A stretch of DNA of 32,717 nucleotides, taken from an uncultured Bacteroidia bacterium. Lineage in GTDB: Bacteria; Bacteroidota; Bacteroidia; NS11-12g; UBA9320. The DNA lies in contig CAJQIC010000036.1 in NCBI GenBank assembly GCA_905478335.1, positions 1 through 32,717 on the forward strand, in the 5' to 3' direction. A model generated the notes under the pieces. It was not told the origin of the DNA. It was given only the letters and a program-made list of their open reading frames with translations, and searched no databases. Position 1 is the first letter of the stretch. Every line of letters starts with the position of its first letter. Shown in pieces: positions 1 to 32,717 of the stretch. Position numbers and translations under genes: made by a program.

Positions 1-367
1 AATCAATTACTTCATAAGTCTCTTCAGGGTTTTCGATTTCTTTCACGTACTCCAAAGTAATAGCAGCAATAGAATCAACCACGTAATTAACGAACTGACG
101 GTACTCATTATTGGTTATCTCAGTTTCATCCATCCACATGGAATGAATTGACACTTGTTTGTTAGGAGCAATATAGCTTCTAAAGATATCTTGATCACTC
201 TGACCAGAATGGTAAGTTCCTGTAGGAATATAAACCGTGCCATATGGCTGAGGATGGAACCAAGGTCGTCTACCTTGAACACCTGTCAACTCCCAATCTG
301 TACTGTTCATACAGCTTGTTAGCCCCATTACGATTAGCAAAAATGATATTTTAAAAATGTTCTTCAT
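1..367 (-). CDS. gldK: GldK/PorK-type T9SS lipoprotein, N-terminal part (runs off the left edge)
   Basis: About 122 N-terminal residues are visible; the gene continues beyond base 1. The start is the ATG at 365-367. The protein opens with a lipoprotein signal ending in a lipobox (Leu-Thr-Ser-Cys, Cys19). This is followed by the characteristic TGVQGRRPWFHPQPYG segment, a YIPTGTYHSGQ stretch, and MDETEITNNEYRQF, the beginning of the formylglycine-generating-enzyme-like (FGE-sulfatase) fold typical of GldK and GldJ. In known systems GldK/PorK is an outer-membrane lipoprotein that forms a periplasmic ring with GldN/PorN as part of the type IX secretion and gliding machine. It lies downstream of a porP-like gene on the same strand, matching the classical porP-K-L-M-N order, so gldL, gldM and gldN are expected beyond the left edge (inference). 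GldJ is the main alternative, but the N-terminal motif and the neighbour favour GldK. Confidence 0.88.
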   Translation of the reverse strand, partial: MKNIFKISFLLIVMGLTSCMNSTDWELTGVQGRRPWFHPQPYGTVYIPTGTYHSGQSDQDIFRSYIAPNKQVSIHSMWMDETEITNNEYRQFVNYVVDSIAAITLEYVKEIENPEETYEVID

Positions 368-391
368 ACCGTCGCTATTTTAACGAATCCA

Positions 392-422
392 CAATAATAA
401 TTTGATAATTTCAACAAAACAA
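392..422 (-). promoter_or_regulatory. Possible Bacteroidota-type promoter for gldK
   Basis: On the minus strand a TTG (420-422), 20 nt and then TATTATTG (392-399) resemble the TTG / TAnnTTTG promoter of Bacteroidota, with one mismatch in the -7 box. It lies 24 nt upstream of the gldK start in the 131-bp gap after porP. It is a weak single-site match. Confidence 0.3.
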
Positions 423-498
423 GGTTTTTGTTTTTGAAAATCAGGGTTATAACGCTGACACAAAGATGATTATTGTTTTAAAATCTTAGATTTTTTGA

Positions 499-1581
499 TT
501 ACAGCTCTCTCGCTGACTTTTTATAGGTTTTTGGAGCAGGATCACCTGGCTTAAATTGGAAGCAATAACTCGCATAAATTTCATGTGTTCCGTTTGAAAC
601 GGATTGAATTTTACTCGCTGTGATGTCATAGCTATATCCAAATTGCATTGGACCATTTACATAACCCAATAATAAGGTGATTGCATCAATTGTACCCCAT
701 TGTCTGTAACCTATTCCACCTCTATAGGTTTGATTATTCAAAATCGTAACGTTCAAATCAATTTGAGGTTTAGAATTGTACTTTACCAAAACAGCAGGTT
801 CAAGTACGTTTGCTCCTGACCCTAAAGGCACGTTAGCTCCAGTATGTACAAAAATGTGTTGATCAAGCTCATACAAGTTACCAGACGTCCCACTTGTAGA
901 CAAATCGTAGGTAGAGCCGTTTAAGTGTGAGACAGATGCTCCAATATAGAAGTCTTCAATACTACTGCCCAATCTGTTTTGTTTATAAAAAACACCAAAG
1001 CCCAAGTCAAGCTTAGAATCACTGATGTTTCCACTTCCACCGCCAGCTGGTATTCTTGGATCTCCTGGATCTCTAGGTCTCCATTTAGGATCTATATAAC
1101 CAAATTGTGTAAAACCGACTTCAACACCAATAGATAACCTTGCAAAATTCCCTTGAATAGGTAAAAAGTAAGCGCCTTGTGCTTTAAAAGAGGTTGTCTT
1201 CATAAAACCAAGTTGATCATCAAAAATGGATACTCCAGCAGCGGCAATAGGCGTTTGACGATTCTTATTTCCCAAAATCTGACCACCCATATTGAAATTA
1301 TATGTTTGTGGCGCAACGTTTTCAATCAACTCCCCGCCTTCAAGAGGTTCACCCGTAGTACGATCAATCCAAGTTTGATCATCGTAGCCCAACCATTGCC
1401 TGTGCGCTACTGCATTTGCACAGATATAATCGTTCTTTTCTCCAACAGTCGCTGGGTTGTATGCTTGCTTTACAAATTTAAAGTGTGAGTAGTATGGATC
1501 TTGCTGAGCCTGAGCAGAATAAGCTGCAAAAATGAGCGATCCACATATCAAGGTTTGGAGTAAAGTCTTACGCATATTCAT
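499..1581 (-). CDS. porP: PorP/SprF family type IX secretion membrane protein
   Basis: About 360 residues. A Sec signal peptide (MRKTLLQTLICGSLIFAAYSAQA) precedes QQDPYYSHFKFVKQAYNPATVG, the QQDP-Y-S/T-H-...-NPA-G opening that defines the PorP/SprF family. The rest is beta-barrel-like, with alternating polar and hydrophobic strands and late motifs such as GGIGYRQWG and FGYSYDIT. Family members are outer-membrane proteins of the T9SS; some work with the PorKLMN core and others with SprB-like adhesins carrying type B C-terminal domains. Immediate linkage to gldK suggests the core role. An upstream in-frame TTG at 1594-1596 falls inside the proposed promoter -7 box, so the ATG at 1579-1581 (or 1573-1575) is preferred. 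Repeat island 1 lies directly upstream. Confidence 0.85.
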   Translation of the reverse strand: MNMRKTLLQTLICGSLIFAAYSAQAQQDPYYSHFKFVKQAYNPATVGEKNDYICANAVAHRQWLGYDDQTWIDRTTGEPLEGGELIENVAPQTYNFNMGGQILGNKNRQTPIAAAGVSIFDDQLGFMKTTSFKAQGAYFLPIQGNFARLSIGVEVGFTQFGYIDPKWRPRDPGDPRIPAGGGSGNISDSKLDLGFGVFYKQNRLGSSIEDFYIGASVSHLNGSTYDLSTSGTSGNLYELDQHIFVHTGANVPLGSGANVLEPAVLVKYNSKPQIDLNVTILNNQTYRGGIGYRQWGTIDAITLLLGYVNGPMQFGYSYDITASKIQSVSNGTHEIYASYCFQFKPGDPAPKTYKKSAREL

Positions 1582-1593
1582 TCGGTATTGGCA

Positions 1594-1624
1594 CAAATTA
1601 AAGTTAAAGTAACCTATAAATCAA
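1594..1624 (-). promoter_or_regulatory. Candidate promoter of porP
   Basis: On the minus strand TTG (1622-1624), 20 nt and TTAATTTG (1594-1601) match the Bacteroidota TTG / TAnnTTTG pattern with one mismatch. The position would start transcription a few bases before the ATG at 1581 and supports that start over the upstream TTG. Confidence 0.4.
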
Positions 1625-1682
1625 CTCCTTGACGTTGTTAATTTTAAAAAGGTTGGGTACATATCCACAATTGGGGAAAATA

Positions 1683-1850
1683 TGAATGTTTGAAGGATTG
1701 AAGGATTGAAGGATTGAATGTCTGAATGTTTGAATGTCAGAATGCAATGAGTGAATGAGGAATGAGTGAATGACTGAAGCAAGGAATGTCTGAATGATTG
1801 AAGGATTGAAGGATTGAAGGCCTGAATGTCTGAATGCAATGAGTGAATGA
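1683..1850. repeat. Repeat island 1: degenerate 8-nt tandem array
   Basis: The plus strand reads as successive octamers of the forms TGAAGGAT, TGAATGTC, TGAATGTT and TGAATGAG/TGAGTGAA, with a few register slips. Every unit carries a TGA, so all three plus frames are closed, while all minus frames stay open and would give the same 8-residue periodic peptide. No coding gene is credible here. The array fills most of the 1597-1918 gap between the TonB receptor stop and the porP start. Confidence 0.9.
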
Positions 1851-1852
1851 GC

Positions 1853-1887
1853 TATCAATTTTCAACTATCAATTCTCAGCTATCAAT
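1853..1887. repeat. Repeat island 1: 7-nt tandem array
   Basis: Five consecutive heptamers: TATCAAT, TTTCAAC, TATCAAT, TCTCAGC, TATCAAT. They directly follow the 8-nt array and end about 30 nt from the stop codon of the minus-strand TonB receptor gene. The same heptamer family occurs at 9334-9389 in the same relative position. Confidence 0.88.
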
Positions 1888-1918
1888 TCTGTGGGTATAG
1901 ATGCCCTAAAAGCAAACG

Positions 1919-4498
1919 CTAAAATCTCCCGATTAGCTTTAGATTTAGCCTTCTCCCTGTTAGATAGTTGGGTACCCCGTACAAATTATTGTTTAAATCC
2001 TTTACCCAAAAATATGAGGCCACGTTGTTGACCTGTAGGATGTTAAAGACTTCAACACTCGCCCATAGGGATTGGAATGGTCCGCCTGTTTTTGATGCTC
2101 CGGTAAACTTGGCAATTTCCTTGCTAAAGCCAATATCTACACGTCGGTAGGCTGGTAAGTTATAGGTTTCGTTGTATCTGAACGGCCCATTGAAATAGTA
2201 CGGCATCTTAGAACCAATCACGAGGTTCAGTTGCATTTTAAACGTTGTATCGGTTGGCAACTCATCTTGAAACAAGATTGAAAAATTGACCCGTTGATCG
2301 GTTGGTCTTTTTATAAAACCAGTTTCCTGACTCAAACCATTTTCATCCAGATAGCTAATATTTTCTTTCGTAGACAACAACGACAAATTAATCCATGACT
2401 CTAGTCCTGCAATAAACTCTCCATTTACCCTTGTATCAAATCCCATGGCGTACCCCTCACTGGAGTTCACAGCGTCGTACCTTAGTTTCACATTGTTAAT
2501 GGTATACGGCACAAGGTTTGTCATATGCTTATAATACACCTCATTAATCAACCTAAATGGTCTATTCCAAGCCGTGAACAATATGTCACTACCAATTACA
2601 AAATGGACAGATTCCTGAGCTTGAAGCTGCTTGTTCAACTGCCCTCTGCTATCCCTTAATTCTCGGTAAAACGGTGGTTGTCCGTAAGCACCAAAAGCAG
2701 CCGTAATAATCCAATCTTTTTTCTTAAGCGAATCGTATATCGATCTAGCACGGCGGTAATCTAACCCAACAGTGTCGATCAAAGACATTTCATAGAAACG
2801 TTGATTGATGTTAGACTTAAGTACATCATTGTGTTTTTTATTCGGTTCAATCGAGAATTGAAGCCTTGGTGATATTAGTGTTTGATTATTTAAACTCCAG
2901 TAATGCGAGCGCACCCCAATATTCAATCTTACATCACGTTTTTTATTCAAGAGAATATTGTCTTGAACGTAGCTTAACAATCTTCTGCTATTTAGCTGGT
3001 TGGTCGCGTTAATAAAGTCATCTAACCGGATTTCGTTTTGAGGGTGTTGGTTTGCGTTCAATCTGTAACCAGAGGAATCATTATAATTCCACTCTCGCAA
3101 ACCATCAATGATGGCCTCGGTTTGATGCTTCACACCTACCTCAATTCTGTGTCTTCCTCTTTTAATGCGGGTTAACGCCTTTATGCTCGAAACATCGATG
3201 CTTAATTCATTGCGGGCATGATTGATAAAATATCCAAACCCCAACACTGATTTCGCTTCAGCAAAATTGTCTGATCCAAGGTTGTTTTCCAGCTCCTCTA
3301 ATCTATACGCGCCTTCAATAGTAAAATGTTCGCGCTCTGAACTATTATAATTGCTTGCGATTACTTTAAATAAGGTTGAGTCATTAACTTTATAATCAAC
3401 TGTTGCGGCATTCAACCATGTTTGGTAGTCGATGCGTTCTGCGCCTCCAAACCCGACAAATAAACGAACTGCTTGCTGCACGGTACCAAAGTTTGTTTCT
3501 CGACTTTGGGGTTCGACTAGGTATCTATTATTCGCATAAGTAGAATACCAGCTTAGCTTGAGTTTTGAGCTTGCCTTGTAAGTCATTAAGGTTTGAAAAT
3601 CAACAAATTGCGGCCTGTAATCACCAGACACATCCAAGGAACCTAAAATATATTGCAAGGTTCTGTACCGTGCACCAACGACATAGGTGAATCGATCTCT
3701 TTTCTTCCCGACGTCCAAACGATCTTGAACGTGAACACTGGCACCAAGCAAACTCATCTCTACACTACCAGAAAAACTCGTAGGCTTGTTGTATTCCACG
3801 TCTAAAACTGACGACAATTTATCTCCGTACTTTGCTGCGAATCCACCAGACGAAAAACTAACGTTGTTTGTCATGTACGGATTAATAAAGCTCAAACCTT
3901 CCTGTTGGCCGCTCCTTGCTAAAAAAGGTCGGTATACCTCAATATCATTTATATAGATAAGGTTCTCGTCGAAGTTTCCGCCTCTTACATTATACGATGT
4001 GCTCAGCTCGCTTCGTTTCCTAACACCAAGAAACACTTTAGCCAAACCATCTTCAATCTGCATTTGCGGGAATTGTACAAGATCCTTTGGTTGCACCTCA
4101 ATGACGTCGATCTCGATGGAAGGTTTTGTTTTATCAGGAGGCGTTACATCGGTTGGATTTAGGATATAACTCGATAATTGGAAGTTTAATTCAATGACCG
4201 AATTCGGTTTTGGTTTATTAATTCTTTTACTAACCGATTTTGAAAAATATCTTACTTCAATTCTGTGATTTTCGTTAGACGCTAAGGCTACCGTATATCG
4301 GCCTTTTTTATCCGTTTTAACAACGGGTAAACCATTTACATAAACCGGATAATCCCTTAAAAGGCTGTCTTCATAATCAGTTACTAGGCCAGTAACCGTT
4401 GCTACCTTGCTCTGCCCATAAACGTGCACGGCACTGCATAGGAAAATACAGCATAGCTGGATCAGGTAAATCGATATGCGGCTTGCGGTTTTAACCAA
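1919..4498 (-). CDS. TonB-dependent outer-membrane receptor
   Basis: 859 residues. A signal peptide (hydrophobic IYLIQLCCIFLCSAV, cleavage near YGQS) is followed by a carboxypeptidase-regulatory-like beta-sandwich domain (about residues 33-110). Then come a TonB plug domain (about 130-235, with YNVRGGNFDENLIYINDIEV and SSGGFAAKYGDKLSSVLDV) and a long beta-barrel ending in RLNLKLIGRF with a terminal Phe, as expected for an outer-membrane barrel. It should import a ligand using TonB energy; the substrate cannot be read from sequence, and no SusD partner is adjacent. The only available start is TTG at 4496-4498, because an in-frame TAA lies four codons upstream and no ATG is near. That start overlaps the end of rpe by 8 nt, implying translational coupling. 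Last gene of the recF operon; repeat island 1 begins downstream. Confidence 0.88.
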   Translation of the reverse strand: MVKTASRISIYLIQLCCIFLCSAVHVYGQSKVATVTGLVTDYEDSLLRDYPVYVNGLPVVKTDKKGRYTVALASNENHRIEVRYFSKSVSKRINKPKPNSVIELNFQLSSYILNPTDVTPPDKTKPSIEIDVIEVQPKDLVQFPQMQIEDGLAKVFLGVRKRSELSTSYNVRGGNFDENLIYINDIEVYRPFLARSGQQEGLSFINPYMTNNVSFSSGGFAAKYGDKLSSVLDVEYNKPTSFSGSVEMSLLGASVHVQDRLDVGKKRDRFTYVVGARYRTLQYILGSLDVSGDYRPQFVDFQTLMTYKASSKLKLSWYSTYANNRYLVEPQSRETNFGTVQQAVRLFVGFGGAERIDYQTWLNAATVDYKVNDSTLFKVIASNYNSSEREHFTIEGAYRLEELENNLGSDNFAEAKSVLGFGYFINHARNELSIDVSSIKALTRIKRGRHRIEVGVKHQTEAIIDGLREWNYNDSSGYRLNANQHPQNEIRLDDFINATNQLNSRRLLSYVQDNILLNKKRDVRLNIGVRSHYWSLNNQTLISPRLQFSIEPNKKHNDVLKSNINQRFYEMSLIDTVGLDYRRARSIYDSLKKKDWIITAAFGAYGQPPFYRELRDSRGQLNKQLQAQESVHFVIGSDILFTAWNRPFRLINEVYYKHMTNLVPYTINNVKLRYDAVNSSEGYAMGFDTRVNGEFIAGLESWINLSLLSTKENISYLDENGLSQETGFIKRPTDQRVNFSILFQDELPTDTTFKMQLNLVIGSKMPYYFNGPFRYNETYNLPAYRRVDIGFSKEIAKFTGASKTGGPFQSLWASVEVFNILQVNNVASYFWVKDLNNNLYGVPNYLTGRRLNLKLIGRF

Positions 4499-5147
4499 CT
4501 GGAACTTTTAAGTCAGCAATTGTTTGTGTTGGATTGTTAGAGGAGAATACCGTACTACCAGCCACTAAAACATCTGCTCCTGCATTGACAAGCTTGCTGT
4601 AGTTATCAAGGTTAACGCCGCCATCTATTTCTATGTGAAGTTCATGGTTAGCTGCCTTCTTTAACGCAACTAAATCCTGTACTTTTTTATAGGTATTTTC
4701 AATAAACTTTTGACCTCCAAATCCTGGATTTACGCTCATCACAGTAACCAAATCAATTTCCGAAATACAATCTTCCAGCAACGAAACAGGCGTATGTGGA
4801 TTTAATGCAACTCCTGCTTTCATGCCAGCGTCTTTTATCGCCTGCAAGGTTCTATGCAAGTGTGGGCTAGCTTCATAATGTACAGTCAATATTGCAGCAC
4901 CGACATCTCGGAATTGTGTAATGTATTGCTCAGGTCTAACAATCATCAAGTGCACATCTAATGGTTTTTTAGCCACTTTGTTGAGTGCCTTAATTACCGG
5001 AAATCCGAATGAAATATTTGGAACAAATACACCGTCCATAACATCTACGTGAAACCAATCTGCTTGGCTATTATTAATCATTTCAGCATCGCGTTCTAGA
5101 TTGTTAAAATCTGCTGAAAGAACTGAAGGGGCAACTAAGTGGCTCAT
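4491..5147 (-). CDS. rpe: Ribulose-phosphate 3-epimerase
   Basis: 218 residues, normal length for the family. It interconverts D-ribulose 5-phosphate and D-xylulose 5-phosphate in the pentose phosphate pathway, in the cytosol, using a TIM barrel. Visible signatures are APSVLSADF at the N-terminus, WFHVDVMDG with metal ligands His33 and Asp35, His66 in LDVHLMIVRP, VMSVNPGFGGQ (phosphate-loop region) and Asp175 in IEIDGGV. The ATG start overlaps the stop of the upstream DUF721 gene by one base (TAATG), and its own stop overlaps the following TonB receptor start by 8 nt. It is therefore translated within the recF operon. Confidence 0.96.
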   Translation of the reverse strand: MSHLVAPSVLSADFNNLERDAEMINNSQADWFHVDVMDGVFVPNISFGFPVIKALNKVAKKPLDVHLMIVRPEQYITQFRDVGAAILTVHYEASPHLHRTLQAIKDAGMKAGVALNPHTPVSLLEDCISEIDLVTVMSVNPGFGGQKFIENTYKKVQDLVALKKAANHELHIEIDGGVNLDNYSKLVNAGADVLVAGSTVFSSNNPTQTIADLKVPVG

Positions 5148-5431
5148 TACTTTATTTTTATCTGATGTATTACTTGCTGTCCGATGTATTGATTTACCTT
5201 CTCAACGATTGTTTGTTCGTGATAGTATAAATCATTTTTAAGCGGAGCAGAAGATAGTTCTAGGTATAATGTTTTTTTATGAATTGAAAGTCGTGAAGTA
5301 TTTTTTGCGATTGTCTTTCCCATTAAAACCTCCCACTCATTTCTTACGCGGGTTTCCACCAACTTATCAGAAAGATGGTAAGAGTCCATCATGCTGAATA
5401 TTAGATCTTTAAGAGATTTTTCCTCGCTCAT
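5147..5431 (-). CDS. DUF721/DciA-like protein
   Basis: 94 residues, a compact DUF721 domain. The family pattern is seen as NEWEVLMGKTIAKNTSRLSIHKKTLYLELSS with a conserved Trp and Gly, then the helix HEQTIVEKVNQYIG and a short C-terminal strand. In other bacteria DUF721 proteins such as DciA help load the replicative helicase DnaB, and they commonly lie next to recF, dnaN or gyrB. The position 14 nt after recF agrees with that. Whether this short Bacteroidota form performs helicase loading is inference from family and context. Its stop overlaps the rpe start by one base. Confidence 0.82.
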   Translation of the reverse strand: MSEEKSLKDLIFSMMDSYHLSDKLVETRVRNEWEVLMGKTIAKNTSRLSIHKKTLYLELSSAPLKNDLYYHEQTIVEKVNQYIGQQVIHQIKIK

Positions 5432-5445
5432 TCATTTCACCATTC

Positions 5446-6534
5446 TTATGGGCTTTCAATATTAAAGAATTTTTTTTCCGAAGCCACTGCTTTCAGTTTT
5501 GATTTCATTCTTTCTGCACTGGTATCTGTAATAAATATTTGACCATACGCTGAACTAGATATTAAGTTCAATAATCGACTCGACCTGATGTCATCAATTT
5601 TTTCAAAAACGTCATCGAGTAGTAAAATAGGATCATAATTAATTTTCGACTTCATGTACGCATAGGCGGCTAATTTTAGCGCTATTGTTGCCGACTTAAT
5701 TTGACCTTGTGATCCAAATTTTTTGACCGAAACATTGTTTAAAACCACAGTCAAATCGGACTTGTGAATTCCTGAGGTTGTGCGCTGAGCCATTAAGTCT
5801 TGATTCAAGCTCATTTTTAGACACGTTTCTGCATCATACTCGTGTAAAGAAGAATCAAGACTGGCTGTTAATGTTTCTTCCTCCATCACCAAGGCATTAT
5901 ACACGTCAAACAATGGTTTTTGTAACTCTTCGACAAATGCCTTTCTCGTTGCATATATAAAATTCATCAAGGGTATCAACTGCGCATCGATAGCTTCTAA
6001 AGTTAACATATCCCGATATTGATTGACGTAAAACTGTTTCAACAATTCGTTGCGACTATCAAGCAGCTTGTTATGTTTCAACAGGGCCACTAAAAACTCG
6101 TGATTGGTATAACCAATTGCTTTATCTATATACTTTCTGCGTTCGTCACTATTGCCAGTTAACAAGGAGATGTCACCTGGAGTAATCATTACAGCTGGCA
6201 AGAATCCAACGTAATCTGCAAGTCGTTGAATTGAAGCACCATTTCTTTTTAAGCCTTTCTTGCCTGCTGGTTGTAAACCTATGCTCAAAGCTGTTTGAGA
6301 ATCACCGGTGTTGAGCACACCTTCTATTAGTGAAAAACTTGTGTCAAACTGAATGCTGTTTAAGTCTGTTCTTGTAAAATATGATTTGCCATTACACAAG
6401 TAATGCAAGCCGTCTAAGACATTGGTTTTGCCAGCGCCATTCTTACCATGAAAACAATTGATTCCAGGGCAAAATTCAAAATCCGATTTCTCGTGATTTT
6501 TAAACTGTGTCAACCTTAATTTTTGGATGTACAT
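5446..6534 (-). CDS. recF: DNA replication/repair protein RecF
   Basis: 362 residues from the ATG at 6532-6534. In-frame extension to a TTG at 6582 is possible but would add residues before the normal MYIQKLRLTQFKNHEKSDF beginning. SMC-like ATPase: Walker A GKNGAGKT at residues 30-37, an SQGQ signature (KKFGSQGQIKSATIALKLA) and Walker B LLLDDVFEKID near the C-terminus. RecF binds gapped DNA with RecO and RecR to load RecA. It is first in a minus-strand operon with the DUF721 gene, rpe and a TonB receptor, and is divergent from pdhA across a 72-bp gap. All three ATPase signatures are intact. Confidence 0.96.
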   Translation of the reverse strand: MYIQKLRLTQFKNHEKSDFEFCPGINCFHGKNGAGKTNVLDGLHYLCNGKSYFTRTDLNSIQFDTSFSLIEGVLNTGDSQTALSIGLQPAGKKGLKRNGASIQRLADYVGFLPAVMITPGDISLLTGNSDERRKYIDKAIGYTNHEFLVALLKHNKLLDSRNELLKQFYVNQYRDMLTLEAIDAQLIPLMNFIYATRKAFVEELQKPLFDVYNALVMEEETLTASLDSSLHEYDAETCLKMSLNQDLMAQRTTSGIHKSDLTVVLNNVSVKKFGSQGQIKSATIALKLAAYAYMKSKINYDPILLLDDVFEKIDDIRSSRLLNLISSSAYGQIFITDTSAERMKSKLKAVASEKKFFNIESP

Positions 6535-6550
6535 TGTTATGCGGAAATCG

Positions 6551-6558
6551 TATTTTTG
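6551..6558 (+). promoter_or_regulatory. -7 promoter element upstream of pdhA
   Basis: TATTTTTG is an exact match to the Bacteroidota -7 consensus TAnnTTTG, 48 nt before the pdhA ATG in the recF-pdhA divergent gap. No well-spaced TTG -33 box is visible (nearest gaps 14 and 25 nt). Confidence 0.45.
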
Positions 6559-6606
6559 CAGCCGGAAAAAATGCCTTAACAAGTATTTTACTTCCTATCA
6601 TCTATT

Positions 6607-7599
6607 ATGGCAAAAGTAAAATTTACAAAAGAGATTTATACCAAATGGTTTAAGCAAATGATGCTTATTCGTCGTTTTGAAGAAAAATCAGCACAACTTT
6701 ACGGTCAACAAAAGATTCGCGGGTTTTGTCACTTATACATCGGGCAAGAGGCTGTTATTGCAGGTTGCATGACGGCATTAGAAGAGAATGATAAGCTTAT
6801 CACAGCGTACCGTGATCATGGTCATGCATTGGCTGCAGGTATACCTGCTAACGAGGTAATGGCTGAGCTATACGGTAAAGTAACGGGTTGTACGAAAGGA
6901 AAAGGTGGAAGTATGCACATGTTTAGCAAAGAACATAACTTCTTTGGTGGTCATGGCATTGTTGGAGGTCAAATTCCACTTGGTGCTGGCATTGCGCTGG
7001 CAGATCAATATAACGGCACAAAAGACGTTACTGTATGCTTTATGGGCGACGGTGCTGTAAGACAAGGTGCCTTGCACGAAGCTTTTAACATGGCCATGTT
7101 ATGGAAGTTACCTGTCATTTTTGTTGTAGAAAACAACGAATATGCGATGGGAACTTCAGTAGAACGAACAACCAACGTCTTGGACATTCACAAAATTGGA
7201 TTGGCTTACGACATGCCTAACTACCAAATTGATGGTATGAAGTGTGAAGACGTACATGAAGCCATTGCAGATGCAGCTAAACGAGCCCGTAAAGGCGATG
7301 GGCCAACCTTCTTAGAGATTAAAACGTATCGATACCGAGGTCACTCTATGTCTGACCCAGCGAAGTATAGAACGAAAGAAGAGGTTCAGAAATACAAGGC
7401 AATTGACCCAATTGAGGTAGTTGGTAAAACCATGATATCAAAAAAATGGGCTACTCAAGCTGACCTAGACAAAATGGAAGATGCGATAAACATAGAGGTT
7501 AACGAAAGCGTAGAATTCGCTGAGGCTTCTCCATATCCAGATGCGAGTGAATTGTATACAGATGTGTATGAAGAAGACTACCCATTTATTGTAGAATAA
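6607..7599 (+). CDS. pdhA: Pyruvate dehydrogenase E1 component, alpha subunit
   Basis: 330 residues, typical for an E1-alpha of the alpha2-beta2 type. With E1-beta it decarboxylates pyruvate using thiamine diphosphate and acetylates the lipoyl group of E2. The ThDP-binding motif runs from GDG (147-149) to ENN (175-177); the conserved IGQEA, TAYRDHGH, GGSMHMF and GHGIVG stretches are present, as is the YRYRGHSMSDP loop (241-251), equivalent to the site phosphorylated in eukaryotic enzymes. No E1-beta or E2 gene follows; the next gene is an unrelated TPR protein. The partners must be elsewhere. The lipoate ligase at 23821 is a plausible functional partner through E2. Confidence 0.94.
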   Translation: MAKVKFTKEIYTKWFKQMMLIRRFEEKSAQLYGQQKIRGFCHLYIGQEAVIAGCMTALEENDKLITAYRDHGHALAAGIPANEVMAELYGKVTGCTKGKGGSMHMFSKEHNFFGGHGIVGGQIPLGAGIALADQYNGTKDVTVCFMGDGAVRQGALHEAFNMAMLWKLPVIFVVENNEYAMGTSVERTTNVLDIHKIGLAYDMPNYQIDGMKCEDVHEAIADAAKRARKGDGPTFLEIKTYRYRGHSMSDPAKYRTKEEVQKYKAIDPIEVVGKTMISKKWATQADLDKMEDAINIEVNESVEFAEASPYPDASELYTDVYEEDYPFIVE

Positions 7600-7602
7600 C
7601 TG

Positions 7603-7635
7603 TTGAATAAAAACCATTTATAACCCCTATAATTG
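7603..7635 (+). promoter_or_regulatory. Possible promoter before the TPR protein gene
   Basis: TTG (7603-7605), 22 nt and TATAATTG (7628-7635) approximate TTG / TAnnTTTG with one mismatch, 17 nt before the ATG at 7653. It would let the TPR-ribH pair be transcribed separately from pdhA. Confidence 0.35.
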
Positions 7636-7652
7636 CAGAAATTTTTAAAGCG

Positions 7653-8333
7653 ATGAGTAACGAGGAAAACAATACCGAAGAAGTTGTTGAAAGTAAACCA
7701 TTTTCGGTACTAGGATATATCGAAGACAATTCGAAAAACTTAATGTACGCAGGTATTGCGTTATTGGTTGTTGCAGCAGGATTTTGGTATTACACATCTG
7801 TGTACACACCAAAAAGAAATGCGGCGGCAAATGATGAGTTATTTAGAGCAGAAAAGTTCTTCGAAAAAGACTCACTAGACATGGCGTTGAATGGAGACGG
7901 TGGTGAAGTATTAGGCTTGCAAGATGTTGCTGAAGAATTTGGCAATACACCGGCAGGGGAACGCGCGGCATATCTTGCTGCAAGTGCTTTGTTAAACAAA
8001 GGTTCTTACGACGAAGCATTAGAATACCTACAACAAGTTTCTTTTGATGACGAAATGGTTGCACCATTGGCGGTTTGTCTTGAAGGAGATTGCCACGTTC
8101 AAATGGACAATTTTGAAGATGGTGTTTCTAAATATTTAAAAGCAGCTAATTTAAGAGACAACACATTCACCACTCCATATGCATTAATGAAGGCTGCAAA
8201 AGTTCAAATGCATATCGAAGACTGGGATGGGGCATTAGAATCGCTTCAACGTGTAAAGAAAGATTATAAGCAGACACAATACGGCATTAACATAGTCAAA
8301 GAGATTGCACGTGTTGAAGCTGCTATAAAATAA
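7653..8333 (+). CDS. Membrane-anchored tetratricopeptide (YfgM-like) protein
   Basis: 226 residues. A short acidic N-terminus is followed by one transmembrane helix (about residues 29-51, MYAGIALLVVAAGFWYYTSVY). The remainder consists of TPR-like helical pairs, for example ERAAYLAASALLNKGSYDEALEYLQQV and TTPYALMKAAKVQMHIEDWDGALESLQRV. The architecture resembles YfgM/BamD-like periplasmic TPR proteins, with the repeats predicted outside the membrane. It ends 5 nt before ribH and probably shares its transcript. Exact function is unknown; a chaperone or scaffold role is only suggested by the fold. Confidence 0.8.
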   Translation: MSNEENNTEEVVESKPFSVLGYIEDNSKNLMYAGIALLVVAAGFWYYTSVYTPKRNAAANDELFRAEKFFEKDSLDMALNGDGGEVLGLQDVAEEFGNTPAGERAAYLAASALLNKGSYDEALEYLQQVSFDDEMVAPLAVCLEGDCHVQMDNFEDGVSKYLKAANLRDNTFTTPYALMKAAKVQMHIEDWDGALESLQRVKKDYKQTQYGINIVKEIARVEAAIK

Positions 8334-8338
8334 AACGC

Positions 8339-8821
8339 ATGTCTTCTAAAGACAAAAACTTATCTGAATTTTCAGGCAAAATTCCTATACTACCGAACGC
8401 AAAGATTGGTATTGTCGTTTCTGAGTGGAACGAAGCCGTAACAGGTTCCTTATTATCTGGAGCGCTTAAAGTACTTGCAGAAGCTGGAATACCTGATTCA
8501 CACATACGAACTGTAAACGTTCCTGGTAGTTTTGAGTTGATTTTAGGAAGTCAGAAACTTGCTCAAATTGAGGACATAGACGCGGTTATATCAATTGGCT
8601 GTGTCATTCAAGGTGAAACAAGACATTTCGATTTCATTTGCCAAGCCGTGGCTACGGGTATAAGTGATGTTAATTTGAAGTTTGACAAACCCGTAATCTT
8701 TGGGGTTTTAACCACAGACAATCAACAACAAGCTTTAGATCGTGCAGGTGGAAAGCACGGCAACAAAGGTGAAGAAGCTGCGTATACGGCTGTAAGAATG
8801 ATTGAAGATCTGAAAGATTGA
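8339..8821 (+). CDS. ribH: 6,7-dimethyl-8-ribityllumazine synthase
   Basis: 160 residues, normal length. It condenses 5-amino-6-ribitylaminouracil with 3,4-dihydroxy-2-butanone 4-phosphate in riboflavin biosynthesis and usually assembles as pentamers or icosahedral shells. Visible signatures are VSEWN, VPGSFE, IGCVIQGETRHFDFI with the catalytic His96, FGVLTTDNQQQALDRAGGK with Arg135 for phosphate binding, and HGNKGEEAA. The start ATG lies 5 nt after the TPR gene. The last 24 nt (8798-8821), including the TGA stop, fall exactly into the 8-nt register of the repeat array that follows, so the tail MIEDLKD and the stop are part of the repeat pattern. The family length and fold are nevertheless intact. 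Confidence 0.96.
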   Translation: MSSKDKNLSEFSGKIPILPNAKIGIVVSEWNEAVTGSLLSGALKVLAEAGIPDSHIRTVNVPGSFELILGSQKLAQIEDIDAVISIGCVIQGETRHFDFICQAVATGISDVNLKFDKPVIFGVLTTDNQQQALDRAGGKHGNKGEEAAYTAVRMIEDLKD

Positions 8822-8893
8822 AGGATTGATGGACTGAAGGATTGAATGTCTGAAGGATTGAATGTCTGAAGGACTGAAGGATTGAAGGGGTCA
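8798..8893. repeat. Repeat island 2: first 8-nt array, overlapping the ribH 3' end
   Basis: Twelve octamers in unbroken register: ATGATTGA, AGATCTGA, AAGATTGA (these three inside ribH), then AGGATTGA, TGGACTGA, AGGATTGA, ATGTCTGA, AGGATTGA, ATGTCTGA, AGGACTGA, AGGATTGA, AGGGGTCA. The unit consensus is A-A/T-G-n-n-Y-T-G-A shortened to eight bases. Same family as 1683-1850. Confidence 0.9.
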
Positions 8894-8912
8894 ATATCAA
8901 CGGCAGTATATC

Positions 8913-8954
8913 TAGTCCTGAGTCTTCCGTCTTTAGTCTTTAGTCTATATTCTT
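8913..8954. repeat. TAGTCTT-type 7-nt array, copy 1
   Basis: Six heptamers in register: TAGTCCT, GAGTCTT, CCGTCTT, TAGTCTT, TAGTCTA, TATTCTT. This family is distinct from the TCAAY heptamers at 1853 and 9334. Confidence 0.85.
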
Positions 8955-9000
8955 GACAAAAACCAATTCCTAGAGGCTAGTTCCTTACTCGTACTATTAG

Positions 9001-9098
9001 AAGGATTGAATGAGTGAAGGATTGAAGGATTGAAGGATTGAATGAGTCAAGGATTGAATGTCTGAAGGTCTGAATGTCTGAATGACTTAAGGATTGAA
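9001..9098. repeat. Repeat island 2: second 8-nt array
   Basis: Octamers in register: AAGGATTG, AATGAGTG, AAGGATTG three times, AATGAGTC, AAGGATTG, AATGTCTG, AAGGTCTG, AATGTCTG, AATGACTT, AAGGATTG. It lies within copy 1 of the 212-bp duplication and is repeated at 9213. Confidence 0.9.
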
Positions 9099-9310
9099 GG
9101 GGTCAATATCAACGGCAGTATATCTAGTCCTGAGTCTTCCGTCTTTAGTCTTTAGTCTATATTCTTGACAAAAACCAATTCCTATAGGCTAGTTCCTTAC
9201 TCGTACTATTAGAAGGATTGAATGAGTGAAGGATTGAAGGATTGAAGGATTGAATGAGTCAAGGATTGAATGTCTGAAGGTCTGAATGTCTGAATGACTT
9301 AAGGATTGAA
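9089..9310. repeat. 212-bp tandem duplication, copy 2
   Basis: Second copy of 8877-9098, with a single substitution at 9185. The two copies share a 10-bp overlap (9089-9098) because the duplication joint lies in the octamer repeat, as expected for slippage or unequal recombination between octamers. Confidence 0.95.
9125..9166. repeat. TAGTCTT-type 7-nt array, copy 2
   Basis: Exact second copy of the six-heptamer array at 8913-8954, carried by the 212-bp duplication. Confidence 0.85.
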
Positions 9311-9328
9311 TGAGTGAATGAGTGAATG
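9213..9328. repeat. Repeat island 2: third 8-nt array
   Basis: Copy of the 9001 array, extended at its right end by AATGAGTG, AATGAGTG and AATGTTCA. It passes directly into the heptamer array at 9334. Confidence 0.88.
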
Positions 9329-9333
9329 TTCAT

Positions 9334-9389
9334 TTTCAACTTTCAATTTTCAACTCTCAATTATCAACTCTCAATTATCAGCTCTCAGC
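9334..9389. repeat. Repeat island 2: terminal 7-nt array
   Basis: Eight perfect-register heptamers: TTTCAAC, TTTCAAT, TTTCAAC, TCTCAAT, TATCAAC, TCTCAAT, TATCAGC, TCTCAGC. It ends 19 nt before the stop codon of the minus-strand deoxynucleoside kinase gene. It mirrors 1853-1887 in sequence family, order after the octamers, and position. Confidence 0.9.
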
Positions 9390-9408
9390 TCTCCCGCTTC
9401 TTGTAAAT

Positions 9409-10023
9409 TTAAAACAGCCCGTGAACCTCAGCATCGATCTTGCTGATAATTTTACCTAGGTCTTCCTGACTTGTTTCAAACTCTAAATCATCTACGTCGA
9501 TGATTAGCAATTTTCCGTCTGTGTAGGTAGATATCCATGCCTCATACCGCTCATTTAAACGTTTAAGGTAGTCGAGTCGGATAGAATCTTCATATTCTCT
9601 TCCTCTTTTTTGGATTCGATTCACCAACGCTGAAATGCTGGCTCGTAGATAAATCATTAAGTCTGGTGGTTCAAGCATCGACTTAATACTTGAGAATAAA
9701 GCTTGATAGGTATCAAAATCACGTGTACTCATCAAACCCATTGCATGAAGGTTGGGTGCAAAAATGTATGCGTCTTCATAAATTGTTCGGTCTTGGATAA
9801 CCGTTTCTCCGCGTGAACGGATATTTTGTACACCGTTGAATCTAGTATTTAGAAAAAATACCTGAAGATTAAATGACCAACGTTGCATATCTTCATAAAA
9901 GTCAGAGATATACGGATTGTTATCTAACGATTCAAAATGTGGTTCCCAGTTGTAATGTTTGGCAAGTAAATTTGTTAACGTTGACTTTCCTGCTCCGATG
10001 TTTCCGGCTATTGCAATGTGCAT
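9409..10023 (-). CDS. Deoxynucleoside kinase family protein
   Basis: 204 residues. P-loop GNIGAGKS at residues 7-14, the DRTIYED motif (Asp78-Arg79, the DRS-type motif of the deoxynucleoside kinase/thymidine kinase 2-like family) and a basic LID RIQKRGREYE. These place it with the dCK/dGK/dNK-type kinases, which phosphorylate deoxynucleosides for salvage in the cytosol. Base specificity (deoxyadenosine, deoxyguanosine or deoxycytidine) is not readable. The gene lies 51 nt after trpS and appears to have its own promoter overlapping the trpS 3' end. Downstream, 12 nt beyond its stop codon, repeat island 2 begins. Confidence 0.9.
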   Translation of the reverse strand: MHIAIAGNIGAGKSTLTNLLAKHYNWEPHFESLDNNPYISDFYEDMQRWSFNLQVFFLNTRFNGVQNIRSRGETVIQDRTIYEDAYIFAPNLHAMGLMSTRDFDTYQALFSSIKSMLEPPDLMIYLRASISALVNRIQKRGREYEDSIRLDYLKRLNERYEAWISTYTDGKLLIIDVDDLEFETSQEDLGKIISKIDAEVHGLF

Positions 10024-10065
10024 CTTCCTTCTCTGTTGACTTTAATGTGACTTTATTACTCCGTT

Positions 10066-10097
10066 CAAATCTATTTAATAAAACCTTCTAAAACCAA
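10066..10097 (-). promoter_or_regulatory. Promoter of the deoxynucleoside kinase gene
   Basis: On the minus strand TTG (10095-10097), 21 nt and a perfect TAGATTTG (10066-10073) match the Bacteroidota TTG / TAnnTTTG promoter in both boxes and spacing. The -33 box lies inside the trpS coding end, so the kinase can be expressed independently of trpS. Confidence 0.6.
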
Positions 10098-11073
10098 TAA
10101 TTTCCCTTACTTCTTTTAAGGTTGCCTCTGCACTTGATTTAGCCTTTTCTGCACCTGCTTCAGTTACTTGCTTAAGGTAGGTTTTATCTTCTTTTATTTC
10201 TTGTATGCGTTCTCTTATAGGTGCTATAAATGTAAGCACATCTTCAGACAGCTGTTTCTTGAAGTCTCCATATCTAATTTCACATTTGTTATACAATGCA
10301 TCAAAGTGATCAACTGTATCAGCAGAAGAAACAAGAGACATGATGTCAAACAAATTTTGAATGGCTTCGGGTTTTTCTTGATTCATGGATTCTGGTCCAG
10401 AGTCAGTTACAGCCCGCATTATTTTTTTGTGCGTCACTTTTTCTTCGTCATCAAAAAATATAGCATCTCCTTCCCCACCACTCTTACTCATTTTGCCGTT
10501 GTTGGTCAATCCAGGAACCTTGATTAATTTGCCCGTTCGACTATACGCTTCAGGCTCGTTAAAACATTGTACACCGTACATATGGTTAAATCTTTTGGCA
10601 AAATCCCGTGTCATCTCCAAATGTTGTTCTTGATCTTTTCCGACAGGAACAACGTCCGCTTTATGTATCAGGATGTCTACCGCCATTAATACTGGATAGG
10701 TAAGCAAGCCAGCATTTACATTGTTACGTTGTGTCTTTACCTTTTCTTTAAAAGAAGCAGACCGCTCTAACTCCCCTAAATATGCATTCATATTCATGTA
10801 TGTATACAATTCAGATATTTGAGGGACATCGCTTTGAACAAACAGCGTACATTTTTCAGGATCTAAGCCCATAGCCAAATACTCGGCCAAAACTTGATGC
10901 ACATTACTATGTAAATCTGCAGGCGTAGGATGCGTGGTTAGGGAGTGAATGTCAGCGATAAAAAAGAAAGCATTATGGGTTTCCTGCATTTGCAAAAAAC
11001 TTTTAACAGCACCAAAGTAATTACCCAAATGTAACTTCCCTGTTGGCCTAATTCCGCTTACAACTGTCTTCAT
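10075..11073 (-). CDS. trpS: Tryptophanyl-tRNA synthetase
   Basis: 332 residues, typical for bacterial TrpRS. It charges tRNA-Trp with tryptophan using ATP. The class I signatures are intact: GIRPTGKLHLGN (HIGH motif as HLGN, residues 15-18) and KMSKS (194-198) in NNGKMSKSGGEGDAIFFDDE. The conserved AYLGELERSASFKEK and PVGKDQEQHLEMTRDFAKRFN stretches are present. The start is the ATG at 11071-11073, 19 nt downstream of a perfect -7 element. A 15-nt palindrome lies just upstream of that element. Confidence 0.97.
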   Translation of the reverse strand: MKTVVSGIRPTGKLHLGNYFGAVKSFLQMQETHNAFFFIADIHSLTTHPTPADLHSNVHQVLAEYLAMGLDPEKCTLFVQSDVPQISELYTYMNMNAYLGELERSASFKEKVKTQRNNVNAGLLTYPVLMAVDILIHKADVVPVGKDQEQHLEMTRDFAKRFNHMYGVQCFNEPEAYSRTGKLIKVPGLTNNGKMSKSGGEGDAIFFDDEEKVTHKKIMRAVTDSGPESMNQEKPEAIQNLFDIMSLVSSADTVDHFDALYNKCEIRYGDFKKQLSEDVLTFIAPIRERIQEIKEDKTYLKQVTEAGAEKAKSSAEATLKEVREIIGFRRFY

Positions 11074-11092
11074 AACTGAGATTTTTCAGCGG

Positions 11093-11100
11093 CAAAAATA
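11093..11100 (-). promoter_or_regulatory. -7 promoter element of trpS
   Basis: TATTTTTG on the minus strand, an exact TAnnTTTG match, 19 nt before the trpS ATG. No clear TTG at the -33 position; a palindrome occupies part of the region instead. Confidence 0.5.
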
Positions 11101-11104
11101 CGAC

Positions 11105-11119
11105 TTAGGTATAACCTAA
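11105..11119. promoter_or_regulatory. Palindrome TTAGGT-ATA-ACCTAA upstream of trpS
   Basis: Perfect 6-bp arms around a 3-nt centre, four bases upstream of the trpS -7 box, inside the promoter spacer. The placement suits a repressor operator. The regulator is unknown, and a chance palindrome is possible. Confidence 0.35.
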
Positions 11120-11148
11120 AAGAATATGTGAATAAAAGCTCGGTGATT

Positions 11149-11793
11149 TTAAATTAGTCCTAAACTCTTTGCTTTAGAAACCAGTTCGGCTGGCCGACTC
11201 ACCCCAAGTTTTACGTTTAAGTTTCTTCTGTGTGAATTAACCGTGTGTTTGCTAATGTAGAGTTGTTCAGCGATGGCATCTGTTGTCATTCCCTTTGCAA
11301 TCAACTCCAAGATGCCTAACTCACGTTTAGACAGGTTTATCTTTTTACCATTTAACTCTATATTAGGCTTAAAGTCGTTCACTATGGCTTCAAGGATTTC
11401 TGTTCCAAAGTATTGTTGCCCGCTAATGACGGATTCCAATGCCGCACGTAATATGTCAAAATCCGTGTTTTTTAAAAGATACCCATCGGCACCCAGCTGC
11501 ACGATATTCTTAATGGATTTAACATCAATATGCATGGTTAATACAATTACCTTGGTATTGCTGTTGCTTCCCTTTATGCGCTGTGTCAGCTCCATACCAG
11601 ACATTTCAGGCATGGATAAATCTGTGAGTACAATGTCAACGTCATTGTATTCCAAGAAAGTCAATGCTTCTTTTGGGTTTGTAAACCCTTTGAGAACGGT
11701 CACACCGTCAATTTTTTCAAGTAAAATAATCAAACCGTCTAAAACGATTTGGTGATCATCAACTACAATTAATTTTTTATTTGGTTTTGCCAC
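11149..11793 (-). CDS. NarL/LuxR-family response regulator
   Basis: 214 residues. Receiver domain (about 1-125) with the acidic pair DD (12-13), phosphoacceptor Asp58 in DIVLTDLSMPEMSG, the conserved Thr in IVLTMH and Lys in LLKN. The C-terminal LuxR-type HTH (about 150-214) shows LSKRELGILELIAKGMTTDAIAEQL and ISKHTVNSHRRNLNVKLGV. It should act as a DNA-binding transcription regulator. The start is GTG (11791-11793), 13 nt after the stop of the sensor kinase gene, so the two form a two-component pair. All receiver residues are intact even though the kinase partner lacks its usual phosphoacceptor His. Confidence 0.93.
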   Translation of the reverse strand: MAKPNKKLIVVDDHQIVLDGLIILLEKIDGVTVLKGFTNPKEALTFLEYNDVDIVLTDLSMPEMSGMELTQRIKGSNSNTKVIVLTMHIDVKSIKNIVQLGADGYLLKNTDFDILRAALESVISGQQYFGTEILEAIVNDFKPNIELNGKKINLSKRELGILELIAKGMTTDAIAEQLYISKHTVNSHRRNLNVKLGVSRPAELVSKAKSLGLI

Positions 11794-11806
11794 TGGTTAA
11801 TACGTT

Positions 11807-13660
11807 TTATATAATTATTGGGAGTTCTAAGATTACTGTTGTACCTGATTTTTCGTTGCTGTCAATTGCAAAGCTACCGCCTACTTTTTCTATGCGCTTT
11901 CTAATATTGGGTATACCTAAGCCATTTGAACGATCCATATTCTCTTTGTCAAAGCCAGACCCGTTGTCTTCAACGATTAAACTCATCTTGCCATGCTCTT
12001 TTATTAAATGAATGTCAATAACATCAGCGACACCATGTTTTAGAGCGTTACTTACCAATTCCTGTAAAATGCGATAAAGTACAATTTCTTGCTGACCCGA
12101 GAGTCTTTCATCCATGCCATGATGGAACAAATTGATTTTTATTTTACCACTGGCTTGAATCGCTTCAATCAAATGCTCAACGGCGTGCATCAAACCAAAT
12201 TTGGCTAAAACACCAGATGCCAAATCGTGTGATATCTTACGCACTTCAGAAGCGGCTTCATCAATCAATTTTTTTGCTACATCAAACCTAATTTTTGCCG
12301 ACTCTTGCTTCTCTCCAAAATGCTCATCCATGGAACTAAAGTTTAGCTTAACCGCGCTTAAAATGCTCCCAAGCCTATCATTTAATTCTATTGCTATTCT
12401 GTTCCGCTCGTTGGATTGAGCCTCAAGCATAATGTCAATGTTTTGAATCTCCTGTGTCTTTAACATGGCATCCACTTTCTGACTGTAAATTTGTCGATCT
12501 CTAAGGGCTAGTTTCCTGCTTTGGAATAACGACCAGATGATAAACAAACTTATTAAACCGAGAACAACAGAAATAAAAATGATTAGTCTTTGGCTGCCTT
12601 CTCTCTCCTGAATTTGGTTCAGTAATCTTAAATTTTCTGATTCCGTTTCTGCCGTTTGATATTTTACTTCGAACTCCTCAAAAGATTGTGAACGTGCCTC
12701 GTCTTGATTGTCTTGTACTTTTTTAACATAACGCTCATAGGCATCTCCAACAATATCCGCTGACTTGCTTTGGTCACGATAACTAATCGCTATAGCGCCC
12801 AACGTTACTTCTTCTAAATCGCTTAACCCGTATCTTATGGACAACTGAAGTGCGGAATCCAAGAATGCTTCTGAAAGTTCAGGGTTTTCAAACTGTAAAT
12901 CTTGTCCACAATTTAAGTATATCGTCGCTAGTGAAACATGAAGTTCTTCAGCACGTGCAAGACTTAAGGCTTTGTTTAGATATAGACTTCCGGTGTCTTT
13001 CGATCCAAAATCTCTATTGAACAATCCATAGTTGTTATATAGTGTAACTAGAAAACCACTATTGCTAGACTGCTTTGCATAAAGAATCGCCTTGGCAAAG
13101 AGCTTATCGGCTTTATCATATTGTTTAAGTTGAATATGACATATTGCACCGTTTGTTGCCGCCTTAGCCATTAACTCGTACTCGTTTTGGGTACCTAACG
13201 TGTTATAGGCACTGTCAGAATAAACACTGGCTTTCTCAAAGTTTCCAATGCACATGTATGCCGTACTGATGCTACTAAACGCCTTGCCAATTAATGTTGT
13301 ATCGGCTAATGCGTAACCAATGTTTAGCGCGTTCCGGAACATCCAGATTGAACTGTCACAGGTTCCTCTTTCGTAATGCACACGCCCCAACACCAATTGC
13401 GCTCGAGCTTGGCTCTTTAAATCATTGTCTAATTGTGCTTGGTTTAAGACCGACTTGCTTAACAACTTGGCTGAGTCAAGGTCGACTTTTAAAAATGTTC
13501 TAGCTACGTCGTTTAACGAATCTAACTGCGTAAGAACAGGTTTGTCTTGTTTGCTCTCTTTTTGAACGCATCCATGCGTACAGAGAAGCAAAGTAAACGA
13601 CATTGCCATCCAAATAGTAGCCCTAAAATTCAAATACACACGCTCTTGTAGCACAGTCAC
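11807..13660 (-). CDS. TPR-containing sensor histidine kinase (HisKA_3 type) with Asn at the phosphoacceptor position
   Basis: 617 residues from a GTG start (13658-13660); an ATG at 13607-13609 is an alternative. Order: N-terminal signal/anchor (about 15-31), helical TPR repeats (about 60-320, such as YELMAKAATNGAICHIQLKQYDKADKLFAKAI), a coiled coil, one membrane helix (about 359-379, LIIFISVVLGLISLFIIWSLF), a HisKA_3-type dimerisation helix and a HATPase. The ATP-binding N box (ELVSNALKH), G1 (VEDNGSGFD) and G2 (NGLGIPNI) are intact. The dimerisation motif reads ERNRIAIELNDRLGS: Asn427 (codon AAT, 12380-12382) stands where the family has His. Autophosphorylation at the usual site is therefore not expected. 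It lies 13 nt before its response regulator and 92 nt after a caspase-like gene. Confidence 0.9.
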   Translation of the reverse strand: MTVLQERVYLNFRATIWMAMSFTLLLCTHGCVQKESKQDKPVLTQLDSLNDVARTFLKVDLDSAKLLSKSVLNQAQLDNDLKSQARAQLVLGRVHYERGTCDSSIWMFRNALNIGYALADTTLIGKAFSSISTAYMCIGNFEKASVYSDSAYNTLGTQNEYELMAKAATNGAICHIQLKQYDKADKLFAKAILYAKQSSNSGFLVTLYNNYGLFNRDFGSKDTGSLYLNKALSLARAEELHVSLATIYLNCGQDLQFENPELSEAFLDSALQLSIRYGLSDLEEVTLGAIAISYRDQSKSADIVGDAYERYVKKVQDNQDEARSQSFEEFEVKYQTAETESENLRLLNQIQEREGSQRLIIFISVVLGLISLFIIWSLFQSRKLALRDRQIYSQKVDAMLKTQEIQNIDIMLEAQSNERNRIAIELNDRLGSILSAVKLNFSSMDEHFGEKQESAKIRFDVAKKLIDEAASEVRKISHDLASGVLAKFGLMHAVEHLIEAIQASGKIKINLFHHGMDERLSGQQEIVLYRILQELVSNALKHGVADVIDIHLIKEHGKMSLIVEDNGSGFDKENMDRSNGLGIPNIRKRIEKVGGSFAIDSNEKSGTTVILELPIII

Positions 13661-13752
13661 TTTTAAACTGCAATATATTATTTACAACGTATAGAAGAGA
13701 AAAAAAGAGAGGCAAACCGGCGATTCAAGTAGCACTAACTAGTTATATGTAA

Positions 13753-14448
13753 CTACAGCACAAATGCCCCATTTTTATGGGTGTTGTAACACCCTAAAGC
13801 GGAGTTTACGTATTTAATATTTGAAGCGTTTAAAGAATCTAGATTGTCTATCACATCCTGAAATGTGGTAGCGGTTTTTATGGCATATTCAAAATCCAGC
13901 GCTCCAGAGCTAATGTTTAAGTGTTTCATAGCCCGTGGATTAAAACCGAGAGACAAAACTGCCGCTTTGGTCTTTACGTTCTGCTTTTCAAATTTCGCAT
14001 AATCCTCTAAAGACTTATCTACTTGACCTTTGGTTTCGCAGTCGCTAATAAGAAAGAAAACACGATCATCTGCATCAAAAATAGACAAACATTCGATTAA
14101 ATCTTTTCGCCTAAACACCTTGTTATCAGACAACAACAATGATTTATTCCCTCTTTTTTTAAATGGATTAAACCATCTTCCTTCGACATAAGACAAACCA
14201 GATATGCTTATAAAATACAGGCCCTTGCTTGGCGTGTCTTTTTTTATTTGAGTCAATTGCTGCTTAATCTGCTCTGAGCTGATCTCTGTTTTAGAGCTTA
14301 GTATTAACTCAGATTCATACCCCTTTTGCTTTGCAAACAGATGAAAATAATCGGCATCTTTCTCTCCATCAAACTGCAAATCATGATGTAAAGCATTGTT
14401 GATTCCAAAATGTATAGCCGTTTTATTTTGCCATTTCTCTTGACCCAT
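13753..14448 (-). CDS. Degenerate caspase-like (peptidase C14 fold) protein
   Basis: 231 residues, no signal peptide. The pattern follows a bacterial metacaspase: AIHFGINNALHHDLQFDGEKDADYF (beta1, then an NDA-like helix), the KGYESELILSSKTEISSEQIKQQL segment, a strand FISISGLS, FNPF..SLLLSDNKVFRRKDL, FFLISDCETKG, and AAVLSLGFNPRAMKHLNISSGALDFEYAI (equivalent to the late 'GC..N..A' region). In active family members the strands end in SGHG and DSCHSG. Here they are SGLS (Leu85 for the catalytic His) and SDCETKG (Cys137 kept). It is therefore probably not a conventional protease. It is transcribed ahead of the TPR kinase and response regulator. The family assignment is by eye and remote; an unrelated Rossmann-like protein cannot be excluded. 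Confidence 0.62.
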   Translation of the reverse strand: MGQEKWQNKTAIHFGINNALHHDLQFDGEKDADYFHLFAKQKGYESELILSSKTEISSEQIKQQLTQIKKDTPSKGLYFISISGLSYVEGRWFNPFKKRGNKSLLLSDNKVFRRKDLIECLSIFDADDRVFFLISDCETKGQVDKSLEDYAKFEKQNVKTKAAVLSLGFNPRAMKHLNISSGALDFEYAIKTATTFQDVIDNLDSLNASNIKYVNSALGCYNTHKNGAFVL

Positions 14449-14477
14449 TCTCCGTAGTTGTAGTAAATATTATTTCC

Positions 14478-14496
14478 GATTTCTGTAACAGAAATC
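14478..14496. promoter_or_regulatory. Inverted repeat upstream of the caspase-like gene (8-bp arms)
   Basis: GATTTCTG-TAA-CAGAAATC is a perfect dyad 29 nt before the caspase-like ATG. Its position in the likely promoter region suggests an operator, or a 5' UTR hairpin. Confidence 0.45.
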
Positions 14497-14498
14497 AA

Positions 14499-14516
14499 GT
14501 GTTTAATACAAAACAC
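14499..14516. promoter_or_regulatory. Inverted repeat GTGTTT-AATACA-AAACAC
   Basis: Perfect 6-bp arms, two bases beyond the previous dyad. It belongs to the cluster of three dyads between the ABC exporter and the caspase-like gene. Confidence 0.35.
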
Positions 14517-14538
14517 GATTTAATACCTCTAGAAAACA

Positions 14539-14554
14539 TCACTACTTGTAGTGA
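14539..14554 (-). terminator. Possible terminator hairpin after the ABC exporter
   Basis: TCACTAC-TT-GTAGTGA has perfect 7-bp arms, 30 nt past the exporter stop codon. On the minus strand it is followed by TGTTTTC, only weakly T-rich. It may be a terminator or a third operator-like dyad. Confidence 0.35.
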
Positions 14555-14584
14555 ATTTACGGATTTGGTGAAATATCAGTAATA

Positions 14585-16345
14585 TTAAGCCTCCTCGAAT
14601 TGTTGACTCATCAACAGCTTATGATAGGCTCCTTTTTGGCTAACCAAAAGGTCGTGTGACCCTTTTTCTAAGACTTTCCCCTTGTCTAACACTAGAATCG
14701 TATCTGCATTGCGAATGGTGCTGAGTCTATGCGCAATAACAATAGAGGTTCGGCCATGCATTAGCTTTGTTATGGCTTCTTGAATTATTGCTTCAGTTTC
14801 TGAATCAACAGATGACGTTGCCTCGTCTAAGATGAGAATTTTAGGGTTAAATGCGAGCGCGCGTGCAAACGAGATTAATTGACGCTGACCAACGGATAAA
14901 GAACTGCCACGTTCCATTACATTGTAATCGTAACCGCCTTCCATACGTTGAATAAAATCGTGGGCGCCAATTTGTTTTGCCGCCTCCATCATGTCCTCTG
15001 TAGAAATACGATCTTCAACCAATCGAATATTTTCTTCAACGGTGCCCGAAAACAAAAACACGTCTTGCAGTACAAAAGCAATTTGACTTCTTAAGCTCTT
15101 TAACTCCCACTTTTTTATATCTACGCCATCCACGCTTATCTCGCCAGATTGGTAGTCGTAAAACTTGGTTAACAAGTTAACTAAAGTCGATTTTCCTGAA
15201 CCTGTCGCCCCTACAATGGCAAGTGTTTTACCAGGCTCTACATCAAACGAAATGTCATGTATTATTTGTTCTTCAGGCGTATAGCCAAAAGAAACATGGT
15301 CGAATTTCACATTACCTATTACTTCAGCCTCATGGGTACCATTTTCTTCTACATACGTAGGGTCATCAATCAACGCAAATATCCTTTCAGAGGCAACCAT
15401 TCCCATTTGCATGGTATTAAACCTGTCTGCAATCATTCGAATCGGTCTAAAAAACATGTTTAAGTACAAAATGAACGACACCATTACACCAGGCGTTATA
15501 CTGCCGCTAAGCGCGTTACGAGATCCGTACCAAACCATTAATCCGATTGATGTAGCTGTTATGATTTCCACTATCGGAAAGAAAATAGCGTAGTGAAAAA
15601 TTGATTTTTTATTCGCTTCTAGATGCAGTCGATTAATGTCCTTAAACTTTTTCATCTCTGCAGCCTCTCGATTAAAAATTTGCACCACACTCATTCCAGT
15701 GATGTGTTCTTGAACAAATGAATTTAATCTGGAGATTTGAGTCCGGACTTGTTGGAAAGCACTTTTTACGCCTTTACGGAATTGATTTGATGCGTATATC
15801 AACAATGGCAAAACGGCCAAGCAAATTAATGTCAGCTTCCAATCGGTATAGAACATCAAAAAGGTAATCACAAACAAGGTCAGAAAATCACCTGATATGG
15901 TTATGATTCCCTGAGAAAAAATATTGGCTACCGTTTCGATATCCGATACACTTCTGGTAACCATGGTACCAATTGGTGTTTTGTCGTAGAACTTGACTTT
16001 TAGGCTCGTTAGGTGTTTAAACACGCGAACACGCAAAGCACTTATTACTTCTTGGCCCAACCAATTGGTTAAATACGTATTGACAAACATGATTAATGTT
16101 TGCAAAATCAGCAGGCTTATCAACAAGATTAGCATCCGTGTCAAGCCTTCCAAGTCACCATTTGCGATATACTTATCCAGCGAAAGGCGAATTAACACCG
16201 GCTGTAACGGCATCAATATGGCCAATGAGATGGTCGTAAACACGGCAATCAAACCATATTTCTTGTATGGCGTTGCCAACAAAACAATACGTCTCAATAG
16301 CTTGAGATCGAACGCATTACCTGTTTTGTCGTTACTATTACTCAC
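14585..16345 (-). CDS. ABC exporter, fused permease and ATPase (MsbA/LmrA type)
   Basis: 586 residues. The N-terminal half has about six membrane helices (30-310) and the C-terminal half an ATPase. Visible motifs are Walker A GATGSGKS (379-386), signature LSVGQRQL, Walker B ILILDEATSS and the H-loop IVIAHRLST. It should form a homodimer or heterodimer exporting a lipid, peptide or drug across the inner membrane; the substrate cannot be read. The start is GTG (16343-16345), 5 nt after truA. It is the last gene of the thiolase-truA-ABC operon and is followed by dyads at 14499-14554. Confidence 0.92.
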   Translation of the reverse strand: MSNSNDKTGNAFDLKLLRRIVLLATPYKKYGLIAVFTTISLAILMPLQPVLIRLSLDKYIANGDLEGLTRMLILLISLLILQTLIMFVNTYLTNWLGQEVISALRVRVFKHLTSLKVKFYDKTPIGTMVTRSVSDIETVANIFSQGIITISGDFLTLFVITFLMFYTDWKLTLICLAVLPLLIYASNQFRKGVKSAFQQVRTQISRLNSFVQEHITGMSVVQIFNREAAEMKKFKDINRLHLEANKKSIFHYAIFFPIVEIITATSIGLMVWYGSRNALSGSITPGVMVSFILYLNMFFRPIRMIADRFNTMQMGMVASERIFALIDDPTYVEENGTHEAEVIGNVKFDHVSFGYTPEEQIIHDISFDVEPGKTLAIVGATGSGKSTLVNLLTKFYDYQSGEISVDGVDIKKWELKSLRSQIAFVLQDVFLFSGTVEENIRLVEDRISTEDMMEAAKQIGAHDFIQRMEGGYDYNVMERGSSLSVGQRQLISFARALAFNPKILILDEATSSVDSETEAIIQEAITKLMHGRTSIVIAHRLSTIRNADTILVLDKGKVLEKGSHDLLVSQKGAYHKLLMSQQFEEA

Positions 16346-16350
16346 TTGTT

Positions 16351-17097
16351 TTAAATTTCTTTCCAGTCAGTCGTGTTGTATGCCACATGTTCTAAAAACA
16401 AACCTTGCGCTGGGACAGAATATCCTGCGCGCTGTCTGTTTTGAGAAACGATTATATCTTCAAACTCCTGAAGTGATATTTTGTTTTCTCCAACCTCTAA
16501 TAAAGTCCCCACAATTGCCCTTACCATATTTCGTAAAAACCGGTTTGCGGTGATGGTTAAAACCAACATCGACTTTTCCTCTGTCCATTCTGCCTCTGTT
16601 ACATCGCAAATATTGGTTTTATTTTGCGTATGACTTTTACAGAAAGCACCGAACTCTTTATGGTTCATAAGAATGGCGCAAGCTTGATTCATTAAATCAA
16701 CATTTAATGTACGGTAGAACACCATCGAATAGTGACGATTAAAAGGATTCTTTTCTCGCGATATATAATATCGATACGTTCGCGCAGTTGCATCAAATCT
16801 GGCATTAAAGTTATCAGGCACAGCATAAACAGCGTCTATACCAATATCTTTTGGCAGTACATTGTTTAATCTGAACAAGAAGTCACTGGCAAGGTCACCA
16901 TCGTAATTAAAATGAGCAATAAAGTGTTTGGCGTGAACACCAGTGTCGGTTCTACCGCAGCCAGTAATAGGTGTTTTTTTTCTTAGAAGCTTATGCAATG
17001 CTTCTTGAATAACTTCCTGAACCGTTTCGACGTTGTTTTGGAATTGCCAACCATGGTAATTCCCACCGTCATATTTGAGCTCTAATGCTATACGCAT
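16351..17097 (-). CDS. truA: tRNA pseudouridine(38-40) synthase
   Basis: 248 residues, normal TruA length. It isomerises uridine to pseudouridine at positions 38-40 in the anticodon arm. The catalytic motif GCGRTDTGVHA carries Asp51. Supporting stretches are LKYDGGNYHGWQFQ at the N-terminus, FNARFDATARTYRYYI, and FLRNMVRAIVGTLLEVG near the C-terminus. It lies 5 nt from each neighbour, inside the thiolase-truA-ABC operon. Confidence 0.96.
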   Translation of the reverse strand: MRIALELKYDGGNYHGWQFQNNVETVQEVIQEALHKLLRKKTPITGCGRTDTGVHAKHFIAHFNYDGDLASDFLFRLNNVLPKDIGIDAVYAVPDNFNARFDATARTYRYYISREKNPFNRHYSMVFYRTLNVDLMNQACAILMNHKEFGAFCKSHTQNKTNICDVTEAEWTEEKSMLVLTITANRFLRNMVRAIVGTLLEVGENKISLQEFEDIIVSQNRQRAGYSVPAQGLFLEHVAYNTTDWKEI

Positions 17098-17102
17098 TTA
17101 AT

Positions 17103-18299
17103 CTAAAGCTTTTCGAAAATAACGGCTTTACCCTGACCAACACCAACACACATCGTGGCTAAACCATACCGGACGTCTTGCTTTTGCATTTCGTGTAGTA
17201 AGGTAGTTGAAATTCGAGCACCGCTGGCTCCTAGCGGATGACCAATGGCTATTGACCCACCATTCACGTTTACCAAGTCCATGTTTACGTCTAACTCAGT
17301 TGCACAAGCTATGGCCTGAGCCGCAAAAGCTTCATTCAGTTCAATTAAGCCAATGTCCTGCATATTCAAACCAGCGCGTTTTAGTGCTTTTTGAGTTGCT
17401 GATACTGGGCCTATACCCATGATATCTGGGTGCACTCCTGTTTCAGCCTCTGCGACAACCCGTGCGATAGGTTTCAAATTCATGGATTTGACCGCTTCTT
17501 CAGAAGCCATCAACAACATAGCTGCTCCATCATTTATTCCTGATGAATTACCCGCAGTTACAGTTCCTCCCTCACGGAAAGCAGGCCTCAAGGTTGATAA
17601 TTTTTCTATTGAACTTAACCTTGGATGTTCGTCTTTATTAAAGATGATAGGATCAGATTTACGCTGCGGAATAGACACTGCAGTCAGCTCATTATTAAAC
17701 TTTCCTGCTTTGTGCGCAGCATCATATTTAACTTGTGTATGATGAGAGAATTCATCTTGAGACTCTCTCGAGATATTCCATTTTTCAGCCACATTTTCAG
17801 CTGTTTCACCCATAGCAAATGGATGGTATTCTTTGGCCAGTTTGGGATTTGTAAACCGCCACCCTATCGATGTATCGTAAATTTCTGGTTTTCTGGAAAA
17901 AGCCGTTTCAGCCTTAGCCATAACAAAAGGTGCTCTGGTCATACTTTCTACTCCACCAGCTAGGTATAAATCACCATAACCAACCATTAGACTTTTGGCC
18001 GCATCGCCAATGGCTTGCAATCCGCTTGCGCAAAGTCTATTGACCGTCACCCCTGGCACTGTAATCGGAAGACCAGCCATTAATACCGCCATTCGTGCGA
18101 CATCTCGATTGTCTTCGCCAGCTTGATTTGCTGCGCCCATTATCACATCCTCAACTCGACTAAAATCTACAGATGCATTACGCTCTACAATGGATTTAAT
18201 TACAATGGCGGCAAGATCATCTGGACGAATACTTGCCAAACTACCTCCAAATTTTCCGACTGGTGTGCGCACCGCATCAATGACGTAAGCTGTTTTCAT
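17103..18299 (-). CDS. Acetyl-CoA acyltransferase (thiolase)
   Basis: 398 residues. Thiolase superfamily: nucleophile Cys90 in NRLCASGLQAIG, the catalytic His354 in GGSIAIGHPLGASGAR, and the second Cys384 in TMCVGVGQGKAVI. The segments ANQAGEDNRDVARMA, GGVESMTRAPFVMAKAE and YDTSIGWRF resemble 3-oxoadipyl-CoA thiolases (PcaF/PaaJ), but general beta-ketothiolases of fatty acid oxidation are similar. No aromatic-degradation genes are nearby, so the substrate is left open. First gene of an operon with truA and an ABC exporter. It has its own -7 element, divergent from the DUF4293 gene. Confidence 0.93.
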   Translation of the reverse strand: MKTAYVIDAVRTPVGKFGGSLASIRPDDLAAIVIKSIVERNASVDFSRVEDVIMGAANQAGEDNRDVARMAVLMAGLPITVPGVTVNRLCASGLQAIGDAAKSLMVGYGDLYLAGGVESMTRAPFVMAKAETAFSRKPEIYDTSIGWRFTNPKLAKEYHPFAMGETAENVAEKWNISRESQDEFSHHTQVKYDAAHKAGKFNNELTAVSIPQRKSDPIIFNKDEHPRLSSIEKLSTLRPAFREGGTVTAGNSSGINDGAAMLLMASEEAVKSMNLKPIARVVAEAETGVHPDIMGIGPVSATQKALKRAGLNMQDIGLIELNEAFAAQAIACATELDVNMDLVNVNGGSIAIGHPLGASGARISTTLLHEMQKQDVRYGLATMCVGVGQGKAVIFEKL

Positions 18300-18318
18300 A
18301 TTGCAATTTTTGAGCGTG

Positions 18319-18326
18319 CAAAGGTA
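18319..18326 (-). promoter_or_regulatory. -7 promoter element of the thiolase operon
   Basis: TACCTTTG on the minus strand is an exact TAnnTTTG match, 19 nt before the thiolase ATG. It lies 12 bp from the oppositely oriented element of the DUF4293 gene. Confidence 0.5.
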
Positions 18327-18338
18327 TTGATAATGGCT

Positions 18339-18346
18339 TAATTTTG
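18339..18346 (+). promoter_or_regulatory. -7 promoter element of the DUF4293 gene
   Basis: TAATTTTG is an exact TAnnTTTG match, with only 5 nt before the ATG at 18352. Transcription would start at or next to the ATG, predicting a leaderless or near-leaderless mRNA. Confidence 0.45.
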
Positions 18347-18351
18347 TCCAT

Positions 18352-18855
18352 ATGATTCAACGATTGCAAAGCCTCTATTTGATAGCCATTACCATAATAA
18401 GTAGTTTGCTTCTTTTTGGCGACATTCCTTTCTATTCAGAAACTGGCAAACCGAGTGTTGCCAATGAAAATACCGGTGACGCAACAGCATATGCTTCAAC
18501 GACCATCACGGTAGATTACAATTCTACGGATACAGAAGAAGGTAAAATCGGGACGAACCATACGATAATTTACTTCCTTGGTGGCATAGCTCTACTATCC
18601 TTAATTACCCTATTTTTATTTAAGAAAAGAAAATTACAGCAGCGTTTGGTATTTGGCATAATGGCTATGAACGTGGTAGTGATTGTGGCGATGTATTTGG
18701 TTAGCTTCGGTAATGGGTATACAGACATTGATACCAAACAGGCGGTGTTAAATGGGGCGGGTATACCCTTAGCCATTTTCGTTTTCGCCATTCTGGCGTA
18801 TCAAAGGATTGGTAAAGACGAAAAACTTGTACGTTCACTAGATCGTATTCGTTAG
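18352..18855 (+). CDS. DUF4293 family membrane protein
   Basis: 167 residues. It begins MIQRLQSLYLIAITIISSLLLF, the MIQR-Q-YL opening seen in Bacteroidota DUF4293 proteins. Four membrane helices are predicted (about 5-24, 74-90, 99-118 and 136-149), with a polar loop after the first. Function is unknown for the family. The stop overlaps the following gene's GTG start by one base (TAGTG), so translation is probably coupled to the peptide ABC ATPase. Confidence 0.85.
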   Translation: MIQRLQSLYLIAITIISSLLLFGDIPFYSETGKPSVANENTGDATAYASTTITVDYNSTDTEEGKIGTNHTIIYFLGGIALLSLITLFLFKKRKLQQRLVFGIMAMNVVVIVAMYLVSFGNGYTDIDTKQAVLNGAGIPLAIFVFAILAYQRIGKDEKLVRSLDRIR

Positions 18856-20504
18856 TGCAAGACCTGTTAAACATACAAAACTTAGACATATCATTCCCGT
18901 CTGACAATGGACCTGAGCAGGTTGTCAAAGGTTTCAACTTGACCTTACAACCAGGTCAAATCATCGGAATCGTTGGAGAATCTGGATCTGGCAAGAGTGT
19001 TAGTGTTTTGAGTCTTACTCGACTCATTTCTAATGCGATTTGTAGGGCCGACAACATGTCTTTCACCTCAGAAAAAGGGATTGAACTTGACCTTTTAAAC
19101 TCAGATGATGCCGATTTAGAAACCATCCGTGGTAATGAAATATCGTATATATTTCAAGAACCTATGACGGCTTTGCATCCGCTATTTACCTGTGGACAGC
19201 AAGTAGTTGAAGCCATTGTTCAGCATCAGTCTATTAACAAAACTAAAGCAAAGAAAAAGGCACTTGACTTGCTTATTGAGATGCAACTTCCAGAGCCCGA
19301 AAGACTGTATAAACGTTACCCACATCAACTATCTGGAGGACAAAGACAACGGGTAATGATTGCCATTGCTTTGGCCAACAACCCTTCCATTCTTATTGCA
19401 GACGAGCCTACAACGGCGCTAGATAGTGTGCTTCAAAAAGCCTTAACACAGCACATGGTTGAAAGCTGTAAAAAAAGAAATACTGGACTTGTATTAATCT
19501 CACATGATTTACAATTGGTCAAAGATTTTACAGACGAAATTATCGTTATGTATAAGGGCGATATCATAGAAACAGGGTCTACCGCGCAAGTGGTAAACAA
19601 CCCACAGAGCGTTTACACCAAGAGCCTGTTGCAATGCCAACCCAAGTTTACAAACCGATCTACCGTGCTTCCCACCATCCATGAACTTGCCGATTATGTA
19701 GATGGAGAATTTGTAGCCAAACCATTTAATAATCACAGCTTTACATTTCAAAAAATTGACGACGCGGCCTACATTGAAGTACAAAACATTTCTAAATCAT
19801 TTCCAAACGGCAAGACGGTAACCAAAGCGTTAACCGACGTAAGTTTTGACATACACAAAGGGGAAACACTAGGATTAATTGGAGAGTCTGGATGCGGAAA
19901 ATCAACGCTTTCTAAAATAATTATACAACTTCTGGAGGCAGACAGTGGCCGTATCACTTTTCAGGGTAAGCCGGCCAACAGTGATCGTAAGGCATTTGCC
20001 AAGAAGGTTCAGATGATATTTCAAGACCCCTATGCCTCGCTCAATCCTGCCATGAAGGTTGGTGATATTATTTCGGAACCTATTCGGGTACATAAACTGG
20101 CGCAAGGAAAGCAAGCGATAAAAGAAAAAGTACATGCGCTGTTGATTGAAGTTGGGTTACGAGAGAAAGATTATGCTAAATACCCGCATGAATTTTCTGG
20201 TGGTCAACGACAACGTGTAAGCATAGCCCGTGCGTTAGCTGTAGAGCCAGATTTGATTATTTGCGACGAGTCGGTTTCGGCTTTAGATATATCCGTACAG
20301 GCGCAAATACTTAATTTGTTTAACCAGCTGAAAGTGAATAGGCAATTAACCTATTTGTTTATTAGTCATGATTTAAACGTTGTGAGTTATATCTGCGATC
20401 GTATCGTTGTGATGCAAGAAGGAAAAGTTGTTGAACTGAGTGATACTGAGTCACTTGTTGAAAATCCGAAAGAAGCCTATACCAAGAAGTTATTGCAGGC
20501 TTAA
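18855..20504 (+). CDS. ABC transporter ATPase with two nucleotide-binding domains (DppD-DppF/YejF-like)
   Basis: 549 residues from GTG (18855-18857). Two complete NBDs are fused. The first has Walker A GESGSGKS (41-48), LSGGQRQRV and ILIADEPTTALD. The second has Walker A GESGCGKS (343-350), FSGGQRQRVSIARAL and LIICDESVSALD, where the usual DEP is DES; the catalytic Glu is kept. This layout is that of the oligopeptide/dipeptide importer ATPases, which energise peptide uptake. No permease or binding-protein gene is in the window, so its membrane partner must be encoded elsewhere. It overlaps the DUF4293 gene by one base. Confidence 0.9.
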   Translation: MQDLLNIQNLDISFPSDNGPEQVVKGFNLTLQPGQIIGIVGESGSGKSVSVLSLTRLISNAICRADNMSFTSEKGIELDLLNSDDADLETIRGNEISYIFQEPMTALHPLFTCGQQVVEAIVQHQSINKTKAKKKALDLLIEMQLPEPERLYKRYPHQLSGGQRQRVMIAIALANNPSILIADEPTTALDSVLQKALTQHMVESCKKRNTGLVLISHDLQLVKDFTDEIIVMYKGDIIETGSTAQVVNNPQSVYTKSLLQCQPKFTNRSTVLPTIHELADYVDGEFVAKPFNNHSFTFQKIDDAAYIEVQNISKSFPNGKTVTKALTDVSFDIHKGETLGLIGESGCGKSTLSKIIIQLLEADSGRITFQGKPANSDRKAFAKKVQMIFQDPYASLNPAMKVGDIISEPIRVHKLAQGKQAIKEKVHALLIEVGLREKDYAKYPHEFSGGQRQRVSIARALAVEPDLIICDESVSALDISVQAQILNLFNQLKVNRQLTYLFISHDLNVVSYICDRIVVMQEGKVVELSDTESLVENPKEAYTKKLLQA

Positions 20505-20670
20505 GTGACTGCCTAAATGAACAAATTCTACGTTCAACTGTCTAGAGTATAGTCAATAACATCTAAAAGGCGGTTTTGTAACCAGAGAACCTCATTGACT
20601 TTTGGGTACCATAAGCCCTACTCTACTTCTACATTACCAAAACATTAAACCTCACCTAACCATTCACACC

Positions 20671-20688
20671 TTCAGATTAACCTCTGAA
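20671..20688. other. Small inverted repeat upstream of rnr
   Basis: TTCAGA-TTAACC-TCTGAA has 6-bp arms and lies just before the proposed rnr -7 box. No T-tract follows, so it is not an obvious terminator. The rest of 20505-20670 shows no gene or other structure. Confidence 0.3.
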
Positions 20689-20695
20689 AATCACT

Positions 20696-20703
20696 TAACT
20701 TCG
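20696..20703 (+). promoter_or_regulatory. Possible -7 element of the rnr operon
   Basis: TAACTTCG differs from TAnnTTTG at one base and lies 7 nt before the TTG start of rnr. If used, the leader would be only a few bases long. Confidence 0.3.
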
Positions 20704-20710
20704 CAACGAT

Positions 20711-22843
20711 TTGAAAAAGAAGAAAAAAATACATAAATCCGGGCCTAAAAAACTGCCCGGTAAATACAGACAACTACTGGACTTTTTTCGCGGAAACCCT
20801 CGAAAATCCTACAATTACAAACAAATAACGCATCAATTAGGGATTTCATCTCCTGAACAAAAAGATGATGTTATAAAAATTCTCCAGGTTATGGAGAAAG
20901 AGGAAATCATTGAAGCAGTAGAAAGAGGCAAATACCGTTACATCCCTGACTATAGCTTGTTTACAGGCATAGTTGAGTTTACTCAACGTGGAGCAGCCTT
21001 TGTTTTGGTTGACGACCTGGATGAAGACATTTACATTAGCAAGTCTTTAACTGGAATGGCCTTAAATGGCGATACGGTTACCGTTGAATTAATCAGACAG
21101 AAAAAAGGAAGCCGACTAGAGGGTAAAATTATTGAAGTTGTAGAGCGCGCACGAACCCAGTTTGTTGGCACCGTTCAGCGCATGAAGAAGTTCGCTTTTA
21201 TAATTCCGGATAACAGCCGAATTCATGTTGACTTTTTTGTATCCATAGAGGATATGAACAAAGCCAAAGACGGAGACAAAGTGCTGGTTGACTTAATTGA
21301 CTGGCCTTTAAGTACGCCAAACCCGTATTGCAGAGTCACCAAGATACTTGGTAAGGCGGGTGAGCACGACACGGAGATGCATGCCATTGTTGCAGAATTT
21401 GGGTTTAAAACCGAATTTGAGCAGAACGTTTTGGATGATGCCGAAGGCTTCCCAGACAAGATTTCGAAAGAAGAAATACAGAAACGTAAGGATCTGCGCG
21501 ATACACTCACTTTTACCATCGACCCAGTTGATGCCAAAGATTTTGACGATGCCATTTCTTACAAAAAATTAGAAAACGGAAACCACGAGGTGGGCGTCCA
21601 CATAGCGGATGTTAGCCATTTTGTAAGACCAAACTCTGCCTTAGATGATGAGGCGTTTGACCGTGCCACATCTGTTTATCTTGTTGATCGCACGATTCCT
21701 ATGCTCCCTGAGCGGATATCCAACCACTTGTGTTCGTTGAAACCCAACGTTGATCGATTGGCTTTTGCTGTCATTTTTGAACTGAATAACAAGGCCGACA
21801 TCGTTAACTACTGGGTGGGCAAAACCGTTATTCATTCAGATCGCAGGTTTAGTTATGAAGAAGCCCAAGAGGTGATTGAAGGAAAATCAAAAGAACTTCA
21901 AACTGAAATACAACAATTAAATACACTTGCCCATAAACTCCGGGACCAACGCTTTAAAAATGGTGCAATTTCATTCGAGAGCGACGAGTTTAGGTTTCTG
22001 TTAGATGAACAAGGCAAACCTGTTGAAGTCATAAAAAAGGTACGTGTAGATGCACATAAGATGATTGAGGATTATATGCTATTGGCCAACAAAACCATTG
22101 CCAAGCATGTATATACCAAGATTAAAAAAGTATTGCCGTATCGTGTTCATGATTCACCGAATATTGAAAAAATGGCATTCTTCATTCAAACGGCGAAAAA
22201 ATTCGGGTATGATATTGATACAAAAAGCAACGAAGCAATCAGCAAAACGATTAACCATATGGTAGAAAAATCGGAAGGTAAAGTGGAGGCAAACATACTG
22301 CACCCCCTTGCGATTAGAAGTATGGAGAAAGCTGTTTATACAACAAAGGACACCTATCACTTTGGTTTAAATTTCAACTACTATACGCACTTCACAAGTC
22401 CGATACGGCGGTATCCTGACCTCATTGTACACCGGTTGCTTTTTGATTATTTAAATAACAAATCAGCGCCAAAAGTTGACGACGTAGAAAAGGCTTGTAA
22501 ACACAGCTCTCAAATGGAGCAGAAAGCGACTCAGGCAGAAAGAGCCTCATCCAAATACAAACAGATAGAATACTTATCTGATTATGTGGGAGAAGTATTT
22601 GACGGGATAATTTCTGGGGTAACAGAATGGGGAATATTTGTTGAGCTTAAAGACAACCATTGTGAAGGCATGGTGCGCATTAGCGATATGAAGGGAGACT
22701 TCTATGAGTTTTATGAAAAGGATTTATCCGTTGTCGGCCGCCGGACAGGTAGACGATTCACCTTTGGAGACGATGTAAAGGTGCGTATCAAAAAAACAAA
22801 TATGCACAAACGTACCGCAGATTTTAGCTTGATTCTGAGATGA
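20711..22843 (+). CDS. rnr: Ribonuclease R
   Basis: 710 residues. It is a processive 3'-5' exoribonuclease that degrades structured RNA. Order: basic Lys-rich N-terminus, winged-helix domain (about 15-75), cold-shock OB domains (about 80-230), RNB catalytic domain (about 255-600) and C-terminal S1 domain (about 630-710, VGEVFDGIISGVTEWGIFVEL). The catalytic acidic cluster is intact in TIDPVDAKDFDDAIS (Asp271, Asp274, Asp277, Asp279, Asp280), and THFTSPIRRYPDLIVHR is present. The only nearby start is TTG (20711-20713). The stop overlaps the next ATG by 4 nt (ATGA), placing it in an operon with the polyprenyl synthase and lipoate ligase genes. Confidence 0.96.
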   Translation: MKKKKKIHKSGPKKLPGKYRQLLDFFRGNPRKSYNYKQITHQLGISSPEQKDDVIKILQVMEKEEIIEAVERGKYRYIPDYSLFTGIVEFTQRGAAFVLVDDLDEDIYISKSLTGMALNGDTVTVELIRQKKGSRLEGKIIEVVERARTQFVGTVQRMKKFAFIIPDNSRIHVDFFVSIEDMNKAKDGDKVLVDLIDWPLSTPNPYCRVTKILGKAGEHDTEMHAIVAEFGFKTEFEQNVLDDAEGFPDKISKEEIQKRKDLRDTLTFTIDPVDAKDFDDAISYKKLENGNHEVGVHIADVSHFVRPNSALDDEAFDRATSVYLVDRTIPMLPERISNHLCSLKPNVDRLAFAVIFELNNKADIVNYWVGKTVIHSDRRFSYEEAQEVIEGKSKELQTEIQQLNTLAHKLRDQRFKNGAISFESDEFRFLLDEQGKPVEVIKKVRVDAHKMIEDYMLLANKTIAKHVYTKIKKVLPYRVHDSPNIEKMAFFIQTAKKFGYDIDTKSNEAISKTINHMVEKSEGKVEANILHPLAIRSMEKAVYTTKDTYHFGLNFNYYTHFTSPIRRYPDLIVHRLLFDYLNNKSAPKVDDVEKACKHSSQMEQKATQAERASSKYKQIEYLSDYVGEVFDGIISGVTEWGIFVELKDNHCEGMVRISDMKGDFYEFYEKDLSVVGRRTGRRFTFGDDVKVRIKKTNMHKRTADFSLILR

Positions 22844-23814
22844 CCACATATAAAAACTATTTAAAGCAATACCTGGACTACGTTAAAAACAATCCTTTTA
22901 CAGGAGCGCCAGATGAACTATATGATCCAGCAAATTACATCCTTCAACTTGGAGGTAAGCGCGTTAGACCTTTGTTGGTATTACTCGGATACGGCCTTAC
23001 CAATACAGATGTAACAAAGGCTTTACCGCTAGCCAATGCCGTTGAAGTGTTTCACAATTTCACCTTGATGCACGACGACATTATGGATAATGCCGATGTA
23101 CGCAGAGGTGAACCTACAGTTCATGTTAAGTGGAATCCGAACATCGCTATTTTGAGCGGTGACTTGATGTTGGTCAAAGCCTATCAAATGTTAAATAATC
23201 TTCAAACAGATTTAGAAACCAAAACTCAAATCACCGATGGTTTTGGTAAAATGGCAGAAGAAGTTTGTGTTGGACAACAGTTTGACATGAATTTTGAAAC
23301 ACAAGAAACTGTAAACGAATCTGATTACCTAGCCATGATTGAAGGTAAAACCTCGGTGTTGTTGGCATTTAGTTTAGAAGCAGGAGGGCAATTAGGAGGA
23401 GCCAATAAAACGGTAACAGATGCCTTGTATCAGTATGGTTTAAATATTGGCTTGGCGTTTCAAGTAATGGACGATTACTTGGATACCTTTGGAGACCAAG
23501 CAAGTTTTGGTAAGCGCATTGGTGGAGATATATTAGAAAACAAGAAAACACTCTTGTGGATTGAAGCAAGAAAAAGAGCGCAGCCAGATCAATTGAAATC
23601 GTTGGACGAATGGTACGGTAAAACCATTGATAGCCAAGAAAAAATTGATGCCGTAACGTTATTATTTAGGACCCTAGAAGTAGACAAATATGCCGAGCAA
23701 ATGATGCATCAGTTTTCTACCAAAGCGTCTAACTACCTTGATATAATTCGGCAACAGTACAACACGGAATTAATCGAATCATTGGCATCAGATTTAATGA
23801 CAAGGAGTAAATAG
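22840..23814 (+). CDS. Polyprenyl (farnesyl/geranylgeranyl type) diphosphate synthase
   Basis: 324 residues. Trans-isoprenyl diphosphate synthase that elongates allylic diphosphates with isopentenyl diphosphate, feeding quinone, carotenoid or undecaprenol pathways. GGKRVRP (38-44) binds IPP. The first Asp-rich motif is DDIMD (79-83) in LMHDDIMDNADVRRG, and the second is DDYLD (211-215) in FQVMDDYLDTFGD. Product chain length is set by residues before the first motif (FHNFTLMHDD) and is not certain. The ATG overlaps the rnr stop by 4 nt, and the lipoate ligase follows after 6 nt. Confidence 0.92.
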   Translation: MTTYKNYLKQYLDYVKNNPFTGAPDELYDPANYILQLGGKRVRPLLVLLGYGLTNTDVTKALPLANAVEVFHNFTLMHDDIMDNADVRRGEPTVHVKWNPNIAILSGDLMLVKAYQMLNNLQTDLETKTQITDGFGKMAEEVCVGQQFDMNFETQETVNESDYLAMIEGKTSVLLAFSLEAGGQLGGANKTVTDALYQYGLNIGLAFQVMDDYLDTFGDQASFGKRIGGDILENKKTLLWIEARKRAQPDQLKSLDEWYGKTIDSQEKIDAVTLLFRTLEVDKYAEQMMHQFSTKASNYLDIIRQQYNTELIESLASDLMTRSK

Positions 23815-23820
23815 AATACG

Positions 23821-24744
23821 TTGAGCCAGCCTTTCATAGTCATTGAACATCAGAGCAAGAACCCCTATTTTAATCTTGCTGCAGAATCGTACTTTCTTCA
23901 CGAATTTGAAGAAAACGTCATCTTCCTGTATGTGAATGAACCTGCTGTAGTTGTTGGCAAACATCAGAATGCGTTTGAAGAGTGTCAAGTGGACTATTGT
24001 AAGAGCAATGGTATTCACATTGCCCGCAGACTTAGCGGCGGAGGCACCGTTTTCCATGGCCCTGGAAATCTAAATTTCTGTTTCATCAAAAATGGTGATG
24101 ATGCTTCAAAACTCATCGACTTTAAGAAGCACTTAGAACCTGTTATTTCATTTCTTCGGTCAATTGGCTTACCAGCAGTCTATAGTGGCCGAAATGACAT
24201 TCTGGTTGACGGATTTAAAGTATCGGGAAACGCCGAACACGTGTTTAGCAAAAAGAAGCGTGTTATTCATCATGGCACCTTACTGTTTGATGCAGACTTA
24301 GAGTCACTTCGTGACTCTATCGCACCAAAAAATCACATTACATTTGAAACACACGCGGTTAAATCTATGAGAAGCAAGGTTAAAAATCTTACCGATTTTT
24401 TCAAACAATCTATTGATTTTAAAGGCTTTAATAACCAGTTGAGCGCATTCTTAATCGCGCATTTTAAAGCAACTACATACACCTTAAACTCGGCTGATTT
24501 ACAGGCCATTGAGCACTTGGCTGAAACAAAATTTGGTACATGGGAATGGAACCTGGGATATTCGCCAAAATTCAAATCTACCGTGCAGTTGTCTAACACA
24601 AATAGTGTAACAGTCAGCGTTCAAAAAGGACTCATAACGTCGGTAGTTGATGGTGACCAACAAGAGGAAACAACATCCCTTTTGGTAGGCAAACCCTATT
24701 CAAAAGCAACCTTTGCTTTGGCTGGTTTTGATGTTATCATTTAA
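23821..24744 (+). CDS. lplA: Lipoate-protein ligase A
   Basis: 307 residues. It attaches lipoate to the E2 and H proteins of 2-oxoacid dehydrogenases and the glycine cleavage system. Characteristic stretches are NPYFNLAAESYF, the lipoate/AMP-binding RRLSGGGTVFHGPGNLNF (69-86), the catalytic-type Lys133 in DGFKVSGNAEH, and HHGTLLFDADL. A C-terminal accessory domain (about 250-307) is present, as in E. coli LplA. The start is TTG at 23821-23823; the frame is closed by TAG three codons upstream and no ATG follows in the conserved N-terminus. AAGGAG lies at 23802-23807. The 3' end overlaps the convergent outer-membrane protein gene by 4 nt. Confidence 0.93.
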   Translation: MSQPFIVIEHQSKNPYFNLAAESYFLHEFEENVIFLYVNEPAVVVGKHQNAFEECQVDYCKSNGIHIARRLSGGGTVFHGPGNLNFCFIKNGDDASKLIDFKKHLEPVISFLRSIGLPAVYSGRNDILVDGFKVSGNAEHVFSKKKRVIHHGTLLFDADLESLRDSIAPKNHITFETHAVKSMRSKVKNLTDFFKQSIDFKGFNNQLSAFLIAHFKATTYTLNSADLQAIEHLAETKFGTWEWNLGYSPKFKSTVQLSNTNSVTVSVQKGLITSVVDGDQQEETTSLLVGKPYSKATFALAGFDVII

Positions 24745-25565
24745 AACTGAGACTGTATGCCTACGTGTAAACCAGAATAATGCATATCGTCATTTGAATT
24801 AAAGTTGATTTGCTGACCGAATAGCATTCCAAAACTAATGTAGTACGGCTTTTTAATTGAAGGCCTGATTTCTACCGAAAAAGCAGATTCAAACCTCACT
24901 ATTGGATTATATGCCGCTCGAAACCATTCAAACGTTAGCTCACCGTCGTACTGTTTAGCTTCAGATATCACCGACTCCCCGTCCATTAGCCTGCTCAGCT
25001 TACCGGTGTAAGAAGAAATCTGTATGCCCGCACGAAGCGGAATTAAAGTGCCCATCCCAATAGAGGTATTAACCGAAAAATAATCGTTCAAGATGATACG
25101 ATAGAAGGCATGTGGGCCAACATTTAGATAGTCGTTTAACTCTGCATAGGCATCCGTTTTAAAACCATATGTCCGTCTTACAATGCCTAATTTTTGATCT
25201 ACAACAGATTCTTCCTCCAAATATTCCTTTGTACCGATATAGCGCGTACGCTGTTGGAACTGACTCGAAACTTTAGCGCCAACATACAATTCCCTTCTTA
25301 GGCTCTTTGATTGATTAATCCGTCTAAGCCATTGCATGTCGTAGTTACGAATCTGTCTTGCTGTTGCATACCATTTACCTCTTGTATAGCTGCCAAAATC
25401 AATTGATTCTGAAACCACGTGCTGTATGTGTGAGGCTGAATTTGTACTGGTACTTTGGCCTGCATAACTTCCGTATCCCATGCCCACTTCTGTTCGTCCG
25501 TTTCTAGTCTGACCGAACAATTGGGTTACAGACAGAAAGAATAAACAGGTTAGTTGAAGCTTCAT
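24741..25565 (-). CDS. Predicted outer-membrane beta-barrel protein, function unknown
   Basis: 274 residues from the ATG at 25563-25565. A signal peptide (MKLQLTCLFFLSVTQLFGQT) precedes a sequence rich in short amphipathic, aromatic-containing strands with polar turns, such as TEVGMGYGSYAG, HAFYRIILNDYFSVNTSIGMG and KPYYISFGMLFGQQ. It ends in HVGIQSQF with a terminal Phe, as in outer-membrane barrels. No specific family is recognised. It is a single gene: divergent from nth (63-bp gap) and convergent with lplA, overlapping stops by 4 nt. Role unknown. Confidence 0.72.
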   Translation of the reverse strand: MKLQLTCLFFLSVTQLFGQTRNGRTEVGMGYGSYAGQSTSTNSASHIQHVVSESIDFGSYTRGKWYATARQIRNYDMQWLRRINQSKSLRRELYVGAKVSSQFQQRTRYIGTKEYLEEESVVDQKLGIVRRTYGFKTDAYAELNDYLNVGPHAFYRIILNDYFSVNTSIGMGTLIPLRAGIQISSYTGKLSRLMDGESVISEAKQYDGELTFEWFRAAYNPIVRFESAFSVEIRPSIKKPYYISFGMLFGQQINFNSNDDMHYSGLHVGIQSQF

Positions 25566-25587
25566 ATTGTACAAATGGATACTTTTG
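25554..25587 (+). promoter_or_regulatory. Promoter of nth
   Basis: TTG (25554-25556), 23 nt and an exact TACTTTTG (25580-25587) fit the TTG / TAnnTTTG pattern at the long end of the spacing range, 41 nt before the nth ATG. The -33 box falls within the N-terminal codons of the divergent gene. Confidence 0.5.
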
Positions 25588-25628
25588 AAACGGTAATTCT
25601 GAAAATTAATTATTTCTCGCAATAGGAT

Positions 25629-26264
25629 ATGACAAAAGCACAGAAAGTTGAGGAAATCATATCAACTTTAGACGAACTGTTCCCAAACCCTCCAATTCCT
25701 TTACAACATAAAGACGCATATACCTTGCTAATCGCTGTATTGCTATCTGCACAATGTACCGATGAACGCGTCAACCAAATAACACCCAAACTATTTGCGC
25801 GTGCCGACAACCCACACGACATGGTTAAACTCAGTGTTGAAGAAATCAGAGAGATTATAAAACCTTGTGGCTTGTCACCAATGAAATCTAAAGGCATATT
25901 TGGATTGAGTAAGATGATTATTGATCAGCACAATGGCAAAGTACCAGCGTCGTTTGAAGCGCTTGAAGCAATGCCCGCCGTTGGTCATAAAACGGCCTCT
26001 GTGGTGATGTCGCAAGCATTTGGTGTTCCAGCCTTTCCGGTAGATACGCACATCCACCGTCTTGCCTATCGTTGGGGTTTAAGTACGGGTAAAAGTGTAG
26101 AACAAACGGAAAAGGACCTCAAACGATTAATTCCGCGTGAGATTTGGAATGACATTCATCTCCAGATCATTTATTTCGGACGTAAATTTTGCCCAGCACG
26201 TGGTCACGATGTTTCAGCATGTCCAATTTGCAGTATTCACGGCAGAAAGAACATGAAACGATAG
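25629..26264 (+). CDS. nth: Endonuclease III (DNA glycosylase/AP lyase) with atypical cysteine pattern
   Basis: 211 residues, normal Nth length. It removes oxidised pyrimidines and cleaves AP sites. The helix-hairpin-helix LEAMPAVGHKTASVV carries catalytic Lys121, and Asp139 lies in FPVDTHIHRLAYRW. The usual C-terminal 4Fe-4S loop is C-x6-C-x2-C-x5-C. Here Cys188, Cys198 and Cys201 give C-x9-C-x2-C, and the fourth Cys is missing (SIHGRKNMKR end). The cluster is probably absent or altered, while the catalytic centre is intact. Preceded by a promoter-like TACTTTTG and followed after 67 nt by the YceI lipoprotein gene. Confidence 0.93.
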   Translation: MTKAQKVEEIISTLDELFPNPPIPLQHKDAYTLLIAVLLSAQCTDERVNQITPKLFARADNPHDMVKLSVEEIREIIKPCGLSPMKSKGIFGLSKMIIDQHNGKVPASFEALEAMPAVGHKTASVVMSQAFGVPAFPVDTHIHRLAYRWGLSTGKSVEQTEKDLKRLIPREIWNDIHLQIIYFGRKFCPARGHDVSACPICSIHGRKNMKR

Positions 26265-26308
26265 GTCAAAAATTTCGTTGATAAACCACATTAATTGCAA
26301 ACCTCTTC

Positions 26309-26316
26309 TATCTTTG
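26309..26316 (+). promoter_or_regulatory. -7 promoter element of the YceI lipoprotein gene
   Basis: TATCTTTG exactly matches TAnnTTTG, 15 nt before the ATG at 26332. No TTG at the right -33 spacing was found. Confidence 0.5.
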
Positions 26317-26331
26317 ACTGTTATATATATT

Positions 26332-26982
26332 ATGAAAAAAGTATTATTAATTTCTCTTTTTGGTTTGCTCATTTCGGCTTGTAACTCCAACACAAATACA
26401 GAGTCGGGTGAAACCACAGAAACTACTGCAGATAGTGTTCAGTTTTACGAATATCAGCGTGCATTCACAAAGCTGACTTGGACTGCTTATAAAACAACAG
26501 CCAAGATTGGTGTAAATGGGTCGTTTGATGAATTTAATGTTGATCCAGGCGTTAATTACGGAACAGTTACCGCGTTACTTGATCAATTGGAATTCTCCAT
26601 ACCTGTGTCTACCACTAACTCCGAAAACGAAGAGAGAGATGGTAAGATTGTAGCCTCGTTTTTTGGCTCGATGATGAATACGGAAAGCATTGCTGGGAAA
26701 TTTACGAGTGTTGCTGGTAATGATACTAGCGGCTCTATACGCATTGAAATCTCAATGAACGATATTGCTTATGAAGTTGATGGCACCTATGCTGCAGATG
26801 GTAACAAAGTAACAATCAACACAAGTCTTCATTTGGGTGATTGGAAAGCAGAACCCAGTGTTGATGCTTTAAATAAGGTATGTGATGACTTACACAAAGG
26901 CGAAGACGGCGTATCCAAGCTTTGGCCCAACGTTGACATCGTGATTGAAACAAGTCTAAAACCGGTTTCAAGCGCTTCTTAA
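26332..26982 (+). CDS. YceI-family lipoprotein
   Basis: 216 residues from the ATG at 26332-26334, chosen because it begins a clean lipoprotein signal (MKKVLLISLFGLLISAC, lipobox Ile-Ser-Ala-Cys17). An Asn/Thr-rich linker precedes the YceI-like domain: a lipocalin-like beta-barrel pattern with KLTWTAYKTTAKIGVNGSFDEF near the start and VTINTSLHLGDWKA later. YceI relatives bind polyisoprenoid or other hydrophobic ligands in the periplasm; here it would be membrane-anchored. The ligand is unknown. Its stop lies 3 nt from the stop of the convergent YciO-type gene. Confidence 0.82.
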   Translation: MKKVLLISLFGLLISACNSNTNTESGETTETTADSVQFYEYQRAFTKLTWTAYKTTAKIGVNGSFDEFNVDPGVNYGTVTALLDQLEFSIPVSTTNSENEERDGKIVASFFGSMMNTESIAGKFTSVAGNDTSGSIRIEISMNDIAYEVDGTYAADGNKVTINTSLHLGDWKAEPSVDALNKVCDDLHKGEDGVSKLWPNVDIVIETSLKPVSSAS

Positions 26983-26985
26983 GAC

Positions 26986-27612
26986 TTACAGAAGGGCCTC
27001 TAAACCCAATCCTTCTCTGACCACATACGGCACTTTCTCTGTACAATCTACAACTGTACTGCCTTGGTTTTGTCCTATCCCACCGTCAACAACGTAATGA
27101 ACTTGATGTTTCCAGTTCTCATAGATTTCAGCAGGGTCTGTAATATAGTCTAAGATTTCATCTTCAGAGTGAATTGAACTCGACACGATTGGATTACCCA
27201 ATTCGACAACCAAAGCATGAACTATATCCGAATCCGGAACCCTAATTCCCACCGTTTTTTTGTTTGTTTTAAACAGTTTAGCAACTTCATTGGTGGCTGT
27301 CAGAATAAAGGTGTAAGGCCCAGGAAGCACCCTTTTCATTAGCTTAAAAATAGGGTTTGACAAAGGTTTACAATATGCCGCTAAATCTGTTAAGTCCTTA
27401 CACAACAGAGATAGGTTGGCTTTGTTAGGCTTTTTGCCAAGTAATTTACACAGTATATCAATGGATTTTTTGTTATACAAATCGCATGATACCGCATAAA
27501 TTGTATCTGTTGGAATGATTATAATTTTGCCGTCTCTATACGCTTCAGCAAGTTGTTTGACACGCCGTTTATCGGGTGTTTCTTGATGAAGTTCTAGATA
27601 TTCGGCTGGCAT
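26986..27612 (-). CDS. Sua5/YciO/YrdC family protein, YciO subgroup
   Basis: 208 residues, the same size as E. coli YciO. The RNA/nucleotide-binding fold signatures include IIIPTDTIYAVSCDLYNKKSI, LSLLCKDLTDL, LPGPYTFILTATNEV, TVGIRVPDSDIVHALV, and a late GSTVVDCTEKVPYVVREG. Relatives (TsaC/Sua5) make threonylcarbamoyl-adenylate for tRNA t6A37. YciO proteins share the fold, and their physiological role is less certain, so t6A synthesis is probable but not assured. It lies 6 nt downstream of sucC in one transcription unit. Confidence 0.85.
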   Translation of the reverse strand: MPAEYLELHQETPDKRRVKQLAEAYRDGKIIIIPTDTIYAVSCDLYNKKSIDILCKLLGKKPNKANLSLLCKDLTDLAAYCKPLSNPIFKLMKRVLPGPYTFILTATNEVAKLFKTNKKTVGIRVPDSDIVHALVVELGNPIVSSSIHSEDEILDYITDPAEIYENWKHQVHYVVDGGIGQNQGSTVVDCTEKVPYVVREGLGLEALL

Positions 27613-27618
27613 ATGTAC

Positions 27619-28809
27619 TTATGATAACACTTCAGAAACAGCATCTGCTGCTTCTTGAAGAAGAATAGCAGAGCGTACTTCTAATCCACTTTCGTCGATT
27701 ATCTTTTTGGCTTCTACTGCATTTGTTCCTTGTAGTCTTACAATAATGGGTACAGGAATATTCCCGATGTTTTGATACGCGTCCACAACACCTTGTGCTA
27801 CTCTATCACATCTAACAATTCCTCCAAAAATATTGATTAGGATCGCTTTTACATTTGGGTCTTTTAAGATGATACGGAATCCTGCTTCAACGGTTTCAGC
27901 ACTTGCCGTACCGCCAACATCTAAAAAGTTAGCAGGCTCTCCGCCACTCAATTTGATAATATCCATTGTAGCCATCGCTAAACCGGCACCGTTTACCATA
28001 CAGCCAACGTTTCCGTCTAGGTTCACATAGTTTAAGTTGAATTTCTTTGCTTCAACTTCAGTCGGATCTTCTTCACTTTCGTCTCTTAAAGCTGCGTGAT
28101 CTTTGTGTCTATATAAGGCATTGTCGTCTAAATCCACTTTGGCATCTACCGCGATAATTTTATCGTCAGATGTTTTTAACACTGGGTTTATTTCAAACAT
28201 GGACGAATCTGTATCTACGTATGCATTGTACAATGCATTTACGAATTTCACCATGCCTTTCATTGCAACGCCAGTTAAGCCTAAGTTAAAGGCTATTTTA
28301 CGTGCTTGAAATGGGAGTAAACCTGTAGCAGGATTAATCCACTCTTTCCATATTTTTTCAGGATGTGTTTCTGCAACCTCTTCTATATCCATTCCACCTT
28401 CGGTGGTATAAATGATTACATTTTTACCTAAAGCTCTATCCAATAAAACACTCATGTAATACTCTTTCGGCTCAGAATCACCTGGATAGTAAACATCTTG
28501 TGCTATTAACACTTTGTTCACTTTCTTTCCTTCGGGTCCAGTTTGTGGAGTAACCAACTGCATGCCTAATATGTCGTTAACGCGTTGTTTTGCTTCCTCC
28601 ATATTTTTGGCAAGCTTAACACCACCGCCTTTACCACGACCACCTGCATGGATTTGGGCTTTTACTACAACCCAATCCGTTCCGGTGTCTTCTTTCAATT
28701 GATTTACGCTTGACTCAGTCATTGCGTTGTCGTTTACAACGACACCTTCTTGAATAGCAACCCCGTAAGATTTAAGAATTTGTTTTGCTTGATACTCGTG
28801 AATATTCAT
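27619..28809 (-). CDS. sucC: Succinyl-CoA synthetase (ADP-forming), beta subunit
   Basis: 396 residues, typical SucC length. With SucD it converts succinyl-CoA to succinate with substrate-level phosphorylation in the TCA cycle. An ATP-grasp domain fills the N-terminal half ([35 protein letters not shown], and [22 protein letters not shown]), and the C-terminal ligase domain shows [12 protein letters not shown] and [19 protein letters not shown]. sucD is not adjacent in the visible segment. A perfect -7 element lies 17 nt upstream of the ATG. Confidence 0.97.
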
Positions 28810-28826
28810 GCTGTATAATTTGACGG

Positions 28827-28834
28827 CAAAAATA
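28827..28834 (-). promoter_or_regulatory. -7 promoter element of sucC
   Basis: TATTTTTG on the minus strand is an exact TAnnTTTG match, 17 nt before the sucC ATG. No TTG at -33. Confidence 0.5.
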
Positions 28835-28898
28835 AGATTTATACCTCCTGTAAGGCCTTAATTTTATTACTTTTTTCAACCATCGCTCCACCTTATTT

Positions 28899-28913
28899 TT
28901 CCCATATTGGGAA
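28899..28913. promoter_or_regulatory. Palindrome TTCCCA-TAT-TGGGAA between sucC and the beta-helix gene
   Basis: Perfect 6-bp arms with a 3-nt centre, in the 177-bp divergent gap. It lies about 60 nt upstream of the plus-strand -7 element and 65 nt upstream of the minus-strand one. Operator-like; regulator unknown. Confidence 0.35.
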
Positions 28914-28973
28914 CATTTTGTCTTATATGTGGAAATATGACATTTAAAACGCTGTTTTTATAGCATAGTTTTC

Positions 28974-28981
28974 TACTTTTG
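28974..28981 (+). promoter_or_regulatory. -7 promoter element of the secreted beta-helix gene
   Basis: TACTTTTG exactly matches TAnnTTTG and ends only 5 nt before the ATG at 28987, the same spacing as at 18339-18352. It predicts a leaderless or near-leaderless transcript. Confidence 0.45.
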
Positions 28982-28986
28982 TTCTG

Positions 28987-31017
28987 ATGAAAATTACTAC
29001 TACTGCTATTGCCATGTTGCTATGCTATGCCTTTTCTTTTGGGCAAAGCATACCTAAAGCCGCCTCCGCCAACTGGCAGAGCCTCGCAACTCATCAAAAC
29101 ATTGTTCAAAAAAACGTCATCAACATAAAGCGATTAGGCGCTGATATAACCGGAGAAACACCTTGTGACAAATACGTAAAACTGGCTGTCGAAAACTCAA
29201 GGCAAACTGGTGCCATTATCTATTTCCCGAAAGGAATTTATTTGCTCAATGAATCAATCGAGCTTACCTCAAACCAATACTTGGCTGGTGACGGGAGCAC
29301 TCAAACCATATTAAAGTTCGATCTTGGTGGTAGCGGACATTTAATCTATGCAAGAGGAAACACATTTGCCAAATGGACAAACTTACTGCAGCAAGCGCAT
29401 AAAGATGAGCACACGATAGTTAGTAAAAATGAATATTTAACTGCAGGCGACATGGTGCGTATACGTATCACAGACAAATCAAGAACAACTTCAGATTGGG
29501 CAAACGGGTCAATCGGTCAAATAACAAGGGTACGGTCCGTTACTGATGCTACAATTGAATTGGAAGACCCATTGAGGCTTGACCTTGATTCTATTTATCA
29601 ACCGCAGATTATTAAGGTAAACCCGCAACGTAATTTGGGTGTGGTGAATCTAAAAATAATTCGTTTGGATCAAACTGCAGGTCAGACGGATAACATTCGA
29701 TTTGAATACACGGATAATGCTTTGGTCAGCGGAGTACACTCTGATTCTTGCAATTTTGCCCACGTGAACAACATATACAGCTACAAAAACCGTGTAGAAG
29801 GTTCTTATTTTACAAACGCTTTCAATCATGGCGGAGGAGGAAAAGCCTATGGTGTTGTTTTAGCGTTTACTTCTGGGCAATGTGTTATCGAAAACAACAT
29901 TTTTAAAAGACTAAGACATTCTATTCTGTTTCAAGCTGGTTCTAACGGAAATATTGTAGGCTACAACTATTCTCACGATGCATACTGGACGGGTGTCTTT
30001 AGCCCTTCCGATTTTAGTGGAGACATCGTTATGCATGGCAACTATCCCTTCCTAAACTTAATCGAAGGAAACATCATTCAAAACCTCGTCATAGATAACT
30101 CACATGGTATCAATGGACCAGGTAACGTCTTTTTACGAAACCGAATTCAAAATGCTGGCATATTTATGAATTGTAGCCCAGCAACTGATAATCAAGCTTT
30201 TATTGGCAATGAGATTACCGGCACCGGTACATCATCAAACGGACTAGTGCCATTCCCAAAAGGATTGTATTCCTTATGCGGACGAGGACATTATGAGTAT
30301 GCCAATAACCAAAATGGCAAAATGATTCCTTCCGGAGTTAGTAGCCTGATATCTTCCTTGTATTTCAGTAAAGCGCCATCCTTTTTACAAAACAGCAATT
30401 TCCCTGCGATTGGATATCCAAATACGACGAAAACAAGTACGATTCCTGCTTTGCTTAGGTCTAAAAACGCCAAAAAGACGGTTGACTACACGTTTGACGT
30501 AGACCTTGGGCCGAAATTTAACCAAATGATTGTGCGTAAAATTGATCTAGGCATTTTGGTTACATGGCAAACAAACCTTGTAAGCGAATGCGAGCAATAC
30601 ACGGTTCACAGACAAGAAGACAATAAAGAATCAAAACAGATCGCTGTGGTGAAATGTGATAACAGCTCAGGTGCATTGTATAACCACAAAGACTATCACT
30701 ACAACACAAAATCAACTTTTGTTAAGTACTACGTAATTTATCATGATTTCTTTGGCGAAGAAGTCGCATCTAACGAAGTGCAAATACAACTCAATGGTGG
30801 CAATGTAAGCGTACGTTCAGACGGTCGAGGAAGGCTTTTCTTCCCACGTGAAGTTACAACGTGCAAGGTGTTAGATCTTAATGGTATATTGGTTCACAGT
30901 CAGCTGGTGTCCAACAAAGTTGAAGAATTGCCGTCACACATCAAGAATGGGGTTTATGTTGTAGAATACAGTGGAAACCGTATATATAATCGCAGCAAAA
31001 TTCAAGTAGTTCGGTAG
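28987..31017 (+). CDS. Secreted right-handed beta-helix (pectate-lyase-like) protein with T9SS-type tail
   Basis: 676 residues. Signal peptide MKITTTAIAMLLCYAFSFGQS. A pectate-lyase-superfamily N-terminus follows (NIKRLGADITGETPCDKYVKLA, then IIYFPKGIYLLNESIELTSN and LAGDGSTQTILKF, residues about 45-120). Beta-helix coils continue to about 440, with repeated N-x-I/F-x-N rungs such as CVIENNIFKRLRHSILFQAG and NLIEGNIIQNLVIDNS. A beta-sandwich-like stretch (about 500-600) and a C-terminal region (about 610-676, CKVLDLNGILVHSQ through NGVYVVEYSGNRIYNRSKIQVVR) resemble type A T9SS sorting domains. A polysaccharide lyase or hydrolase role is possible, but the substrate and catalytic residues were not identified. 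It is convergent with the lptF/G-type gene, 1 nt apart. Confidence 0.82.
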   Translation: MKITTTAIAMLLCYAFSFGQSIPKAASANWQSLATHQNIVQKNVINIKRLGADITGETPCDKYVKLAVENSRQTGAIIYFPKGIYLLNESIELTSNQYLAGDGSTQTILKFDLGGSGHLIYARGNTFAKWTNLLQQAHKDEHTIVSKNEYLTAGDMVRIRITDKSRTTSDWANGSIGQITRVRSVTDATIELEDPLRLDLDSIYQPQIIKVNPQRNLGVVNLKIIRLDQTAGQTDNIRFEYTDNALVSGVHSDSCNFAHVNNIYSYKNRVEGSYFTNAFNHGGGGKAYGVVLAFTSGQCVIENNIFKRLRHSILFQAGSNGNIVGYNYSHDAYWTGVFSPSDFSGDIVMHGNYPFLNLIEGNIIQNLVIDNSHGINGPGNVFLRNRIQNAGIFMNCSPATDNQAFIGNEITGTGTSSNGLVPFPKGLYSLCGRGHYEYANNQNGKMIPSGVSSLISSLYFSKAPSFLQNSNFPAIGYPNTTKTSTIPALLRSKNAKKTVDYTFDVDLGPKFNQMIVRKIDLGILVTWQTNLVSECEQYTVHRQEDNKESKQIAVVKCDNSSGALYNHKDYHYNTKSTFVKYYVIYHDFFGEEVASNEVQIQLNGGNVSVRSDGRGRLFFPREVTTCKVLDLNGILVHSQLVSNKVEELPSHIKNGVYVVEYSGNRIYNRSKIQVVR

Positions 31018-31018
31018 A

Positions 31019-32101
31019 TTACTTCTGTGCTTTCTTATACAACCAGCCTGCAACAAACATAAAGGCAATATTGGGAGTCCAAATAGCAACGACGGGATGC
31101 ATGGCGCCTTTACTTCCTATCGAGCTAAAGAATTGTATCACGAAGAGGTAGAAAAAGCTGATTAAAATGCCTTTGGCCAAGTTTTTACCAACTCCTCTCC
31201 TAACCTTGGCAGACGAGACACACACACCTATAAATGTCAATATAAGCATGGAAAAAGGACTTGCATACCGACGTTGTTTTTCTGTCTTATAGAAAAAAGC
31301 GTCTGACGTTCCCCGCATTTTTTCCAAAGCGATGTATTTGTCTAACTCTTCCATGTTAAAAGACTGCACATCCTCTTGTCTCCTAAAAAAGTCTTCAGGG
31401 TCAAACGGAACCATGGTATCCAAATACGCACCAGAATGAAGTTGTTCCTTACCGTTGGGTAAAAACTCACGGATTCTATAGTTTGAAATCCGCCACGTTT
31501 CATTCTCCTTATTCCATCGGATTTTGTCGCCAAATAATCTGGACTTCAATCGACCATCTTCGACGTGTTCAAGCTGTATTTTGTAGCCAAAACTATCGAG
31601 ATAATTGTAATTCTGGAGTGACATAATCATGCCCGGTCGTATCTGTTGCTTAATATTCTTTTTATAGTTGTTCTCTAAATTACGTGTGTACCTGTTTTCA
31701 AATTCGACACGCTTTTTATCTGATCTAGGTATAATCCATGCATTTAGCGAAAATGAAAATGCCCCAATAATTAGTGCAGACAACATGTACGGTCTTAGGA
31801 AACGCATGTACGAAACACCACCTGATAGAATAGCCACTACCTCGGATTTATCCGCCATTTTTGACGTGAAGAAAATAACCGTAATGAAGACGAATATTGG
31901 GCTGAATAGATTGAGTAAGAAAGGAATAAAGTTGAAATAGTAATCAAAAACAATTTCACCAAAGGGTGTTTGTTTTTCTACAAAATCATCAATTTTTTCA
32001 GCTACATCAAAGACAATAATGATTACAGTAAATAGCCCTAACGTGAGTACAAAACTCAGTAGGAACTTTTTAATGATGTACCAATCTATCTTTTTGATCA
32101 T
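31019..32101 (-). CDS. LptF/LptG family lipopolysaccharide transport permease
   Basis: 360 residues. The layout is that of the YjgP/YjgQ family. Two to three membrane helices stand at the N-terminus (about 12-32, 54-75 and 100-120, with LFSPIFVFITVIFFTSKMADKSEVVAILSGGVSYMRFLRPY). A periplasmic beta-jellyroll-like domain (about 130-260) follows, then three C-terminal helices (SPFSMLILTFIGVCVSSAKVRRG onward). These permeases work with LptB and LptC to extract lipopolysaccharide from the inner membrane. Whether this is the F or G paralogue is not decided. Last gene of the tgt operon, 3 nt after the four-helix bundle gene. Confidence 0.92.
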   Translation of the reverse strand: MIKKIDWYIIKKFLLSFVLTLGLFTVIIIVFDVAEKIDDFVEKQTPFGEIVFDYYFNFIPFLLNLFSPIFVFITVIFFTSKMADKSEVVAILSGGVSYMRFLRPYMLSALIIGAFSFSLNAWIIPRSDKKRVEFENRYTRNLENNYKKNIKQQIRPGMIMSLQNYNYLDSFGYKIQLEHVEDGRLKSRLFGDKIRWNKENETWRISNYRIREFLPNGKEQLHSGAYLDTMVPFDPEDFFRRQEDVQSFNMEELDKYIALEKMRGTSDAFFYKTEKQRRYASPFSMLILTFIGVCVSSAKVRRGVGKNLAKGILISFFYLFVIQFFSSIGSKGAMHPVVAIWTPNIAFMFVAGWLYKKAQK

Positions 32102-32104
32102 GGT

Positions 32105-32467
32105 TTAATCCATTTTATTCTTTGCTGTCTTTAGTGCAGCTAAGAACATGGCAGAAAGGGTATCGCATTCTTTTATCAAAGGTGAGATAATTTCTGGTTT
32201 ATTTAGGATTCCATCATCGTTTATAAGTTGTAACCAAAAACCGCATCCGTTACAGCTATCCACTGCTTTACTTAATCGTTCAACAAATACTTCACCTAGT
32301 TGACCTACCATCAATCCACGTGTTTTTACACCCAAATCAGATGCGTGGCGCACCAATTCTACACGTGCAAAAGCAGACATTTGGTGGTCATGTGGTAACA
32401 CCATTGCTACTTTTAAACACGCCTTCGCTAGCGTATTGGTTTTGTTATAAATTGCTTGTGGATCCAT
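32105..32467 (-). CDS. Four-helix bundle protein (S23/rRNA-intervening-sequence protein-like)
   Basis: 120 residues, all helical in appearance. The pattern VELVRHASDLGVKTRGLMVGQLGEVFVERLSKAVDSCNGCGFWLQLINDDGIL, followed by PLIKECDTLSAMFLAALKTAK, resembles the 'four helix bundle' family whose members are often encoded within 23S rRNA intervening sequences or as stray small genes. Cys72 and Cys75 are notable but not known ligands. The ATG lies 1 nt after the tgt stop, and the permease gene starts 3 nt after its own stop, so it is a genuine operon member. Function unknown; the family assignment is by pattern only. Confidence 0.6.
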   Translation of the reverse strand: MDPQAIYNKTNTLAKACLKVAMVLPHDHQMSAFARVELVRHASDLGVKTRGLMVGQLGEVFVERLSKAVDSCNGCGFWLQLINDDGILNKPEIISPLIKECDTLSAMFLAALKTAKNKMD

Positions 32468-32468
32468 A

Positions 32469-32717
32469 TTACAACCGTGTTGTTACTTTTTTAACCATTT
32501 CATTTTTCCAAGTAGCAAAATCCCCCTCTAAGATATGTTTTCTTGCTTCTCTAACCAGCCACAAATAAAAAGACAAATTATGTGTACTTGCTATTTGTCC
32601 AGCCAAATACTCCTTACTTATCGTTAAGTGACGTAAGTATGCTTTCGAATAATTGGGCGTTAGTTCCGCATCAATTGGTGATAAATCATCGGCCCAGCGC
32701 TTATTCTTAATATTTAT
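32469..32717 (-). CDS. tgt: Queuine/preQ1 tRNA-ribosyltransferase, C-terminal part (runs off the right edge)
   Basis: 82 residues are visible before the TAA stop at 32469-32471. The stretch INIKNKRWADDLSPIDAEL, then YSKAYLRHL, THNLSFYLWLVREARKHIL and the final EMVKKVTTRL match the end of bacterial Tgt, which exchanges guanine 34 for preQ1 in tRNAs reading Q codons. In E. coli-type enzymes a CxCxxC lies just before the YSRAYLRHL segment and binds zinc with a later His. Here that place reads DAELTPNYSKAY and holds no Cys, while the THNL His is kept. First of the tgt - four-helix - lptF/G operon. Confidence 0.9.
   Translation of the reverse strand: MNIKNKRWADDLSPIDAELTPNYSKAYLRHLTISKEYLAGQIASTHNLSFYLWLVREARKHILEGDFATWKNEMVKKVTTRL

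Follow-up and report, generated by a model that had tools for sequence, protein, structure and literature searches.

The window, by which we mean the whole 32,717-nt stretch of DNA analysed here, is contig 36 of a Bacteroidia assembly (G000) that totals 2.78 Mb in 74 contigs. Close to its start it carries two genes on the minus strand, one for a PorP/SprF type IX secretion protein (499..1596; Pfam PF11751, E 2.2e-45) and one for a TonB-dependent receptor with a plug domain (1919..4498; PF07715, E 3.5e-7), separated by an intergenic gap of 322 bases. Because both genes are on the minus strand, the repeat island inside this gap, at 1683-1890, follows the receptor gene and precedes porP in the direction of transcription.

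Two arrays with different periods and opposite strands

The island opens with an array of octamers (O; 1683..1851, plus strand) whose units read TGAA[GT]GNN, with a degenerate TGAG/TGAC middle, and which is evident from TRF, from shuffles and from chains of units. TRF reports a period of 8 at 1683-1836 with 19.8 copies and 76% matches, in keeping with the earlier note, which had counted about twenty octamers; strict TGAA[GT]GNN units form runs of seven and six at 1683-1738 and 1791-1838. Self-match at lag 8 over 1683-1846 reaches 0.70, compared to 0.30 ± 0.04 (maximum 0.42) in 2000 dinucleotide shuffles. The plus strand of the array is G-rich and C-poor (A59 C10 G54 T46).

The octamers are followed by an array of heptamers (H; 1852..1890, minus strand), for which TRF gives a period of 7/14 and whose units read RYTGANA on the minus strand, that is, TNTCARY on the plus strand. 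A run of five units, the number originally noted, occupies 1853-1887. Self-match is 0.63 at lag 7 (shuffle maximum 0.60) and 0.91 at lag 14, the latter being cleanest because two variants alternate. The array lies 32 nt past the stop codon of the receptor gene, with TGA on the receptor's coding strand. The description of the island as two arrays that differ in period and carry their TGA cores on opposite strands, the octamers on plus and the heptamers on minus, is thereby borne out; that the gap consists almost entirely of repeats is too generous as regards extent, the repeats being there but covering about 208 of the 322 bases.

Arrays of this kind, with tandem units of 5-11 nt that run on for longer than expected by chance, are what define STRRs or long simple sequence repeats. 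The absence of any likeness to IS, CRISPR or REP layouts, claimed from the sequence at the outset, holds: testing the arrays against CRISPR and REP yielded no spacers and only direct repeats of 7-8 nt. No Rfam family matches the arrays, and a text search of the literature for the octamer and heptamer words returned nothing relevant. A coding role can be set aside, as the periods are not multiples of three and the plus strand has eight stops per frame.

A second island in the window, at 8805-9393, has the same make-up, its three O arrays and T-type heptamers being closed off by an H array. Its first O array (8805..8889, plus) begins within ribH, the stop codon of which (8819-8821) is the first TGA of the array. 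There follow T-type heptamers (TAGTCTT; 8913..8954, C-rich on the plus strand), a second O array (9000..9102, plus) within a 212-nt higher-order repeat, a second copy of the T-type heptamers (9125..9166, plus), both copies being detected by TRF, a third O array (9212..9330, plus; TRF and unit chains) and finally eight H units (9331..9393, minus) that face a convergent deoxynucleoside kinase gene ending at 9409, the coding strand of which is the TGA strand of the array. The array has altered the C-terminus of the ribH product, which reads RMIEDLKD in the window as opposed to RMVEGVII, RMIEL and RMLEL in relatives.

Several dozen islands share the same words

We searched the whole assembly with both arrays as profiles. 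The three-unit octamer pattern matches 103 times and its reversed counterpart never; for the H heptamer pattern, 224 matches compare with 35 for the reversed control. Together with clustering at gene 3' ends, the octamer counts exclude random, independent positions, a possibility that the earlier note had raised. G000 harbours several dozen islands, 34 H-array ends were recorded, and the dispersal of the same words over many intergenic loci is likewise a defining trait of STRRs and long simple sequence repeats. For closer analysis we used 36 stretches around islands along with 12 stretches of 20 kb picked regardless of islands. Note that the former were chosen for their islands, so that comparisons are safe only against unselected stretches or relatives, that the assemblies are of metagenome type, that gene calls and terminator finder are home-made, and that islands are not mutually independent.

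Along with the octamers and heptamers of the first island, three or more further word families occur in these islands, giving at least five in all: O (TGAAGGAT), T (AGTCCTG), H (TATCAAC), C (CTAATTC/CTAGTGG) and U (TCTATNT). Read along the O strand, O comes first and the other families come after it in C-rich orientation. A 35-nt query for the T module, allowing up to nine mismatches, finds 19 copies at 13 loci, mostly with O before and H after, and none in shuffled sequence. Neighbouring O and H arrays are on opposite strands in 26 of 26 pairs across two genomes, pairs that are not independent events because many may share descent, and this order supports the initial judgement that the tract is more than simple low-complexity DNA.

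Across the 306 H units of G000 (TNTCARY), the endings are AC (150), AT (117), GC (39) and GT (0), and the identity of neighbouring units declines little with distance, a point against growth by slippage and conversion. We had entertained the absence of TATCAGT as an RNA-pairing rule and dropped this idea because other Bacteroidia use exactly that unit. Neither of the dominant units, TGAAGGAT and GTTGATA, contains the run of three G that a G-quadruplex calls for.

Other repeats keep company with the islands. A second dispersed repeat of ~370 nt, with copies 80-93% identical, is present in both genomes, often beside H arrays (L075:378-740, L053:2508-2873, L042:6268-6636, L044:13-388, L066:4003-4376, and at L043, L046 and L054); the copies can be read as pseudo-ORFs that start with LIKKRNKKIKTSEFF. 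Within islands (L049, L055, L057, L069), and at G035 ends too, there is a recurrent short element, AAAGAGATTCTTCGCTGCGCTCTGAATGACG, which takes both orientations across species and looks like a widespread dispersed repeat of Bacteroidota. Beside the island at L058:2676-2990 and its orthologue at L075:2960-3580 there are tandem units of ~160-200 nt with the core CTACACATGCGACTTGAACAGG...CCCCTTTCTTTA, two copies at L058 and three in the sister species (L075). Finally, several contigs end in or beside islands (L068:1-127, L069:3361-3487, L057, L059, L056:1-51 and the end of L046), so that islands evidently break the assembly; L068 and L069 have a terminal stretch of 127 nt in common, after which their arrays diverge, as a repeat or a strain variant might.

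Arrays sit at gene 3' ends, G-rich strand in sense

Where an array lies within 40 nt of the 3' end of a gene, as delimited by a codon-based gene caller, the coding strand is the G-rich, TGA-bearing one in every one of 27 cases from G000 and in 9 of the 12 from the sister species G033. The majority of these arrays start no more than 12 nt from the stop codon or overlap it. In G000, island gaps are convergent in 18 of 36 cases, compared to 14 of 108 gaps (of at least 30 nt) in unselected stretches (p = 1e-5), and divergent in only three of 36; convergent gaps in this genome are mostly short (median 19.5 nt). Placement at gene ends in near-constant orientation is a new regularity, the placement rule itself having already been published for the heptamers of Xanthomonas and Nostoc (PMC4692102).

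Words change at the same gene ends in relatives

The earlier note had proposed comparing the porP-receptor gap among relatives, and array presence, absence and length all prove to vary there. G033, of the same genus and with a receptor 93% identical, has a shorter composite of H plus O; G035 (receptor 79%) has other repeats; UBA6063 (receptor 62%) has AGCAATGT octamers; and the gap is free of arrays in G034 and in a more distant relative (L034).

To extend the comparison, orthologues of 28 array-bearing gene ends were located in G033, G034 and G035 with chimeric protein queries. At 65% periodicity, G033 has arrays at 10/26 orthologous ends, G035 at 9/26 and G034 at 2/25; the background, measured in G000, is 4/180 ends. 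The words in G035 and G034 mostly differ (TGAATTAT, TTGGCTA, TAGGAAC, AAGTTG, GAAGTGA), and all 11 orthologous-end arrays of these two genomes have a G-rich sense strand. Of the ten arrays in G033, six have a G-rich sense strand and four a C-rich one; two of these four belong to the convergent gene opposite, and the other two lie in codirectional gaps, beginning 18 and 39 nt beyond the stop codon. These patterns suggest that what is retained at gene ends is strand composition, not sequence. Lengths vary greatly, with one gene pair having a stop-to-stop gap of 911 nt in G000, 21 in G033, 150 in G035 and 989 in G034.

Further afield, four units of the octamer word match in 10 of 395 sampled Bacteroidia genomes, several of these being simple TGAA repeats, and five H heptamers match in 32 of the 395, scattered patchily over 24 genera. 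Judging by these matches, the octamer word is nearly confined to the window's genus and the heptamer word is patchy across Bacteroidia.

Relation to known short repeats

The earlier note had not recognised the layout as a known kind; on this point it has to be corrected, since heptanucleotide long simple repeats and STRRs have been described (PMC4679880, PMC4692102). As PMC4679880 relates them, the long simple sequence repeats of Mrazek (2007; LSSR) and cyanobacterial STRRs have units of 5-11 nt, heptamers being commonest, and a scattered phylogenetic distribution. Our arrays share all three traits; module order, opposed strands and word turnover at fixed gene ends go beyond the descriptions we found.

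Direct TAACTGA repeats, known from Beggiatoaceae, Cyanobacteria and some Bacteroidetes with a patchy phylogeny, lie mostly just upstream of start codons, and in Bacteroidetes form long arrays mixed with other heptamers, the corresponding gaps of close relatives being shorter and repeat-free (PMC4679880). A TAACTGA tandem also reads as ACTGATA, which falls within the RYTGANA pattern, and the patchy phylogeny, long mixed arrays and shorter, repeat-free gaps are common to both; however, the arrays of G000 are at 3' ends, and the TCAGT variant is found in none of 306 H units.

The GGGAATC and GGGGA(T/C)T heptamers of Xanthomonas and Nostoc are intergenic, with downstream copies mostly 0-50 bp from the stop codon and in some cases overlapping it, the G-rich pattern on the coding strand, and positions conserved above controls; each is a single word, usually in four units, that can form G-quadruplexes (PMC4692102). 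The G-rich strand is the coding strand near stop codons here as well (27/27, 9/12 and 11/11), but our arrays lack G runs, draw on five or more word families, an octamer among them, and build composite islands with opposed strands, in convergent gaps, with other words at the same site in relatives.

Why are the arrays where they are?

The observations to be explained are where the arrays lie and how they are oriented, the order of modules, the turnover of words, variation in length, and dispersal. We favour, with moderate confidence, the view that the islands are dispersed short-period satellites of the STRR/LSSR kind that colonised gene 3' ends. Runs of units would lengthen and shorten through replication slippage, and whole modules (O-T-H and so on) would be copied between islands by recombination or gene conversion, as the shared words, near-identical modules and length variation lead us to infer. 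Flanking genes would filter what persists: arrays beside stop codons may survive if their G-rich, stop-rich strand is the coding strand. With a TGA every 7 or 8 nt, periods coprime to 3, each of the three frames meets a stop within 21-24 nt, and overrunning the stop codon would therefore be cheap. Arrays would also be tolerated where little promoter is at risk, above all in convergent gaps, and opposed O and H in one gap would be two gene-end arrays that met and were later duplicated as a unit. Such a filter cannot be complete, since a stop-free, G-rich TTGGCTA array in G035 and GGGAATC in Xanthomonas (PMC4692102) follow the same orientation rule.

There is one further pattern that slippage-grown satellites and a stop-codon filter do not predict. 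Intrinsic terminators occur at 5 of 36 gene ends in convergent gaps with islands as opposed to 14 of 28 ends in those without (gaps of at least 60 nt; p = 0.002), in a comparison that mixes island-chosen and unselected stretches. One scenario, less probable than the satellite view, is that islands are bidirectional transcription-end zones of the Rho type, with selection on strand composition while words drift. Each transcript would first meet a G-rich, stop-filled array that clears it of ribosomes; the partner array would come next and, being C-rich and G-poor on this strand with YC every 7-8 nt, would load Rho. The first 40 nt are indeed G-rich in convergent island gaps (+6.3 vs -0.5), and convergent gaps with islands exceed those without in best 60-nt C-minus-G (11.0 vs 5.9) and in YC count (10.3 vs 6.0), so that past the stop codon there is the kind of tract (C>G, rich in YC, poor in G) that characterises Rho-dependent terminators. 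Rho is encoded in the genome (111.6 bits), and the C-rich tracts resemble Rut sites, which are described as pyrimidine-rich, G-poor and with C>G (PMC12350095). A C-rich tract is, however, an automatic consequence of the partner's sense array, and repeats of this sort also flourish in Cyanobacteria, a group devoid of Rho (PMC13289151). Moreover, the gaps of two of the gene pairs (ribH/dNK and the pair at L060) measure 38 and 10 nt in G034, where they contain no array and no hairpin; along with the short convergent gaps of G000, these make the arrays look added rather than needed. Rather doubtful, in our estimation, is the claim that islands are two-way gene-end elements independent of the word used, in which one gene's G-rich, stop-bearing sense array is the opposite transcript's C-rich Rho-loading tract, strand composition and position are conserved and sequence is not, and hairpin terminators are replaced.

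Could the islands be mobile? A composite element (the O-T-H module) that uses a dedicated enzyme to insert itself at gene ends might explain why module order is kept over 13 loci and why island presence differs between species (the gap of 911 versus 21 nt). We consider this improbable: we saw neither terminal repeats nor target duplications nor a linked gene, and a candidate small gene next to islands (ORFs of 118-140 aa) dissolved into several pseudo-ORFs in the ~370-nt repeat and otherwise unrelated, ordinary genes. The RVT_1 reverse transcriptase domain (PF00078) has no match in the 2.78-Mb assembly, which counts against such an element and against arrays made by a telomerase- or retron-like reverse transcriptase. 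Least probable is a hairpin or other structured RNA in which the O array pairs with the H array: AUUGAA and UUCAAU can pair, and the folds of L050 (z -5.1) and L070 (z -2.5) surpass those of shuffles, but the other ten islands tested on the O-H strand fold no better than dinucleotide shuffles (z -1.0 to +1.6), which rules out a long O-H hairpin for most islands, and no Rfam family matches.

Implications

Annotators should bear in mind that, in genomes of this kind, repeats may be the source of C-termini and contig ends. More broadly, the strand composition of gene ends addresses the question of why repeats of 7-8 nt recur in distant bacteria, and the replacement of words with G-rich sense kept agrees with the Xanthomonas/Nostoc rule for an unrelated word. 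If composition is retained and sequence is not, then the stop-codon filter, Rho loading and R-loops become directly testable as competing ideas.
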